Source of the DNA: Meiothermus sp.
Lineage (GTDB): Bacteria > Deinococcota > Deinococci > Deinococcales > Thermaceae
DNA: 64,000 nt
Assembly: GCF_026004115.1 (NCBI RefSeq)
Contig: NZ_BPIM01000001.1
Location: 1,697,501 to 1,761,500, forward strand
Direction: 5' to 3'
Made by a program: the position numbers and the translations under genes. Positions 1-64,000 of the stretch are shown piece by piece (position 1 is the stretch's first letter; each line of letters opens with the position of its first letter). The notes beneath the pieces were generated by a model. That model was given only the letters and a program-made list of their open reading frames with translations. It searched no databases and had not been told where the DNA came from.

Positions 1-1334
1 TCAATTCCTTGCAACAATCTCTTAATAACAAGAGCTTGGATCATATCATTCCAAAGCACGTTTGTCGATTCGCTATCGGAGGATTCTTCAATTCCCATTG
101 CTTGAACAAGTGGACGTGCGTCCGCTTTTTGTTGTATAGTTACAGATTCTGAAGAAAGATCAATTACAATAATGGGGCGAACATGCTTATTGAGGTCTAG
201 CAACTCCCAAATTATAGTTTCAACTTTCTTTGCTCCTTTTCTGTCTTCTCTGAATAAATGAGCAACTGGAAGCCACTGGTTGTTATAAAAATCATCAGGA
301 TCTGCCTCATTGTAGACAGATTTGAACCTCTCTCGTGCTTCAGCTTGTTTATAAAATACTTTTTGTACAGTATCGTCTCCGAGTAAATTCCAGGCTTTGT
401 CGAATGAATCTCGAGTATGTAGATTCCTGAGGGCAATTCTAGCTTTCTTTAGTCTGTCAGTAAGCTCATCTATAGCCAGCTGACGATTATTGCCTTTAGA
501 GATGCTGAGTCTTTCAAAAAAACGTGATTCATAAAGAATTTGACCAAATAACTCCCAACGATCAAGAACAATATTCCGAACGCTATATACGGAAATCGGC
601 TTGTGTTGCTTTGAGATTACCTCTTTCATGGGAAGCTGAAAATTTCCTGGTGCAGAACCCCCTTCAAGCTCCTTTGAAAACTCACCTTGAGGGTCAATCA
701 CAAGAATGCCCATTTGAGGGAATTTTGCATAGGCCATGATAATCATCTTTGCTAGAACAGACTTCCCTGAACCCGTTTTGCCGAAAATCCCAAGGTGATA
801 AGCCTCACCAGCCCCATCTGGGCCTCGTCCGAAATGCTTGAACCACATAGGCAGCTTGGGTTTAGAACTGTATACCTTACCTAAGTAGGACAACTGATTG
901 CTGTATGGCGACAACAACTGATCCAGCACCTGATCATCGGCAAGATGGATTCCCGTACCAGTTGCGGGTACTGTGCCTAAAATGCTTGGCTTATAGGTGT
1001 TTCCATTAGCGGCAAACACCGCGCTGAGAGTCATTTGCCCAAGGTGTGTGTCTTGCCGTTCGCTTACGGCATCTACACGCCCACGTTGGCGGATGAGACT
1101 ACGCATGGTTGCGTCTTCATGCCAAACATTACGCAGAGTAACCTCAGTTATTTGGCCCAGAGCTATATGAACGGAATCTTCTTGCTGATATTGAAAAACA
1201 GCGAGCTCACCAACAAGTTTTTTGTTCACAGCGCTCGCCAAAATATCTAGGGTGACATCTGTTGTAGAAGATGGAGAGCCGATTACTCCAATCTTTTCTG
1301 CAGTATCTAAAAGTGATTTTGGTTTGTTAGACAT
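1..1334 (-). CDS. herA: HerA-like ATPase (FtsK/HerA superfamily), 3' end outside window
   Basis: Reading leftward from ATG at 1334 there is an uninterrupted frame of at least 444 codons that leaves the window. The N-terminal ~150 residues resemble the beta-barrel (HAS-barrel) domain of HerA. A Walker A motif GKTGSGKS lies at residues 185-192 and a Walker B-like GILVIDPQGEF at about 209-219. HerA proteins are hexameric DNA-pumping ATPases that work with the NurA nuclease in end resection or, in many bacteria, in phage defence. The start is one base after the nurA stop, and GGAGAG in the nurA tail serves as its ribosome binding site, so the two are translationally linked. Composition is clearly AT-richer than the rest of the window, suggesting transfer. 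Family assignment is strong; biological role (repair or defence) is open. Confidence 0.85.
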   Translation of the reverse strand, partial: MSNKPKSLLDTAEKIGVIGSPSSTTDVTLDILASAVNKKLVGELAVFQYQQEDSVHIALGQITEVTLRNVWHEDATMRSLIRQRGRVDAVSERQDTHLGQMTLSAVFAANGNTYKPSILGTVPATGTGIHLADDQVLDQLLSPYSNQLSYLGKVYSSKPKLPMWFKHFGRGPDGAGEAYHLGIFGKTGSGKSVLAKMIIMAYAKFPQMGILVIDPQGEFSKELEGGSAPGNFQLPMKEVISKQHKPISVYSVRNIVLDRWELFGQILYESRFFERLSISKGNNRQLAIDELTDRLKKARIALRNLHTRDSFDKAWNLLGDDTVQKVFYKQAEARERFKSVYNEADPDDFYNNQWLPVAHLFREDRKGAKKVETIIWELLDLNKHVRPIIVIDLSSESVTIQQKADARPLVQAMGIEESSDSESTNVLWNDMIQALVIKRLLQGI

Positions 1335-1335
1335 A

Positions 1336-2517
1336 CTACTCTCCTGATTCAGTTCTATATCCGTGCATTCCAAAAAACACTTCGCTTATATCTCCCTCGT
1401 AGCTTTCTGCGATTATTTGAGATGCTACTTGGCGGAATGTAGGGATAGTTTTAGGAAGATGCTTGACCATTCTATCTGCCATATACAAAGGGTAAGGTTC
1501 CATCACAGAGGGCGTACCGCATTGATGTTTTACTGCGTGCAGGGCTGTGGCTAGGCGAGTTTTATTGTTGGCTACGGCTGCACCCATCTCGATCCTAAGC
1601 GCAGGAATCCAAGCATTGGGACGATAATAGACCATCTTAGTAGTGTTTACTAATGACTGAGCCTTTTCCCACCAACCTTGGGCAGTGGTTAACTTAGATT
1701 CTAATTCTACCCAGCCATTTTGCCGGCAAGCCTTTATGGCTGCCTCAAATCCGATGTGCCAAGGTTGTGCAGGTTGGTTTAGATCGAGAGGTTTGGTATA
1801 TTCGCCTGGCTCGAGAATAGATGTAAGCAGACCCCGATCATCAAGCGATTCGGGCCAACCCATCTTTTGCCCAATTTCGCGTTTGGTTGTGTATTTTGGA
1901 ACAGCTATCCAACAGCGGTCGCTTCGAGTTGACGAAGCAATCTTGTAGAAAGCCTCGAGGGCACTGTCTATGGATTGAAATAAACGTTGAGACGCGAGCA
2001 GATTGGGTGCTTCGCTTGCTTTGCTAAGTGATTGGTTGAAGAAAATAATTGGAGTTGTGATCGAACCATCTAAGAAAACAACATCATGAGGTGCATTTAC
2101 GGCAATTTGTAGCTCAAAGCTCATCATCAAGCCACGCAAAATACTACCTGTTTCTGCTTCATGCGTCTCGGTTTCAAGAAAACTAAGGTGTCGAGGTTCA
2201 GGCCAGTGGTAAATGTTGGATGGGGGTGCTAGACCTTCAACAGCAACTGCGGCAGCCACTACAAAATCATTTGCAAGTAGCCGCTCAACCCCACATGCGC
2301 CATCAACTCCTGCTGTTGTGGGGGTTGATACATAAGGTAAATCAGCATCTTTACCGAGTAGCTCAGCGGCTAACAGCTCTGTCCTCCATTTGCCTTTTTG
2401 CTGCCGTATATTTTGGAAAGAGTCAAGCAAAGTTTGTGCCACAGTCTGGCTTTTCGAAAGCGCTTCTTCGACAAGCGAGGCAGGTAGTTCCCCAAATACT
2501 TTTTCGTTTTCCGACAT
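1336..2517 (-). CDS. nurA: NurA-domain nuclease
   Basis: 393 residues from ATG at 2517; the frame is open a further 36 codons upstream, but that part runs into the HigB remnant and reads as non-coding. NurA nucleases degrade DNA ends 5' to 3' with the HerA translocase. Two acidic motifs typical of the NurA fold are visible: VDGACG around residues 71-76 and FLDGS around 148-152, with Asp72 and Asp150 as likely metal ligands. The partner herA-like gene starts one base downstream. The gene is AT-richer than its neighbours. I am fairly sure of the family from the motifs plus the partner gene; sequence similarity was judged by eye only. Confidence 0.75.
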   Translation of the reverse strand: MSENEKVFGELPASLVEEALSKSQTVAQTLLDSFQNIRQQKGKWRTELLAAELLGKDADLPYVSTPTTAGVDGACGVERLLANDFVVAAAVAVEGLAPPSNIYHWPEPRHLSFLETETHEAETGSILRGLMMSFELQIAVNAPHDVVFLDGSITTPIIFFNQSLSKASEAPNLLASQRLFQSIDSALEAFYKIASSTRSDRCWIAVPKYTTKREIGQKMGWPESLDDRGLLTSILEPGEYTKPLDLNQPAQPWHIGFEAAIKACRQNGWVELESKLTTAQGWWEKAQSLVNTTKMVYYRPNAWIPALRIEMGAAVANNKTRLATALHAVKHQCGTPSVMEPYPLYMADRMVKHLPKTIPTFRQVASQIIAESYEGDISEVFFGMHGYRTESGE

Positions 2518-2550
2518 AATCTTGTTTTGATTGTACCCTACTGCTTTTGA

Positions 2551-2628
2551 ATCAATGAGCAATGGCGTATCTGTTTTCGCTGGAGCGAGGGCGACGCGTA
2601 CGATGTGGAGATAGTGGATTACCACTAG
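2551..2628 (+). pseudogene. higB: C-terminal remnant of a HigB (RelE-like) toxin
   Basis: In the frame beginning at 2551 the sequence reads INEQWRICFRW, then GDAYDVEIVDYH and a TAG stop at 2626. This is the conserved last 25 residues of HigB mRNA interferases, including the WRICF strand and the terminal VEIVDYH. A stop codon (2548-2550) sits directly before it and the preceding ~65 residues expected for HigB are absent; instead the upstream region of nurA begins. The toxin is therefore dead. The antitoxin gene follows 8 bases later, in the usual higB-higA order. The break marks one edge of the nurA-herA segment. Confidence 0.8.
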
Positions 2629-2636
2629 AAGCTACT

Positions 2637-2891
2637 ATGGCCAAGAAACTTAGTCCCATCCATCCTGGCGAAATCCTGCTCGAAGAGTTTCTCAAGCCCC
2701 AGGGTATCAGCCAATACCGACTGGCAAAGGATATCGGGGTACCTGCTCGCCGCATCAACGAAATTGTACATAGCCAGCGGGCCATCAGCCCCGATACCGC
2801 CTTGAGGCTGTCACGCTATTTTTCCATGAGCGAGCGCTTCTGGATGAACCTACAAAACCGATACGACCTCGAGATGGAAAATGACAGATAG
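2637..2891 (+). CDS. higA: HigA-type antitoxin (HTH/XRE), orphan, probably shortened
   Basis: 84 residues from ATG at 2637, opening with MAKKLSPIHPGEIL, the standard HigA start, followed by an XRE-type helix-turn-helix (about residues 25-55: SQYRLAKDIGVPARRINEI). HigA binds and neutralises HigB and represses the operon. An earlier in-frame start at 2562 is rejected because it overlaps the HigB tail. The reading frame stops at TAG 2889-2891, but the same frame continues without further stops for 15 codons (AKQIEQQVRVLTAQA) to TGA at 2937-2939; family members normally run through this region. A nonsense mutation trimming the C terminus is likely, consistent with loss of selection after the toxin was destroyed. 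Confidence 0.8.
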   Translation: MAKKLSPIHPGEILLEEFLKPQGISQYRLAKDIGVPARRINEIVHSQRAISPDTALRLSRYFSMSERFWMNLQNRYDLEMENDR

Positions 2892-3005
2892 GCAAAGCAA
2901 ATAGAGCAACAGGTGCGGGTACTGACCGCTCAGGCTTGAAGCGTTTTCCGAAAGAGCGCAGCGGTTCTGATTCTCTGGAGAGATAGCAAAGAGGGCATAA
3001 CCACT

Positions 3006-3527
3006 TTAGCGGTGATGATCCACTTCGGGCAGGTACATGCGCCAGGCCTCGGGCAGGTGGGGCAGGTCGGCCACCAACAAGAGGCTGTGGCGGGGGGCGA
3101 TGGGGCGGCGGGCCAGGCGCATGCCAGCTTCCTCGGGGGTGCGGTTTTTCTTCTTGAGGTTGCAGGGGCGGCAAGCCGCTACCAGATTTTCCCAGATGCT
3201 GCGGCCCCCCCGGCTTTTGGGGAAGACGTGATCCACCGTGAGGTCGCTCCCGCGCTTGCCGCAGTACTGGCAGGTGTAGGCGTCGCGGCGCAGGATGTTC
3301 CGGCGGTTAAGCGCAAGCCGCCCCGGAGGGCGGCGAACCAGACGTTTGAGGCGGATAATGCTGGGAATGGGGTAGGGCTTGCTGGGAGTTCGTAGGTATT
3401 CGCCGCTTTCCTCGACGACCTCGGCGGTTCCGTTCATGACCAGAATGACGGCCCGCTTGACGCTGGCCAGGCCCAGGGGCTCGTACCCGGCGTTGAGCAC
3501 CAGGATGCGGGGGGAGTCAAGGTTCAC
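3006..3527 (-). CDS. HNH endonuclease
   Basis: 173 residues, GTG start at 3527. The C-terminal half holds a complete HNH/zinc module: CQYCGKRG, then LTVDHVFPKSRGG, then ENLVAACRPCN, i.e. two CxxC pairs around the DH and N residues. The N-terminal ~75 residues form the small domain seen in the widespread stand-alone bacterial HNH proteins (RILVLNAGYEPL). These proteins cut DNA with a beta-beta-alpha-metal site; their biological role is mostly unknown. A TATTCT hexamer 7 bases upstream of the GTG suggests a leaderless transcript. It is next to, but diverges from, Hsp33. Confidence 0.85.
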   Translation of the reverse strand: MNLDSPRILVLNAGYEPLGLASVKRAVILVMNGTAEVVEESGEYLRTPSKPYPIPSIIRLKRLVRRPPGRLALNRRNILRRDAYTCQYCGKRGSDLTVDHVFPKSRGGRSIWENLVAACRPCNLKKKNRTPEEAGMRLARRPIAPRHSLLLVADLPHLPEAWRMYLPEVDHHR

Positions 3528-3534
3528 GCTGCTT

Positions 3535-3540
3535 AGAATA
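3535..3540 (-). promoter_or_regulatory. -10 hexamer of the HNH gene
   Basis: On the minus strand TATTCT lies 7 bases before the GTG start at 3527, too close for a ribosome binding site, which points to a leaderless mRNA. No clear -35 box. Confidence 0.45.
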
Positions 3541-3653
3541 CTCGAAAAATGTCAGAGGATTCTAGAGCAATGCTTCACAATGAATGTTTAACAGCAGCGT
3601 TGGAGGTAGCCCTGAACCCTGAACTAACACCCTTTTGCCGGTGGCATGGCTGC

Positions 3654-3659
3654 TACAAT
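3654..3659 (+). promoter_or_regulatory. -10 hexamer of hslO
   Basis: TACAAT ends 8 bases before the ATG at 3668; no Shine-Dalgarno sequence fits between them, so the transcript is probably leaderless. Confidence 0.5.
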
Positions 3660-3667
3660 CGGGTGTT

Positions 3668-4594
3668 ATGGGTCGTTTGATTCGCGGGCTGGCAGCCGAG
3701 GGCAACCTGCGCGTGCTGGCCGTTGAAACCACCGATATTGCTGAAGAAGCTCGGGCACGCCACCAGCTTTCGCCCACTGCCACAGCGGCGCTGGGCCGGG
3801 CCATGAGTGGGGTATTGCTGCTCACCTTCTTGCTCTCCAAGACACCCAGAGAACGGGTGAGCCTCCAGTTTGTGGGTAATGGACCCCTGGGGCGAACCGT
3901 GGTGGAGGCTGCCCCGGATGGGTTCGTGCGGGGGTACGTCAAAAACCCCCGGGCCAACCCACCCCTGCGGCCCGATGGCAAACTGAATGTAGGGGCGGCC
4001 ATAGGCCGGGGTGAGCTCAAGGTAGACCGGCTCTTGTCCAACGAGGAACTCTATCAGTCCAGCGTGGAGCTGGTAAGCGGGGAAGTGGCCGAAGACCTGG
4101 TCCGCTATCTGTGGCAGTCGGAGCAAATCCCCTCGGCGGTGTTGCTGGGGGTGCGGGTCAATGGTTCGGGCACGGTACATATTGCGGGTGGGGTGGCGAT
4201 CCAGGTGTTGCCGGGTTGCCCCGAGGAGGTGATTGGGCGGCTCGAGCAAAACCTGCAAGGGCGCACCAGCATTACCGATTTGCTGCTGGAGCGGGGGCTC
4301 GAGGGGGCCGTGATGGCCCTGATGGAGGGCCTGGACTACGACCCCACCGACCTGAGCGTGGTGGGCTTCCGCGAGGGGCACATCCCGCTTTCCTTCCGCT
4401 GCCGGTGTAGCCGTGAACGGGCCCTGAATGCGCTGGTCTACTTCTCGCCTCAGGAGCGGGAAGAGATGATTGAACAGGACGGTGGGGCCGAGGTTTTTTG
4501 CCACTGGTGTGCCGAGCGATACCAGATTACCCCCGAGGAAATCCGCTCCCTGCCTCTGGGGGAGGGCTTCAGGGGTGAGGTGCCCAAGGCTTGA
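3668..4594 (+). CDS. hslO: Hsp33 redox-regulated chaperone
   Basis: 308 residues, ATG at 3668 (MGRLIRGLAAEGNLRVLA). Hsp33 is a cytosolic holdase switched on by oxidative unfolding of its zinc-binding tail. The C-terminal switch is intact: CRC at residues 245-247 and CHWC at 278-281 supply the four zinc cysteines. Length and the central GRGELKVD and GGVAIQVLP regions fit the family. It is convergent with galK, whose stop is 50 bases away. Expressed from its own leaderless-type promoter. Confidence 0.95.
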   Translation: MGRLIRGLAAEGNLRVLAVETTDIAEEARARHQLSPTATAALGRAMSGVLLLTFLLSKTPRERVSLQFVGNGPLGRTVVEAAPDGFVRGYVKNPRANPPLRPDGKLNVGAAIGRGELKVDRLLSNEELYQSSVELVSGEVAEDLVRYLWQSEQIPSAVLLGVRVNGSGTVHIAGGVAIQVLPGCPEEVIGRLEQNLQGRTSITDLLLERGLEGAVMALMEGLDYDPTDLSVVGFREGHIPLSFRCRCSRERALNALVYFSPQEREEMIEQDGGAEVFCHWCAERYQITPEEIRSLPLGEGFRGEVPKA

Positions 4595-4643
4595 GGCTGC
4601 CCTTATCGTGGCTTTGTGACCAGACCACCAGCTGCGGTTGGTT

Positions 4644-5693
4644 TTATAGAAACCGGGCTCGAGGATAGTCTTGTATAACGCCTTTTTTGAATTCTTCGTA
4701 GCGGGCCTCTGCCACCAACGCGACCGTCGAACCGCCAAAACCGGCCCCGGTCAGGCGGGCGCCTACTGCCCCATGGCGCAATTCGGCCTCCACCAACTGG
4801 TCGAGCTCGGGAATAGAAACCTGGTAATCGTCGCGCAGCGAGACATGTGAGGCCACCATCAACTGACCAAAGCGCTCAATATCGCCCTGCTCCAGGGCCT
4901 GTACCCCCTCCAGCACCCGCTGGTTTTCGGTTACTACATGGCGCGCGCGGCGGTTCAGGGGCTCGGGCAGGGCATTGATGCGGGGCAGGTCGGCGGGGGA
5001 GAGCTCGCGCAGCGACTTCACCCCCAGCAGGGCGCAGGCCTGCTCGCACTCGCTGCGGCGGGTGTTGTAGCCCGACTCGGCCAGGCGGCGTGGCAGCCCT
5101 GAGTCCACCACCGGCACCCGGTACCCCTGGGGCAAGGGGGCCAGCCGGGTGGTAAGGTTCTGAGTATCCAAAAACAGCCCATAGCCCAGCCGCCCCACCG
5201 ACGAGGCCATCTGATCCATAATGCCGCAACGTACCCCCACGTACTCCACCTCGGCTTGTTGGGCCAGCAGGGCAATCTGCACGTCGTCCAGGGGCAGCCT
5301 GTACAGCTCGCGCAAGGCCCGCAGGGTCGCCACTTCCAGCGCCGCCGAGCTAGAAAGCCCACCGGTCATGGGGACATCGCTACGCACATAGGCCCGCAAG
5401 CCCGGTACGACGTGCCCGTGTTGGTGCAGCACCCACACGCAGCCCGCCAGATAGTCCAGCCAGTCGCCCTGCCTGGGTTCGCCCAGCCCCCGGCTTTTGC
5501 GCTCCTGGAAGTTCTCGGCATAAGCTTCGGTACCCTCGGCAGGGGCGGCCTCTATGTGGGTCTGATAGGGGAGGGGCGTGGGAAAAACAAAGCCCCCGTT
5601 GTAGTCGGTGTGTTCGCCCAGCAGGTTGACCCGGCCCGGCGCAGAAACGCGCACGATGGGTTCGGTGCCGAAGACTTCCTTGAACGTGCTCAT
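4644..5693 (-). CDS. galK: galactokinase
   Basis: 349 residues from ATG at 5693 (MSTFKEVFG); an upstream ATG at 5768 would overlap the preceding gene and adds unrelated residues. It phosphorylates galactose to galactose 1-phosphate (Leloir pathway, cytoplasm). Galactokinase signature GRVNLLGEHTDYNGG near the N terminus, the GHMP ATP loop MTGGLSSSAAL, and the C-terminal GARLTGAGFGGS are all present. AGCAAAGG precedes the start. It is the last gene of the galactoside operon, 20 bases after the M24-like gene. Confidence 0.95.
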   Translation of the reverse strand: MSTFKEVFGTEPIVRVSAPGRVNLLGEHTDYNGGFVFPTPLPYQTHIEAAPAEGTEAYAENFQERKSRGLGEPRQGDWLDYLAGCVWVLHQHGHVVPGLRAYVRSDVPMTGGLSSSAALEVATLRALRELYRLPLDDVQIALLAQQAEVEYVGVRCGIMDQMASSVGRLGYGLFLDTQNLTTRLAPLPQGYRVPVVDSGLPRRLAESGYNTRRSECEQACALLGVKSLRELSPADLPRINALPEPLNRRARHVVTENQRVLEGVQALEQGDIERFGQLMVASHVSLRDDYQVSIPELDQLVEAELRHGAVGARLTGAGFGGSTVALVAEARYEEFKKGVIQDYPRARFL

Positions 5694-5713
5694 CCTTTGC
5701 TCCGTGGTGTGCT

Positions 5714-6718
5714 TTAGCCCTCGAGCACCATCGGGCGCAGATGCCCTGCCACCTGCATCATGGGCCACTCGGGGTCTCGGGTGAGATTTTCCAGTCCGGT
5801 CTCGGTCAGCAAGAAGGTATCCTCCACCTTGGCCCCCGGCAGGCTGGGGTTCCAGGCCAGGGCCATGCCGACCTCGAGCCGGGTGGGGTTGCCGGGCCGG
5901 GCCAGCACCTCGCGGCTTTTGTAGCCGGTCAGGCCGCCCTGGTGATGGTTTTCAAACTCCTCGGCGCGGCCAATGCGCTGATAGGCCGAACGTATCTGCT
6001 CCAACACCTCGCCCAGGGTGGCCCCAGGCCGGGAGGCCTCCAGCGCAGCTGCCTCGACCTGGCAGATTTGCTCGTTAAGGCTGCCGGCTTCGGGGTGTCC
6101 AAAGCTGCGCAGGCGGCTTACGTTGGCAAAGAGGCCGTGCCGCCGACCGCAGATAACCCCCATGAAGAGCCGCCCCAGGGGCCGCCGTGTGGGGATGGGG
6201 TGGCGGTAGCGGAACAACCGTTCCTCACCCGCGACCAAAAGCACCAGGGGTTGTATGCCTTTGGAAAGCAGCTCTTCGCTGATGGCCCCGGCCAGGTCGT
6301 ACTCGCTCCAGCCGGGGTCGGCAAAGCGGAGGCTCTCGCCCAGGGCCATAGCCGCCTCGCGGCCCAGGGCACGGTAGCGCTCCTGCTCCGCTGCGGAGAG
6401 CACCAGCCTTAGCGTGGTGAGGTCGTGCTCGAGGTCGCTTTGCCCCTGGGGGGTGGGGGGGCTGTACCAGGGGTAGCGCAGCACCTCGAGGCCCGGGGTT
6501 TCCTCGTCCAGCAGCCGCCCCGCTTCGATTTGCGAGGCATGTAAGCGCACGGTCTCGGGGGTCACCTCGAGCCAGGCCGCTACCGGGCGAAAGGCGACGA
6601 CTGTGTTGTCGCCGCCCCCCGTGAGCCAGGCAAAGTTCTCCGGTTGCTGCACAAAAAAGCGCTCAAAGCCCTGGTTTTCCATCCAGGCACGCAGACGGGC
6701 CAGTGCAAAAGGATTCAT
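5714..6718 (-). CDS. M24 (creatinase/aminopeptidase) fold protein with lost metal ligands
   Basis: 334 residues. The N-terminal half resembles the creatinase-type domain of prolidases and the C-terminal half the pita-bread M24 domain (GREAAMALGES onward). In active enzymes five residues bind two metals (D, D, H, E, E). Here the first Asp region reads MGVICG, the second FANVSR (Asp to Asn), the His region HHQGGLTG, the first Glu region LAWNPSLP (Glu to Asn), and only the last, KVEDTFLL, keeps Glu. At least three ligands are changed, so peptidase activity is unlikely. It sits between galT and galK, which suggests a role in galactoside use, perhaps ligand sensing or binding; that is inference. 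TAGGCT lies 5 bases upstream of the start, so it may also have its own promoter. Confidence 0.7.
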   Translation of the reverse strand: MNPFALARLRAWMENQGFERFFVQQPENFAWLTGGGDNTVVAFRPVAAWLEVTPETVRLHASQIEAGRLLDEETPGLEVLRYPWYSPPTPQGQSDLEHDLTTLRLVLSAAEQERYRALGREAAMALGESLRFADPGWSEYDLAGAISEELLSKGIQPLVLLVAGEERLFRYRHPIPTRRPLGRLFMGVICGRRHGLFANVSRLRSFGHPEAGSLNEQICQVEAAALEASRPGATLGEVLEQIRSAYQRIGRAEEFENHHQGGLTGYKSREVLARPGNPTRLEVGMALAWNPSLPGAKVEDTFLLTETGLENLTRDPEWPMMQVAGHLRPMVLEG

Positions 6719-6809
6719 ATCTTAGCCTAACGCCTTTTTGTTACATGAGCCTGTAATAAGTCCAGAGTCGATGGCCTATGTCACCCAGGTAGTAGCCGCC
6801 GGAGAGGTT

Positions 6810-7850
6810 TTATATCTCCACCGCCCGCAGCACCCTGGCGGTCTCCTCGGGCAGCGCGTCCATGGCAAAGGTGCCGGCGGCAATCTCGGTTCCGGCCAGG
6901 TATTTGAGCTTGTCGGCGGTGCGCAAAGCCGGGTAGAACTCCACATGGAAATGAAAGACCGCCTCGGCTCCTTTGGGGGCAGCGTGCAGGGCCATCACGT
7001 AGGGCATGGGTTTGTGGAAGAGGTTGTCCAGCTTTTGCACCACCTGGCCCAGCGTCCGGGCGAAGCTCTGGGTTTCGGCAGTGCTGAAGGTCCAGAGGCC
7101 AGGCCGGAACCGCTTGGGGAAGACCAGCAGCTCGTAGGGGTAGCGGGCATAAGGCGGGATGCAAGCGATGGTGTACTCGTCTTCGAGCACGGTGTAAGGC
7201 CCCAGATGAGGCAGCAGATCCAGCAGTACCGGGCTCTTTTGAAAGGCCTCGAGCTCTTTTTGCAGGATGGGCGGAACCCAGGGGTAGGCGTAAATCTGCC
7301 CGTGAGGGTGGTGCAGCGTCACCCCCATCTGCTCGCCCCGGTTCTCGAAGGGCATCACGTACTGGATGTGTTCGCGGGCGTAGAGGTCGCGGTAGCGGTC
7401 GGCCCAGACCTGTACCAAAAGCTCGCGCCGCTCGGGGCTGAGCGAGGCGATGCTGCCGCTGTGCTCGGGAGTATAGACCACCACTTCACAGTCGCCCCTG
7501 GCGTCGCGGGTGGGGATGGCGAGGTCCTCCGGGGGCTCGCCCGCCTGGGGCGAGAGCGAGGGCCAGCGGTTTTGAAACACGGCAATCTCGAAGTCCTCAA
7601 AGGGGATTTCGCTGGGAAAGCCGCCGGGCTTGCTGGGGGCTAAAGGGTCGTACTGCTTGGGGGGCAGGAAGGTGCGGCCCTGGCGGCTGGCGGCAAACAC
7701 CACCCACTCCTGCCGCAGGGGATGCCAGCGGGCGTGGGATTGAGCTTGCCCGGTGTTTTCGCCTTCCTCGAGTGCGGGCAGGGTGTGGGGTTTTTGGCCG
7801 TAGAGGTAGAGCATGCGGCCATCTTTTTTCTGGTATACACGCTTATGCAT
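6810..7850 (-). CDS. galT: galactose-1-phosphate uridylyltransferase
   Basis: 346 residues if the start is the ATG at 7850 (MHKRVYQK). It swaps UMP between UDP-glucose and galactose 1-phosphate. The active-site triad motif HPHGQ is at residues 181-185, and the CEVVVYTPEHSGS strand at about 121-133 is typical. Other in-frame starts exist at 7868, 7853 and 7814, none with a good ribosome binding site; the conserved KKDGRMLYLYG segment argues for a start at or before 7850. The preceding alpha-galactosidase gene ends 40 bases upstream. Together with galK it completes two Leloir steps; no galE is in this window. Confidence 0.92.
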   Translation of the reverse strand: MHKRVYQKKDGRMLYLYGQKPHTLPALEEGENTGQAQSHARWHPLRQEWVVFAASRQGRTFLPPKQYDPLAPSKPGGFPSEIPFEDFEIAVFQNRWPSLSPQAGEPPEDLAIPTRDARGDCEVVVYTPEHSGSIASLSPERRELLVQVWADRYRDLYAREHIQYVMPFENRGEQMGVTLHHPHGQIYAYPWVPPILQKELEAFQKSPVLLDLLPHLGPYTVLEDEYTIACIPPYARYPYELLVFPKRFRPGLWTFSTAETQSFARTLGQVVQKLDNLFHKPMPYVMALHAAPKGAEAVFHFHVEFYPALRTADKLKYLAGTEIAAGTFAMDALPEETARVLRAVEI

Positions 7851-7890
7851 CATAACATTGGTGAACATAAGGGGGTTTGGGCAGAAAAAG

Positions 7891-9339
7891 CTAAAGCCAG
7901 CTCGAGAAATCCACCTCGCGCTCGCCGATTTTGAAGCTGTAGGGGCCGGTTTGTTCGATGCTAGGGGTGGCCTCGAGCCAGGCCCTAAGTTGCTCCCGTT
8001 CCTCGTCGTCCAGCCATTCGGGGGGGTCGGAGGTGGCCTTGAAGCCCGCAACCAGCGCCAGGTCTTGCAGCACGGCCCGCTGCGCTGGGGTGAGCAGGTT
8101 GTAGCGGGAGCGGAAGTAGGCCACATCCGGGTCGGTATGCACCAGGGGCTTGAGCCAGAGCCGGTGCAGGCAGGTGCGCAGGGCGTTGTAGGCGGCCGGG
8201 CCGGTGGGGTCGTGCAAGAACACCCGCCGGTCTTCGTTGTCCCAGTAGGGAGCTACATCCGGCCCAATACGAAGCCCATCCACCAGCCCCAACGAGGCAA
8301 TAATGGGTGCTCCGCAAGCCAGAATATACACATCGTCGCCGGCGGCCTCGCGGATTACACGCAGCGCCTCGCGGTAGGCGTCCTCCCGCGCCTCCCCGCC
8401 CGGCCTTTTTCCCGGTAGGGCCGCTGCATACAAAAAGTCGAGCTTCAAGTACCGGTAGCCCCAGCCCCGCACCGTCTGGATCAGGCTGCGCAGCCAGTAC
8501 TGTACCGCCGGTAGGGTCACGTCCAGGGCGTAGAAGCCGCCCCAGTTGTTGCCTGCCGGAACCAGCTCGCCCTGCTCGTCGCGCAAGAACCAGTCGGGGT
8601 GTTCCTTGAACAGGTTGGAGCTGGGCCGGGCAATAAAGGGGGCCAGCCAGAGGCCGGGGGTGAGGCCCTGGCTCTGGGCCCTGAGCGCGATGGCGCTCAT
8701 CCCAGAGGGGAACTTGTGGTTGGGCTCCCAGTCGCCCATATTTTGCTGCCAGCCGTCGTCTACCTGAAACACCTCGAAAGGCAGGCCCTGCAAACCGGCG
8801 ATGGTCTGGAGCAACTGGCCTTCGGAGATGTCGCTGTAGTAGCTATACCAGCTGCACCACACCCGCGGCGCAGGCCGCTGGGCCCGCACCCCCAGGGTGG
8901 TAGCGAGCAGTTCGGCGTAGCGGCTCAGAACCTGCTGGGCTTCGCCGTAGGCCAAGAACCACTGCATTTCGTGGTCGCACGCGCCCTTCAGATTCAGGCG
9001 GTCGGCCTCGACACGGGCGCCGAGTCGCAGCGCCCCCAGAAAAAGCATACGCCCGTCGTAGCCCTCGAGGCCCCCCAGGCCACTGCCGCCGTGGACGGGC
9101 GAGAGGGCGTAGGCGGGGTCGTCGCACTGGGGGCGGCGTTCGGGGGGCAGGATGGGCCTGGGGTTTTCCTTGAGGCTGACCCAGGCGGCCTCGCTCCAGC
9201 TCTGCCAACCATGCTTGAAAAACAGGGTGCGGCCAAAAGGATGCCCAATCTGCACATGCTTGCCATGCAACAGGTAGCCACCCAGAGTCTCCTCGAGCCT
9301 CCCTGCATTAATGTGAAAGTCGTAGCCCTGAATCTGCAT
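7891..9339 (-). CDS. alpha-galactosidase, GH36
   Basis: 482 residues from ATG at 9339, two bases after the beta-galactosidase stop, so the two are coupled. It hydrolyses terminal alpha-galactosides such as melibiose and raffinose. No signal peptide, so it acts in the cytoplasm on imported sugars. The YLKLDF motif puts the nucleophile at Asp301 and the RIGPD motif puts the acid/base at Asp361, as in Thermus GH36 enzymes. The short length (about 480, without the large N-terminal domain of many GH36 members) is the Thermus type. A cytosolic enzyme beside an ABC sugar importer indicates uptake of intact galacto-oligosaccharides. Confidence 0.93.
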   Translation of the reverse strand: MQIQGYDFHINAGRLEETLGGYLLHGKHVQIGHPFGRTLFFKHGWQSWSEAAWVSLKENPRPILPPERRPQCDDPAYALSPVHGGSGLGGLEGYDGRMLFLGALRLGARVEADRLNLKGACDHEMQWFLAYGEAQQVLSRYAELLATTLGVRAQRPAPRVWCSWYSYYSDISEGQLLQTIAGLQGLPFEVFQVDDGWQQNMGDWEPNHKFPSGMSAIALRAQSQGLTPGLWLAPFIARPSSNLFKEHPDWFLRDEQGELVPAGNNWGGFYALDVTLPAVQYWLRSLIQTVRGWGYRYLKLDFLYAAALPGKRPGGEAREDAYREALRVIREAAGDDVYILACGAPIIASLGLVDGLRIGPDVAPYWDNEDRRVFLHDPTGPAAYNALRTCLHRLWLKPLVHTDPDVAYFRSRYNLLTPAQRAVLQDLALVAGFKATSDPPEWLDDEEREQLRAWLEATPSIEQTGPYSFKIGEREVDFSSWL

Positions 9340-9341
9340 GT

Positions 9342-11285
9342 TCACCCCGCTTTCCAGATGCAAAAATTATAGGCCTCGAGGGTGGGGCCTCCTACCAGGA
9401 ACCGGGCGTTTGTGGGGGCGGGGGCGGGTTGAGGTTGGCCAGAGTAGTTGAAGGCGAAAACCCAGTCGCCGCGTCTGCGGACGCGTATACCCTCGGGTAC
9501 GGGGTGAAGCGGTAGATCCAGGTTTTTGGCCAGGGCACCCAGGTAGCTTTGCAGGAAGTCCTGGCCCGGCCAGAAGGCCAGGTAGTGGTGGTTCTGGTGC
9601 TGGTACAGAGCGCCCTTGCCATCGCCAAATGTGGCCTGGGGGGGTAAGTCCGATTCAACCCACTCCTTCCATATCCCAGATGGCCATTCCAGGCCGTTCC
9701 AGCGCACCGGTTCGGATAGTCCAGGACGGGTACTCTCCACCCGCGTCACCCTGAGTGGCAGCAAATCCTGTAAGCGCCCCGGCGGCAGGGTGGGCGGAAT
9801 GCTCAGAAACTCGGTTTTGGAACCGCTCCGGGGGCCCCACACCACAACACCCTGGTGGTGGCGGAAAATTTCCAGGGCAGCCTCTGAGACCACAGGCAGG
9901 CTGGGCACCACCACCAGCCGGTACGGCTCCAGACGGGCCCCTGGGGGCACAAAGTCTACATCCAGGCCCAGCGCGCGCAGGGCTTCGTAAAACACCCAAA
10001 CCAGGTCGCGGTAAATAAACTCCCGGCCCTGGGGCTGAATCCGGTAAACCCAGTCGGCCTCGTAGTCGAAAACCAGCGCCACCGGCGCGGGGCTGCTGGG
10101 GGGCAGCGGGCCCAGGCTCTGGAGCTCCTCGGCTACCCGTGCGGCCTCGGAAAAGCCCACATCGGGCTCAAAGTCGGGGCGGTTGAGGCCGGCATGGAAC
10201 TGCTCCTGGGCCTGAGGAAACTGCCGCCAGCGGAAGTAGCTCACCACCTCGGCCCCGTGGGCCAGGGCCTCCCAGGTCCAAAGCCGCACCACGCCGGGGG
10301 CCGGAGCGGGGTTGTGGTGGGCCCAGTTGACCGGCCCCGGCTGCTGCTCCATCACCCACCACCGCGGCTTCACCCCACGGTACAGGTCGTGGTGAAAGGC
10401 GGCGATGTCGGGGTGGCCGGTGCGGGCGTAGCGGATTTTTTCTTCCGCTGTACAGGGCAGCACGTCCATGTCGGTGAAGCCCAAAGGATAGCTGTCCCAC
10501 CCGGCGATGTCTAAGTCCTGGGCTAGCTTGAAGTGATCGAAGTCGGGGGTGTAGCCCATGAAGTTGTGCACGATGAAGCGCTTCGGTGAGTAGGCCCGCA
10601 GAATTTCCACCTGCATCCGGTTGAAGGCTGCTACCTGCTCGGAGCTGAAGCGGTAAAAGTCCAGCCAGTGGGCGGGGTTAGCTTCGGTGACGGTCTGATT
10701 GGGCAGATCCACCTCGCCAAAGGAGCGGTACTCCATGCTCCAGAAGACGTTGCCCCAGGCCCGGTTGAGGGCCTCGATGCTGCCGTAGCGGGCCTGGAGC
10801 CACAGCCGGAAAGCCCGCAGATCTTCGGGGCCATAGCTGCGGGTGGTGTCGTGACAGCCGTACTCGTTGTCGGTCTGCCAGCCCGCTACATGGGGATGTT
10901 GGCCATAGCGCTGGGCCAGCAGGGTCACGATGCGGCGGGCCTCCTCGAGGTAGACCCGGCTGCTGAAGCTGTAGTGGCGACGGGAGCCAAACCTGCGCGG
11001 GCGACCTTGTATATCGTAGGCCAACACGTCCGGGTGCTGATCTATTAGCCACTTGGGCGGGGTGGCCGTAGGGGTGCCCAGCACCACTTTGAGCCCGGCC
11101 TGGCCCAGGGTTTCGATGGCCTCGTCCAGCCAGGCCCAGGCGAAGCGGCCCGGATCGGGCTCTATACGGCTCCAGGCAAACTCGCCGATGCGGACGTAGG
11201 TAAGGCCCAGCTCGCGCATGCGGCGGGCATCCTCGGCCCAGCGCTCGCGGGGCCAGTGTTCGGGGTAGTAGCAGACGCCTAGCAT
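9342..11285 (-). CDS. beta-galactosidase, GH42
   Basis: 647 residues, ATG at 11285. GH42 enzymes cleave beta-galactosides with two glutamates. The acid/base is Glu141 in TDNEYG and the nucleophile Glu313 in [13 protein letters not shown], nearly the numbering of the Thermus A4 enzyme. The zinc-binding cysteines of that enzyme (position 106 and a cluster near 150) are replaced here; residue 106 is Ser. No signal peptide. The start lies 149 bases downstream of the permease stop, so it may have some independent transcription, but orientation and spacing fit one operon with the alpha-galactosidase. Confidence 0.94.
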
Positions 11286-11433
11286 AAGTCAGGGATGATC
11301 GGAATTTGGTAGCGTTTTGAGCGATGATTTTTAGCCTTTCTTGCGATGGAAAACCGTTGTACTGTGCTCACATAACCTTCTGTGATTGATAGAAGCTAAA
11401 CCCATAACAAATTCGTTGCGGTGTTCTTGCCGC

Positions 11434-12444
11434 TCAGTCCTTTACACCACCAGCGGTGATACCGGCGATGAAGTAGCGTTGCAAAAACAAGAACAAAATC
11501 AGGAAAGGCAAGGTGGTCATCACAGCCCCCACCATAATGCCCCCCCACGAAACCCGCGTCAGCCCGATCAGGGAGCCCAGCGCCACCGGAGCGGTCTGCA
11601 TGGCCCGGTCCGAGAGCACCAGCAAGGGCCACAGATAGTCGTTCCAGGAGGCCAGGAACAAGATAATCGCCAGGGCCGCCATGGCCGGGAGCACCAGCGG
11701 CACCGCTACGCGGAAAAAGATGCGAAACTCGCCTGCCCCATCTATACGGGCCGCTTCCAGCAGGCTTTGCGGCACGCTCAGGAAGTTTTGCCGCATAAAA
11801 AACACCCCCAGGCTATTGGCCAGCGAGGGCAGAATCACCGCCCAGTAGGTGTTGGTCAGGCGGAAGTCGAAGGTCATGGCCTCGCGCAGCGCGGGCACGC
11901 CCAAAAACAGGTAGGCCAGCCCGGCCAACCCGTAGCCCACCCAGACCAGCCGCCCCAGGGCGGGCGAGAACTTCAGCCAGGCCAGCAGGGCGGCAATCCC
12001 GCCAAACACGGCCATCCCGATCAGGATGGCCAGAAGGGTTTTGGCCTCGCGGGCCACCAGAATGAACTGCGGAATCACCACCGCGAAATAGGGGATGGTC
12101 AGGGTGGCAATCACCAGCGAAAACACCACCCCCTTGCCCCAGAAATCGAAGCGGGCAAAGGCATAGCCGGCCAGGCTGGTCAAAAAGATCGAGAGCACCG
12201 TGTAGATACCCGCGACCATGATGCTGTTGAAGAGGGTTCGCAAGAAGTTGGTGTCGGCTTGCAGGCTTTGCAGGTTGGTGGCAAACTGATTGCCCGGCAG
12301 AATCGGGGTGGGGGTGCTGAAGATGGCTATCTCGGGGTGGGTTGAGAAAACGAACATCAGCCACAGCGGGGCCAGCCACAACAGCGCCAGGGGGGTTAGA
12401 AACAGGTGCAGCCAGAAGCTGCGCCACCACAGCCGCCGCTTCAC
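11434..12444 (-). CDS. ABC sugar transporter permease (MalG/LacG type)
   Basis: 336 residues with about seven hydrophobic segments; a typical binding-protein-dependent permease with the cytoplasmic EAA loop EAARIDGAGEFRIFFRVAVP that contacts the ATPase. It is longer than the usual ~280 because of an extra pair of hydrophobic segments around residues 115-175 (LLAILIGMAVFGGIAALLAW region), a feature of one MalG-like subgroup. Its ATG overlaps the stop of the upstream permease by four bases. No ABC ATPase gene is in the locus, so a shared MsmK-like ATPase encoded elsewhere is presumably used. Confidence 0.9.
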   Translation of the reverse strand: MKRRLWWRSFWLHLFLTPLALLWLAPLWLMFVFSTHPEIAIFSTPTPILPGNQFATNLQSLQADTNFLRTLFNSIMVAGIYTVLSIFLTSLAGYAFARFDFWGKGVVFSLVIATLTIPYFAVVIPQFILVAREAKTLLAILIGMAVFGGIAALLAWLKFSPALGRLVWVGYGLAGLAYLFLGVPALREAMTFDFRLTNTYWAVILPSLANSLGVFFMRQNFLSVPQSLLEAARIDGAGEFRIFFRVAVPLVLPAMAALAIILFLASWNDYLWPLLVLSDRAMQTAPVALGSLIGLTRVSWGGIMVGAVMTTLPFLILFLFLQRYFIAGITAGGVKD

Positions 12445-13280
12445 GATTCCCTCCCGAAAAGCCTGAGCTGGATGATGGAGAAGACCAGCGCCAGCAGGGT
12501 GATGGCATAGGCGATAGTAGAGGCGTAGCCAAAGTTGATGTTCTGGAAGCCCTGGCGGTAAAGGTAGACCCCTAAGGTGGTGGTGGCGGTGCCGGGGCCG
12601 CCGTTGGTAATGAGCCAGGGCTCGGTGAAGAGCTGCAGGGTACCGATAATGGAAAGCACCAGGCAGAACAAGAGCACCGGGCGCAGGCTGGGCACAGTGA
12701 TGCGCCAGAACTGCTGCCAGGGGCTGGCCCCGTCAATCTCGGCGGCCTCGTAGATGTCTTTGGGGATGCTTTGCAGCCCGGCCAGGATGATGATGGCGTT
12801 GTAGCCCGTCCAGCGCCAGGTGAGGGTGGTGATGATGACGGCCATGGCGCCCACGGGGTCAAAGATCCAGTTCAAATCCAGGCCCAGCGCGGCGTTAACG
12901 GCGCCGTTTTGGTTAAAAAGCAGGCGAAACACTGCCGAGTAGGCCACCGCCCCCACCACCACCGGGGCAAAAAAGGCAAAGCGAAAAAAGCCTCTGGCCC
13001 GCAGCAATTGCGAGTTCAGTGCAACTGCCAGCACGGTCGCCAGGGCCAGCATGATAGGTACCTGGATGACCAGAATCAGCACCGTGTTGCGCAGGGCGTC
13101 CCAAAAAGCCGCATCGCCCAGGATGCGGCCCCAGTTGATACTGAGGTTCCACACCGGTGGGAAAACCCGGGTGTTCTGAAACGAGAGCAACAGCGACTCG
13201 AGGATCGGCCAGGCCCAGAACAAGGCGAAAATCGCCAGGTAAGGACTCAAAAAAAGATAAGGGGTCGCGCTACGTTTCAC
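12441..13280 (-). CDS. ABC sugar transporter permease (MalF/LacF type)
   Basis: 279 residues, GTG start at 13280, six predicted membrane segments and the EAA loop EAAEIDGASPWQQFWRITVP. It forms the membrane channel with the downstream permease for galactoside import. The start is set by GGGAGGAAG six to eight bases upstream; that ribosome binding site is itself the last copy edge of the 42-bp tandem repeat. The GTG also overlaps the TGA of an open frame running through the repeat, so translation may be coupled to reading of the repeat. Confidence 0.9.
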   Translation of the reverse strand: MKRSATPYLFLSPYLAIFALFWAWPILESLLLSFQNTRVFPPVWNLSINWGRILGDAAFWDALRNTVLILVIQVPIMLALATVLAVALNSQLLRARGFFRFAFFAPVVVGAVAYSAVFRLLFNQNGAVNAALGLDLNWIFDPVGAMAVIITTLTWRWTGYNAIIILAGLQSIPKDIYEAAEIDGASPWQQFWRITVPSLRPVLLFCLVLSIIGTLQLFTEPWLITNGGPGTATTTLGVYLYRQGFQNINFGYASTIAYAITLLALVFSIIQLRLFGRES

Positions 13281-13282
13281 GC

Positions 13283-13500
13283 TTCCTCCCGTACAGCAGT
13301 AAGTGTTGCCGAGCAGTACGCGGCTTCCTCCCGTACGGCAGTGGGTGTTGCCGAGCAGTACGCGGCTTCCTCCCGTACGGCAGTGGGTGTTGCCGAGCAG
13401 TACGCGGCTTCCTCCCGTACGGCAGTGGGTGTTGCCGAGCAGTACGCGGCTTCCTCCCGTACGGCAGTGGGTGTTGCCGAGCAGTACGCGGCTTCCTCCT
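13283..13500. repeat. 42-bp tandem repeat, five full copies plus a partial sixth
   Basis: Units at 13283-13324, 13325-13366, 13367-13408, 13409-13450 and 13451-13492, then a partial copy from 13493. Unit 1 differs at a few bases (ACAGCAGTAAG for ACGGCAGTGGG); the others are identical. Each unit carries, on the minus strand, GGGAGGAA, the Shine-Dalgarno sequence used by the permease gene, and an imperfect 5-bp hairpin (CGGCA/TGCCG). Because 42 is a multiple of three, an ATG-started minus-strand frame (13528 to 13277) stays open through all copies, encoding a 14-residue repeat around AAYCSATPTAVREE, and ends in GTGA over the permease start. Likely unstable in copy number. Confidence 0.95.
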
Positions 13501-13569
13501 GGCCAAAAGTCTGGTTGATAGGTTGCATCTCACGGGATGTTCCAAAGGAATTCTACTGTTGTAAAAGTC

Positions 13570-13595
13570 GGGGGGTGAGGTTGCCCCCACCCCCC
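13570..13595 (-). terminator. intra-operon hairpin after the sugar-binding protein gene
   Basis: GGGGGGTG (13570-13577) pairs with CACCCCCC (13588-13595) around a 10-base loop, 10 bases after the binding-protein stop. On the minus strand it is followed by GACTTTTAC, a poor U-tract. It looks like a partial terminator or mRNA stabiliser, the common way to make more binding protein than permease. Confidence 0.55.
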
Positions 13596-13604
13596 ACAAA
13601 ACGT

Positions 13605-14894
13605 TTAGCGTGCTATGGGTAGACCGGTGGCCTGCGAGATTTGCTGGGCGGCGGCGTCGAGGGCCGCCTTGGCACTGGGGAAGCGCCCGGCTACATAGTC
13701 GGCCTGGGTTTTGACCATGATGGCGCGGGCTTCCTGGAAGAACTGGGTGCCACGGGCCGCAGGCACATTGCCCAGGGTGCCCAGGATGACCTGCCAGATG
13801 CGCTGGTTGCCCCAGTAAGGCTGGGGTTGGTTGACATAGGGGTCGCGGGTGGCGGCCAGGAGCGAGGGTACCAGCCCGAATTGCTTGAGCATGGTCACCT
13901 GGCCTTCGGTGGTGCCCAGGGCATAGCGGACGAAAGCCCAGGCCGCTTCCTTGTTGCGCGAGGAGGCCGGAATGGCCAGCGCTGAGCCGCCCAGGTTGGC
14001 CGCACGCACGCCGCCGGCCCGCGAAGCAGGCATGGGGTAGACACCCCACTTGCCGCTCTGGTCGGGGGCGTTGGAGCGGATGGTGCCTTCGTACCAGGCG
14101 CCGAACATGCTGGTGGCTACGGTACCGGCCTTGAAGGCCTGGATTTGCTCGTTCCAGCCGCCCTGCATCACGACTCCGGCGTCAATGAGTTTTTTGACCG
14201 TCTCGAGGGCCGTTATACAGCCGGGCTGATTAACCGTGACAGCGCTGGCCTCGTTGTTGAAATAGAAGCAACTGTTCTGGTTGGCCAGCATGCGGAACCA
14301 CTCGTCGTCCTGGCCGTTGGCAATCACGCCTACCTTAACCCGGTTGTTGGTTGCTGCAGCGATCTTCTTACCTGCGGCGATGAAGTCGTCCCAGGTGCGG
14401 ATGGTGGCGGGGTTGACCCCGGCCTGGCTATAGATGTCGCGCCGGTAGAACATCACCACCGGGCCGGAGTCCCAGGGCATGGCGAAGACCTTGTTGCCCA
14501 CGGTCAGTTCGGTCCACTTGAAGGCGGGGAACTGGTTGCGCAGGGTCGAGGCCGCGGGTTGCAGGGTGTTCATATCGGTGAAGCAGTTGGGAAAGCGGGC
14601 CCAGAACACCTCGGCTTCGTTGTTTTCGATGGAGTATACGTCGGGCAGGTCGCCGCCGCCCGCCGCACAGCCGGCCAGGCCGCGGTCGTAGGTGGCCTGG
14701 TTGCCGATGTCGAGCACCGTGACCTTAACGTTGGGGAAGAGCTTGTTAAAGCCGGGGATGTTGGCCTCCAGGGCCTTGGCGGCAATGTCCCAGCTCCACA
14801 CGGTAATCTCACCGCGCAGGTTGGGGTTCCCCTGTATCTGGGCCGAGGCCACCGTGAGGGCCAGGGCCGCACCTAAAACCAGTAGACGTTTCAT
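13605..14894 (-). CDS. ABC sugar-binding protein (family 1 solute-binding)
   Basis: 429 residues. A Sec signal peptide (MKRLLVLGAALALTVASAQ) is visible and there is no lipobox cysteine, so the protein is periplasmic rather than lipid-anchored. Sequence features such as GEITVWSWD, FAMPWDSGPVVMFYRRD and the C-terminal FVRYALGTTEGQ region are those of family 1 oligosaccharide-binding proteins. It is the first gene of the galactoside operon, with AAGGAGGGATAC before the ATG. The substrate is inferred from the downstream alpha- and beta-galactosidases. Confidence 0.92.
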   Translation of the reverse strand: MKRLLVLGAALALTVASAQIQGNPNLRGEITVWSWDIAAKALEANIPGFNKLFPNVKVTVLDIGNQATYDRGLAGCAAGGGDLPDVYSIENNEAEVFWARFPNCFTDMNTLQPAASTLRNQFPAFKWTELTVGNKVFAMPWDSGPVVMFYRRDIYSQAGVNPATIRTWDDFIAAGKKIAAATNNRVKVGVIANGQDDEWFRMLANQNSCFYFNNEASAVTVNQPGCITALETVKKLIDAGVVMQGGWNEQIQAFKAGTVATSMFGAWYEGTIRSNAPDQSGKWGVYPMPASRAGGVRAANLGGSALAIPASSRNKEAAWAFVRYALGTTEGQVTMLKQFGLVPSLLAATRDPYVNQPQPYWGNQRIWQVILGTLGNVPAARGTQFFQEARAIMVKTQADYVAGRFPSAKAALDAAAQQISQATGLPIAR

Positions 14895-15004
14895 GTATCC
14901 CTCCTTAGATACCCGCCTTTTCCGGGGCTCCGGTGCATAGGACAGGGCAATGCCTGACCCGCGTATGGACGAAGCGGTTCCGTTCCCCGTTAAGGTTCAA
15001 GGGG

Positions 15005-15034
15005 AGTTTATCGGGAACACTTTGAACTTGTCAA
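15005..15034 (-). promoter_or_regulatory. promoter of the galactoside operon
   Basis: On the minus strand TTGACA (15029-15034), an 18-base gap and TAAACT (15005-15010). This gives a leader of about 100 bases before the binding-protein ATG, with a consensus Shine-Dalgarno sequence. Confidence 0.6.
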
Positions 15035-15053
15035 TAGTTATGAACGTTTGCGT

Positions 15054-15062
15054 AAACTTTCG
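15054..15062. promoter_or_regulatory. candidate DeoR-family operator upstream of the operon promoter
   Basis: AAACTTTCG lies about 20 bases upstream of the -35 box of the galactoside operon. The same nine bases occur on the minus strand inside the promoter of the deoR-type gene. Shared sites in both promoters suggest the repressor's target; inferred only. Confidence 0.35.
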
Positions 15063-15071
15063 AAAAAGGGT

Positions 15072-15854
15072 TCAGATACGGCGGGCCACCGCCACCTCGA
15101 GCCCCTTGTTGCGCAGGGCCTCGAGATCTTCTTTTTTTGCTTTGGAATCGGTGATGAGCAGGTCAGCTGCCCCTAACGGCCCAATACGCGCTGCGGCCAC
15201 CTGCATGATTTTGCTGTGGTCAGCCAGCACGATGGTCTCGCGGGCGGCTTCCATCATGGCCCGCTTAATCTCGGCTTCTTGCAGATTGGTGTTGGTGAAG
15301 CCCTTATCGGGGTGTACCCCGTTGCAGCCCAGAAAAACCTTGTCGGCATTGATTTCACGCAGAAGCAAGCTGCCATAGGGGTTAACCAGCGAGTGCTGCA
15401 AGGGCCTGAGGGTACCTCCGGTAACGATGACGGTAATGCCCGGGTGCGACTCCAGGAGCAGGGCAATGTTGAGGCCACTGGTAATCACTACCACGTTCCG
15501 TAGCGAGGGCGAGAGGGCCTTGGCCAGTTCGGTGGTGGTGCTGCCCACATCCAAAATGATGGTCTCGCCATCGCGTACCAGACCAGCAGCATAGCCGCCA
15601 ATGCTCTCTTTTTCGCGCGCGTGAACCTGCCGGGTTTCTTCCAGGGGCAACTCAAAGCGTTTGGTCTCCGCCGGAACCGCGCCCCCCCGGGTGCGGCGCA
15701 GCAAGCCCTGTTGCTCCAGATACTCCAGGTCGGTGCGGATGGTAACGGTGGAAACCCCGAAGTGTTCGGCCAGCTGACGCACCTGCAATCGGCCATCGCG
15801 GCGCAGCACCTCCAGGATTTCCCGATGGCGAAAGGTGGCCTCGAGGGAGGGCAT
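15072..15854 (-). CDS. DeoR/GlpR-family transcriptional repressor
   Basis: 260 residues with an N-terminal DeoR helix-turn-helix (RREILEVLRRDGRLQVRQLAEHFGVS onward, residues ~9-60; signature VSTVTIRTDLEYLEQQGLLRRTRGGA split around residue 40) and a C-terminal sugar-phosphate sensor domain (LDVGSTTTELAKAL, ITSGLNIALLLE, FLGCNGVHPDKGFTN). Such proteins repress sugar operons and release DNA on binding a phosphorylated sugar. It is encoded just upstream of, and in the same direction as, the galactoside operon, so it is the obvious regulator. Its own promoter is leaderless and contains the candidate operator, suggesting autorepression. Confidence 0.9.
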   Translation of the reverse strand: MPSLEATFRHREILEVLRRDGRLQVRQLAEHFGVSTVTIRTDLEYLEQQGLLRRTRGGAVPAETKRFELPLEETRQVHAREKESIGGYAAGLVRDGETIILDVGSTTTELAKALSPSLRNVVVITSGLNIALLLESHPGITVIVTGGTLRPLQHSLVNPYGSLLLREINADKVFLGCNGVHPDKGFTNTNLQEAEIKRAMMEAARETIVLADHSKIMQVAAARIGPLGAADLLITDSKAKKEDLEALRNKGLEVAVARRI

Positions 15855-15860
15855 AGCGAA

Positions 15861-15889
15861 AGCATACGAAAGTTTGACAAAGAAGACAA
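15861..15889 (-). promoter_or_regulatory. leaderless promoter of the DeoR-type gene
   Basis: On the minus strand TTGTCT (15884-15889), a 17-base gap, TATGCT (15861-15866), then six bases to the ATG at 15854. Confidence 0.6.
15867..15875. promoter_or_regulatory. candidate DeoR-family operator in the regulator's own promoter
   Basis: Minus-strand AAACTTTCG between the -10 and -35 boxes, matching the copy at 15054-15062. A second TTTCG half follows at the -10/start junction, giving a direct repeat with 10-11 base spacing. Confidence 0.35.
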
Positions 15890-15911
15890 ACCAAGCTGAA
15901 GCAAGAGAAAC

Positions 15912-17273
15912 CTATTCCTCTTCCAGCAAGAGCGGCAAAAACACCGTGAAGCGGGTCTCGCCGGGTCGGCTGGCGACCCGAATCTCGCCCCCGTGGGCCT
16001 CGGCAATCTGCTTGGCGATGGCCAGCCCCAGGCCGGTGCCACCCTCGGGCCCCCGGGCAAAGCGCGTGAAGAGCCGGGGCAGTACCTCGGGGGCGATGCC
16101 CGGCCCGCGGTCCACAATGGCAAAGGCGGCCCAGGGCTGCTTGGGCGGTTTCATCTCGGGGGTGGAGGTGGTGCGAAGCTCGTCGGCGGACTCGTAGGGG
16201 TCGGGGGGGTTGTCGGTGGGCTCCTTGACCATCCAGACCCGCACCTGCACCTTTTCCGGGGCGCCGGCAGCCCGCACGGCGTTGGCGATCAGGTTGCGGG
16301 CTAGTTGCAAGAGGCGGTCGGGGTCGCCCAGTACCTCGGGGAACTCGGCGGGCATCTTGAGCACCACGCCGGGATACTCGCCCACGGCCTGGCGCAGCAG
16401 ATCGCCCAGGTTGACGATGTGGGCATTGACGCTGCGCTCGGCCTCGCCGCGGGCCAGGGCCAGCAGGTCTTGCACCATGCGGGCGGTATGGGCGGCAATT
16501 TTGCGGGCCCGCTCGAGCATCTCGGCGTCGCCGGGGTTGCGGCTCAAGCGCTCGAGGTAGCCGTTCAGCGAGGTGAGGGGGGTGCGCAGTTCGTGGGAGA
16601 CCTCGGCCAGAAAGGCCCGCTCGCGGGCCTGGGCCTCGCGCAGCTCGCTCAGCAGGTCGTTGACCTTTTCCACCATCAGCCCCAGGTCGTCCTTGGGGCC
16701 GGTGTAGTGGATGGGCTCGAGGTTGCGGGGGCCGCGCTTGTCTACCTCCGAGGCCGCCCGGTGCAGCGGAATGAGCGAAAGGCGGGCCGCCAGCACAATC
16801 AGAAGGGCCCCCAGGGGCAACAAAAAGGCCATGCCCTGCACCAGGGTATTGCGAACCGTAAGCGAGATGCTCTCAATGTAGCGGGTATCCTGGCTGACCA
16901 CCACCACTGCCCCCGGAATTTCCTGATAGGCAGCCATGAAATTGGGCGCGTAATAGGGTTTGGCGGTGCTGCTGGCCGCACGGATAAAGTTTTTGGGCAC
17001 TTTCTGTTCAAAGTCGGGTGTGGGTGCAATCAGGAGCTGCCCACCCGAACTGTAAAAGCTCACACTCACCGGACCGGAGCGAGGCAGGCTGATCTCCCCA
17101 GCGCGGCCCGAGGCGTAGAGCTGGGCCACTTCGTTCACGTAGCGCAAAAGGGTACGTTCGACCTGGCCGTACAGACCAAAATTGATACTGTAGACGGCAA
17201 TCGTCAGGGTCAGGGCCAGAATCAGCACCCACAGGATCGTATAGGCCAGGATCAGTCGGGTGCGGAAGGACAT
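15912..17273 (-). CDS. sensor histidine kinase
   Basis: 453 residues: membrane segment at about 7-30, an extracytoplasmic sensor region of about 115 residues, a second membrane segment at about 145-165, a HAMP-like linker (about 166-215), the H-box FLAEVSHELRTPLTSLNGYL with His227, and an ATP-binding domain with ARNLIANAV, DRGPGIAPE and GGTGLGLAIAKQIAEAHGG. It autophosphorylates and passes phosphate to the response regulator encoded 92 bases upstream in the same direction. A proline-rich insertion (PTDNPPDPYESADELRTTST) lies in the kinase domain between the N and G1 boxes. The signal is unknown. Confidence 0.93.
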   Translation of the reverse strand: MSFRTRLILAYTILWVLILALTLTIAVYSINFGLYGQVERTLLRYVNEVAQLYASGRAGEISLPRSGPVSVSFYSSGGQLLIAPTPDFEQKVPKNFIRAASSTAKPYYAPNFMAAYQEIPGAVVVVSQDTRYIESISLTVRNTLVQGMAFLLPLGALLIVLAARLSLIPLHRAASEVDKRGPRNLEPIHYTGPKDDLGLMVEKVNDLLSELREAQARERAFLAEVSHELRTPLTSLNGYLERLSRNPGDAEMLERARKIAAHTARMVQDLLALARGEAERSVNAHIVNLGDLLRQAVGEYPGVVLKMPAEFPEVLGDPDRLLQLARNLIANAVRAAGAPEKVQVRVWMVKEPTDNPPDPYESADELRTTSTPEMKPPKQPWAAFAIVDRGPGIAPEVLPRLFTRFARGPEGGTGLGLAIAKQIAEAHGGEIRVASRPGETRFTVFLPLLLEEE

Positions 17274-17365
17274 AAGCCGTCTTGGGATTCAGGCGCCCAG
17301 GGTAGAGAGCCGGTTCGGGTGCTTTGAGGGGCTATACCCTGGGCCCTCGGTATGGGGCCAGGTGT

Positions 17366-18040
17366 TCACTCGGCTTCGCGCTGCCGCAGGGCGTAACCCA
17401 CCCCGCGCACGGTACGCAGGTAGCCATAGGCGCCGGCTTCGCGCAGCTTGGAGCGCAGGTTGGCAATGTGGACGTCTACCACATTGGAGTCGCGCTCGAG
17501 CTGCCTTCCCCACAGGTGCTCCTCAATCTCCTGGCGGCTGAACACCTTGCCGGCGCGGCTCACCAGGAGCGAGAGCAACTCGAACTCCTTGGGCGAAAGG
17601 CGTAGTTCCTGCCCGTCGTAGAGTACCTGGCGTTTTGCCAGATGCACTTCCAGCCCCCCCACACTGACCTGTTCGCCCCCTTCGCGGTGGCGCAGCTGTA
17701 CCTGGATGCGCGCCAACAGCTCTGCGGTATGAAAGGGCTTGACGATGTAGTCATCGGCGCCATCGGAGAGCAGGCTGACCTTGCGTTCGACCGCATCGGC
17801 AGCGGTCAGGACGATGATGGGCACTTCGTAGCCGGCCCGTATGCGGCGGGCTACTTCGCCGCCGTCCAGGTCGGGCAAGCCCAGGTCGAGAATCACCAGA
17901 TCGGGTACTGCCTCGCGCAGGCGCACCAGGCCCGACATGCCGCCCGAGGCCCAGTCCACAGTGTAGCCGGCTTCGCCGAGCTCGAGCTGCAAGAGGTGGG
18001 CAATCTCAGGGTCGTCTTCAATCAGCAGAATACGTTTCAT
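17366..18040 (-). CDS. OmpR-family response regulator
   Basis: 224 residues. Receiver domain with the acidic pair IEDD at 7-10, phospho-acceptor Asp52 in LVILDLGLPDLDG and the conserved Lys in YIVKPFH, followed by a winged-helix DNA-binding domain (LSPKEFELLSLLVSRAGKVFSR, VDVHIANLRSKL, RTVRGVGYAL). Its ATG overlaps the stop of the upstream secreted-protein gene by four bases, and the kinase gene follows, so the three are one operon. Confidence 0.95.
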   Translation of the reverse strand: MKRILLIEDDPEIAHLLQLELGEAGYTVDWASGGMSGLVRLREAVPDLVILDLGLPDLDGGEVARRIRAGYEVPIIVLTAADAVERKVSLLSDGADDYIVKPFHTAELLARIQVQLRHREGGEQVSVGGLEVHLAKRQVLYDGQELRLSPKEFELLSLLVSRAGKVFSRQEIEEHLWGRQLERDSNVVDVHIANLRSKLREAGAYGYLRTVRGVGYALRQREAE

Positions 18041-18396
18041 CGAACCTCCGGCAAGACACGCCCATTGGGCAGATTCAAGCGGTATGTGCGGGTTAAAAGC
18101 TCGTTCAGGCTAACACGCTCTCCTTGGATCATGAGTGAAATATCCCCGCGGGGGGTGGTGATTCCATTGTATGGAGCACGGTAGCCCCCATCCACCCGAA
18201 AAAGCACCCGAACCTCCCGGTTGGCCGGTGCGGGCAGTTTGCTTTGTAAAACCAGGTTGCGTTCATCTACCTGCCAGACCACATACACCGTAAGCAAATC
18301 GGGGGACACCACCCGGATCTCACTGCCCGAAGGAATATAGGGGAGATTGGGCAGTGGCGCAAGCGCCAATACAAAGGCCAATAGGAGACTGCGCAT
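18037..18396 (-). CDS. small secreted protein co-transcribed with a two-component system
   Basis: 119 residues from ATG at 18396 (MRSLLLAFVLALAPLPNLPY), a signal peptide; upstream in-frame GTG/ATG codons would spoil it. I do not recognise the family. The mature part is rich in beta-prone segments (LLTVYVVWQVDERNLVLQS, REVRVLFRVDGGYRAP) and has no cysteine. The stop overlaps the response-regulator start (ATGA), so it is the first gene of the sensor operon and may provide or modulate the periplasmic signal; that is inference. Confidence 0.75.
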   Translation of the reverse strand: MRSLLLAFVLALAPLPNLPYIPSGSEIRVVSPDLLTVYVVWQVDERNLVLQSKLPAPANREVRVLFRVDGGYRAPYNGITTPRGDISLMIQGERVSLNELLTRTYRLNLPNGRVLPEVR

Positions 18397-18625
18397 CGTC
18401 ACACCACTATGCAAGGCTACCCGAACAGGCACATGGGATTCCGGTAAAGGGCATTTTAACCTGATGGGGCGGTGTTGGCGCGATTCTCGAGATCAAGCGG
18501 TGCTCCATAAGCCTGCAATCGGGTTCAATACCGGGCAATTCCAGCTTCAATGCTAGTGCAAATACCAACCCCTGAAGTTTAGCATTTCTTTAGGCGTGCC
18601 GTAATGCCTGGGTCACGCTACGACG

Positions 18626-19176
18626 TCATTTCCCCTTGAAACCTTGAACTGCCTGCAGCCCCCTGCGATAGCGTTCCAGCAAGGGCTGGCTGTTGGTGGC
18701 GGTTGTGCCTATCTCGAAGTCCTGAGGAGCGGTGGCGCTAATGGCTCCGTCAAGGCTTGTGTACAGGCCGGCCCCCACCAGCCCTAAAATGGCGGCCCCA
18801 CGAGCCGGGCCTTCCTCGATGAAGGTACGGGCCAGAGGCAAGGCCAGTGCGCTGCCCACAATCGAAAGCCAGAAATCGGAGCGGCCCTCCACCAATGGCC
18901 AGCAGCCGGTCTATCCTGACCAAAGGCTGCATTACCTCCAGTACCTCCCGCAAACCAAAGATCCCAGTTTTCTTGTTTTAGCTTCTGCGCCAGCTCGCCC
19001 AACACCTGGTGGGCGGCCTCTACCCAGTCCGAGGGATTTTGTTCTGTCCAGCCGGGTCTGGGGGTCAGCAAGGGATAGGCTGTGCTGGCTGCAGCGACGG
19101 TCCGCCCATCTGCCGTTATTGCAATGGCCTTGAGCCCACTGGTGCCCAGATCCATACCAATACCGACGGGTTTCAT
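18626..19176 (-). pseudogene. xylB: decayed xylulokinase-type (FGGY) sugar kinase
   Basis: The start at 19176 reads KPVGIGMDLGTSGLKAIAI, followed by PRPGWTEQNPSDWVEAA, the N terminus of a xylulokinase. After about 66 residues the sequence jumps, in another frame, to GLREVLEVMQPLVRIDRLLAIGGG, which belongs some 320-350 residues later in a full kinase, and then shifts frame again into GRSDFWLSIVGSAL and the true C terminus ending at 18626. So a large internal deletion plus at least one frameshift has destroyed the gene; about 550 of ~1450 bases remain. No function expected. Confidence 0.85.
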
Positions 19177-19292
19177 ATGGCTATAGCCTACGCTTGACCG
19201 GACAGGTTTTGCCAACCCCGGTATGCGATGCTGGGTGGTGGATGGGGCAAAAACGATCCGTCTCTGGAACAATTCACCCAAGCTTTCTGAAG

Positions 19293-19298
19293 TACAAT
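19293..19298 (+). promoter_or_regulatory. -10 hexamer of the 97-residue protein gene
   Basis: TACAAT ends five bases before the GTG at 19304, indicating a leaderless transcript. Confidence 0.45.
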
Positions 19299-19303
19299 AA
19301 AGC

Positions 19304-19597
19304 GTGAAAAAAATAGAAACTATATTAGCTGACCTCGAGCAAGAGCTAGATGAACGAATGCAAGAGGCAGTGAATCCACCCAACCTGGTGATGGCCAATC
19401 AGCTACTAGAACGCATGTTCAAGCAAATGGATCAGGCCATCATTTTCGATAAAACCATTCGAGCACGCCTCGAAGGTGAACTCGAGGCGCTGCGCGAAAT
19501 ACTGCAAAGCCCTGATGCCTCTGGAGGGGCTAAAGAGCGGCTCGAGGTTTTTCGCAACTTCTACCAGGAAAGCTTCAGCAACGGGCAAATTGTGTAG
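19304..19597 (+). CDS. small acidic helical protein, unknown function
   Basis: 97 residues, GTG start. Strongly charged and almost wholly helix-prone (ILADLEQELDERMQEA, RARLEGELEALREIL), with coiled-coil character in the first 25 and in residues 50-70. No known domain recognised, no cysteine or signal peptide, so probably a small cytosolic protein acting as a dimer or adaptor. It stands alone between the dead sugar kinase and the orphan binding protein. Coding nature is supported by codon usage like its neighbours and a leaderless-type promoter. Confidence 0.7.
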   Translation: MKKIETILADLEQELDERMQEAVNPPNLVMANQLLERMFKQMDQAIIFDKTIRARLEGELEALREILQSPDASGGAKERLEVFRNFYQESFSNGQIV

Positions 19598-19656
19598 CCT
19601 GCCCGTGTGCAAAACGCGATGATGCAAAACTTCAGGGTGCATTCAGAATGTTGCTC

Positions 19657-19662
19657 TAAGCT
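19657..19662 (+). promoter_or_regulatory. -10 hexamer of the orphan sugar-binding protein gene
   Basis: TAAGCT ends six bases before the GTG at 19669. The same hexamer stands at a similar distance before rbsK and the nucleoside hydrolase gene. Confidence 0.45.
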
Positions 19663-19668
19663 GAGGCC

Positions 19669-20877
19669 GTGAACGTCACGCTCCAACGCTGGCTCATTGT
19701 AGGCTTATTTTTTGGTGCTGCTTACGCACAAAGACCCACAGAAATCGCTTTTTGGCACACGCTGGATTCGCCCGGGCGGGAGGCACTGGAAAAGATCGTC
19801 GGCGAGTTCAACGGTCGCCAGCGCGAGTACCGCATTGCGGTGCAGTATGTGGGCGACCTGCGCGAAGGGGGCATCAGGCTTACCTCGGCCATCCGGGCAG
19901 GCAACCCGCCCCAGCTTTATTACGGCGAGGTTTCATTTGTCAGCCGGGCCGTGCAGGAGAACCTGGCCCTGCCGCTGGATGAATACCTGGGCAATCTGCC
20001 CACCGATTTCTATCCGGGGTTGCTCGAGACCGGGCGCTTTCGGGGCAAAACCTATGCCTTGCCGGTGGAACTGCACCTGCCGGTGCTTTTTTATAACGCC
20101 GACCAACTCGCGGCCCGCCGGCTCACCCCTCCCCAAAGCTGGGAGGCCCTGGCCAACGCGGCTCAGCAACTCACCACCCGTTCAGCCAAAGGGCTGATTG
20201 TGGTGAGCGATGTGTACAGCTTTAATGCCGTGGTGATGAGCCGGGGTGGGCAACTGGTGCGCGACGGGCGCCCCAACTTTACCGATGTCCGGGTGATAGA
20301 GAGCCTCGAGTATTTGCAAAGCCTGGTGCGGGCGGGGAGTGCCCAGAGCCGCAACATCGCCGAGGCCCAGTTTGCCCTGGTGGACTTTGTGCGCACCAAA
20401 ACCTTTATGGGCATCGCACCCGTAACGGTCTGGCCGGTGCTGGAAAAACGCACCCCCATTCCTTTCCGCCTGGGGGTGGCGCCTTTGCCCCGCACACCCG
20501 ATGGCAAGTTGCCGCTGGCCGGGGGGAATCTGATGGTGTTGCGCGGAGCCAGCGAGGCTCAAGCCCGAGGGGTGGTGGCCCTGTGGCGCTACTGGATGGA
20601 GCCGGCCCACATAGCCGAGTGGGTCAGGGCGACCTACTGCCTGCCCCTGCGTCGCGCGACCCAGCCCCTGCTGGAAGATTTCTACCGCGAAGACCCCCGC
20701 CGCCGGGTGGCCTTTAGCGGCCTCGAGCAGGCCGCGCCCTGGGCCCAAGACCCCGAAGTGACCCTCTGGTATGGCTTTTTGGAAGAGGCCCTCGAGCGTG
20801 TTCTGAAGGGCAATGCCAACCCCCGTCAGGCCCTCGAAGAGGCCCAGCGCAAGGCCCTGGCGCTGGAGCGTCGCTGA
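19669..20877 (+). CDS. orphan ABC sugar-binding protein (family 1, UgpB-like)
   Basis: 402 residues, GTG start, signal peptide MNVTLQRWLIVGLFFGAAYA followed by QRPTEIAFWHTLDSPG, the usual opening of glycerol-phosphate/oligosaccharide-binding proteins. Further family features: YALPVELHLPVLFYNAD and the C-terminal ALERVLKGNANPRQALEEAQ. No permease or ATPase gene is adjacent, so it either serves a transporter encoded elsewhere or has been left behind with the neighbouring xylulokinase relic. Ligand unknown. Confidence 0.88.
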   Translation: MNVTLQRWLIVGLFFGAAYAQRPTEIAFWHTLDSPGREALEKIVGEFNGRQREYRIAVQYVGDLREGGIRLTSAIRAGNPPQLYYGEVSFVSRAVQENLALPLDEYLGNLPTDFYPGLLETGRFRGKTYALPVELHLPVLFYNADQLAARRLTPPQSWEALANAAQQLTTRSAKGLIVVSDVYSFNAVVMSRGGQLVRDGRPNFTDVRVIESLEYLQSLVRAGSAQSRNIAEAQFALVDFVRTKTFMGIAPVTVWPVLEKRTPIPFRLGVAPLPRTPDGKLPLAGGNLMVLRGASEAQARGVVALWRYWMEPAHIAEWVRATYCLPLRRATQPLLEDFYREDPRRRVAFSGLEQAAPWAQDPEVTLWYGFLEEALERVLKGNANPRQALEEAQRKALALERR

Positions 20878-20912
20878 GCGCCACGGCTAGATGCCTTCCA
20901 AGAGTACTTCGT

Positions 20913-23405
20913 TCAGCCTATGGCTTGCCGGGTGTAGGGCAGATCCCGGTGGTTATGCCAGAAGATGCGGTTGGTTAGCTCGGCCAGGCCCCAGGCCAGC
21001 AGGGCTGTGCCGAGCAGCACGCCCCACAGCAGCAGAGGTAGCGGAACCAGATCCAGCGCCAGGGTACTGGCCGGAAGCATGCCGACCAGGAACTGCACGG
21101 CCAGCCCCAGCAGCACCGCGCCGTGAAGCCAGGGGTTGGGCAGGGGAAACAGGTGGGTGTGGCGGGCCGGATAAGCGAAGAAAAGCTGCCCAATGGCCAT
21201 GAAATGGAAAGTGGCGCTGCGGGTGGCCTCGAGGCTATACCCCAAGCGCGGCAGCAGGCCCAGAAGCCCCAGCGCACAAAGGGCCTTGATGCTTCCGCTC
21301 ACCAGCACAAAGCGCAAAGAAACTCTATCCAGCAGAGGGGCTTTAGGGGGCCGCGGTGGGTGCTGCATGACGCTGGGGTTTTTATCCAGGGTGAGCGAGA
21401 TGGCCGGTAGACCGTCGGTAATCAGGTTGATCCACAGGATTTGCACCGCCGTCAGGGGCAGCAACAGGGCGCCGGTGGCATCCCGCAGGTTCAAGAGGGC
21501 GGCAGCCAGAGCGCCGATGGCCACTACCAGCACTTCCGAGAGGTTGGTGGAAAAGAGGAAGCGAATGAATTTCTGGATGTTCTCGTAGATGTTGCGCCCT
21601 TCCTCGATGGCCGCCACGATGGTGGCGAAATTGTCGTCCAGCAAGACCAGGTCGGCCACCTCGCGGCTTACGTCCGAGCCGCGCTGGCCCATGGCTACGC
21701 CCACATCGGAGCGTTTGAGGGCTGGGGCATCGTTCACGCCGTCGCCGGTCATGGCCACTACCTCGCCGCTGGACTGGAGCATCTCCACCAGCCGGAGCTT
21801 GTGCTCGGGGGAGACCCGGGCAAACACGTTTACCTCGCGGATGGCCTCGAGCAGGGCTTGTGGGCTGAATTTTTCCAGGTCGCTGCCGGTGATGACGCGC
21901 TCGCCTGGAATGCCAATCTGGTGGGCAATGGCCAGTGCGGTAGCGGGGTGGTCGCCTGTGACCATCAGAACCCGAATTCCGGCTTCCTGGGCTTTGCGGA
22001 TGGCCTCCGGTACTTCCGCCCGGGGTGGATCCCAGAACAGCACCAGGCCTAGAAATTGCAGGTTTTCTTCAGCCTCGCCTTCACCCCGAGCTACCCCCAG
22101 CACCCGGTAGCCCTCGGCGGCGTAGGCCAGGGCTTTTTCCTGCCAGGACTGGTATTCATGCGCGGGCAGATGGGAGCGCCCCAGCAGCACCTCGGGGGCT
22201 CCTTTGAAGTAGCTGACCGGGCCCTGTGGGGTCTCTACCGTGACCCGCTGAAACTTGTGACCGCTCTCGAAGGCCCGCTCGGAAAGGCGGGGGTGTTGTT
22301 GCCGCAGGGCCTCGGGGTCGAGATCCAGGCGCTGTAGGTAATGCAGCAGGGCCAGGTCCATGGGGTCGCCGATGCCGTGGTCGGCGTCGTTGGCCAGGGC
22401 CAGGGCCACCTGGGCTTGGGCGGGGTCGGGGCTGTCCAGGGCCCGCACCTCCATACGATTTTCGGTGAGGGTGCCGGTTTTGTCGGTGGCAATGACCGTG
22501 ACCGAACCCAGCGCTTCCACCGCCGAAAGTTTGCGCACCACTGCCTTGCGGACGGCCATGCGTTCCACCCCCAGCGAGAGGGTCAGGGTTAGCACGGCCG
22601 GAAGCCCCTCGGGTACAGCGGCGACTGCCAGGGCCACGGCAAACAGAAAGACCTGCGGAAGCCGACCCGCCCCCTCGGTAAAGAGGCCCAGCAGCACCAG
22701 GGCCCCGGCCAGCACCAGCACCCACCGGGCGACCTGGTTGCCAAAGTGATGCAGGTCGTGCTCGAGGGGGGTGGGTTCGGCTTTTATCTCGCCCAGCAGG
22801 GTGGCCAGCTTGCCCAAAGCGCTTTCGGGGCCGGTGCGCTGCACCCTGGCAAAGGCCTTGCCCCGTACCAGCAGGGTGCCGCTAAAAAGCTCCTCACCCA
22901 CCTCTTTTTCGGCGGGCAGACTCTCGCCGGTCAAGACCGACTCGTCTACCAGGGGGCTGCCCTCGAGTACCTCTACATCGGCGGGCACCCGGTCGCCGGC
23001 CTCGAGGCGCACCAGGTCTCCGGGTACCAGTTCGCGGCTGGGGCGCTGCACCCAGGCCCCATCGCGCTCCACCCAGACCAGGGGGCTGGACAGGCGCTTG
23101 AGCTTGTTCAAGGCCGCTTCCGATTTGCGTTCCTGCCAGGTGCCCAGGCCCGCGTTGAGCAACAGAATCAGCCCGATGACCAGGGACTCCAGCGGCCAGC
23201 CATGCCGGCCCTCGAGCCACCACACCCCAGAGTCCACCGCCAGGGCAAAGAGCAGAATATAGATCAGAGGGCTTTTGAACTGGCGCAGAAAACGGCGCCA
23301 CAGCGGCTCTGGGCGCTTCTCGGGCAGGGCGTTGGGGCCCTGGCGTTTGAGGCGCTCGCGGGCTTCTACTTCGCTGAGTCCAGTCCAGGGTAGTTGGGCG
23401 CTCAT
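20913..23405 (-). CDS. P-type cation-transporting ATPase (P2A, Ca2+/cation type)
   Basis: 830 residues from ATG at 23405, which has GGAGGG at good spacing; an ATG at 23423 is less likely. N-terminal cation-ATPase domain ([20 protein letters not shown]), LTGES actuator loop, [22 protein letters not shown] membrane motif (split at AVPEGLPAV), phosphorylation site [19 protein letters not shown] nucleotide site, [17 protein letters not shown] hinge and about ten membrane segments. It pumps a cation, probably Ca2+, out of the cytosol; the NLSEV and [11 protein letters not shown] segments fit P2A pumps, but ion choice cannot be fixed by eye. The start lies close to the stop of the hydrogenase protease gene, so it may be co-transcribed with the hydrogenase operon. 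Confidence 0.92.
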
Positions 23406-23419
23406 GGGGCCCTCCGGCA

Positions 23420-23908
23420 TCACACTTCACTCTGGCGGGGGTTTGTTACGAAGACATTACCAGGGCCGGCTGCCGCCTTCAGGAGGGCTTGAACGAGCTG
23501 TTCGGCCGTCTTTATGACCTCCGGGCTGAGTGCTTCACCTGGTCTAAACGCCTGGCCCTCGATGCCGAAAATCAGGGTGCGGCGGGGCAGGACGCCCAGG
23601 GCGCGGGCAATTTCCAGGGCCTGGGCCAGGCTAAGGGTGTGGCTCGAGAGGCGCTCAAAAGCTGCGGGCAGGGGCTCCTGGCCCACCTCCATCACATGCA
23701 GGGTTCCCGGCGGGTGGCCCGAGACCACCGCCTCCACCAGCCAGGCTTCGCCCGCGCCGGCCAGGCCCTCCACCAGCCGGGTCAGGTCGTCGGCTACCTC
23801 GAAGACCTCGAGGCCCGCCTCCCGCAGATGCCGGGCCACCCAGGGCCCCACCCCATCGTCCTGACGGTAGGAGTTGCCCAGGGTGAAAATCTTACCGGAC
23901 TTGCTCAA
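23420..23908 (-). CDS. hydrogenase maturation endopeptidase (HyaD/HycI family)
   Basis: 162 residues. Opens with [20 protein letters not shown], the GNxxxxDDGxG motif of [NiFe]-hydrogenase maturation proteases; the Asp/Asp and the [14 protein letters not shown] region with its His are nickel-binding features. It would remove the C-terminal tail of the large subunit encoded just upstream, whose 3' end it overlaps by 17 bases. The last 25 residues (from ALLKAAAG) are variable. Confidence 0.9.
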
Positions 23909-25202
23909 TTTCCAGCCTCAAAAAGTGGGTTGCGCACGAGATACAGGGGTCGTAGTTGCGGATGGTCTGCTCGCAGCGCAGGGTGAGTTCGGGTTTGGGG
24001 AGCTGCAGGTTCGCGGCCACAAACTGCCGCAGGTCTTCTTCAATCATCTTCTGATTTTGCGAGGTGGGGGGCACAATCCTGGCCTCGGTAATCAGGCCCT
24101 GTTCGTCCATACGGTAGCGATGGTAGAGGATGCCGCGCGGGGCCTCGCTGCTACCCGCGCCTTCCCCGGCCCTGGGGGTGATGGCAAGGCAGGGGGCATC
24201 GGGTTCCTCGTATTCGGCGATCAGGCGCAGGGCCTCCTCGCAGGCATACAAGGTCTCCACCGCCCGCACCACGATGCTCTGGAAGGGGTTGCGGCAGACC
24301 GGCCCTAAACCGGCTTCCCGGGCCACCGCCTGCACTGTGGTTGGAAGCTGGTCGAAGTTGAGGTTGTAGCGGGCCAGCGGCCCTACCAGGTAAGGCCTCC
24401 CCTCCAGGGTGGCGTGCAGGGCGTTGGAGTGGGGAACGTGTTCCTCGCGGAAGTGCTGCTCGAACTCGGCCACCGCGATGTCCAGGCCCCGGCTCGAAAC
24501 CAGGCGGCCTCCCAGAATGGGGTACTCGCCTTCCTGACGCAGCGAGACAAAGGTGTAGTCGGGCGCGAAATCCGGGAAGTCTAGGCTGCCTACAAAATGC
24601 ACCGTCAGGAGGGCGATCTCGCGGGCTCGCTCGAGCTTATCCCGCAGGGCTAAAAGCTCGGCCTTGCGCGGCACCCGGTAGAAACCCCCTACCTTCACGT
24701 TGATGGGGTGAATCTCCCGCCCACCCAGCAGGGTCATCAGTTCGTTGCCGGTTTTTTTTAGCGCCAGGGCCTGCTGAATCCGTTCGGGCTGGTCTTGGGC
24801 CAGCCGCACTGCGTCGGAATAGCCCAGAAAGTCGGGCAGGTGCAAAAAATAAATGTGCAGGGCGTGGCTCTCGATCCATTCGCCGCAGTACAAGAGCCGC
24901 CGCAGGGCTTTGAGCGGGCCTTCGACCTGCACCCCCAGGGCGGCTTCCAGGGCCTGGCACGAGCTCATCTGGTAGGCCACCGGGCAGATGCCGCAGATGC
25001 GGGCGGTGATATCGGGCACCTCGGCAAAACTGCGCCCGCGCAGAAAGGCCTCAAAGAAGCGCGGGGGCTCAAAGATGTTGAGCCGCACCTCTTCAACCTG
25101 GCTGCCCTTGACCCGTACGTACAAAGCCCCTTCTCCCTCCACACGGGCCAGGTTGCCCACTCGAATGGTCTTGGTCTGCTGCGGTTTAGGGGCCTCACCC
25201 AT
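23892..25202 (-). CDS. hydA: [NiFe]-hydrogenase large (alpha) subunit, group 3b type
   Basis: 436 residues. Both nickel-binding pairs are intact: RICGICP with Cys70 and Cys73, and DPCISC with Cys420 and Cys423, followed by ATH at 424-426. The remaining ten residues after His426 are the tail removed by the maturation protease. No signal peptide, so cytosolic. The operon context (FAD/NAD(P) subunit, iron-sulfur subunit) makes this a group 3b bidirectional NADP-linked hydrogenase, sulfhydrogenase-like. The start overlaps the small-subunit stop by eight bases. Accessory hyp genes are not in this window. Confidence 0.93.
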
Positions 25203-25974
25203 GACGTTCTGCCTCCTTGCTGAAGGCCCTGGCCCCGGCGTTGTAGGTGCGGAAGGCCCGCTGCTGGGCTGCCTCGCCTACGCCGAGGAGCGTCCACCAG
25301 GCGCTTAGGGCCACGGTGTTGGGGTTTTCCTGAGGGCCGAAACACCCGTAGCAGCCCCGCTGATAGGCCGGACAGATGGCCCCACATCCGGCCTGGGTCA
25401 CCGGCCCCAGGCAGGGGGTGCCCTGGGCCACCATCACACAGACCGTGTCCCGGGCTTTGCACTCCAGGCAGACGCTGTGCCGGGGGATGTTGGGCCTGCG
25501 TTTGTGCAGGAAAGCCGAGATGACCTCGAGCAACTGCCCTTTGTTAATCGGGCAACCCCGTAACTCAAAATCGACTTTCACGTGCTCGGAAATGGGGGTG
25601 GAGTGCTTGAGGGTTTTTATGTACTCGGGTTTTGCGTAGACGATGCGGGTGAACTCCTCCACATCGGCAAAATTGCGCAGGGCCTGGATGCCCCCTGCGG
25701 TGGCGCAGGCCCCAATGGTGACCAGAAACCTGGAGTTCTTGCGGATGGCCTGGATGCGCTCTGCATCATGGGGGGTGGTGATGGAGCCCTCGACCAGCGA
25801 GAGGTCGTAGGGGCCCGGCAGGACAGCACTGGAAGCCTCGAGGAAGTTGGCAATCTGAACCGCTCCGGCTACCTGCAGGAGCTCGTCCTCGCAGTCCAGC
25901 AGGGAGAGCTGACACCCGTCACAGGAAGCAAATTTCCAGACCGCCAGGGTGGGTTTGCGCTGTTTGCTTGGCAC
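25195..25974 (-). CDS. hydD: [NiFe]-hydrogenase small (delta) subunit
   Basis: 259 residues. The N terminus has [19 protein letters not shown] with Cys18 and Cys21 binding the proximal cluster, then [14 protein letters not shown] and [11 protein letters not shown], and a C-terminal cysteine-rich segment ([30 protein letters not shown] split over residues 168-216) for the medial and distal clusters. It passes electrons between the large subunit and the flavin module. No twin-arginine signal, consistent with a cytosolic enzyme. Confidence 0.93.
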
Positions 25975-26841
25975 CTAGACCTCCTTTCGCGTGATCCAGT
26001 CCCGCACCCGGGGTAAGGCCAGCACCGGCCCGTCCTTGCAAATGAAGTGCGGCCCATACTGGCAGTGTCCACAAAAGCCCACCGCACACTTCATGTTGCG
26101 CTCCATCGAGAGATAGAGGTTTTCCTCGGGGATGCCCCGCTTGCGCAACTCGCTGATGGTAAAGCGCATCATCACCTCGGGGCCGACCATTAAGGCGGTG
26201 GTACGCAAGGGGTCTATCGGTAGCACCGGTATGAGCGACGTGACCACCCCCACCGCCCCATCCCAGCCCCCTTCGGCACGGTCTACCGTGACCCGCACCG
26301 GCGAGGCGCCGGGGGCATGGGCGAGGGTGTGCTGCCAGCGCTTGAGTTCCTCCGGGAAGAGCAGGTCGGCAGGGGTGCGCGCCCCGTACAGCAAATAGAC
26401 CCGCCCGTAGTCCTGTCGGTGGTGCAGGATGTGGTAAATCGCCGGACGTAAGGGGGGCAGGCCAATTCCGCCGGCCACAATGACCACATCACCTCCCCTG
26501 GCTTGTTCCAGCGGCCAATGGCTGCCAAAAGGGCCCCGCACCCCCACCACGTCGCCTCGGCCCAGTTTGCACAGTGCCTCGGTCACCAAGCCCACCCGCC
26601 GGATGGTGTGCACCAGGCGCGCGGGTTTATGCGGATCCCCGCTGATGGAGATGGGTACCTCGCCCACTCCGAAGACATAGAGCATGGTGAACTGGCCCGG
26701 CTGGAAGGCGAGCGGGGGGCCAGTCTGTGCTTCTAGCTCGAGCGTCACCACATCGGCGGTCTCGCGTATCACCCGTACCACCCGGAAGGGGCGGGGCTGC
26801 ATGGGGTCTTGCCCAGGGGTATGACTAATGGGGTTGACCAT
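25975..26841 (-). CDS. hydG: hydrogenase FAD/NAD(P)-binding (gamma) subunit
   Basis: 288 residues from ATG at 26841, inside the tail of the preceding cNMP-domain gene (17-base overlap). Ferredoxin-reductase fold: FAD domain (FQPGQFTMLY, PISISGDPHKP), NAD(P) domain (VIVAGGIGLPPLRPAIYHI), and a C-terminal [2Fe-2S] site with cysteines in MKCAVGFCGHCQYGPHFIC. It exchanges electrons with NAD(P)H for the hydrogenase. The frame is open upstream but those residues duplicate the neighbour gene out of frame. Confidence 0.93.
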   Translation of the reverse strand: MVNPISHTPGQDPMQPRPFRVVRVIRETADVVTLELEAQTGPPLAFQPGQFTMLYVFGVGEVPISISGDPHKPARLVHTIRRVGLVTEALCKLGRGDVVGVRGPFGSHWPLEQARGGDVVIVAGGIGLPPLRPAIYHILHHRQDYGRVYLLYGARTPADLLFPEELKRWQHTLAHAPGASPVRVTVDRAEGGWDGAVGVVTSLIPVLPIDPLRTTALMVGPEVMMRFTISELRKRGIPEENLYLSMERNMKCAVGFCGHCQYGPHFICKDGPVLALPRVRDWITRKEV

Positions 26842-27292
26842 ACAAGTCCAGTAAGCGAAGCCTTGTGGCCTGCAAGCGCTCCCCGATGACCCTCGAGAAC
26901 CGTTTGCACAGCTCATAGCCAAAGGGGTGGTCTTCTTCCGAACGCTTCCGCACCGCCGCAGCATCGAAGGCCAGCAGGCGGGTGGCCTGGAAGATGCGGG
27001 CATCAAAGGTCTTGCGGGTCTCGGGCAGCATCACCGACCAGCCCAGCACCTCACCCGGCCCCAGGGTCTGGATGACCAGCTCGCCCCGCCCCGGGGTATG
27101 GATTTCCAGGCGCACCAGCCCCTCTTGAATCAGGTAAAAATCCTTGGATTCGTCGCCTTCGCGGTAGAGATAGTCGCCTACCTCGAGGGCCAGCGGCTCG
27201 GCCAGCTCGGCCAGCCAGGCCAGGTCTTTGGGGCGCATGCCCCGGAAGAAAGGGTGCTCACCCAGGTAGTGCTCGAGACCAGCTTTAGACAT
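26825..27292 (-). CDS. cyclic-nucleotide-binding-domain protein of the hydrogenase operon
   Basis: 155 residues from ATG at 27292, within the last eight bases of the beta-subunit gene. A single Crp-type beta-roll ([33 protein letters not shown]) followed by a helix, but no DNA-binding helix-turn-helix: it ends at about residue 155 with LLDLYGQPH. The phosphate-binding cassette of cAMP binders (GExA.L...RA) is changed to [16 protein letters not shown], so nucleotide binding is uncertain. Its position between hydB and hydG suggests a regulatory or assembly subunit. Similar genes are known in other group 3b operons. Confidence 0.85.
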
Positions 27293-28397
27293 GGGCACCT
27301 CGCATCGCTGCAACTTCTTCGGTCAGGTCGATCCCAACAGGGCACCAGGTGATACAGCGGCCACACCCCACACAGCCCAGCAGACCGAACTGGTCTTGCC
27401 AGGTGGCCAGCTTGTGGGTGAGCCACTGGCGGTAGCGGGACTTGGTCGAGACCCGCACGCTGCCCCCATGCAGATACGAAAAGTCGGCGGTAAAGCAGGA
27501 GTCCCAGCGGCGGGTTCGCTCGGCAACCCCCGAGAGGTCGGTGTGGTCTTCCACGCTGGTACAGAAGCAGGTAGGGCAGACCTGGGTGCAGTTGCCGCAG
27601 GAGAGGCAGCGGGCCGCTACCTGCTCCCAGCGGGGGTGCTCGAGGTTCTGGTACAACATCTCCTTGAGCCCCTCGGTCGCCAGGCTGCGGCCCATCTGGA
27701 GGGCGGCCTGGGTCACCCTGGCCTCGGCCTGGGCTACCTCGGATGGAAGCGCCGCACGATGGGAAATTTCACCCAGGACCTCGGCTCCCTGCTCGCTCCC
27801 CACCTCCCCTACAAAGTAGTGCCGGTCGCCCTCCAGCACCTCCGTCAGGGCCAGGTCGAAGCCGGCCTGGGCCTTGGGCCCGCTCTGCACCGAGGTGCAA
27901 AAACAGGTATGGCCAGCCTGGGTGCAGTTCACCGCCACGATAAACGCCTGTTCGCGCCGGGCTTTGTAGTGCGGATCCTGGTAAGGCCCCCCCAGAAAGA
28001 CCTGGTCTTGCACCCGGATGGCCTGCAGCTCGCAGGCCCGCACCCCGATGAAGGCATATTTGGGAACGGTCTCGGTCTCGGGTTCGAAATCAAAACTCCC
28101 ATTTATTTTGCGAGCTCGGAATAAGCGCAGGATGGGCGGGTGCAGAAACCGCTTCCAGCTATGAGGCCCCACGTTGTAGCCAAAGAGGGCCTCGTCGCCG
28201 CGCCGCCGCAGCCGGTAGGTGCCCCCTTCCTGATGGTCGGTGTAGCCAGTGGGAAGGTCTTCAAGCCGGCCCAGCTCATCATAAACGATCGCCCCTTCCC
28301 GCACCGTGGGGCCTAGGGTCAGGTAGCCCTTGGCTTTGAGGGCCTGCAATAGCTGAAGAAGCCCAGAGCGCTCCAGTACAAACGGGCCCTTTTGCAT
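27285..28397 (-). CDS. hydB: hydrogenase iron-sulfur (beta) subunit
   Basis: 370 residues from ATG at 28397, chosen because GGAGG lies six bases upstream. Carries two ferredoxin-like cysteine sets near the C terminus, [18 protein letters not shown] and [16 protein letters not shown], plus [14 protein letters not shown]-like cysteines in the middle. Matches HydB of sulfhydrogenases, which moves electrons from the flavin subunit to the catalytic dimer. First gene of the operon hydB-cNMP-hydG-hydD-hydA-protease. Confidence 0.92.
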
Positions 28398-28524
28398 GCG
28401 TTCCTCCGTTGCTACCAGCGTAGCTTTTAGCGCCTGGGCCAAATGACCTTGTCGGGCCTTTGGCCAATGAGCCGGGCGGCAGGTGCGCCTGCGCTACCCA
28501 TGCCTTCCGGCAAAGCCAGCCCCC

Positions 28525-28791
28525 CTATGGCCTAAATGCTTCGAATCCGCTTACGCTCATCCCCCCCACGCCCAGCGCGATGATCTCCGCGCGGTTGATC
28601 AAAAGGTACTCGAGCTTCTCCTCGAGGGCCCCGTTGCTCACAATGGCGTTGCGTAGAACCAAGACGTTCTCGGGCCCGCCCCACTGGGCCGCACAGCGCC
28701 GGAAGGTCTCCACATCGGGAAACTCATCCGAACCAATCTCGTCGCCCTGGATGATGCGCTCTCCCAAAAAAACGATGCGGTCGTGTCTCAT
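28525..28791 (-). CDS. small unknown protein downstream of PEP synthase
   Basis: 88 residues. Start placed at the ATG at 28791 (MRHDRIVFLGERIIQGDE), because AAGGAGG lies five bases upstream; an ATG at 28806 overlaps the ppsA stop but has no such signal. Two sequence blocks stand out, CAAQWGGPENVLVLRNAIVS and LLINRAEIIALGVGG, suggesting a small alpha/beta fold. I do not recognise it. Its tight link to ppsA suggests a role in pyruvate/PEP metabolism or in controlling the synthase, which is only inferred. Confidence 0.7.
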   Translation of the reverse strand: MRHDRIVFLGERIIQGDEIGSDEFPDVETFRRCAAQWGGPENVLVLRNAIVSNGALEEKLEYLLINRAEIIALGVGGMSVSGFEAFRP

Positions 28792-28802
28792 AAGGGCCTC
28801 CT

Positions 28803-31280
28803 TCATGCCTTAGCTTTCCGACTCTTGTGGTTTTGCTCGGTCTCCACAATGCGCTGCTTGGTGCGTACTACCGAGTCGGGGTTGAGGCTGATGGAATCAA
28901 TACCTGCATCCACCAGGAAGGCCGCAAACTCGGGGTAGTCGGAGGGGGCCTGTCCGCAAATGCCTACCTTGCGCCCGTGTTTGTGGGCTTTGCGGATTAG
29001 CTCGGCGCAGGCCCACTTGACCGCCGGGTTGCGCTCGTCGAACAGGGCAGCTACCTGGGTGGAGTCGCGATCCACCCCCAGCACCAGCTGGGTCAGATCG
29101 TTGGAACCTATCGAGAAGCCGTCGAAGATCTGGCTAAACTCCTCGGCCAGGATCACGTTGGAAGGAATCTCGGCCATCACATAGACTTCCAGGCCGTTCT
29201 TGCCGCGCTCCAGGCCTCCTTCTTTCATGGTGTCCAGAACCCGCTGGCCTTCCTCCACCGTGCGGCAGAAGGGAATCATCACCACCAGGTTCGTAAGGCC
29301 CATCTCGTCGCGTACCCGTCGCACCGCCTCGACCTCGAGTAAGAAACCCTCCTTGTAGTCGGGGTGGTAGTAGCGGCTGGCCCCCCGCCACCCCAGCATG
29401 GGGTTCTCTTCGCCCGGCTCGAAGGCTTCGCCACCCAGCAGCTTGGCGTACTCGTTGGTCTTGAAGTCGCTCATGCGCAGGATTACCGGCTTCGGGTAGA
29501 AGGCCGCAGCCAGCACCGCAATGCCCTGGCTCAGGCGGTCGATGAAGTATTCGCGCCCGCTGGGGTAGCCGTTCGTCCTGACCTCGACCTCGCGCTGCAC
29601 CCTGGGGGAGAGCTTTTCGGGGTGTAAGAGCGCCAGGGGGTGAATACCCACCCAGTCGGCGAAGATGAACTCCATGCGGGCCAGACCCACCCCATCGTTG
29701 GGCAGGAGTGCCAGCCGGAAAGCCTGTTCGGGGTTGCCCACGTTCATCATGATCTGGGTGCGGGTGGTACCCACCTGATACGGGTCGAACTCATCCACCC
29801 TGAACTTCAGGGTGCCCTCGTAGACCCGCCCCACTTCGCCCTGTGCACACGAAACCGTCACCGGACCGCCCTTGGCCAGGGCTTTGGTGGCGCCGGCGGC
29901 CCCCACCACCGCCGGAATGCCCAGCTCACGGGCCACAATGGCCGCGTGCGAGGTGCGCCCGCCCCGCTCGGTCACGATGGCGCTGGCAATCTTCATGATG
30001 GGTTCCCAGTCGGGGTTGGTGGTGACCGTTACCAGCACATCGCCGGGCTTGATCTGGTTCATGGCTTTGGGGTCACGGATCACCCTGGCCGGGCCGGTGG
30101 CAATCTTCTCGCCTACCGCCAGCCCTTCGACCAGTACCTGGCCTTCTTCCAGGAGGGTATAGCTTTTGATGGTCGCACTCTTGCGGCTGTGAACGGTTTC
30201 CGGGCGGGCCTGTACAATAAACAGCTCACCGGTGATACCGTCTTTGGCCCACTCGATGTCCATGGGGGTGGGGGCGCCCCGTTTTTGGCTGTAATGTTGC
30301 TCAATCAAAACTGCCCAATGGGCCAGCTTCAACACCTCTTCGTTGGAAAGCACCCACTGGTTGCGGTCTGTGGGGGATACGGGGTTGTTGCGCAGTTTGT
30401 GGTGCTCGGCGTCGTAGACCAGGCGCAGTTCTTTGGCCCCCAGTTTTTTCCAGAGCAAGGGCTTGTAGCCTTTGGCCAGGGTTTCTTTGTGTACGTAGAA
30501 GCGGTCGGGGGTGGATTTGCCCTGCACGATGTTTTCACCCAGGCCCCAGACCCCTTCCAGCATCACCACCCCGTCAAAGCCGGTTTCGGTGTCGAGGGTA
30601 AAAATGACGCCCGAGGAGGCCAGATCCGAACGCACCAGCCGTTGCACGCCCACCGAGAGCAGCACCTTCTCGTGGGGGAAGCCCATATCCACCCGGTAGC
30701 GGGTGGCCCGGGCGGTGTAGAGGCTGGCAAAGCATTTCTTGACTGCGTCCAGCAACTCGGCCTCGCCCTGGATGCCCAGATAACTTTCGTGCTGACCGGC
30801 AAAACTGGCCGTAGGCAGGTCTTCGGCGGTGGCGCTGGAACGTACTGCTACCATCAGGTCTTCTACCCTGGCCTGGCGGGAGAGTTCGCGGTAGGCCTGA
30901 ACGATTTCTCCCTCGAGGTCTTCCGGCAGCGCGGCCCGCAGAATCAGGCTGCGGATCAGCCGGGTGCGCCGGGCCAGGTCGTCGGGGTTGTGGGGATCCA
31001 TCTCGCGCAACTGTTCGCGGATGGGCGCACCCAGGCCATTGGCCTGGAGGAAGTGGTGGAAAGCCTCGACGGTAACGGCAAAACCATCCGGTACCCGTAC
31101 CCCCAGCTTGCCCAGTTCGCGTACCATCTCGCCCAGCGAGGCGTTCTTGCCCCCTACCAGCGGCACCTCATCAATGCCCACCTCTTTGAACCACCGTATA
31201 AAGCGCATGGAGGTTCGGGCAGAGCGTTTTTGAGAGCGGCTCGAGCCGGTTCTGGGCTTTGTGGAAAGAGCAGTAGCCAT
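28803..31280 (-). CDS. ppsA: phosphoenolpyruvate synthase
   Basis: 825 residues, ATG at 31280 with AGGAGG five bases upstream. It makes PEP, AMP and phosphate from pyruvate and ATP. N-terminal ATP-binding domain (VPLVGGKNASLGEM, VAVRSSATAEDLPTASFAGQ), central swivelling domain with the phospho-histidine motif GGRTSHAAIVARELG, and C-terminal PEP/pyruvate barrel (ending FSIGSNDLTQLVLGVDRD and VGICGQAPSDYPEFA). It has a basic N-terminal extension of about 24 residues before MRFIRWFKEV, so a start there (31208) is possible. Gluconeogenic use is the likely role. Confidence 0.95.
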   Translation of the reverse strand: MATALSTKPRTGSSRSQKRSARTSMRFIRWFKEVGIDEVPLVGGKNASLGEMVRELGKLGVRVPDGFAVTVEAFHHFLQANGLGAPIREQLREMDPHNPDDLARRTRLIRSLILRAALPEDLEGEIVQAYRELSRQARVEDLMVAVRSSATAEDLPTASFAGQHESYLGIQGEAELLDAVKKCFASLYTARATRYRVDMGFPHEKVLLSVGVQRLVRSDLASSGVIFTLDTETGFDGVVMLEGVWGLGENIVQGKSTPDRFYVHKETLAKGYKPLLWKKLGAKELRLVYDAEHHKLRNNPVSPTDRNQWVLSNEEVLKLAHWAVLIEQHYSQKRGAPTPMDIEWAKDGITGELFIVQARPETVHSRKSATIKSYTLLEEGQVLVEGLAVGEKIATGPARVIRDPKAMNQIKPGDVLVTVTTNPDWEPIMKIASAIVTERGGRTSHAAIVARELGIPAVVGAAGATKALAKGGPVTVSCAQGEVGRVYEGTLKFRVDEFDPYQVGTTRTQIMMNVGNPEQAFRLALLPNDGVGLARMEFIFADWVGIHPLALLHPEKLSPRVQREVEVRTNGYPSGREYFIDRLSQGIAVLAAAFYPKPVILRMSDFKTNEYAKLLGGEAFEPGEENPMLGWRGASRYYHPDYKEGFLLEVEAVRRVRDEMGLTNLVVMIPFCRTVEEGQRVLDTMKEGGLERGKNGLEVYVMAEIPSNVILAEEFSQIFDGFSIGSNDLTQLVLGVDRDSTQVAALFDERNPAVKWACAELIRKAHKHGRKVGICGQAPSDYPEFAAFLVDAGIDSISLNPDSVVRTKQRIVETEQNHKSRKAKA

Positions 31281-31775
31281 AAGGCCTCCTGTCTAAACCC
31301 TAGAAAGCCCTCGTTACCAATCCATTACCGTCCAGGAGTACATTTGTCCCATCCCGATGCCGGTACAGGTGGCTAAGCACAATGCAGTTGGGTTTGGTGC
31401 AATTCGCTGGGGCGGGCTACCAGGGTCGGTGCGTGAACCCTCACAAACCTCAGCCAGGGGTGCTTCAGACGTCTGGGGTTGCAAAAATGCTCGTAGCAAG
31501 GCGAGATGGCTGGGTGTTATGCCCCCACCTAGCCTCCCCCGTTGGGGGAGGAAGGCGTGGCTTTACTTTATGCACCAGCCCTGGGCGGGCTACAAAGTTA
31601 CTGGTGCACCCCAAAATGGCCCCGGTATCCTGTGCCCCTTGACTTCCTGTGGAGTTCAGAGGCACCCAGAAAACGAGGAGGAATCTGGCACTGCAAAGGG
31701 GCGGTGCATATACGGGGGCAAGCGGCTCCAGGTGCTTGACTGCGGAATGATAGGCAGGAAGATTAACCTAAATCG
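31281..31775. other. intergenic region upstream of ppsA
   Basis: About 495 bases between ppsA and the convergent-side hydrolase gene. A perfect 8-bp inverted repeat with a 3-base loop (CCTCCCCC at 31533-31540, GGGGGAGG at 31544-31551) lies in it, in a setting (AGCCTCCCCC...GGTGGCTT-like) that vaguely resembles the hairpin of the 103-bp repeats at 34451 and 37069. Open frames here look non-coding: no family resemblance and odd composition. No clear promoter recognised. Confidence 0.6.
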
Positions 31776-32606
31776 CTAGAGGTGCCGCTCGAGCCACTCG
31801 GCGATGTCTTGCGAAACCTGATCTTTGTTTAGGTCGTTGTGGGGTTCGTGGAAGCCTCCGGGGTAAACCCGAAGCTCTTTATCGGCTGTGGCGAGCTCTC
31901 TGAAAAGCCAGCGGGCCCCCTCCACCCGATTGATGGCATCGGCTTCCCCGTGCAGGATGAGCAGGGGGTCGCAGATGTCTTTGACCTTGGCCTTGACCGT
32001 TTCGATGGTTTGCAGCACCTCGGTACCCCAGCGGGCGCTCACGCGGTTATGCACCAGGGGGTCGCTTCGGTAGGCTCGCACGGCGGCGCTGTCGCGGGAG
32101 AGGGCATTAACATCTAAATTGAGCCTGAGGGGTGCTTGGGGCCAGAAGCGGGAGAGCAGCCGGGCAATAGCTACCAGCAAAGGCTGTGCGGGTTGGCCGG
32201 GCTCGAGCAATACCCCACTTACTATGGCCCCCCGCAGATCAGGCGGTTGTTTTACCAGGTAATCCAGCACCACCAGGCTACCCATGCTGTGGCCGTATAA
32301 GAAGATGGGTAGTTTGGGCTCGAGGGTCTCCAACTGATTGCGAAAAAGGGTCAGGTCGTACCAATAGTCAAGCCAGCTTTCAATGTGTCCTCGCTGGCCC
32401 GTTGAGCGGCCATGCCCTCTAAGGTCTTGGGCATACACGGCGTAACCCAAAGAAACCAGGTACTGGGCCAAGCCTTCGTAGCGCCCGCTGTGCTCACCGA
32501 ATCCGTGCGTTACCTGCAGGACTGCTTTGGCTTTGGTAGGCCGCCAGCCGCGATAAAAAATCTTTTCGACTCCAAAGCTTACAAAGTACCCTTCAAGTGT
32601 TTGCAT
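31776..32606 (-). CDS. alpha/beta hydrolase, monoacylglycerol lipase type
   Basis: 276 residues. Hallmarks of the lysophospholipase/monoglyceride lipase group: VTHGFGEHSGRYEGLAQYL, AQDLRGHGRSTGQRG, nucleophile Ser in YGHSMGSLV, LHGEADAINR for the Asp and GGFHEPHND for the His. Probably hydrolyses acylglycerols or similar esters in the cytoplasm; no signal peptide. On the minus strand TATAAT ends about 22 bases upstream of the ATG. Confidence 0.88.
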   Translation of the reverse strand: MQTLEGYFVSFGVEKIFYRGWRPTKAKAVLQVTHGFGEHSGRYEGLAQYLVSLGYAVYAQDLRGHGRSTGQRGHIESWLDYWYDLTLFRNQLETLEPKLPIFLYGHSMGSLVVLDYLVKQPPDLRGAIVSGVLLEPGQPAQPLLVAIARLLSRFWPQAPLRLNLDVNALSRDSAAVRAYRSDPLVHNRVSARWGTEVLQTIETVKAKVKDICDPLLILHGEADAINRVEGARWLFRELATADKELRVYPGGFHEPHNDLNKDQVSQDIAEWLERHL

Positions 32607-32632
32607 AATTCGTCAAGCCAATGCTATGTACA

Positions 32633-33172
32633 TTATACGCATTTTATAGAAAATAGCATAACTGGTTGCAAGATCCACTGGCCCTGCACCGGCGGAACAT
32701 CCCCCCCGGCGGGCAGCTGATGAATCTGATGGACAACCTCCATGCCTTCTATCACCCGTCCAAAAGCAGCAAAACCTTGCCCATCCGGGTTGCGCTTGCC
32801 GCCATAGTCGAGTTCGGGCTGGTCGCCGATGCAGATAAAAAACTCCGACTGGGCCGAGTCTGGCTCCAGGCGGGCCATCGAAACGGTGCCATCCAGATGA
32901 CGCAGGCCCGTTTGGGCGGTAGTCTCCAGCGGTATAGGGGGCAGCTTGGCTGAATGGTAGCCCATGCCGAGCCCTCCCTGAATCACCTCAATCTTGACTG
33001 GGCTCTGGGGCTGGTTATCCAGACGCACGGTGCGGTAGAAAGTAGCTCCCTGGTAGCGGTTTTCATCTACGTAGCGCAGGAAGTTGGCCACGGTGATGGG
33101 GGCCTGGGCGGGGAAGAGCTCGAGCACAATCTCGCCCAGCTCAGTCTGGATGGAAACTTTGGGATTTTTCAT
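32633..33172 (-). CDS. cyclophilin-type peptidyl-prolyl isomerase
   Basis: 179 residues. Typical bacterial cyclophilin opening (VSIQTELGEIVLELFPAQAP split at ELFP), FLRYVDENRYQGATFYR, and the SQSEFFICI-type core (AQSEFFICIGDQP). No signal peptide, so a cytosolic protein-folding helper. The usual catalytic Arg is retained in FYRTVR; the tail IHQLPAGGDVPP is slightly longer than minimal cyclophilins. It shares direction with the 2-epimerase gene 39 bases upstream but seems to have its own leaderless promoter (TACAGT, 33181-33186). Confidence 0.9.
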   Translation of the reverse strand: MKNPKVSIQTELGEIVLELFPAQAPITVANFLRYVDENRYQGATFYRTVRLDNQPQSPVKIEVIQGGLGMGYHSAKLPPIPLETTAQTGLRHLDGTVSMARLEPDSAQSEFFICIGDQPELDYGGKRNPDGQGFAAFGRVIEGMEVVHQIHQLPAGGDVPPVQGQWILQPVMLFSIKCV

Positions 33173-33180
33173 AAGCTAGG

Positions 33181-33186
33181 ACTGTA
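33181..33186 (-). promoter_or_regulatory. -10 hexamer of the cyclophilin gene
   Basis: Minus-strand TACAGT ends eight bases before the ATG at 33172. Confidence 0.4.
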
Positions 33187-33211
33187 ACTTTTGCCGTCCT
33201 GCTCTCTATGG

Positions 33212-34339
33212 CTAAGCAGGGCCTTGCCAATCTGGCGGACGTTCTCCCAGCCCCAGGCGCCAGGCCACTCCCTGGGCACAGCGTTCGGCTGCCTTGCCAT
33301 CGCCATAGGGGTTGGGCTTGTTGCGCATAGCCTCGAGGGCGGCCTCATCCGAGAGCAGGTTGTCAATGGTGGTAAAGACCTGTTCGGGGTCGGTGCCGGC
33401 CAGCTTCAGGGCTCCCACCGCCAGCCCCTCGGGCCGCTCGGTGACGTTGCGCAGCACCACCACCGGTACCCCCAGCGTAGCCCCGCTCTCCTGTACGCCC
33501 CCGGAGTCGGTCACTAGCAGGGTGGAGCGTTTCATCAAGCCGGCCATGGCACCAAATTCCAGCGGTTCAATTAACTCGAAGTTAGGCACCCCCTCAAGCT
33601 CGGGGAAGACCGCTTCTCTAACCGCCGGGTTCAGGTGTACCGGATACACGAAATGACACTCGGGGTGGGCCCTGGCTGCCCGCGCCAGGGCTGCCGCCAG
33701 CTTGCGCATACAGGGCAGGTTCTCGCGTCGGTGCATGGTCACGCCTACGATGCGCTTGCCTTTGGGCAAAGGTGGGGGGGTGCCGCGCTCGCTGGCATAA
33801 AGCACTGCGTCTACCTCGGTTTGGCCGGTCACGATGATGTTTTGTGCGGGCTTGCCTTCTCGCAACAGGTTTTGCTTGGAAGTGTGGGTGGGGGGCAGGT
33901 CCAGGTCGGTGAGCACGTCGGTCAGGCGGCGGTTGGCTTCTTCCGGAAAGGGCTCCTGCATGTTGAAGCTGCGCAACCCGGCTTCCACATGCGCTACCGG
34001 AATCTGCTCAAAAAAAGCCGCCAACGTTACGGCAAAGGTGGTCAGGGTATCGCCGTGCACCATCACGTAATCGGCCTGTAATTCCTTGAGTTTGTCTGCA
34101 GCGGCAGGTACGATACGCCCCATCAGGGCTGGTAGGGTCTGGCGGTCGGTCATCACCTGCAAGTCGGTGTCGGGCACGATGTCAAAAACCCGCAAGGCGT
34201 CCTCGAGCTGCGTGCGGTGCTGTCCGGTCGAAAGCACAATGGTCTCAATCCCGGCCTGCTTGCGCATGGCAAAGATTACCGGGGCCATCTTGATAGCCTC
34301 GGGGCGCGTTCCAAAGGCCAACACTACCCGCTTGGCCAT
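33212..34339 (-). CDS. wecB: UDP-N-acetylglucosamine 2-epimerase (non-hydrolysing)
   Basis: 375 residues. Converts UDP-GlcNAc to UDP-ManNAc. Family features: [80 protein letters not shown] and [24 protein letters not shown] precedes the ATG. UDP-ManNAc is the donor for WecG/TagA-type transferases such as the one at 38991, so this gene likely feeds the same surface polymer although it lies on the other strand. Confidence 0.95.
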
Positions 34340-34691
34340 GAAGTCTCCTGGTTATTGCCGTATAAAGAAAAAGCATTCATGCCGCATAACAGTGTACACA
34401 TCCCCCCAAGGAGTGTGCAGTGTGTGGCGAAATATCATACTTGGTGAAGTGTCGTATAGACCCCCATACACTGCCTACCCTCCCCTAGGAGGGGAGGGCA
34501 AGGGTGGGGTTGCCATGGAAGGGCAAATCCCCAGGTATAGCCATCTCTACGACATTGTAATGAGTTACCTGTGCACTGGTCTATGCGTTACAGTTCCGAA
34601 CGCAGGCTGGGTGAGATATTCATGCGAAGCGCGCGGAGGTAGCTGATACAATCCACAAGGTGGGTCTGGAAATACCATGGGCGCGCTAATT
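34340..34691. other. intergenic region between wecB and the glycosyltransferase gene
   Basis: Holds the wecB leader on the left, the first 103-bp repeat (34451-34553) in the middle and about 140 bases with no recognisable feature on the right. Confidence 0.6.
34451..34553 (+). repeat. 103-bp dispersed repeat with imperfect terminal inverted repeats, copy 1
   Basis: Nearly identical to 37069-37171, same orientation. Ends are GTCGTATAGA and TCTCTACGAC (9 of 10 bases inverted-complementary). A strong central hairpin (CCCTCCCC ... GGGGAGGG) lies near the left third. No coding capacity: a MITE- or REP-like element. Confidence 0.85.
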
Positions 34692-35951
34692 CTAGACTAC
34701 CCGTTGTGATGCGTCCTGGAGACTTTGCGGGGATTTGGACTCGAGTACTTTTCGATAAAGCTCGAGCATTCGCAGGGTACGCACGCTTTCCATTTCCGAA
34801 CGCGCATATTCCCAGGCTACACGCCCCATGCGCTGGCGCAGTTCGGGGTGGTGGTATAGCTTGCGAATGCCCTCTGCAAAAGCCCGAATATCTTTTTCGG
34901 GCGTCGTGACTGGAATCTTGATAGCAGCTTCTGAGGGCACAAAATATCCCACCCCCTGGTGATCAAAAGCTATGAGGGGTAAGGCCTGAGACATGGCCTC
35001 GAGGTTCACACTGCCAAAAGAATCCCTCAGACTCGTAAAAAGAAACGCATCCGCACTGCGGTACAGTTCCTTCATTTGGTGCCAGTTGACCCGACCCAAA
35101 AACTGCACCTTGTGCTCTATGCCAAACTCTTTGGCTTTGGCTTCACACATCGGACGCAGGGGGCCGTCGCCAGCAACCAGCAGGCGCACCGGAAGATCAG
35201 CCACCTGCTGCATGATCTGAAGCATCAGCAGAGGGGCCTTCATGGATTCCAGTCGTCCTGCCCACAGCAGGGTCATGGTGGGTTGGTGGGGGTGGGCCGG
35301 GGGTTCAGAAGGCACGTAGCTATCCGGTAGTCCAGAGACGTTGAACATTTCGATTCGCCGCGCTCCAGCTCGGCGCAGGAGGCTTTCGGTCTCTGCGTTA
35401 GTAGCCAGGATGAGCGAAGTGTGCCGAACCGCCTGGCGTACCGGAGGGAGCAGTGGTAAGGCCAACACCCGCAAACTGCGCAGGGCTTCTTCCCAAGCAT
35501 TTGTTGTGAAATACCTGCGGTAGGCAAAGGGGGCCATCTGACCGCCACCTACCGAACCCCAAATGAAAGGAATGGGCAGTTTCCACAGTGGAGGGGGAGC
35601 GCTAACAGTATTCCAGCTCACGAAGTGGCTCAGATCAAAACCCACCTCGCGGTGAAGTTTTTTGGCTACCTTGAACATCTCGCCCAGCCAGAGCAAGTAA
35701 TGTAGCCGGATGTTGCCAGTACCTTTTTCTGGATTCCAGGGGTCGATTGCCTTGGGAGGAGAGGCATAATAAAAATGCAAATTGGGATTTGGGTTGGCTT
35801 CTAGATAACGCTCGATGTTGCTGCGATAACGGGGATAGGTAATGACCCACACCTCGCAGTGGCGTGACAATGCCAGAGCCCAGCCCCAAGTAACAGCTTC
35901 TTCCGACCCATGATCTGGGCTGCAACCATATCCAGTTAAAAGAATTCGCAT
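34692..35951 (-). CDS. GT4-family glycosyltransferase
   Basis: 419 residues from ATG at 35951 (MRILLTGYGCSPDHGSEEA); an upstream ATG at 36032 adds unrelated sequence. GT-B fold: N-terminal acceptor domain with SVGGGQMAPF, C-terminal donor domain with LLWAGRLESMKAPLLML, VAGDGPLRPMCE and FLFTSLRDSFGSVNLEAMSQALP, the E-x7-E region of GT4. It probably adds a sugar to a lipid-linked glycan. It is the only minus-strand gene between the two 103-bp repeats. Confidence 0.9.
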   Translation of the reverse strand: MRILLTGYGCSPDHGSEEAVTWGWALALSRHCEVWVITYPRYRSNIERYLEANPNPNLHFYYASPPKAIDPWNPEKGTGNIRLHYLLWLGEMFKVAKKLHREVGFDLSHFVSWNTVSAPPPLWKLPIPFIWGSVGGGQMAPFAYRRYFTTNAWEEALRSLRVLALPLLPPVRQAVRHTSLILATNAETESLLRRAGARRIEMFNVSGLPDSYVPSEPPAHPHQPTMTLLWAGRLESMKAPLLMLQIMQQVADLPVRLLVAGDGPLRPMCEAKAKEFGIEHKVQFLGRVNWHQMKELYRSADAFLFTSLRDSFGSVNLEAMSQALPLIAFDHQGVGYFVPSEAAIKIPVTTPEKDIRAFAEGIRKLYHHPELRQRMGRVAWEYARSEMESVRTLRMLELYRKVLESKSPQSLQDASQRVV

Positions 35952-36185
35952 ACTTGGCGCCCAGATAGTATCCAAAACAGCGTAAATTAGTATAGACCAT
36001 TGCGCTAGCTTGTCATGCCAGATGCAACCCAACGCTTATGGATCCGGCCCATGTGGCTTCCCAGCAACGACTTGGAAGGATTTGGAAGTGCACTTAGTAC
36101 TTGTGTGGGTTTTGCACTGAATTTTGGGCTTACGCGATGTAAGGCACAAAAACAACGATACCCTCATCCAACTCACTTCTGCTCT

Positions 36186-37061
36186 ATGACCCAGACCTCG
36201 TCTGAAAACACTACAACCACCTCTTCTAGACGCATTCACAAAGTGCGCCCATTCCTGAATGCCTATTTCAAGGTTTTAGATCGAGCCGGATTGGTATCTT
36301 CCAATCGCACGGTGGTGCTGGCCTATCACTCTATTCGCCCCTCACGACTCTACCAATACTCAACCTCAGCGGCGCAGTTTGAAGCCCATCTGGAGTGGCT
36401 GGCTGCCCATTGTGCGGTGGTGGGGTTCGACTAAGTGTTGTTGCCATCAACACAACCCCTGGGCAAGCCGAGGGTGGCTATCACCTTTGATGATGGCTAC
36501 CAAGACAACGTAGAAATAGCGCTGCCCATATTGCAAAAATACCGATTGCCTGCTACATTTTTTGTCACCACAGGATTGCTGCAAAAAGATTCTTATACCT
36601 TGAATCAAATGGCGTCTTATTTTGGAAACTCCATTGAAGCCATGAGGCCGCTGGACTTTTTAGGCTTGCGAACACTGGACGCTGCCGGTATGGCTATTGG
36701 CGCCCATACCCACACCCACCGCAACTTGCGCCAGGTTTCACCCAAAGAGCAGCACGAAGAACTGCTTAAAAGTCGAGCTATTCTGGAAGATGCGCTGGGC
36801 AAGGCAGTGTTGACCATGTCCTACCCCTATGGCCTTCCTGGTTATGCGGTGAATTCCAGGGTATCACGGGCAAGCCTGGAAACAGGTTATCGGCTAGCAG
36901 CTACCGTGCATTTGCGCGCAGTCAGGCCCCAGGACAACCCCAGTCAAATTCCACGCTTCGTAGTTACCGACGAGAATCTACAAGACTTGAGAACGATTGT
37001 TTTCGGCGGTATGGATATCGTGGGCTGGTATCAGGATGCTACTAGCTTGTTGCGCAAGTAA
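36186..37061 (+). pseudogene. polysaccharide deacetylase interrupted by one in-frame stop
   Basis: From ATG 36186 the frame runs to TAA at 36432-36434 (HCAVVGFD, stop) and continues at once in the same frame as VLLPSTQPLGKPRVAITFDDGYQDN to 37061. The NodB motifs TFDDGY, the HTHTHRN zinc-binding histidines and the TMSYPYG motif all lie after the stop. The normal peptide would join the two parts (residues 1-82 plus about 209). A single base change of a sense codon such as GAA to TAA explains it. A restart at GTG 36435 would lack the conserved N-terminal strand (VLAYHSI), so activity is unlikely unless the stop is read through. Confidence 0.85.
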
Positions 37062-37068
37062 TTGCGGC

Positions 37069-37171
37069 GTCGTATAGACCCCCATACACTACCTGCCCTC
37101 CCCTAGCAGGGGAGGGCAGGGGTGGGGTTGCCATGGAAGGGCAAATCCCCAGGTATAGCCATCTCTACGAC
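37069..37171 (+). repeat. 103-bp dispersed repeat, copy 2
   Basis: Same length and orientation as the copy at 34451-34553, differing at a few bases (TGCCCTCCCCTAGCAGGGGA against TACCCTCCCCTAGGAGGGGA). It starts seven bases after the deacetylase stop. The conserved bases continue with TGTAATG just outside the right end in both copies. Confidence 0.85.
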
Positions 37172-37517
37172 GCTGTAATGTAAGCAATGGAATAAGTTGT
37201 GATCTGATAAATACAAATACAGCACTATTGCATAATGATAAATTAATGGTGGTAAACTTTTTGTAGACTTGGGCAATGGCAAATGCGTTACTGTTTGTAA
37301 TCCCTCTCTAAACGATTTATGTATGCTCTGGAACGAGTTTTTGCAACAAGCTCCTCTTCGCATTTATATCCAATCGGCGTTATGCGGTCGTTACTGCGTT
37401 AAAGATGCTGGATTTTCCATGGCATTTTGACAGCAATGCTCTACGATTTTTCCATATTCTCGCTGATGTTGAGTGGGAGCGCTTTCATATAGGTCAACAT
37501 TTCGGCGAAAGGAGATT
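37172..37517. other. AT-rich intergenic region before the polysaccharide operon
   Basis: About 345 bases, clearly AT-richer at 37190-37330 than its surroundings. A TTGACA stands at 37428-37433 with CATATT about 20 bases on, a possible but poorly spaced promoter for the operon at 37518. No gene seen. Confidence 0.5.
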
Positions 37518-38990
37518 ATGGCACAGTACGGTGGATCTTGGGCAGCTACACAAGAAGACAGCCGTCGTGTTGGGGCTTTGTGGAGCAAGCCAGCCCCTAA
37601 TTGGATACCGGCTATTTTGTGGCTGACAGATGTATTGGCACTCGAGCTTTCGCTGGGCCTGGCTGTGCTCGTGCGTGAGATTCTCTCAGGATTTTGGCCC
37701 CACTCCCTGACCTGGAGCGATTATGCCCTTCTGGGCCTGATACTCGCCGCCTTCCCGTTGGGTTATCTGTTTTGGGCACTGTATCCTGGCTATGGCATTC
37801 ATCCAGTCGAGCGAATGCGCCGCACCTTTCTGATTACCGTTTTGCTGTTTGCTCTTATGGCGGTGGTTTTTGCCATTTTGCCGGCTACGCGAGCCCTGGT
37901 AGGCCTGGTGCTTATTGCGGGCATGTTGGCCGTACTGCTGGTACCTCTTTTGAATGCGTTGGCTCGAGAGCTCCTGATTCGAGCGAGCTGCTGGGGTTAT
38001 CCAGTGGTAATTTTAGGAGCCGGTCTGATTGGGTCAATGGTGGCTCGAGCCCTCCAGCAGGAGCGCTATCTGGGTATGGTTCCGGTAGCCTTTCTGGACG
38101 ACGACCCCAATAAGCAGCATCGTTTAATTGAGGGGGTTCCGGTTATAGGGGGCCTTGATCGGGCCGAGCAGGTTAGCGAGCTGGGGGTCAAGGAAGCCTT
38201 TGTGGCTATTTCAAGCATCGGGCGGGCCGAACTCAAAAAGCTGGTTCATCGCCTTCCTTTTTTGCACGTTACCGTGGTGCCGGATTTGGGCGAGCCCACC
38301 ATCGATTGGTTTGCAGTGCGCAGCCTGGGGCGTATTCACGGTGTTGCTGTGCGCAAAAACCTCCTGCTGCCGCGAAACCGAGCCATGAAATGGTGGATGG
38401 ATCGCTTGCTGGGCTGGCCGTTGTTCGTGTTCAGCCTGCCACTGATATGGCTGCTGGCTTTGTGGATCCGCCTGGTCAGCCCGGGTTCGCCCTACTTCAC
38501 CCAGACCCGAGAAGGTTTTGCGGGTAGACCCATTAATATCCTCAAGCTGCGTACCATGTACCCCGATGCCGAGGAGCGTTTGGAGCGATACCTGTCCGAG
38601 AACCCTGAGGCCAAAGCCGAGTGGGAGAACTCATTCAAACTCAAACGAGACCCGCGTATCCTGCCTGGTGTGGGCTACTTCCTGCGCAAGACCAGCCTGG
38701 ACGAGTTACCCCAGCTTTACAACGTGGTGCGCGGAGAGATGAGCCTGGTGGGGCCGCGCCCCTTTCCGGGGTATCACCTCGAGCACTTCTCGCCCGAGTT
38801 CCGCGAACTGCGACATAGTGTGTTGCCGGGCATTACCGGCTTCTGGCAGGTGCTGGCTCGCTCCGATAGCGATCTCAAACTACAAGAAGAACTCGATACC
38901 TACTACATCCGCAACTGGTCGCCGTGGCTGGATGTGTATCTACTGTTCCGTACCGTGATGGCGGTGCTGGGTTCTAAGGGGGCATATTGA
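37518..38990 (+). CDS. polyprenyl-phosphate phosphoglycosyl transferase (WbaP/UndP-type)
   Basis: 490 residues from ATG at 37518, preceded by AAAGGAGATT. Four to five N-terminal membrane segments, a CoA-binding-like domain (VVILGAGLIGSMVARALQQ, AFLDDDPNK), another membrane helix (WPLFVFSLPLIWLLALWIRL) and the catalytic domain with FTQTREGFAGRPINILKLRT split at REGF, KTSLDELPQLYNVVRGEMSL and VGPRP. It starts repeat-unit synthesis by moving a sugar phosphate to undecaprenyl phosphate. First gene of the plus-strand polysaccharide operon. Confidence 0.93.
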   Translation: MAQYGGSWAATQEDSRRVGALWSKPAPNWIPAILWLTDVLALELSLGLAVLVREILSGFWPHSLTWSDYALLGLILAAFPLGYLFWALYPGYGIHPVERMRRTFLITVLLFALMAVVFAILPATRALVGLVLIAGMLAVLLVPLLNALARELLIRASCWGYPVVILGAGLIGSMVARALQQERYLGMVPVAFLDDDPNKQHRLIEGVPVIGGLDRAEQVSELGVKEAFVAISSIGRAELKKLVHRLPFLHVTVVPDLGEPTIDWFAVRSLGRIHGVAVRKNLLLPRNRAMKWWMDRLLGWPLFVFSLPLIWLLALWIRLVSPGSPYFTQTREGFAGRPINILKLRTMYPDAEERLERYLSENPEAKAEWENSFKLKRDPRILPGVGYFLRKTSLDELPQLYNVVRGEMSLVGPRPFPGYHLEHFSPEFRELRHSVLPGITGFWQVLARSDSDLKLQEELDTYYIRNWSPWLDVYLLFRTVMAVLGSKGAY

Positions 38991-39758
38991 ATGATTGAGC
39001 GAACCAATGTGCTGGGGGTGGGCATCAGTGCCATTAACATTCCGATGGCGCTCGAGGTTCTGGATACCTGGATTCGGCAACAACACCATACCTATGTTTG
39101 CGTCACCGGGGTGCATGGGGTTATGGAAAGCCAGGCCGACCCAGAGTTGCGCCGTATTCATAACCAGGCCGGGATGGTCACGCCCGATGGTATGCCGATG
39201 GTCTGGATGAGTCGCCTGGCCGGACACAAGCACGTAGACCGGGTGTACGGCCCCGATCTGATGCTGGCCGTTTGTGAAGCTTCTTTGCAGAAGGGGTACC
39301 GTCACTTCTTCTATGGCGGCAACGAAGGCGTGTCCGAACAGTTGCGCGATAAGCTTCAGGAGAGGTTTCCGGGCTTGCAGGTAGTGGGTACCTATTCGCC
39401 TCCCTTTCGTCCCCTGACCCCCGAGGAGGATGCGGCCATCGTGGCCCGGATCAACGCGGCCCGACCCGACATCGTTTGGGTGGGCCTCAGCACCCCCAAG
39501 CAGGAACGCTGGATGGCTGCCCACCTGGGCAAGGTGCAGGCCCCGGTCATGATCGGCGTTGGGGCTGCCTTCGACTTTCACGCGGGCCTCAAGCCGCAGG
39601 CCCCACGCTGGATGCAGCGGAGCGGGCTGGAGTGGTTCTATCGCATGGTTTCTGAACCCAAGCGGCTGGCCCGGCGCTATTTGCAAAACAACCCCAGGTT
39701 TGTGGTGGCAGTGCTGATGCAGTTGCTAGGCCTGCGTCGCTACAAGCTAGATATCTGA
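38991..39758 (+). CDS. WecG/TagA/CpsF-family glycosyltransferase (GT26)
   Basis: 255 residues; ATG at 38991 follows the previous stop directly (TGAATG). Family blocks: VTGVHGVMESQADPEL, TPDGMPMVWMSRLAG, RVYGPDLM, FYGGNEGVSEQL, PDIVWVGLSTPKQERWMA and GVGAAFDFHAG. GT26 enzymes often transfer ManNAc or a derivative to the lipid-linked first sugar, which fits the UDP-ManNAc-making epimerase encoded at 33212. Confidence 0.93.
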   Translation: MIERTNVLGVGISAINIPMALEVLDTWIRQQHHTYVCVTGVHGVMESQADPELRRIHNQAGMVTPDGMPMVWMSRLAGHKHVDRVYGPDLMLAVCEASLQKGYRHFFYGGNEGVSEQLRDKLQERFPGLQVVGTYSPPFRPLTPEEDAAIVARINAARPDIVWVGLSTPKQERWMAAHLGKVQAPVMIGVGAAFDFHAGLKPQAPRWMQRSGLEWFYRMVSEPKRLARRYLQNNPRFVVAVLMQLLGLRRYKLDI

Positions 39759-39769
39759 GGAGGAAAGGC

Positions 39770-40759
39770 ATGAAAACAGCTCTCGTTTGCGGTGCAGGTG
39801 GATTTATTGGTGGGCATTTGGTCAAGAAGCTCAAAGCTCAGGGATACTGGGTGCGTGGTGTAGATCTCAAACGTCACGAGTTCGCGGAAAGCCCCGCCGA
39901 CGAGTTTGTGGTGGGCGATCTGCGCGACCCCCGCCTGGTAGCCCAGGTGATTGACCGCAAGTTTGACGAGGTCTACCAGCTGGCTGCCGATATGGGGGGT
40001 GCCGGTTTTGTTTTCACCGGCGAGAACGATGCCGCCATCATGCACAACTCGGCCCTGATCAACCTGAATGTACTGGAGGAGTTACGCCACAAGGGGGTGG
40101 GGAAGGTCTTTTACTCTTCCTCAGCCTGCATTTACCCCGAGTACAACCAGCTCGATCCCTCCAAGCCTGTCACCGCAGAGGACTCGGCCTACCCGGCTAT
40201 GCCGGATAGCGAGTATGGCTGGGAGAAACTCTTTAGCGAGCGGCTTTACTTTGCCTATCATCGTAACTATGGGATGGATGTGCGTGTGGCTCGTTTTCAC
40301 AACATCTTTGGAATCGAGGGCACCTGGGAGGGGGGGCGCGAGAAAGCGCCTGCGGCCATGTGCCGTAAAGTTGCCGAGGCCCCCGAGGGCGGCGTGATAG
40401 AGGTATGGGGCCCCGGCACCCAGACCCGTTCTTTCTTGTATGTCGACGAGTGTTTGGAAGCCATCGAGCGCTTCATGAACAACGACTACATTGGCCCCCT
40501 AAATATCGGCTCGGAAGAGATGATCAGCATTAACGATCTGGCCCGCATGACCATCGAAATTTCCGGTAAAAACCTCAGCATCCGCAACGTTCCGGGCCCT
40601 ACCGGCGTACAGGGGCGCAACTCCGACAATACCCGCATTCGAGAGAAGCTGGGCTGGGCCCCTCATCGCCCGCTGCGCGAGGGAATGGAGCGCACCTATG
40701 CCTGGGTGGCCGAGCAAGTGGCCAAGAAACAGAAGGCCAAAGAGGCCATAGCACAATAA
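39770..40759 (+). CDS. GDP-mannose 3,5-epimerase-like NAD-dependent epimerase
   Basis: 329 residues, AGGAGGAAAGGC before the ATG. Short-chain dehydrogenase fold with GAGGFIGG nucleotide loop and YGWEK catalytic Tyr/Lys. Segments AADMGGAGF, SSSACIYPEYNQL, RFHNIFGIEGTWEGGREKAP and TRSFLYVDECLEAI are close to the plant-type GDP-mannose 3,5-epimerase (GDP-L-galactose forming). Third gene of the polysaccharide operon, 11 bases after the transferase. Substrate assignment is by resemblance; a different nucleotide sugar cannot be excluded. Confidence 0.88.
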   Translation: MKTALVCGAGGFIGGHLVKKLKAQGYWVRGVDLKRHEFAESPADEFVVGDLRDPRLVAQVIDRKFDEVYQLAADMGGAGFVFTGENDAAIMHNSALINLNVLEELRHKGVGKVFYSSSACIYPEYNQLDPSKPVTAEDSAYPAMPDSEYGWEKLFSERLYFAYHRNYGMDVRVARFHNIFGIEGTWEGGREKAPAAMCRKVAEAPEGGVIEVWGPGTQTRSFLYVDECLEAIERFMNNDYIGPLNIGSEEMISINDLARMTIEISGKNLSIRNVPGPTGVQGRNSDNTRIREKLGWAPHRPLREGMERTYAWVAEQVAKKQKAKEAIAQ

Positions 40760-40775
40760 AACCGATCTGGATCTG

Positions 40776-40801
40776 ACCCCCGGCTTCGGTCGGGGGTTTT
40801 T
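40776..40801 (+). terminator. rho-independent terminator of the polysaccharide operon
   Basis: ACCCCCG (40776-40782) and CGGGGGT (40791-40797) form a 7-bp stem with an 8-base loop, followed by TTTTT, 16 bases after the epimerase stop. Confidence 0.85.
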
Positions 40802-40845
40802 GCACTTCTAACCCAACTTTCAAAGCTTTCCGTCAAGCTACAAGG

Positions 40846-41511
40846 GTGCGCTGGATTATCTGGATGACTATTTTTATCCTGTTTTGTTCGCTGGTTTTGG
40901 CGCAGAAATTGCGTTATATCCCCACCCAGCCTTATGTTCGCGAGGTGGGCGAGTGCAATCCGGCCCCGCCTCCACGAAACCCCAGTGAGCAGTCCAAGTG
41001 GGAAGAATGGCCGGGCTATCGGGAGCGCATTGCAAGGCTGGCCCCGCATCTGTTGGGCGAACCCGACCCAGCTTTACTGATGCCCGTGCAGGGGGTTCGG
41101 GTGCGGCAGGTCTGGGATAGCTTTGGGGCCATTCGCCCCGGAGGCCGCCGCCACGAGGGGCAGGACATTTTCGCCCGACGGGGTACCCCGGTCTATTCGG
41201 CCACGGAAGGCTTTGTGCTGCGGATGGCTTATGGCCCGGTGGGAGGATTGCAAATTTTCGTGCTGGGGGCAGGCGAGAAGCGCTACTACTACGCTCACTT
41301 TGACCGCTTTGCCCCAGACCTGCGGGAGGGAGACTGGGTAACGCCCCAAACCCTGCTGGGCTACGTGGGCAATACCGGCATCGCTCGAGGTACGCCGCCC
41401 CACCTGCACTTTGGCATCTACGAGGGGGGACGCGAAACCTGCGATTACCGGGCCCTCGACCCCCTCCCTCTGCTGCGTGACCGCAACTGGCAAACCCTGA
41501 CAGGGCGATAA
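40846..41511 (+). CDS. M23 metallopeptidase, secreted
   Basis: 221 residues, GTG start, signal peptide MRWIIWMTIFILFCSLVLA. The LytM/M23 zinc site is seen in RHEGQDIFA (His, Asp) and PPHLHFGIYEG (HxH). M23 enzymes cut peptidoglycan cross-bridges or serve as amidase activators. The catalytic domain spans roughly residues 78-210, with motif VYSATEGFVLRMAYG. A close relative follows 14 bases downstream, clearly from a tandem duplication. Confidence 0.9.
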   Translation: MRWIIWMTIFILFCSLVLAQKLRYIPTQPYVREVGECNPAPPPRNPSEQSKWEEWPGYRERIARLAPHLLGEPDPALLMPVQGVRVRQVWDSFGAIRPGGRRHEGQDIFARRGTPVYSATEGFVLRMAYGPVGGLQIFVLGAGEKRYYYAHFDRFAPDLREGDWVTPQTLLGYVGNTGIARGTPPHLHFGIYEGGRETCDYRALDPLPLLRDRNWQTLTGR

Positions 41512-41525
41512 GGAGTCCACTCTTC

Positions 41526-42149
41526 GTGAAAAATGCTCTCTTGCTGCTGTTCTTATTCGTCCTGAGCGCTTGCGTATGGCCGCGCTCGAGCCAGCAAGAC
41601 CCTGGGAGCGAAGCACCTGATGAAAGCCCCGGAACCGGCTGGACGCACTTTGACGACTACGCCCGCCTGCTGGCGCAGCCCCCCGATAATGAACTCCTGA
41701 TGCCGGTGCGGGGTGTGCGGGTGCGTCAGGTAACCGACACCTTTATGGCGCCCCGCCCGGGTGGGCGCTTGCACGAAGGCCAGGACATCTTTGCCCCCAG
41801 GGGAACGCCCATCTACTCGGCCACCGAAGGCCTGGTTATCCGGATGGGTTATGGGCAGTTGGGTGGGCTCTACGTGATGGTCTTGGGGCCAGGCGGGCGG
41901 CGCTACTACTACGCCCACCTCGACCAACATGCCGATGGCCTGCAAGTAGGTGATCGGGTCACACCCCAGACCTTGCTGGGTTACGTGGGCAACACCGGCA
42001 ATGCCCGCACCACACCCCCGCATCTGCACTTTGGGGTGTATGGGAGTTGGTGGCGTTCGGACGAGCGGGTAGTTAATCCCCTACCCTTATTGGTCAACCG
42101 TAGCTGGCAGACCCTGGAGGCTCTCGAGGAAAATACCAGTAACCCGTAG
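41526..42149 (+). CDS. M23 metallopeptidase, lipoprotein
   Basis: 207 residues, GTG start with AAGGAG ahead. Lipobox LSAC near residue 16 marks it as a lipoprotein, unlike its upstream twin. Catalytic features match the twin: LHEGQDIFAPRGTP, YYYAHLDQHADG and PPHLHFGVYGSW. The duplicated pair differ mainly in the N-terminal anchoring, so they probably act in the same envelope process at different places. Confidence 0.9.
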   Translation: MKNALLLLFLFVLSACVWPRSSQQDPGSEAPDESPGTGWTHFDDYARLLAQPPDNELLMPVRGVRVRQVTDTFMAPRPGGRLHEGQDIFAPRGTPIYSATEGLVIRMGYGQLGGLYVMVLGPGGRRYYYAHLDQHADGLQVGDRVTPQTLLGYVGNTGNARTTPPHLHFGVYGSWWRSDERVVNPLPLLVNRSWQTLEALEENTSNP

Positions 42150-42247
42150 AGAAAGGCCGAAAGCCAAAATGCGCACGATCGCTACTCGGCTCCGCATAAC
42201 GCAATGATGCTGTAATACCTGCTTGTTCACATCACAAAATTGATGAC

Positions 42248-43402
42248 CTAACCTGTTTTGGGCCGCAGCAGCTCTGCCAGCAAGGCAATTACCACCGCCA
42301 GCCCCGCTACCAGTGCAAACGATACCCGCAGCGAGGTGGCTTGGGCAATCAACCCAATCACCGGCGGCCCCACCAGAAAGCCCAGGTAGCCCAGGGTCGC
42401 TACCGAGGCCAGTGCAACCCCGGGTTCAACCCCTGGCACACGCCCCGCTGCGCTAAAAGCCAGGGGGAACAGGGTGCAGTAGCCCAGCCCGATCATCACA
42501 AAACCCAGCATGGCCACCTCCGGGCGGGTAGCTAGCAAAGTGGTAACAAAGCCAGCCGCAGCGAACAGACCGCCTCCTCTGGCCAGGGCCACCGGGCCGA
42601 AGCGGTGGGTGAGGGCATCGCCAGTCAGGCGCCCCACCACCATCGCCACCGAGAACGCCGAGAAAGCCAACGCCGCTACGGCTTCGCTGCTGCCGACCAC
42701 TTGCTTCATGAAGACCGCGCTCCAGTCGGCCACCGCACCCTCGCCCAGGCCGGTGCAGAACACGATTAATCCCAAACCCAAGAGCACGCCTCGAGGCCAT
42801 ACAAAGCGCGGCCCACTGGGGGCGGGCCGAACCTGTATCAGATACCGAATAGCCCATAGCATCAGCAGTACCGAGACGGCTGTCATCGAGGTGAAAAAAG
42901 GGAGCGGTTCCATCCCGGCGGCTGCGGCTGCACCGCCCAGCGCAGCCCCCACCAGGCCCCCCAGGCTAAAGAGCGCGTGGAAGCTGGACATGATGGGCCT
43001 TCCGTTGCGCTTTTCGGTCTCCACGGCCTGGACGTTCATCGAGATGTCCATAGCGGCGTTGGTGAAGCCAAATACAAAAAGCGCGAGGGCCAGTGTCCAG
43101 CCACTGGGAGCCAGGGCCAGTAGCGGCAGTGAAAAGCAGTTGCTAAAGGAAGCGAACGTCAGCACCGGGCGGCTGCCCCAGTGGGCAATCAGCCAGCCGA
43201 CGAGGGGCATGGCCAGCACCAACCCCACCGGTGCGCCCAACAGCACCAAGCCCAGCTCACCGGTATTGAGGCCCAGGCTCTGCTTGATGGCCGGGATGCG
43301 CGAAACCCAGGCCGCCAGAATGAAGCCGCAAACAAAAAAGGTCAGGTAGATGGCGATTCTGGCTAAGGGCAGGTGGTCTGGTCTGGGAGGCATCGCATTC
43401 AC
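42248..43402 (-). CDS. major facilitator superfamily transporter
   Basis: 384 residues with about twelve membrane segments; GTG start at 43402 (AAAGGA upstream) or ATG at 43393. Similar to the sugar/drug MFS group with WVSRIPAIKQSLGLNTGELG in the first loop and VQAVETEKRNGRPIMSSFHALFSLGG (split at GRPIM) in the middle loop. The segment between helices 4 and 5 resembles fucose-permease-like members. Substrate not predictable by eye. Confidence 0.88.
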   Translation of the reverse strand: MNAMPPRPDHLPLARIAIYLTFFVCGFILAAWVSRIPAIKQSLGLNTGELGLVLLGAPVGLVLAMPLVGWLIAHWGSRPVLTFASFSNCFSLPLLALAPSGWTLALALFVFGFTNAAMDISMNVQAVETEKRNGRPIMSSFHALFSLGGLVGAALGGAAAAAGMEPLPFFTSMTAVSVLLMLWAIRYLIQVRPAPSGPRFVWPRGVLLGLGLIVFCTGLGEGAVADWSAVFMKQVVGSSEAVAALAFSAFSVAMVVGRLTGDALTHRFGPVALARGGGLFAAAGFVTTLLATRPEVAMLGFVMIGLGYCTLFPLAFSAAGRVPGVEPGVALASVATLGYLGFLVGPPVIGLIAQATSLRVSFALVAGLAVVIALLAELLRPKTG

Positions 43403-43497
43403 AGCAATAGTCCTTTCATGGACAGCTCTATTGGTAAGAAATCCATTAGTTGAGCCCTACTCCGGCAATGACCCACGCTCCCTACGGAGCGCAGGGC

Positions 43498-43998
43498 TCA
43501 TCGGGTCAGCCTCTGGATCAGGTTGCGGTGCTGGGGAAATTGTTGAGCCAGATGCTCTCCTTGGGCCAACTCAAAGTCGGCAAAGTCGAAACCAGGGGCC
43601 ATGGTGCAGCCTACCAGGGCGAAGGTCTTGGGTGCATCTAGGCTGGCTGCAAACCAGTAACCGGCGGGAACGACCCCCTGGAAACTTTGTCCCTGGCTGG
43701 GGTCAGGGCCTAGATGCAGGCTGGAAAGCTCCCCTTCAGGCGAAATCAGCCATAAGGTGAGTGAACTGCCGGTGTAGAAATGCCAGACTTCGTCGCTTTT
43801 AAGTCGGTGTAAGGCCGAAAAATCCGGGTATTCCAACAGGAAGTAGATGGCAGTGGAAAAGGGCCGCTGGGCCGTATAGCGGTGGGGCAGGTGTGGCTTG
43901 GCGATGGACTCGCCGGCAATGTAGGTTTGGCGATAAAAGCCACCCTCCGGGTGCGGCTCTAACCCCAGATGATCCACCCAAAATTTTGCACCATTCAT
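43498..43998 (-). CDS. DUF985-type cupin protein
   Basis: 166 residues, start with GGAG nine bases upstream. Cupin_5 signature: LGLEPHPEGGFYRQTY near the N terminus, AIYFLLEYPDFSALHRLKSDEVWHFY split at SALHR, and VVPAGYWFAASL. Metal-binding His/Glu positions are retained (HRLKSDEVWHFY). The function of these small cupins is not settled; some act as isomerases or epimerases. Stands alone. Confidence 0.88.
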   Translation of the reverse strand: MNGAKFWVDHLGLEPHPEGGFYRQTYIAGESIAKPHLPHRYTAQRPFSTAIYFLLEYPDFSALHRLKSDEVWHFYTGSSLTLWLISPEGELSSLHLGPDPSQGQSFQGVVPAGYWFAASLDAPKTFALVGCTMAPGFDFADFELAQGEHLAQQFPQHRNLIQRLTR

Positions 43999-44030
43999 GA
44001 AGAATCTCCTACCTTGCGGCCAGATTGGTC

Positions 44031-44196
44031 ATACCGGATTCAAAAAGATAATCATCCAAACCAAAGACCCCCAGAGGCTATCTTTTTGAATCCTAGAGCA
44101 CTCCCTTCCAAGGGGCGGTATCGCCCTCCGCTACGCGGATAACTTCGGTCGGGTTAGTTCGCCGCCATACGGCGCCGAACAAACCGAATCTGGTAT
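44031..44196 (+). repeat. MITE-like element, copy A (one 38-bp module)
   Basis: 166 bp with imperfect terminal inverted repeats, ATACCGGATTC at the left and GAATCTGGTAT at the right. The left half contains a perfect 15-bp inverted repeat (GGATTCAAAAAGATA at 44036-44050 with its complement at 44079-44093); the right half has a second hairpin (GTTCGCCGCC/GGCGCCGAAC). Between them lies one copy of a 38-bp module (starting TTCCAAGGGGCGG). Relatives: 48684-50028 (inverted, none) and 56382-56656 (three). No coding capacity. Confidence 0.85.
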
Positions 44197-44260
44197 CACA
44201 GGTCAACCGGTCGGTATCCATCGAGGGTCAGGGCTACGGACATGTCCCAATGGGTGATCT

Positions 44261-44776
44261 CTAGCGACGACGCTTGCCCGAACGTAGCAAGCCTGAATCG
44301 GGCCTGATGCCATCGGCGATCAGGTGCAACCACTGCGAGGCATAATACCCCAACACCAGTGCCCACAAGACTTCCTGGGGCGGTGCTTTTGGCTGGGCTT
44401 GCAGGTTGAAATTGAGGCCCACATAGCCCGCAATGGCGGTGATGATCCAGTACAGCACCACCCCCATCGCACCTAGGTACAGCAGGCGCGTTAGGGGGCC
44501 CACAATCCAGGTGTGCGAAAGCCCCCGGTGGGCAAACATCCAGCCGTAGGGAACCCAAAACCAGCCCAGCCAACCCCAGCGCCCCTTAGCCCGCACCTGT
44601 TGTTCAGCCAGATCCAGGTCAGGAGTAATCAGAAAGGTGCCGATCAAGAAACTGCTAACAAAGGCGACTGCAATGGGTTGGGAAACGGAAATTTCCTTCT
44701 GATAGACCCAATAGGCAGCGGAGGCCAAACCCAACACGCCTATATTGATGGCTTCGTGAACACGACCCGATGGCAC
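44261..44776 (-). CDS. DUF2227 membrane metal-binding protein
   Basis: 171 residues, GTG start at 44776. Conserved His/Asp motifs spread over four or five membrane segments: GRVHEAINIG, TPDLDLAEQQ, FAHRGLSHTWIVGPLTRL and YYASQWLHLIADG. These resemble the metal-dependent membrane hydrolases of the YdjM group. Function unknown; the fully conserved HRGLSH and DLDL argue for an enzyme. TAAACT six bases upstream indicates a leaderless transcript. Confidence 0.82.
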   Translation of the reverse strand: MPSGRVHEAINIGVLGLASAAYWVYQKEISVSQPIAVAFVSSFLIGTFLITPDLDLAEQQVRAKGRWGWLGWFWVPYGWMFAHRGLSHTWIVGPLTRLLYLGAMGVVLYWIITAIAGYVGLNFNLQAQPKAPPQEVLWALVLGYYASQWLHLIADGIRPDSGLLRSGKRRR

Positions 44777-44782
44777 CAGTGT

Positions 44783-44788
44783 AGTTTA
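44783..44788 (-). promoter_or_regulatory. -10 hexamer of the DUF2227 gene
   Basis: Minus-strand TAAACT ends six bases before the GTG at 44776. Confidence 0.5.
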
Positions 44789-45095
44789 CGCGTCTGGATG
44801 GGGGAGTATGGCTTCAAGCGAACAATTGCGGAAAAACGACTGGGGCCACCGGGGGGCCTTTGGGGGGATGGTTTATGTTCCGGAGCTTTTGTATACTTAT
44901 GCGAGGCGTTCCCGATAATTTTGTTTTTATCGGAATGTTATGTTAATTTACTGGATAGAAAGTAAATAAAAAATCTCCCCAAATGAATCACGAGATATCT
45001 GACCAATTTCGAGAAACCCTTATTGAGACGGTAATATTAGATATGACCAAGTTTCTATACTGGATCGGTCTCATCTATACCCCTTGGGGTTCTGG

Positions 45096-45101
45096 TACAC
45101 T
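45096..45101 (+). promoter_or_regulatory. -10 hexamer of the TetR-CarD operon
   Basis: TACACT ends eight bases before the GTG at 45110; leaderless-type arrangement. Confidence 0.45.
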
Positions 45102-45109
45102 TTGTAGCC

Positions 45110-45673
45110 GTGACCGTGGAGGCTCGGACTGCCCCCAAACGCGAAGCAATCCTCGAGGCAACCATCCGAGTCCTAAGAGACCGGGGGTTGTCGGGTCTAA
45201 AAGTCGAGGAAGTAGCCAGGGAAGCCGAAGTCGGCAAAGGCACGGTTTATCTTTATTTCCAGGATAAACAAGACCTGCTGAAGGCGCTGGTGGAGCACCA
45301 TACCTTCTCCTACTACCAGAAAGTAGAAGAAGTGGTGAAACAGAATGGCTCCTTCCGCGACCGACTGGCCGAAGTGTTGCGGCTTCGCATCGCCTGGGTG
45401 GAGGAGTGGCGTGGTTTGTGGGCAGCGGTAGCACGAGAAGCCCATCCGATGGATACCACCGGTTGGCTCAGGGGCATGCACGAGCACTACCAGCATCTGC
45501 TGGAAAAGCTGGTGCAGGACGGCAAGACCAGAGGAGAAGTTCGCGCTGAACTGGACACCAGTCTGACTGCTGCCAGTATCGCAGCCCTGGCTTGCAACCC
45601 GCAGCTCGAGTTTCCACGGGAAGCCTACCTCGAGCATCTGCTTGGGGTGTTGTTGAAAGGAGTGGCGTTGTGA
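45110..45673 (+). CDS. TetR/AcrR-family regulator
   Basis: 187 residues, GTG start. N-terminal helix-turn-helix: REAILEATIRVLRDRGLSGL, then KVEEVAREAEVGKGTVYLYF (residues ~10-50), followed by a helical ligand domain that I cannot assign. TetR proteins repress and release DNA on ligand binding. The stop overlaps the start of a CarD-like gene (GTGA), an unusual pairing of a one-component repressor with a general RNA polymerase-binding factor. Confidence 0.9.
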   Translation: MTVEARTAPKREAILEATIRVLRDRGLSGLKVEEVAREAEVGKGTVYLYFQDKQDLLKALVEHHTFSYYQKVEEVVKQNGSFRDRLAEVLRLRIAWVEEWRGLWAAVAREAHPMDTTGWLRGMHEHYQHLLEKLVQDGKTRGEVRAELDTSLTAASIAALACNPQLEFPREAYLEHLLGVLLKGVAL

Positions 45674-46164
45674 GCGAATACCGTCCAGGAGATAAGGTTG
45701 TGTTGCCGCCGTATGGCGTAGGTGTGGTGGCGGGGATCGCCCAGCGTTCGGTTGCTGGTTCAGACAAGAGCTATTATCAAGTGGACTTTCCTGGAACACG
45801 TTCCAAGGCCTATGTACCCGTAGAAGCCCCGCAAACCACCCGTCTGCGCCGGGCCTTGTCGCCGGATCAGGTCAATGAAATCCTGGCCTTGCTGCGCGAG
45901 GGCCGCCTGCCCCTGCCCCGTCAATGGGCAGCTCGCCACCGCAAAACCACCGAAATACTGGCCGATGGCGACCCTTTCCGTATCGCCACCCTGGCCGGTC
46001 AGCTCAGGGCCTGGGAACTCGAGAAGGGCCTGCCCGATCTTGACCGCCAGGCCCTGCGCCGGGCCATGCATCTCCTGGCCGAGGAAATTTCCCAGGTCTT
46101 GGAGATGAGCCTGGACGAAGCCCGCAAGCTGTTTGAAGAGACCGTGGGCGAAAGCCTCAACTAA
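45670..46164 (+). CDS. carD: CarD/CdnL-type RNA polymerase-binding regulator
   Basis: 164 residues from GTG at 45670; upstream in-frame codons lie inside the TetR gene. N-terminal CarD/TRCF Tudor-like domain (YRPGDKVVLPPYGVGVVAGI, SYYQVDF) that binds the RNA polymerase beta subunit, then a helical DNA-binding domain (LREGRLPLPRQWAARHR and RRAMHLLAEEISQVLEMSLD). CarD stabilises open promoter complexes, especially at rRNA promoters, in Thermus and mycobacteria. Four-base overlap with the TetR gene means co-transcription. Confidence 0.92.
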   Translation: MSEYRPGDKVVLPPYGVGVVAGIAQRSVAGSDKSYYQVDFPGTRSKAYVPVEAPQTTRLRRALSPDQVNEILALLREGRLPLPRQWAARHRKTTEILADGDPFRIATLAGQLRAWELEKGLPDLDRQALRRAMHLLAEEISQVLEMSLDEARKLFEETVGESLN

Positions 46165-46187
46165 CCCATAGCCAAGCAGGCTTTTGA

Positions 46188-46214
46188 AGAAGCCCCGCCT
46201 GCGGGGCTTCTTTT
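46188..46214 (+). terminator. rho-independent terminator after carD
   Basis: An 11-bp perfect stem, AGAAGCCCCGC (46188-46198) with GCGGGGCTTCT (46201-46211), 2-base loop, followed by TTT. Starts 24 bases after the carD stop. Confidence 0.9.
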
Positions 46215-46248
46215 GGATCCCCCTTCTGGATAAATATTCGCCAAACGA

Positions 46249-46254
46249 TATAAT
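46249..46254 (+). promoter_or_regulatory. -10 hexamer of the ATP-grasp/alpha-E operon
   Basis: A perfect TATAAT ends six bases before the ATG at 46261, so the mRNA is most likely leaderless. Confidence 0.6.
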
Positions 46255-46260
46255 CCCTGC

Positions 46261-47709
46261 ATGAAGCAGGCAGCGGGCTGGTTTACGGGCTACAAAAGCC
46301 CGGTATTCGATGAGGTATTCGATGCCGAAGGCAAACCCCGTAAGCACTACGTGGAAGTGGTGAACCGCTTCAACGAACTGGGACTCGAGGACTTCCAGCG
46401 CCGCCGGGCCCTGACCGAGCTGGCTTTTCGCAACCAGGGCATTACCTTCCAGGTGTACGGCGACCCTTCGGCTGCCGAGCGGCCTTTTCCGCTGGATATT
46501 CTTCCAAGGGTTATTCCGGCTTCGGAGTGGCGGGTGGTGGAACAAGGGCTCATTCAGCGGGTCAAAGCACTTAACTTGTTTCTGAATGACATATACAATG
46601 GCCAGCATATTCTTTCAGATAACGTGCTGCCACCGGGGTTGGTGCTCAACCATCCGCAATACTACCGGCAAGTACATGGGGTCAAGCTACCGCACGCGGC
46701 CTTTACCCATGTGGCCGGGATAGACCTGGTACGCGATGAGGAGGGGAAGTATCGGGTCTTAGAAGACAACCTGCGCACCCCCTCGGGGGTTTCGTATGTA
46801 CTCTCCAACCGCCGGGTGATGAGCCGGGCGTTTCCCCAACTGCTGTCCAAAGCCAGAGTTCGACTGGTCGAAGACTACCCCGATATGCTGCTCAGCACGC
46901 TCAAGAGCTTGTCGCCCCGTGATGTGGCCGAGCCTTGCGTGGTGGTGCTGACCCCTGGCCCTTACAACAGCGCCTACTTTGAGCACATGTTCCTGGCACA
47001 ACAGATGGGGGTGGAACTGGTGGAAGGCTCCGATTTGTTTGTGGATGAGGGTCGGGTCTGGATGCGTACTACTGCGGGTCGGCAGCATGTAGACGTGATC
47101 TACCGCCGTATTGACGATGACTTTTTGGATCCCACGGTCTTCCGGCCCGACTCGGTGCTGGGGGTACCGGGGCTGGTCAAGGTCTACCGCGAAGGTCGGG
47201 TGGCGCTGGCCAACGCCATTGGCAATGGAGTGGCCGACGACAAGGCGCTGTACGCTTATGTGCCCCGCATCATCAAGTATTACCTGAACCAGGAGCCTAT
47301 TCTGCCGAATGTCGAGACCTATATTGGGGCCGAGCCCGATGGAGCCGACTACATCCTCTCACACGCCGCTGAGCTGGTGATCAAGAAAGTGGATCAGTCG
47401 GGGGGATATGGAATGCTCATTGGGCCACACGCCAGTAAAGCGCAGGTGGCCGAGTATATCGAGAAAGTGCGGGCTGAGCCGCATAATTTTGTAGCCCAGC
47501 CGGTGGTAGGGCTTTCGACCAGTCCTACCTTTGCCGAGGATACCCAAACTTTCGAGCCACGCCACATTGATCTGCGCCCCTTCGTATTGGTAGGGGAGAG
47601 CATTAAGGTGTTGCCCGGTGGGTTGACCAGGGTGGCGCTCAGGCGGGGTTCGCTGGTGGTGAACTCGTCGCAAGGTGGGGGGTCGAAGGATACATGGGTG
47701 CTGTCGTGA
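46261..47709 (+). CDS. circularly permuted ATP-grasp type 2 protein (DUF404/DUF407)
   Basis: 482 residues. Recognised by the blocks NRFNELGLEDFQRRR, ERPFPLDILPRVIP, VKALNLFLNDIYNGQHIL, HVAGIDLVRDEEGKYRVLED, LRTPSGVSYVLSNRRVMSR, VYRRIDDDFLDP and KKVDQSGGYGMLIGP. Such proteins are predicted amide/peptide ligases of the ATP-grasp superfamily with permuted subdomains; their product is not known. It is followed 54 bases later by the alpha-E gene and, beyond an insertion sequence, by a transglutaminase-like gene, the set repeatedly found together in bacteria and proposed to make or modify a peptide. Confidence 0.92.
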   Translation: MKQAAGWFTGYKSPVFDEVFDAEGKPRKHYVEVVNRFNELGLEDFQRRRALTELAFRNQGITFQVYGDPSAAERPFPLDILPRVIPASEWRVVEQGLIQRVKALNLFLNDIYNGQHILSDNVLPPGLVLNHPQYYRQVHGVKLPHAAFTHVAGIDLVRDEEGKYRVLEDNLRTPSGVSYVLSNRRVMSRAFPQLLSKARVRLVEDYPDMLLSTLKSLSPRDVAEPCVVVLTPGPYNSAYFEHMFLAQQMGVELVEGSDLFVDEGRVWMRTTAGRQHVDVIYRRIDDDFLDPTVFRPDSVLGVPGLVKVYREGRVALANAIGNGVADDKALYAYVPRIIKYYLNQEPILPNVETYIGAEPDGADYILSHAAELVIKKVDQSGGYGMLIGPHASKAQVAEYIEKVRAEPHNFVAQPVVGLSTSPTFAEDTQTFEPRHIDLRPFVLVGESIKVLPGGLTRVALRRGSLVVNSSQGGGSKDTWVLS

Positions 47710-47763
47710 AAGGCAAGCAGGGGCTCCCTCCGCTGCCCTTTTTTCCTGTCAATCGGAGTTGTC

Positions 47764-48684
47764 ATGCTGAGTCGAATAGCTGAAAACCTCTACTGGCTGG
47801 GCCGTTACATTGAGCGAGCCGAGAACACAGCGCGTTTGCTGGACGTGAATTACTATGCGGTGGCCGAAGCTCCAGTAGAGGGGATCGCGCCCGGCTGGTG
47901 GGGGCGCATTCTACGGGCATTGGAGGTGGAAAACCTTGAACCCACCGAAGAAACCGTGGTGCAGTGGCTGGCCTTCGACTTACAAAATCCCAGCAGTATT
48001 CGCAGTTGTGTCTGGCGGGTGCGGGAGAACGCCCGTACCACCCGTTTTTATCTGAACCTGGAGATCTGGGAACAGGTCAACCGGCTTCACAACCAGTGCT
48101 ATCACAACACCGAGCAGGTGATGGCCCAGGAGAGTTTGCACGAATATTGTGTCACGGTACGGGAAGCCAGTCACCAGATTATGGGCATTGCCGAAGTAAC
48201 CCTGCCACGTGATCTGGGCTTTTACTTTATGCGCTTGGGGCGCTATCTCGAGCGCTCGGATAACATGCTGCGGGTGTTGCAGGCCTATATTGGCGGGGGC
48301 GAGATGTCCAGGGAGGCCGAGATTCAAAACCACTTCAACCGCTCACTCTTGCGCAGTGTAGGGGCACTGGAAGCCTACCGCAAGGTTCATCACAATACCC
48401 TCGAGCTGCTCCGCATCGGCGAGTTTCTGCTTTTGAACAGCGGCTTTCCCCGCAGTGTGCGTTTCAGTGTGGATGGCCTCAAGCGGGCTGCCGAGGCGGT
48501 GCGTCGCCACAGCGATGGGGTGGGTAAGGAGGCCGTCCGCAAGGTAGGTAAGCTCTCCGCCACGCTGGAATATCTAGAAAACGCCAACCAGGTCTTCAAA
48601 AAGCGCGACCCCGATCTGGAGGAGCTGCTAGAAGAACTAGCCGATATTCATGCTGAACTGAGCCGGGTGTATTTTGGCTACTAA
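47764..48684 (+). CDS. alpha-E domain protein (DUF403)
   Basis: 306 residues, ATG at 47764, all-helical. Starts MLSRIAENLYWLGRYIERAENTA (split at YWLGR), the alpha-E hallmark, with further blocks FYFMRLGRYLERSDNMLRV and FLLLNSGFPRSVRFSVD. The family is conserved next to ATP-grasp type 2 and transglutaminase-like genes; a catalytic role has not been shown. The TAA stop shares its last base with the left terminal repeat of MITE-like copy B, so insertion of that element stopped exactly at the gene end. Confidence 0.92.
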   Translation: MLSRIAENLYWLGRYIERAENTARLLDVNYYAVAEAPVEGIAPGWWGRILRALEVENLEPTEETVVQWLAFDLQNPSSIRSCVWRVRENARTTRFYLNLEIWEQVNRLHNQCYHNTEQVMAQESLHEYCVTVREASHQIMGIAEVTLPRDLGFYFMRLGRYLERSDNMLRVLQAYIGGGEMSREAEIQNHFNRSLLRSVGALEAYRKVHHNTLELLRIGEFLLLNSGFPRSVRFSVDGLKRAAEAVRRHSDGVGKEAVRKVGKLSATLEYLENANQVFKKRDPDLEELLEELADIHAELSRVYFGY

Positions 48685-48792
48685 TACCAGATTCGGTTAG
48701 TGCGGCGCCGGATGGCGCCGCACTAACCCGACCAAAGGGAGTGCTCTAGGATTCAAAAAGATAGCCTCTGGGGGTCTTTGGTTTGGATGATT

Positions 48793-50003
48793 CAAGAGAT
48801 TGACCCACCCCTGAAAAGGTCGTCATAAAGAAGAACCGTGCCGAGAGTCCTTGCAAAGGATCCGGTCAGCACGGTACTTCTGTACGATGTTTGAAGACGT
48901 ACAGTGTAGTTTATCGCGTTTGCAACAATGGGAACAAGGCTATGTGTTGGGCTTGCTGCAATCAGCCCATAAAACCCCCAGCGCGATAGCAGCCAGTGGA
49001 ACGATAGGGTATAGCCCCAGCTATAGCTGTCGCCTGCTACGACAAGAAGCCAAACCCCACCAGTCCAGTCGAGAGCGACGGTTGGAAGCAGCCCCCAAGG
49101 GGATGTACCTGGGGGTGGACTTGGTTCCCGTAGCCCATCAAGGATGTTGGATCGAGGGCGTGGATCGGGTGTACTCCAGCAGTGATAAAGCTCCGGTGTG
49201 GGGACATAACCTGCTGTCATGTGGGCTGGTTGGATATGGGAAACTTCCCTACCCATTGAGTCTGGAGGGTTTCCCCACCAAGCCCATGAGTTCGGAGGTA
49301 TACCCGTACCGAACCCCTGGTGAGGCGATGTGGCAGGTAGTCGAGGCCATCCGCAAGAATGGTAATGGTTATAGCCTCGCAGGCGTGGTGTTCGACAACC
49401 AGTTTGCGGGTAAGGCTTACCTCGCCAAGCTCTACCAGCACAACATACCTTTCGTAGCTCGGGCCAGACTGAATCAAAAGGTCGAACATGCAGGAAAGCA
49501 ACGATCTATCCGAGAACTGGGTGAGCACTATCCACCCGGTAAAGCCCGCTATTACAAGCGTTTTGGCTGGTATGTCAAACGCATCAAGATCACCTTGGCC
49601 GATGTGGGTCGACTGGATATGCTGCTGATTTGGCTACCCCAGCCAGCAGGTTTCAAGCTGATGGCCCTCTTCTCCACCCTGGATGCAGGCATTCAAGAAG
49701 TCCTTGCCGCCTGGAAAGCTCGTTGGGATCTGGAGCGGGTGCATCGCCTGCTCAAACAGAACCTGGGTTTATCCAAATGCCTCTCTCGTTCCTATGCTGC
49801 TCAACTCAAACATGCTGACCTTGCCATCGAGGCCCTACACCTTATTCGACAGCAAAAACAACTACATCCAGATCTTTCTTGGCGCACAGCACAGCACAAT
49901 GCCGCAAAAACCCTCAAATCCCAGCTACTGACCGTACTCCCTGCCCTTTCAGCCTGACTTTATGCCCTTTTTTTGATACTTTTCACTACAGTTCAATCTC
50001 TTG
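48793..50003 (+). mobile_element. insertion sequence, 1211 bp, IS4-superfamily DDE type
   Basis: Terminal inverted repeats CAAGAGATTGA at 48793 and TCAATCTCTTG ending 50003 (11 of 11 bases). It is flanked by a 6-bp direct repeat ATGATT (48787-48792 and 50004-50009), which occurs once in uninterrupted copies of the MITE-like element, so the exact target is visible. One transposase gene fills it. Family placement within IS4/IS701-like groups is uncertain. Confidence 0.92.
48887..49957 (+). CDS. DDE transposase (IS4/IS701-like)
   Basis: 356 residues from ATG at 48887 (MFEDVQCSLSRLQQWEQGYV); a TTG at 48851 is less likely. A DDE triad is visible: Asp78 in YLGVDLVPV, Asp170 in GVVFDNQFAG and Glu283 in WDLERVHRLLKQNLGL. 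Length and frame appear intact, so the element may be active. The sole gene of the insertion sequence between the alpha-E and transglutaminase-like genes. Confidence 0.9.
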   Translation: MFEDVQCSLSRLQQWEQGYVLGLLQSAHKTPSAIAASGTIGYSPSYSCRLLRQEAKPHQSSRERRLEAAPKGMYLGVDLVPVAHQGCWIEGVDRVYSSSDKAPVWGHNLLSCGLVGYGKLPYPLSLEGFPTKPMSSEVYPYRTPGEAMWQVVEAIRKNGNGYSLAGVVFDNQFAGKAYLAKLYQHNIPFVARARLNQKVEHAGKQRSIRELGEHYPPGKARYYKRFGWYVKRIKITLADVGRLDMLLIWLPQPAGFKLMALFSTLDAGIQEVLAAWKARWDLERVHRLLKQNLGLSKCLSRSYAAQLKHADLAIEALHLIRQQKQLHPDLSWRTAQHNAAKTLKSQLLTVLPALSA

Positions 50004-50115
50004 ATGATTATCTTTTTGAATCCGGTATAATACCAGCGGACGCTGGCGCATCGGATTCCTTACTTCGCTTTGCTCCATTCGAAACAACAGCGACAAAAAC
50101 CAACTTACCATTCCT

Positions 50116-50952
50116 TTAGCTCCTGGTGAGTGGTGTTTGCAAAGATTCTACTCTGACCAGCACATTTAGGCTTTCCTTACCCCCACCTCGCCGCAGCCCC
50201 TTGAGCGGCGGGCAATCGTCGTAGTCGCGCCCGTGGGCTTTTTTGACGTACTGTTCGGTGATGGTGGAGTTGTTGGTAGGATCGTAGCCACACCAGCCTG
50301 AGCCGGGAACAAAAGCTTCAACCCAGGCGTGGCTCCCCTCCGAACCCACCCCAGTGGCCAGATACCCCGAAACGTAACGGGCCGGAATGCCCACACTGCG
50401 CAGGACGGCCAGCATGGCCTGGGCATAATCCTGGCAGACCCCCGCCCGACCCTCTACAAACTGGATCAAGGGGGTGTCTACCTGGGTGGCTTGGGTGTTG
50501 TAGCTGAGGATGCGGTTGAGGTGCTCGGTGACTTCCAGCAGGTAACCGTGCAGGTCTTCGCTGGGTTTAGGGCGGCGCACCTCCAGAAGCTCGAGCCAGT
50601 TGTGGTGCAGCGGTATGCGGGGTGTGGGCGCTAGAAATTCAAAAAAACGCGATTCCAGGCTGCTCAATACCTGTACCGGCACCGAACTTGGTTTTGGAAC
50701 CGCAAATGTCACCACCTTGGCCTGCATTTCTATCCGCAGTTGCTTGTGCGGTCTGGTAACGTGAAAATCGTAGACCCGGTTGTGGAAATAGTCCTGTCGG
50801 CTGCGGGGCATCGATTCAGGTGTAATGCTCAGACGGAATTCCAGGAGCCCCTGGCGGTGGTCATCTACCGGATAGAGCCACAGCTCATTGAAAGAGTCCC
50901 GCGCTTCATCGGGGTAGAAATACTCCGTCAGATGGTATACCGATAACAACAC
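50116..50952 (-). CDS. transglutaminase-like cysteine protease-fold protein
   Basis: 278 residues, GTG start at 50952. N-terminal beta-domain (SVYHLTEYFYPDEARDSFNE) and a transglutaminase core with Cys173 in GRAGVCQDYAQAML, His208 in GSHAWVEAFVPG and Asp224 in GYDPTNNS. It is the third member of the ATP-grasp/alpha-E/transglutaminase set, here on the opposite strand and separated from the other two by the IS. These proteins could cleave or form amide bonds on the product of the ATP-grasp ligase; unproven. Confidence 0.9.
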   Translation of the reverse strand: MLLSVYHLTEYFYPDEARDSFNELWLYPVDDHRQGLLEFRLSITPESMPRSRQDYFHNRVYDFHVTRPHKQLRIEMQAKVVTFAVPKPSSVPVQVLSSLESRFFEFLAPTPRIPLHHNWLELLEVRRPKPSEDLHGYLLEVTEHLNRILSYNTQATQVDTPLIQFVEGRAGVCQDYAQAMLAVLRSVGIPARYVSGYLATGVGSEGSHAWVEAFVPGSGWCGYDPTNNSTITEQYVKKAHGRDYDDCPPLKGLRRGGGKESLNVLVRVESLQTPLTRS

Positions 50953-51007
50953 GCATAATAGCCTATCAAAAAATACGGAAGGGGTAGGATCGGACAGCAG
51001 GCTTTAT

Positions 51008-51955
51008 TCAGGACTCGAGCCTTGCGTTTACATCGTCACGCCAGGGCAGCGAGGCCTGTGCACCAACCCTGGTGGCCGCCAGCGCTCCGGCCACGCAACC
51101 CAGCCGGACTGCCTGCGGCAGGGTCTTCCCTTCGCAGATCGCTGAAGCCAGCGCACCGATAAAAGCATCCCCCGCGCCCGTGGTGTCTACCGCCTCAACC
51201 TTGGGAACCGGCTGATGGCCCCAACCCTCAGGTCCAACCCATACGGCCCCTTGCTCGCCGAGGGTAATCACCACAGTAGGGGTTTTCTCGGATAGTACCC
51301 TGGCTACCTCGAGGGCCATTTCGGGCGAATCGGGCAAGACCCCGGTCAAGCCCAGGGCTTCGCTTTCGTTGACCACCAGGATATCCACATACCCGAGCAG
51401 CTTGTCGGGTAATTTCTGTGCCGGTGCGGCGTTCAGGATAACCCTGGCCCCAGCCTGGCGGCCCAACTCGGCTGCGCGGCGCACCGTGTCCAGGGGAATC
51501 TCGAGTTGCAGCACCACCACCCGTGCTCCCTCGAACTCGGCAGACGAGAGGTTCTCGGGCCTGAGGCGGTAGTTGGCCCCCGGCGAGACGATGATGGTGT
51601 TTTGCCCTTCTTCGTTCACCGCAATAAAGGCCACGCCGGTGGGGGCCGCGATGGGAATGGTGGCGTTCACGTTGATGCCCTCACGCTTGAGCGCATTGCG
51701 GAGCTGGTTGCCAAACTCATCCTGCCCCACCCGCCCAATCATCCGCACCCCTGTGCCCTGGGCGGCTGCGCTGGCCCCTTTAGCAATTGGCACGGTGCGG
51801 CCCAGCATACGGGCTGCCGCTACCGCCTGGTTAGCGCCTTTGCCCCCGTGGTGGGTTTCGTAGTCCGAGCCCAGCAGGGTCTCGCCCGGTAGCGGATGCC
51901 GCTTGACCCTTACCACCAGATCCATGTTGATGCTCCCCACCACAACAATGCTCAT
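51008..51955 (-). CDS. rbsK: ribokinase
   Basis: 315 residues from ATG at 51955. PfkB-family sugar kinase: VVVGSINMDLVVRVKRHPLPGET (split at RVKR), HHGGKGANQAVAAARM, MIGRVGQDEFGNQL and the ATP/anion-hole motif VDTTGAGDAFIGAL. Phosphorylates ribose, here most likely that released by the nucleoside hydrolase encoded upstream. Odd: about 14 extra residues (PIAKGASAAAQGTG) sit between the ARM helix and MIGRVG compared with the usual ribokinase. Upstream frame to 52330 is open but unrelated. Confidence 0.93.
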   Translation of the reverse strand: MSIVVVGSINMDLVVRVKRHPLPGETLLGSDYETHHGGKGANQAVAAARMLGRTVPIAKGASAAAQGTGVRMIGRVGQDEFGNQLRNALKREGINVNATIPIAAPTGVAFIAVNEEGQNTIIVSPGANYRLRPENLSSAEFEGARVVVLQLEIPLDTVRRAAELGRQAGARVILNAAPAQKLPDKLLGYVDILVVNESEALGLTGVLPDSPEMALEVARVLSEKTPTVVITLGEQGAVWVGPEGWGHQPVPKVEAVDTTGAGDAFIGALASAICEGKTLPQAVRLGCVAGALAATRVGAQASLPWRDDVNARLES

Positions 51956-51962
51956 GATGCAT

Positions 51963-51968
51963 AGCTTA
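51963..51968 (-). promoter_or_regulatory. -10 hexamer of rbsK
   Basis: Minus-strand TAAGCT ends seven bases before the ATG at 51955; the same hexamer and spacing precede the nucleoside hydrolase gene. Confidence 0.4.
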
Positions 51969-52089
51969 CAAGGGCTAAAAGCCCAAAGACTAAAGCTGAA
52001 AGCCAAAAATGGGTGCTGTGGCGGCTTACGGGTTTGCCAACCCCGTGGGTCTGAGGTCTTTTTAGCCATAGACCACTGGCTATTGGCCA

Positions 52090-53022
52090 TCAGCTTTTGT
52101 AGCGCCCAATGCGCTCTACCAGTAGATCGTAGAACCCCTCGACATCGATCTCGAGGCCCACTTCGCAGTTGGGCTGCTTGCCGGTTACGCGCCAGTAGTC
52201 GCAGACCGTGCGGCCGTAGGCCAGCCCCTCGTTGGCCTCGATTTCCACATTGAACAGGGCAGTTTTGAACAGGTCGGGCCGCAGCAGGAATGCCACCGCG
52301 CAGGCGTCGTGGATGGGGGCCCCGTCCCACTTGTAGCGCTGGATGTGGTGCTCGCGAAAGAACTCGAGCAGCTCCGCCGTAAAAGCCCCTACCCGGGTCC
52401 CCAGGGCGCGGAAACGCTCTACTCGATCCGGGTGGGCCACAGTCTGGTGGGTCAGGTTGAGGCCCATCATCACCAGGGGAACCCCCGCCTCAAACACAAT
52501 CTTGGCCGCGTGGGGGTCACACAGAATGTTGAACTCGGCACTCGGTGACCAGTTGCCGATGTCAATGGAGCCACCCATCAGCACAATTTCTTGAATCTGT
52601 GGAACGATTCGGGGCTCCAGGCGCATGGCCAGGGCAATGTTGGTCAGGGCCCCTACCGGGACCAGGGTGACCTGACCGGGGTATTTGAGCACCTGCTCGA
52701 TGATGAAATGGACGGCATGCTGGGGCTCGGCCTGGCCGGTGGGGATGGGCAGGTGCGGGCCTTCAAGCCCCGAGACCCCGTGGACGGCCTCAGCGCTGAT
52801 GCGGCCCCGCACCAGGGGGCGGTCGGTGCCGGCATAGATGGGCACACTGCTGCCCAACACCTCCCGCACCACCAGGGCGTTGCGGGTGGTGCGCTCGAGG
52901 CTCACATTGCCATAGACGGTGGTGATGCCCAGTACTTCCAGTTCCTCGCTGGCCAGGGCCAGCATGATGGCGATGGCGTCGTCGTGTCCGGGGTCGCAGT
53001 CGAGGATGATTTTGCGTGGCAC
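52090..53022 (-). CDS. ribonucleoside hydrolase (inosine-uridine preferring type)
   Basis: 310 residues, GTG start. The nucleoside hydrolase signature DCDPGHDDAIAIM is at residues 8-20, giving the Ca2+-binding aspartates; other motifs are TTVYGNVSLERTTRNAL, VALVPVGALTNIALAM-like, MGGSIDIGNWSPSAEFN and WDGAPIHDACAVA with the C-terminal Asp. It splits nucleosides into base and ribose. The ribokinase gene lies 134 bases downstream, forming a nucleoside salvage pair; both have the same TAAGCT box. Confidence 0.94.
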   Translation of the reverse strand: MPRKIILDCDPGHDDAIAIMLALASEELEVLGITTVYGNVSLERTTRNALVVREVLGSSVPIYAGTDRPLVRGRISAEAVHGVSGLEGPHLPIPTGQAEPQHAVHFIIEQVLKYPGQVTLVPVGALTNIALAMRLEPRIVPQIQEIVLMGGSIDIGNWSPSAEFNILCDPHAAKIVFEAGVPLVMMGLNLTHQTVAHPDRVERFRALGTRVGAFTAELLEFFREHHIQRYKWDGAPIHDACAVAFLLRPDLFKTALFNVEIEANEGLAYGRTVCDYWRVTGKQPNCEVGLEIDVEGFYDLLVERIGRYKS

Positions 53023-53029
53023 GAATCAC

Positions 53030-53035
53030 AGCTTA
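53030..53035 (-). promoter_or_regulatory. -10 hexamer of the nucleoside hydrolase gene
   Basis: Minus-strand TAAGCT ends seven bases before the GTG at 53022. Confidence 0.4.
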
Positions 53036-53087
53036 TCGTAAAAAATCCGCTGTGCAGAAATAGTAGGCTTTCTTATGGCATAAAGCG

Positions 53088-53093
53088 TACAAT
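53088..53093 (+). promoter_or_regulatory. -10 hexamer of the lipoprotein hydrolase gene
   Basis: TACAAT ends six bases before the ATG at 53100, leaderless-type. Confidence 0.5.
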
Positions 53094-53099
53094 CACTCC

Positions 53100-54116
53100 A
53101 TGCACAAATGGATTGGCCCGATGGTGCTGGTGTGGGGCCTGGTGGGTTGCACCCCACCCTCCCCGGTGAGCCCCAACCACTGGGAATCGGTGCAAACCCT
53201 CTATCAAGATGTATTTTTGCTGCGGGAGAAAGTTTCCTACCGCAGCGGTGACCTCAGAATTTTTGGTCAGATTTGTCGTCCCAACCGCCAGGGACGGTTT
53301 CCCATTGTGCTCTGGAACCACGGCGGCTTTGCGGGCCTCCAGGTAGGCGATGAGAATCTTTGTCAGAACCTGGCTTTCTTGGGGTATGTGGTTTTGATGT
53401 CTTCCTATCGTGGCGAGGATGGTTCCGAGGGTAACATTGAGGTCTGCCAGGGGGAGGTGGACGATGCGCTAGAGATGCTAGCCATTGGGCGCACCATGCC
53501 CTACGCCAACCCGAACCGGGTGGCGGTGGCTGGGGGTTCGCACGGGGGATGTATCAGCTTGCGTGCGGTGCAGAAAGGCGCACCGGCCCAGGTTCTGATT
53601 GACCTTTTTGGCCCCACCGATTGGGTCGCGGAGTACCAGCAGCTCGAGCAGCTTGCAGCCTCCGGCGACGCCACCAGGAAACAGGCGGGCCAAACCCTGC
53701 TGGCCTTGCTGAACTCTGCGCTGGGTGGAACCCCCGGCCAGACCCTGCAAAACTACAAGGTGCGCTCACCCATAGAATATGCTGCCAATTTGAGCAACTG
53801 GCCCGGTTCAATGCTGGTGGTGCACGGAGCCCTGGACTGGCTGGTTTTACCGAATCAGTCGTGTAATCTGGCCAGGACGGTAGGTCAGTTTACCAGCTTC
53901 CGCATTCAGGCCAACAATACCACCTCCACCACTCCACCGACCGGTTGTGAGGCGGCAGGCCTGACCTGGGCCGGGGGTGAGATACCCAGGGGCAACTGGG
54001 GCGGGAAGCGCTATCTGCTGGTCTACGACAACTTTGGTCATGGCGATGGCGAGCAGAGCAACCTGGCCCTACTGGATGCGCTCAACTATCTGGGCAACAA
54101 ATTTCCTGCCAACTGA
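53100..54116 (+). CDS. alpha/beta hydrolase lipoprotein (dipeptidyl-peptidase/esterase type)
   Basis: 338 residues. Signal peptide with lipobox LVGC (Cys17), so a membrane-anchored envelope protein. Nucleophile motif VAGGSHGGCIS, preceded by VLWNHGGFAGLQ and YVVLMSSYRGEDGSEG; Asp in GALDWLV-like and His in NFGHGDGE. Closest in look to S9-type or acetyl-esterase hydrolases. Substrate unknown. Encoded alone between the nucleoside hydrolase gene (divergent) and a small unknown gene. Confidence 0.85.
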   Translation: MHKWIGPMVLVWGLVGCTPPSPVSPNHWESVQTLYQDVFLLREKVSYRSGDLRIFGQICRPNRQGRFPIVLWNHGGFAGLQVGDENLCQNLAFLGYVVLMSSYRGEDGSEGNIEVCQGEVDDALEMLAIGRTMPYANPNRVAVAGGSHGGCISLRAVQKGAPAQVLIDLFGPTDWVAEYQQLEQLAASGDATRKQAGQTLLALLNSALGGTPGQTLQNYKVRSPIEYAANLSNWPGSMLVVHGALDWLVLPNQSCNLARTVGQFTSFRIQANNTTSTTPPTGCEAAGLTWAGGEIPRGNWGGKRYLLVYDNFGHGDGEQSNLALLDALNYLGNKFPAN

Positions 54117-54157
54117 GCAGCGGGTGTCCGAGAGATGCCGGGCGGTGTGCAGTACGG

Positions 54158-54163
54158 TACAAT
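54158..54163 (+). promoter_or_regulatory. -10 hexamer of the 87-residue protein gene
   Basis: TACAAT ends six bases before the ATG at 54170. Confidence 0.5.
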
Positions 54164-54169
54164 CGCCTT

Positions 54170-54433
54170 ATGCTCGAGGTCAAGGAAGCGGTCAAGATTG
54201 CCACTGAATACATCCAGACGCTATTTAGCGAACGCCAGATTCCCGAACTGCGGCTCGAGGAGGTCGAACTCTCGTCCGACAATCAGTTCTGGGAGGTGAC
54301 CCTTTCCTTTGTGGTGCGCGAACCCACCGCCTACTTGAGCCTGGGCGATGCGGCCCGCACCCGCGAGTACAAGATTTTTCGCATCAACGCCGAAACGGGG
54401 CAGGTACAGAGCATGAAGATTCGCAAAGTTTAG
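54170..54433 (+). CDS. small unknown protein, PepSY-like
   Basis: 87 residues without a signal peptide. Pattern helix (VKEAVKIATEYIQTLF), then alternating strands (LRLEEVELS, FWEVTLSFVV, YKIFRINAETGQVQSMKIRK) like the small PepSY/DUF fold that binds peptides or proteins. Not a clear family match. Leaderless promoter and normal codon use support it as a real gene. Confidence 0.75.
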   Translation: MLEVKEAVKIATEYIQTLFSERQIPELRLEEVELSSDNQFWEVTLSFVVREPTAYLSLGDAARTREYKIFRINAETGQVQSMKIRKV

Positions 54434-54651
54434 GGTAGTGCTGCAAAAGAATGACGAAGTCTTGTGGGCGCAAGTTCTACGCAAAGTGGTTGCCATGAAT
54501 ACCCGGTACAGCAGGGTTTGCTGGGCCGGGTGCATTGCGCCTCACATGGTGAGGTGCAATAGCAGGAAACGCGATCAGGACTGGCTTTTTACAATTTCCC
54601 GGGCGGGGTCGCGCCTCTTTTTTTAGAGGCAAAAAAATTGTGAAACTACGA

Positions 54652-54657
54652 TAGACT
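54652..54657 (+). promoter_or_regulatory. -10 hexamer of alr
   Basis: TAGACT ends six bases before the ATG at 54664. Confidence 0.45.
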
Positions 54658-54663
54658 TTGGGC

Positions 54664-55776
54664 ATGCGCCCTGCTTGGCTGGAAGTGAACTTCGATGTCC
54701 TGGCCCACAATTTCAACCTTCTGCGCACTACCGCAGGCCATGTGCAGGTGGTCGGAATCGTCAAGGCCAACGCCTATGGCCACGGGGCAGTGGAGGTGGG
54801 TAAGGAATTGTTGCGCCTGGGGGCCTGGGGGCTGGCCGTAGCCACGACCCAGGAAGCCCGCGAACTGCGCCGAGCGGGTATCAAAGCCCGCATCCTGCTC
54901 ATGGGGAGCCTGCACCCTCAGCAGGCTTCAGAAGTGCTCGAGCTGGATCTAATCCCCTCCATTTCCACCCTCGAGAGTGCCGAGGCCCTCAATGCACTGG
55001 GTAAGGCAGTGGCGGTACACCTCGAGTTCGATACCGGCATGGGTCGGGTCGGTTTCCAGCCCGAGGAAGCGCCCCTGATCAAGGAACACTTTGCCCGTTA
55101 CGAAAACCTGCTCATCCAGGGCATCTACTCTCATTTTGCCGACGCTGAAGAGGACGAACCCTGGACAAGGGAGCAGATTGCCCGGTTTCAGCAGGTGCAG
55201 CAGGTCTTTGGACCGGGCTACTTCTATCATCTGTGCAACACCGCCGGTACCGTCAACTACGGCGAGTATGGCCTGAGCGCGGTGCGCCCTGGCATCGGCC
55301 TGTACGGTCTGCTGCCCAACCTGGGTCTGCGGCCCATAGCCCGCCTGCTGGCCAAACCCACCCAGGTCAAAGAGCTTCCCCCTGGGCGCAGAATCGGCTA
55401 CGGCGGCCTTTACACCACCCAGGGCCGCGAGTGGATTGCCACATTGCCGGTGGGGTATGCCGATGGCATGCCGCGCCTGGTTTTCAACCGGGCTACCGTT
55501 CGCTATTTCTCGGGTTCTGAAGCGCAGCACCCGGAGCCCTGCATCTGTCCGGTGGTGGGGCGGGTCTCGATGGATCAGATCACCGTCCGCGTCCCTGCGC
55601 CGGTGGGGCTCGATCAGGTGTTCGAAGTGGCCACCCCCGACTTTAGCCCTACCAGCAGCCTGTGGGGCTGGGCCGAGCTCACCGGCACGGTGAGCTACGA
55701 GCCAGCGGTGCGGCTCTCGCCTCGGTTGCCCAGGGTATATTTGCGCGACGGGGTTGAGGTCGCGCGGGTAGAGTAG
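54664..55776 (+). CDS. alr: alanine racemase
   Basis: 370 residues from ATG at 54664. PLP-dependent barrel with the Schiff-base Lys34 in VGIVKANAYGHGAVEV and the C-terminal catalytic Tyr in RIGYGGLYTT. Other marks: VHLEFDTGMGRVGF, YSHFADAEEDEPW, RPGIGLYGL and VGRVSMDQITV. It supplies D-alanine for peptidoglycan. Length is normal; the promoter is leaderless-type. No operon partner except the small protein that follows 73 bases on. Confidence 0.95.
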   Translation: MRPAWLEVNFDVLAHNFNLLRTTAGHVQVVGIVKANAYGHGAVEVGKELLRLGAWGLAVATTQEARELRRAGIKARILLMGSLHPQQASEVLELDLIPSISTLESAEALNALGKAVAVHLEFDTGMGRVGFQPEEAPLIKEHFARYENLLIQGIYSHFADAEEDEPWTREQIARFQQVQQVFGPGYFYHLCNTAGTVNYGEYGLSAVRPGIGLYGLLPNLGLRPIARLLAKPTQVKELPPGRRIGYGGLYTTQGREWIATLPVGYADGMPRLVFNRATVRYFSGSEAQHPEPCICPVVGRVSMDQITVRVPAPVGLDQVFEVATPDFSPTSSLWGWAELTGTVSYEPAVRLSPRLPRVYLRDGVEVARVE

Positions 55777-55849
55777 AGGTTTTTTGAAGGGCTGAGGGAA
55801 ACCACTTTTGCTTTTTGATGCTGCGACGAAAATCAGATATGTGGTTGCG

Positions 55850-56170
55850 ATGAAAGCCATCAAACTGTTTCAGGGGTATCTGTGGCACCCCAAAGACCTG
55901 GCCTTCGACCCCCGCGAGGCCCTGCCCCGCCAACTAGGAGAGGTACACGTGCTCGTGGACAAAGTGCGAGCCCCCATGACCTTTTTCGAGGATGGCACCC
56001 CCACCGAGACCCAGCAGTTCTACCAGGTGACGCTGCTGGTGCGAACCGAGCAGGAGCCCGCTGCGCTGAAACCCCTGGCCGAGTCCGTGAGCCGGGAGCT
56101 TAATCCGTACCTCGAGGCCACCCCTCAAACGGTGGGCTGGCAACTGCTGGAGGATTTGCGGCAGATTTGA
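55850..56170 (+). CDS. small unknown cytosolic protein
   Basis: 106 residues from ATG at 55850 (MKAIKLFQGYLWHPKDLAFD). Features: a strand-rich start, LVDKVRAPMTFFEDGTPTE and VTLLVRTEQEPAALKP. No signal peptide, no cysteine. I do not recognise the family. It follows alr on the same strand and may be co-transcribed. Confidence 0.7.
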   Translation: MKAIKLFQGYLWHPKDLAFDPREALPRQLGEVHVLVDKVRAPMTFFEDGTPTETQQFYQVTLLVRTEQEPAALKPLAESVSRELNPYLEATPQTVGWQLLEDLRQI

Positions 56171-56381
56171 TGCGGGGTACGCCATGCCCGGTCAAGCAGT
56201 TAGTAATCGTTATTCTCATCAGCTTCCCTCGACCCCTTTCTCTTCCGAGGCGCAGGCCGTGCGACGCGGAATCTAGTATGACAAAAGGATCGTGAATGCG
56301 GGGTACTGGTGGTGCATCAGATTCCCCACTCCGCCGCGCTGCGTTCGGAACATGGTCTTGTGATCCTGCCCCAATTGAGTA

Positions 56382-56656
56382 ATACCGGATTCAAAAAGAT
56401 AATCATCCAAACCAAAGATCCCCCATTAGGCTATCTTTTTGAATCCTAGAGCACACCCCTCCCGAACGGTCTGCGAAGAAAGCGTCTGCCTTCCAAGGGG
56501 CGGTATCGCCCTCCGCTACGCGGATAACTTCCAAGGGGCGGTATCGCCCTCCGCTACGCGGATAACTTCCAAGGGGCGGTATCGCCCTCCGCTACGCGGA
56601 TAACTTCGGCCCGGTTAGTTCGCCGCCATCCGGCGCCGAACTAACCGAATCTGGTG
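56382..56656 (+). repeat. MITE-like element, copy C (three 38-bp modules)
   Basis: Same ends and hairpins as copy A but 275 bp. After the first hairpin it has a stretch not found in A, then three tandem 38-bp modules at 56491-56528, 56529-56566 and 56567-56604, identical to each other and to the single module in copy A. The right hairpin (GTTCGCCGCC/GGCGCCGAAC) and end GAATCTGGTGT follow. Confidence 0.85.
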
Positions 56657-57004
56657 TGAAGCGAGTTTTCAGAGATTTCGCTTTCATCAAGCCGATTTGC
56701 TGAGAACAGCCTGCCAAAGGCCACATCATCCATGACAAGGAATTCATCGCAGAGGCTACTGGCCACGACTTGGTAGCAGCCCGCATCGCGGCACAGAACA
56801 ATCGGCAACTTTACTCTGGGCGATGCTAACTAAAAACATTGAGCATGGTTAATCACCCAAAACTACCACTTGAACATTTATGCACTTACATTTTGTGGTT
56901 ATGCAGGCACCAACCTCTAAACAAATCATGATAATGCGGTCTTTGAGTCTGATTTTGCGCACAATTTGCTCAAATAAACAGGTCGGGTGCAATAAAAAAC
57001 AAGC

Positions 57005-57033
57005 TTGACCGCTTATGCTTAGATTTGTATCCT
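57005..57033 (+). promoter_or_regulatory. promoter of argG
   Basis: TTGACC (57005-57010), 17-base gap, TATCCT (57028-57033). A leader of about 95 bases follows, with AGAGGTGA before the ATG. ATTCAGTAT just downstream vaguely recalls half an arginine box but is not convincing. Confidence 0.6.
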
Positions 57034-57133
57034 TATTCAGTATGTTTGCGGCAAGTTACCGGTTGTACCACAGGAGATTTGGCGGTACTGTATGGCTTTG
57101 TGTGGGCTTTGTTCCCAACCCAGAGGTGAATGA

Positions 57134-58327
57134 ATGAAAATCGTACTCGCGTACTCCGGCGGTCTGGACACCAGCATCATCTTGAAATGGCTTATCGAAA
57201 ACTACAACGCTGAGGTCATCACCTTTACCGCCGATATTGGCCAGGGTGAGGAGGTTGAGGAGGCCCGGGTCAAGGCCCTCCAGACCGGCGCCAGCAAGGC
57301 CTATGCCCTGGATTTGCGCGAAGAGTTCGTGCGCGATTTTGTCTACCCCATGCTGCGCTCGGGCGCGCTCTACGAGGGCTACTACCTGCTGGGCACCTCC
57401 ATCGCCCGGCCCCTAATCGCCAAGCACCTGGTGCGCATTGCCCAGGAAGAGGGGGCCGAGGCCATCTCGCACGGGGCGACCGGCAAAGGCAACGACCAGG
57501 TGCGTTTCGAGCTTACGGCCTACGCGCTCAAGCCCGACATCAAGGTGATTGCCCCCTGGCGTGAGTGGAACCTGGTGAGCCGTCCCCAAATGATGGAGTA
57601 TGCAGCCATACACGGGATTCCGGTGCCCACCACCCTCGAGAAGCCCTACAGCGTGGACTCCAACCTGCTGCACAACTCCTTCGAGGGCGGGGTGCTGGAA
57701 GACCCCTGGGCCGAACCTCCCGCCGGAATGTTTCGCCTGACCCAGGATCCCTGGGACGCCCCCGACCAGCCCGAGCTGGTGGAAATTCAGGTCGAAAGCG
57801 GCGATGTGGTGGCCGTGAACGGTGAGCGGCTTTCCCCCGCCGGCCTGTTGGCCAGGCTCAACGAAATTGGCGGACGGCACGGCATCGGACGGGTGGATCT
57901 AGTAGAAAACCGCTTTGTGGGTATGAAGTCGCGGGGCGTTTACGAAACCCCCGGCGGCACCCTGATGTACCACGCCCGGCGGGCCGTGGAAAGCCTCAGC
58001 CTCGACCGCGAGGTGATGCACCAGCGCGACCAGCTGGGGGTCAAGTACGCCGAGCTGGTGTACAACGGCTTCTGGTTTGCCCCCGAACGCGAGGCCCTGC
58101 AAGCCTACATGGACCATGTGGCCAAGACCGTCACCGGCACGGTGCGCTTCAAGCTGTATAAGGGCAATATTATCCTGGCCGGGCGCAAGTCGCCGCTCTC
58201 GCTTTACGATAAGAGCCTGGTCTCCTTCGATGAAAAAGGTGGCTATAACCAGGCCGATGCCGACGGCTTCATCAAGCTCAACTCGCTCAGGCTGCGGGTA
58301 CGGGCCAAGGCCCAGCCGAAGGACTAG
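57134..58327 (+). CDS. argG: argininosuccinate synthase
   Basis: 397 residues. Starts [20 protein letters not shown] with the PP-loop ATP site SGGLDTS. Other blocks: [63 protein letters not shown]. Joins citrulline and aspartate in arginine synthesis. First gene of the arginine cluster with a GNAT gene, argH and an argA-like gene on the same strand; a 95-base leader suggests possible control. Confidence 0.97.
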
Positions 58328-58399
58328 TCGAGGCTCAGGTGTCGAGGGTCGAGGGACAGCCGTTGTTACCAGGGTTTTGTGGCCCAGGTGGGGTTTGCC

Positions 58400-58906
58400 A
58401 TGCAGGCTGAATCAACCCAGGTGCAGATTCGCCTCGCTACCCCCGCCGACGCGGAGGTCGTGGCCCATCTGGTGCGCCGGGCCTGGGCCGACCGGGTGGC
58501 CCCGGACTCCTCAGGCCACCAGGAAACGGCTGAACGGGTGCAGGCCGACCTCGAGCGCGGCTACGCCTGGGTGGCCCTCAGTGGCACAGAAGTGGTGGGT
58601 ACGGTACGTCTGGTGCGCCACCCCGACCCCAGAGAGCGCGGGGTTTGGGAGGTCAGGAAACTCGGGGTGTTGCCCGAGTACCGCAAGCAGGGGGTGGCCC
58701 ACCGGCTGATGGAGGTGCTGGCCCGCCGGGCCTTCGAGGTGCGGGCTAGGGAACTGCGCCTGGCCGTGCGGCACGACCAGCCCAAGCTGCTCAAGTGGTA
58801 CACCCAGTTTGGCTTTGTGTACGACCCCGGCCTGCGCTACAGCACGCCCAACCCCAATACCCCGCCGCCTTTTGTGATGGTGCGGAGGCTCGAGGTGCTC
58901 TCATGA
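58400..58906 (+). CDS. GNAT-family N-acetyltransferase
   Basis: 168 residues from ATG at 58400 (AGGTGGGG upstream); a GTG at 58379 is possible. Acetyl-CoA site around LGVLPEYRKQGVAHRLMEVL (Q/R-x-x-G-x-A) and later WYTQFGFVYDP. Between argG and argH, so it may act in amino-acid metabolism, though substrates of this family cannot be guessed from sequence alone. Confidence 0.85.
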   Translation: MQAESTQVQIRLATPADAEVVAHLVRRAWADRVAPDSSGHQETAERVQADLERGYAWVALSGTEVVGTVRLVRHPDPRERGVWEVRKLGVLPEYRKQGVAHRLMEVLARRAFEVRARELRLAVRHDQPKLLKWYTQFGFVYDPGLRYSTPNPNTPPPFVMVRRLEVLS

Positions 58907-59073
58907 GTTGCTGTAGCATCCCGTCCCTGGTTTGCAGGTCGCGGGCTGAAGATGAAGGTGGTTGCGGTGCAGAATGGTAGGTCTTTCGAGCCTTGCGTTG
59001 TGCGTCTGGTACGTCGGGCTGTGACTATCGGCAATAGGCCATCCACCATCGGCTGTCGCTTAGGGAGGAATAC

Positions 59074-60468
59074 TTGAGCCAGGATACCCAAAAAACCTGG
59101 GGGGGCCGCTTCAGCGAGGCCCCCAGCCGGATCGCGCAGGAGTTCAACGCCTCCTGGAGCTTCGATAAGCGCCTGGCCCTGGTGGATATCCAGGGCTCGC
59201 TGGCCCATGCAGCTATGCTGGCGCGGCAGGGCATCCTTTCTGGCGAGGAAGAGGCCCAGATACGCCAGGGTCTTTTGGCGGTGCGGCAAGAAATTCTAGA
59301 CGGCACTTTTCAGTGGCGTGAGGAACTGGAAGACGTGCACATGAACGTTGAGGCGCGCCTCACGGAACTGGTAGGCCCGGTGGGGGGCAAGCTGCATACC
59401 GCCCGCAGCCGCAACGACCAGGTAGCCACCGACCTGCGCCTGTGGGTTCGAGGGGAACTGCAGGGCATGCTGGCCGACCTGAAGGCCTTGCGAAAGGTGC
59501 TGGTGCAGGAGGCTGAAAAGTACCTCGAGCCCCCCCTCATCCTGCCCGGCTATACCCACCTGCAACGGGCCATGCCGGTGCTTTTGTCGCACTGGTTTTT
59601 GGCCTATTGCGAGATGCTTACGCGCGACGCCGGGCGTATTCAGGACGCTTTGAACCGCCTAAACGAATCCCCCCTGGGCGCGGCGGCCCTGGCCGGCACG
59701 GGCTTTCCCATCGACCGGCACCAGACGGCTAAAGCGCTGGGCTTCGCCCGCCCCATGCGCAACTCCATGGATGCGGTGGGCTCGCGCGACTTTGTGCTCG
59801 AGGTGCTGGCAGCCCTGGCTATCGCTCAGATTACCCTCTCACGCCTGGCCGAAGAGATTATCCTTTACACCACCTTCGAGTTTGGCTTTGCCACTTTGCC
59901 CGACGCCTTCTCTACCGGAAGCTCCATCATGCCGCAGAAGAAAAACGCCGACCACGCCGAGCTCATCCGGGGCAAGGCGGGCCGGGTGCTGGGCAGCTTC
60001 GTCACCCTGGCTACCCTGACCAAGGGCCTGCCCCTAACCTATAACAAAGACCTGCAGGAGGACAAAGAGCCCCTCTTCGACGCGGTGGATACCTACCGGG
60101 CCTCGGTCAAGCTCCTGGCGGCCATGCTGCCGGGCCTCAAATGGAACCCCGAGGCTATGGCCAGGGCCGCCGAGTCGGGCTTCTCGCTGGCCACCGAGCT
60201 GGCCGACTACCTGGCCGAACGCGGGGTGCCCTTCCGGGAGGCCCATCATGTGGTGGGGCGTATCGTGCGCCACTGCGCCGAGGGCGGCAAGGAACTGCGC
60301 GACCTGAGCCTGGCTGAACTCCGGGGCTTCCACCCCTTGTTTGATGAGGAGGCCCTGGCCCTGACCCGCCTCGAGACCGCCATCCACCGACGACGAAGCT
60401 ACGGCGGCACCGCCCCCGAGGCGGTGCGGGAAGCCTTGAAAGTGCTGAAGCTCGAGGTCGAGGTGTGA
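59074..60468 (+). CDS. argH: argininosuccinate lyase
   Basis: 464 residues, TTG start with GGGAGG seven bases ahead. Begins [20 protein letters not shown]; signature [20 protein letters not shown] for the fumarase/aspartase superfamily loop; [17 protein letters not shown] and [20 protein letters not shown]. Splits argininosuccinate into arginine and fumarate. Followed 62 bases later by an N-acetylglutamate synthase-like gene. Confidence 0.97.
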
Positions 60469-60530
60469 GGCTGGGTTCGAGTAACATCGCCATTACCCCT
60501 GTGTGGGGTAGGGCAGGCTGAGGGGGGCAT

Positions 60531-61079
60531 GTGAGTAACCTGATTGAGATTGGCACCACCGTTTTGCCCAGGGTGCGCTGGGATGCCAACGTAGAGCTTC
60601 GCAAGGCCCGTATGAAGGATGTAGACCCCATCTACACCCTCATCAAATACTGGGCCGAACGGGGCCTGATGCTGGTGCGCAGCCACAACCACCTGTATGA
60701 GAACCTGCGCGACTTTTTCGTGTTGGAAGACGAAGATGGGCATATTGTGGGCAGCGGTGCTTTGCACATCCTGTGGCACGATATTGCCGAGGTGCGGGGC
60801 CTGGCCATCCACCCCGAACGCCAGGGGCAGGGTTTGGGCCGCTGGATTGCCCTGGCAGCAGAGCGCGAAGCCAAGGACCTGGGCATCCCCCAGATTTTCG
60901 CCTGGACGCTCCAGGTTAGGTTCTTCACCAGCCTGGGCTATCAGGTCACCACCCGCGAAGCCCTGCCGCCCAAAGTTTTTGCCGAATGCAGCGCCTGCCC
61001 CTTTTACGACAACTGCCGCGAAATTGGCGTAACCAAGGTGCTGGATGTAGAAAACGCCTATAAAAAGAGCATGACCTAG
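60531..61079 (+). CDS. argA: short N-acetylglutamate synthase (ArgA GNAT type)
   Basis: 182 residues, GTG start. Consists only of the acetyltransferase domain of ArgA: LRKARMKDVDPIYTLIKYWA, EVRGLAIHPERQGQGLGRWI for acetyl-CoA, and the C-terminal cysteine cluster CSACPFYDNCRE after LPPKVFAEC, which matches the LPxKxxxxCxxC tail of this group. It lacks the amino-acid kinase domain. It would start arginine synthesis by acetylating glutamate. The same domain is fused to argH in some bacteria, and here sits right next to argH. Confidence 0.85.
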   Translation: MSNLIEIGTTVLPRVRWDANVELRKARMKDVDPIYTLIKYWAERGLMLVRSHNHLYENLRDFFVLEDEDGHIVGSGALHILWHDIAEVRGLAIHPERQGQGLGRWIALAAEREAKDLGIPQIFAWTLQVRFFTSLGYQVTTREALPPKVFAECSACPFYDNCREIGVTKVLDVENAYKKSMT

Positions 61080-61217
61080 CGTTTCAAGCTCCGTAATGAA
61101 TGCCGGGGGATGAGCAAATAACCCCAGCAAGAACCGCCGGGTAACAACGAGAACCCTGAGCTGTATAGAAATGCGAAAAACGTGTAAATTGTTTCTTTAG
61201 GAAGCGAGGCTTAGGGC

Positions 61218-62384
61218 ATGAGAGAGCGCGCAGTGTTGGTACTCGAGGATGGCACTACTTACCACGGCTTTGCCTTTGGGCACCGGGGCAAGAATGTGGG
61301 GGAGGTGGTCTTCAACACCGCCCAGACCGGCTACCAGGAAATCCTGACCGACCCCAGCTACAACGGCCAGATTGTGGTGATGACCTATCCCCACCAGGGC
61401 AACTACGGGGTGAACGTGTTCGACATGGAAAGCAACCGGCCCTGGGTGCGGGGTTTTGTGGCCCGGGAGTTCAGCAAGTACACTGCCGGGCCCCGCGCCC
61501 AGCAGAGCCTGGAAGAGTTCATGCGCGATACCGGGGTGATCGGCCTGGAAGGCATCGATACCCGCGCCCTGGTGCGCAAAATCCGCGAGGGGGGGGTGAT
61601 GAAGGGGGTGATTGCCCACGCCACCCATTTTGGTTCGCCCAGCTACCGCTTCACCCCCGAAGACCTGGCCGCCCTGCGCGAAGAAGCCCGAAAATGGACC
61701 GACATTGATGGGCGCGATATGACCCCCGAGGTTTCCACCCCGCTGCCGTATCAGTTCCCCACCTTCAAGGGGCAGCGGCGGGTGGTGGTGATGGACTTCG
61801 GTATCAAGCACGCCCAGATGCGCTACATGGCCGAGCTGGGCTTCGAGCTGATAGTGGTGCCGGGCAAAACCAGCCCCGCGCAAATTATGGCCCTGGAACC
61901 CCACGGCCTCTTCGTGTCCAATGGTCCCGGCGACCCCAGCATGCCCCGCTACGCCCACGAGACCCTCTGGAAGCTGATGGGTCTGTTGCCTACCTTTGGC
62001 ATCTGTCTGGGCCACCAACTGCTCGGCCTGGCGGCGGGCGGACGTACCTTCAAGCTCAAGTTTGGGCACCGGGGGGCCAACCACCCGGTCAAGAACCTGC
62101 TCACCGGCAAAATCGAGATTACCAGCCAGAACCATGGCTACGCGGTAGACCCCGACTCTCTCAAGGACTTCAAGCCCACCCACATCAACCTCAACGATGG
62201 TACCCTGGAAGGCATGGCCCATCTGCGCTACCCGGTGTTCAGCGTGCAGTACCACCCCGAGGCCTGCCCCGGCCCGCACGACTCTATTTACCTGTTTCAC
62301 CGATTCTTAGAGGAAGTAGACGCCTTCAACGGCTTGACCGGGATGCCGGTGGAGAAGCAGCGCGTGGGTGGGCTGGGGATTTAG
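61218..62384 (+). CDS. carA: carbamoyl-phosphate synthase small subunit
   Basis: 388 residues. Glutamine amidotransferase class I: catalytic Cys263 in [16 protein letters not shown] and His/Glu in [13 protein letters not shown]-terminal CPSase domain with [19 protein letters not shown] and [15 protein letters not shown]. It releases ammonia from glutamine for carbamoyl phosphate, used for arginine and pyrimidines. carB is not adjacent within the window. It lies 138 bases after the argA-like gene in an AT-rich gap that may hold its own promoter. Confidence 0.97.
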
Positions 62385-62385
62385 C

Positions 62386-63006
62386 CTAGCGTACCAACTC
62401 GATTAGTTCGCTGCTCTGCCCGCCAAAGGTGCCCTCGCTGACCTGCTTGACCACACCCACCCCTTCGGCAAACCAGTAAGTGGCTTTGCCGCCAAAGCCA
62501 ATGCCAAACTCGCCGCGGAAGCTGGCCTCAACCCGCAAAGCCTCGAAGCGGCCAGCGGGTACGTTGATGGTTTCTTTGGCCACGATACGGTTCTCGACCT
62601 CGAGAAAACCCGCTAGGTCGAATACCGCAATGCGGCCCTTTAGCTCGTAGCGGTAGATCCAGCGTCCGCCGACCCGCCAGGTCTCGTTGCTGGGGATGAT
62701 TACGCCGGTGAGTTTGGTCATGCGCACGCTACCGCCTGGAATGGGTAGATCGCCCTCGGGTAGGGTGCGCAAGCCCTGGGGGGTGCATGTCCACTGGGTG
62801 GTCTCGGTGCGAGAGGCAAAGCGACGCTGCTCGAGGAGTGTGCCCGGGCCGGTTGGGATAAAAGTCTGGATGTAGACCTGATTATCGTTCAGATTCCGGT
62901 AGCGCCAGCGCAGGTCGGGATCGGTGGGGTAGAACGCGCTGGAACAAACATTGCCCAGGGCCAGGCTACCCAGCCACATCACCAGCCAGATGCTCCAGGC
63001 TTTCAT
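62386..63006 (-). CDS. secreted protein of unknown function
   Basis: 206 residues with a signal peptide (MKAWSIWLVMWLGSLALG). Mature part beta-rich: PTDPDLRWRYRNLNDNQVY, GRWIYRYELKGRIAVFDL, TINVPAGRFEALRVEA and TYWFAEGVGVVKQV. This pattern (a lipid/polymer-binding-like beta fold with a GVG-VK end) is similar to DUF3108-like outer envelope proteins, but I am not certain. Two cysteines lie near residues 21 and 75. Convergent with carA, stops three bases from it. Confidence 0.75.
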   Translation of the reverse strand: MKAWSIWLVMWLGSLALGNVCSSAFYPTDPDLRWRYRNLNDNQVYIQTFIPTGPGTLLEQRRFASRTETTQWTCTPQGLRTLPEGDLPIPGGSVRMTKLTGVIIPSNETWRVGGRWIYRYELKGRIAVFDLAGFLEVENRIVAKETINVPAGRFEALRVEASFRGEFGIGFGGKATYWFAEGVGVVKQVSEGTFGGQSSELIELVR

Positions 63007-63230
63007 ACCCCCAGTGTGGGCAATGGACTCAGGGGAAATGTGGGACCACCCAACAAAGCCGCCGTTCGCTAAAGAAAAGGTTATGAAGTGTTAAGAATGG
63101 GTTGCTGGAGAGACCCAAGGGGCCAGAAGATGTCTGCTAATCAAGATTTTTGACATGATGCTTTAGGAACCGCGCTCGAGGCTCGCTGTTACAGACGTTG
63201 CTTTAGACTCGACTTTTGATGGCCAGCCCT

Positions 63231-63236
63231 TACAAT
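63231..63236 (+). promoter_or_regulatory. -10 hexamer of the esterase gene
   Basis: TACAAT ends six bases before the ATG at 63243. Confidence 0.5.
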
Positions 63237-63242
63237 ACGCCA

Positions 63243-64000
63243 ATGGGTTATACCACTCAGACACAGGTATGGAAACCGCACCCCAGCGGCCCTGGTCACA
63301 CCGTGGTGGGCGAGGTGTTGGTTTATGAAGATTTGCGCAGCCCCCAATTGGGCAACAAGCGCGATATTCTGGTCTACCTGCCGCCATCCTATCGCACAAG
63401 CGACCGCCATTACCCCGTGCTCTACATGCACGACGGACAGAACATCTTCGATGAGGCCACCAGCTACGTGGGCGAGTGGCAGGTAGACGAGAGCATGGAG
63501 AAGCTGTCCCAGGAGGGCATCGAGGCTATTGTGGTGGGTATCCCCAACATGGGGGTGGAGCGCCTCAACGAATACAGCCCCTTCCGCGACCCCAAGCACG
63601 GGGGCGGCAAAGGCGAGAAGTACCTCAAGTTCCTTATCGAGACCGTCAAACCCTTCATAGACGACGAGTTTCGTACCCTGCCGGGCCGCGACCATACCGG
63701 CGTGATGGGCTCTTCGATGGGCGGGTTTATCAGCCTGTGCGCGTATTACTATCACCCCGAGGTTTTTGGCATTGCAGGCGTGGTGAGCCCGGCGTTCTGG
63801 TTTGCCGACGGGGCCATTTACAGCTTTGTGGAGAAAGCCCGCCAGGTGCCGGGGCGGCTCTACATGGACGTGGGTTTCCGCGAACTCACCCTTTCACACG
63901 TCAGCAGCCGCCGCTATCTGGAAGGGGTGCGCCGTATGCACCGCTTACTCCAGCAAAAAGGCTGGCAGCTTGGCCACGACTACCTTTACCTGGAAGACCC
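63243..64000 (+). CDS. esterase (IroE/Fes-like alpha/beta hydrolase), 3' end outside window
   Basis: At least 252 codons from ATG at 63243; runs off the right edge. Putative-esterase (esterase D/Fes-like) features: KRDILVYLPPSYRTSDRHYP, LYMHDGQNIFDEATSYVGEW, then Ser in GVMGSSMGGFISLCAYYYHP. The group includes enterochelin esterases, S-formylglutathione hydrolases and acyl-ester hydrolases; substrate not clear. No signal peptide, so cytosolic. Confidence 0.88.
   Translation, partial: MGYTTQTQVWKPHPSGPGHTVVGEVLVYEDLRSPQLGNKRDILVYLPPSYRTSDRHYPVLYMHDGQNIFDEATSYVGEWQVDESMEKLSQEGIEAIVVGIPNMGVERLNEYSPFRDPKHGGGKGEKYLKFLIETVKPFIDDEFRTLPGRDHTGVMGSSMGGFISLCAYYYHPEVFGIAGVVSPAFWFADGAIYSFVEKARQVPGRLYMDVGFRELTLSHVSSRRYLEGVRRMHRLLQQKGWQLGHDYLYLED

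Follow-up and report, generated by a model that had tools for sequence, protein, structure and literature searches.

Two ABC permease genes of a Meiothermus genome are directly preceded by a tandem array of 42-bp units, each of which carries a Shine–Dalgarno (SD) sequence. The question raised by this locus is whether the number of units sets the output of the permeases, or whether the array is a repeat that has grown beside a start site with little consequence for the gene that follows. A sequence-only reading of the 64,000-nucleotide stretch that contains the locus (the window) had proposed the former, either through decoy ribosome sites or through a translated leader of 14-residue repeats.

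The locus and its 42-bp array

Pfam assignments gave the order deoR/SBP/permease/permease/GH42/GH36 for this locus (Table 1), where SBP denotes the solute-binding protein. Minus-strand genes flank the array: the SBP gene stops before it at 13605, and the first permease begins after it with GTG at 13280. Because GH42 and GH36 genes accompany them, the permeases may reasonably be taken as galactoside transporters.

Table 1. Positions of the genes, repeat units and leader elements of the permease locus in the window.
Feature	Position	Strand	Basis
DeoR-family regulator, upstream of transporter genes	15072..15854	minus	Pfam
Solute-binding protein (SBP_bac_1)	13605..14894	minus	Pfam
GC-rich hairpin after SBP stop, kept across Meiothermus	13570..13597	minus	spacer comparison + alignment
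Candidate leader ORF (frame A), ATG 13528 to TGA overlapping permease GTGA	13277..13528	minus	ORF list, frame analysis, alignment
Partial unit opening the array, upstream SD copy AGGAGGAAGC	13491..13500	minus	sequence + leader alignment
Five 42-bp units CGCGTACTGCTCGGCAACACCCACTGCCGTACGGGAGGAAGC	13490-13449, 13448-13407, 13406-13365, 13364-13323, 13322-13281	minus	TRF + sequence
Permease's own SD, GGGAGGAAGC	13281..13290	minus	spacer comparison + leader alignment
First ABC permease (BPD_transp_1), GTG start 13280	12441..13280	minus	ORF + Pfam
Second ABC permease	11434..12444	minus	Pfam
GH42 beta-galactosidase	9342..11285	minus	Pfam
Melibiase-type (GH36-like) alpha-galactosidase	7891..9363	minus	Pfam

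TRF reported the array at 13281–13499 with a period of 42, 5.2 copies, 98% matches, no indels and a score of 417, the highest of any array within the 64-kb window. Read in the direction of the gene, the array opens with an SD, AGGAGGAAGC, after which come five units, CGCGTACTGCTCGGCAACACCCACTGCCGTACGGGAGGAAGC. All units end in GGGAGGAAGC, and the last directly adjoins GTG 13280. Four of the five units are identical, and the one nearest the permease has three substitutions. The array is real, and a chance origin is excluded by the TRF score together with the orthologous array in the sister species G002, which has ten near-identical copies. Both the five-copy array directly before the permeases and the SD carried by the repeat had been described in the sequence-only reading, and both were confirmed.

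The hairpin that follows the SBP stop was found in all 16 Meiothermus spacers compared, while the surrounding sequence changes. Lying between the two genes, it is probably a 3′ stabiliser or an attenuator, and likely a means of yielding more SBP than permease. Just past the hairpin, ruber-group species share a well-conserved stretch of spacer at 13541–13575 (CTTTTACAACAGYRGAATC..CTTTTGGAGCATCCC), whether or not they have the repeat.

Other repeats were also seen in the window. TRF listed two weaker tandem repeats at 27054–27223 (30 bp × 2.3 and 9 bp × 3.1), and at 56490–56640 a 38-bp unit stands three times in tandem, with a perfect-looking hairpin (GGTTAGTTCG...CGAACTAACC) behind it. This element belongs to a dispersed intergenic repeat family, matched at least 50 times in the window's genome and at least 43 times in G002 (first-look candidates 147 and 221). 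Elsewhere in Meiothermus, several species have shorter relatives of this family; the other genera searched gave none.

Copy number and history of the unit

The permease was found in 60 related genomes, and an orthologous SBP–permease pair in 15 other species of the genus, compared as one genome per species. (G001 and G017, from the same genus, have distant permeases only and lie outside this ortholog set.) Unit counts were read from the spacer cut out of each genome and, for G013 and G015, from the spacer itself. The window's genome (G000) has five units, G002 has ten and G005 has two; a single unit is found in G003, G013 and G015, and the remaining ten species (G004, G006 to G012, G014 and G016) have none. 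The difference between five and ten units separates the closest pair in the comparison. The proposed change of copy number by whole units is borne out between species, as the series 0, 1, 2, 5 and 10. Unit variants are lineage-specific, with TCGG in G000 and G002, CCGG elsewhere and GGAAGAAGC in G005, and within a species most copies are identical, the pattern that slippage or recombination would leave.

Since a tree built on just the SBP end and the permease had poor resolution, an operon tree of 6,546 coding positions (≈6.5 kb) was used instead. In this tree the six unit-bearing species form one clade with support of 95/98, and a single change of state accounts for the distribution of the unit. 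On this sequence comparison, the unit is shown to have been gained once, by the ancestor that these six species share, and amplification came later, on the branch to G005 and on the one leading to G000 and G002. In the aligned leaders, the unit-free species share the end ...GGAGGACGC followed by GTGAAACG with the last copy elsewhere, so the spacer growth happened upstream of the permease's own SD. A second SD copy marks the upstream edge of the inserted stretch.

A pattern search with up to 3 mismatches, run on 21 genomes that did not include G013 and G015, found the unit at one locus each in G000, G002, G003 and G005 and nowhere else, except for one weak 3-mismatch match in G004. A source of the unit within the operon was also sought, with no convincing match (best local score 24, against up to 26 for shuffles). 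Arrays of at least three GGGAGGA copies were seen in the genus at this locus only in G000 and G002, plus one irregular, unrelated match in G009.

Permease initiation and the leader reading frame

The SD-to-GTG distance of the permease is constant at every copy number, zero included, and the pair is already there in species with no units. The last SD of the array does serve the GTG at 13280, as had been suggested, with the qualification that this SD is ancestral and present in species without the unit. The window leader was folded with 0 to 10 units as untranslated RNA, and the cost of opening the permease start region was computed. At 60 °C, the predicted opening energy was 9.0 kcal/mol without units and 9.3–9.8 kcal/mol with 1 to 10 units; at 37 °C, the corresponding values were 14.5 and 15.9 to 16.4 kcal/mol. 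In the window array, no internal SD is followed by ATG, GTG or TTG within usable range; G002 has one GTG of this kind, in its last unit. In a synthetic E. coli series, the translation rate did not differ among constructs with two, three or four standby modules (PMC3936740). The flat predicted start access, the fixed SD-to-GTG distance, the lack of usable internal starts and the E. coli standby series together make a strong effect of copy number on permease initiation unlikely. These arguments apply to initiation and do not extend to mRNA stability or to coupling from a translated leader. With regard to a phase-variable contingency locus, whose expression or frame would switch with copy number, the 42-bp period is divisible by three and the predicted start access is flat.

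The leader frame from ATG 13528 comprises 83 codons, runs through all copies and ends at a TGA that overlaps the GTGA of the permease start, in agreement with the earlier description. The openness of the frame, also remarked there, is not evidence of translation. The window unit is stop-free in all six frames (three forward and three reverse), and when random 42-mers from the window were placed head to tail, a given forward frame was open in 70% and all three forward frames in 32%. The TGA is automatic, because the permease GTG precedes a codon that starts with A. When the unit next to the permease is compared across the six species, its substitutions fall 4/4/5 on codon positions 1/2/3 of frame A, which gives no sign of protein constraint.

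Frame A ends at the TGA within GTGA in all six unit-bearing species, with a start codon in each, that of G003 being only an internal GTG. More widely, the frame with a start is found in 10 of the 13 ruber-group species, unit-free species among them; the start is lost in G003, and the frame is broken or shifted in G004 and G009. The leader peptide reads MQYTQTFDLEDA before its stop in the M. ruber subclade and MQHICALFFREDA before its stop in G008, and both end on the permease start. The single clear change of leader length outside the unit is one of 3 bp, between the M. ruber subclade and its relatives. As judged from the aligned leaders, the leader frame is older than the repeat unit, and it may possibly represent a translationally coupled uORF before the permease. 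The putative SD of ATG 13528 in the window's genome is GGAA, ≈12 nt away and nearer to a GTG in another frame.

An N-terminal extension of the permease in frame C would pass through the window array, which is open in that frame but offers no ATG, GTG or TTG. A CTG start for this extension is not favoured: a CTG is present in each window unit, but G002 has CCG there. A Pfam match to UPF0253 on the 83-aa leader ORF was below the cut-off, covered 17 residues and was considered spurious.

Origin, alternatives and relation to known repeats

The array is probably a young, single-locus intergenic minisatellite, amplified by slippage or recombination, that most likely has little effect on permease initiation. 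The SBP–permease spacer of the six-species ancestor grew by one 42-bp unit ending in a copy of the permease SD (GGAGGAMGC), which left an SD copy on either side of the added stretch. Slipped-strand replication or unequal recombination, we infer, was seeded by these 9-bp direct repeats and would have led to 2 units in G005, 5 in the window's genome and 10 in G002; the same process would keep the copies alike within a species. The permease SD–GTG pair remained fixed at each copy number. Because this pair is fixed and the internal SDs have no usable start codon, copy number is expected to have little effect on permease initiation. The pre-existing short leader ORF may contribute modest translational coupling, and the 42-bp length leaves its frame intact.

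It is rather unlikely that the leader ORF is itself the main point, with a start at ATG 13528, translation of the 14-residue repeats and re-initiation at the GTGA, so that the array lengthens a leader whose coupling stays intact. The open frame with an ATG or GTG start that reaches the GTGA in most ruber-group species, unit-free ones included, would be in keeping with this, as would the fact that both the unit and the one further length change are multiples of three; mycobacterial MIRUs, with a −4 spacing, are thought to keep expression in a similar way (PMC12548453). However, all three forward frames are open, likely by chance, with an automatic TGA and no third-position bias; the start or frame is lost in three species, and the GGAA is poorly placed for ATG 13528. 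There is very little chance that such a leader works as a rheostat, in which copy number would set the translated amount of repetitive leader and its coupling to the permease, and whole-unit changes would tune galactoside uptake with the start site never lost.

Tuning by decoy or standby SDs, in which copies added by slippage would keep additional 30S subunits close to the permease start and so shift its translation up or down, is decidedly improbable. The n + 1 strong SDs upstream of one start codon and the clear differences in copy number between species, up to the two-fold step in the closest pair, would be in keeping with such tuning, but predicted start access stays flat over 1 to 10 units, standby modules in E. 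coli showed no cooperation when several were present (PMC3936740), and no other array with three or more GGGAGGA copies was seen in the genus apart from the unrelated match in G009. Almost no credence can be given to the unit as a DNA or RNA binding site, whether an operator or a protein-binding hairpin (GTAC-GGCA...TGCC-GTAC), multiplied to regulate the permeases. The unit does contain an imperfect inverted repeat, and its core is moderately conserved, with a divergence between species of ≈0.14 per site versus ≈0.24 at four-fold sites (pair means). This is a mild sign that the core is not entirely free to change, although its 33 columns are too few for certainty and indicate no one function; the retention of the single copy at exactly 42 bp in three species likewise hints at some constraint, and both points weigh against the minisatellite reading. 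Against a binding site, none of the 12 predicted hairpin pairs changed on both sides and several are broken without compensation, and a conserved unit hairpin is thus not supported. Rfam gave no match to the unit, no convincing similar stretch was found in the operon or before the SBP gene, and species without the unit retain the operon.

Read as a minisatellite, the locus provides a natural copy series (0, 1, 2, 5 and 10) at one start site in close relatives, with the ancestral state and a single gain known, and appears to show the birth of a minisatellite between two SD copies and its growth before a gene with the start site intact. For tests in a thermophile of whether translation responds to repeated SDs or to a longer coupled leader, the same series supplies ready constructs. 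If copy number is neutral, the array could be used as a strain-typing marker.

The array belongs to the known class of intergenic minisatellites, with a tidy evolutionary record. Like bacterial intergenic VNTR loci, it consists of near-identical head-to-tail units of tens of bp within an operon (42 bp × 5.2, with 10.2 and 2.1 copies in relatives), its copies are homogenised, and its copy number changes by whole units; it differs from them in that its variation is shown here between species, and in that the downstream gene's SD is part of the unit. Mycobacterial MIRUs (PMC12548453) resemble it in position, at an operon gene's start codon, and in their open frame, whose stop shares 4 nt with the downstream start (−4 spacing), as is found in the unit-bearing species here. 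MIRUs, however, are interspersed at many loci and apparently mobile, whereas the 42-bp unit ends with the SD of its host gene and was found at one locus each in G000, G002, G003 and G005 at up to 3 mismatches, G004 having the single extra 3-mismatch match. The TAACTGA direct repeats of marine Beggiatoaceae (PMC4679880) also lie a few nt upstream of start codons and are suspected of a role in translation. Those repeats are heptamers, present in 169 sets per genome and mostly without a canonical SD, in contrast to the one 42-bp array described here, with a strong SD in each copy.
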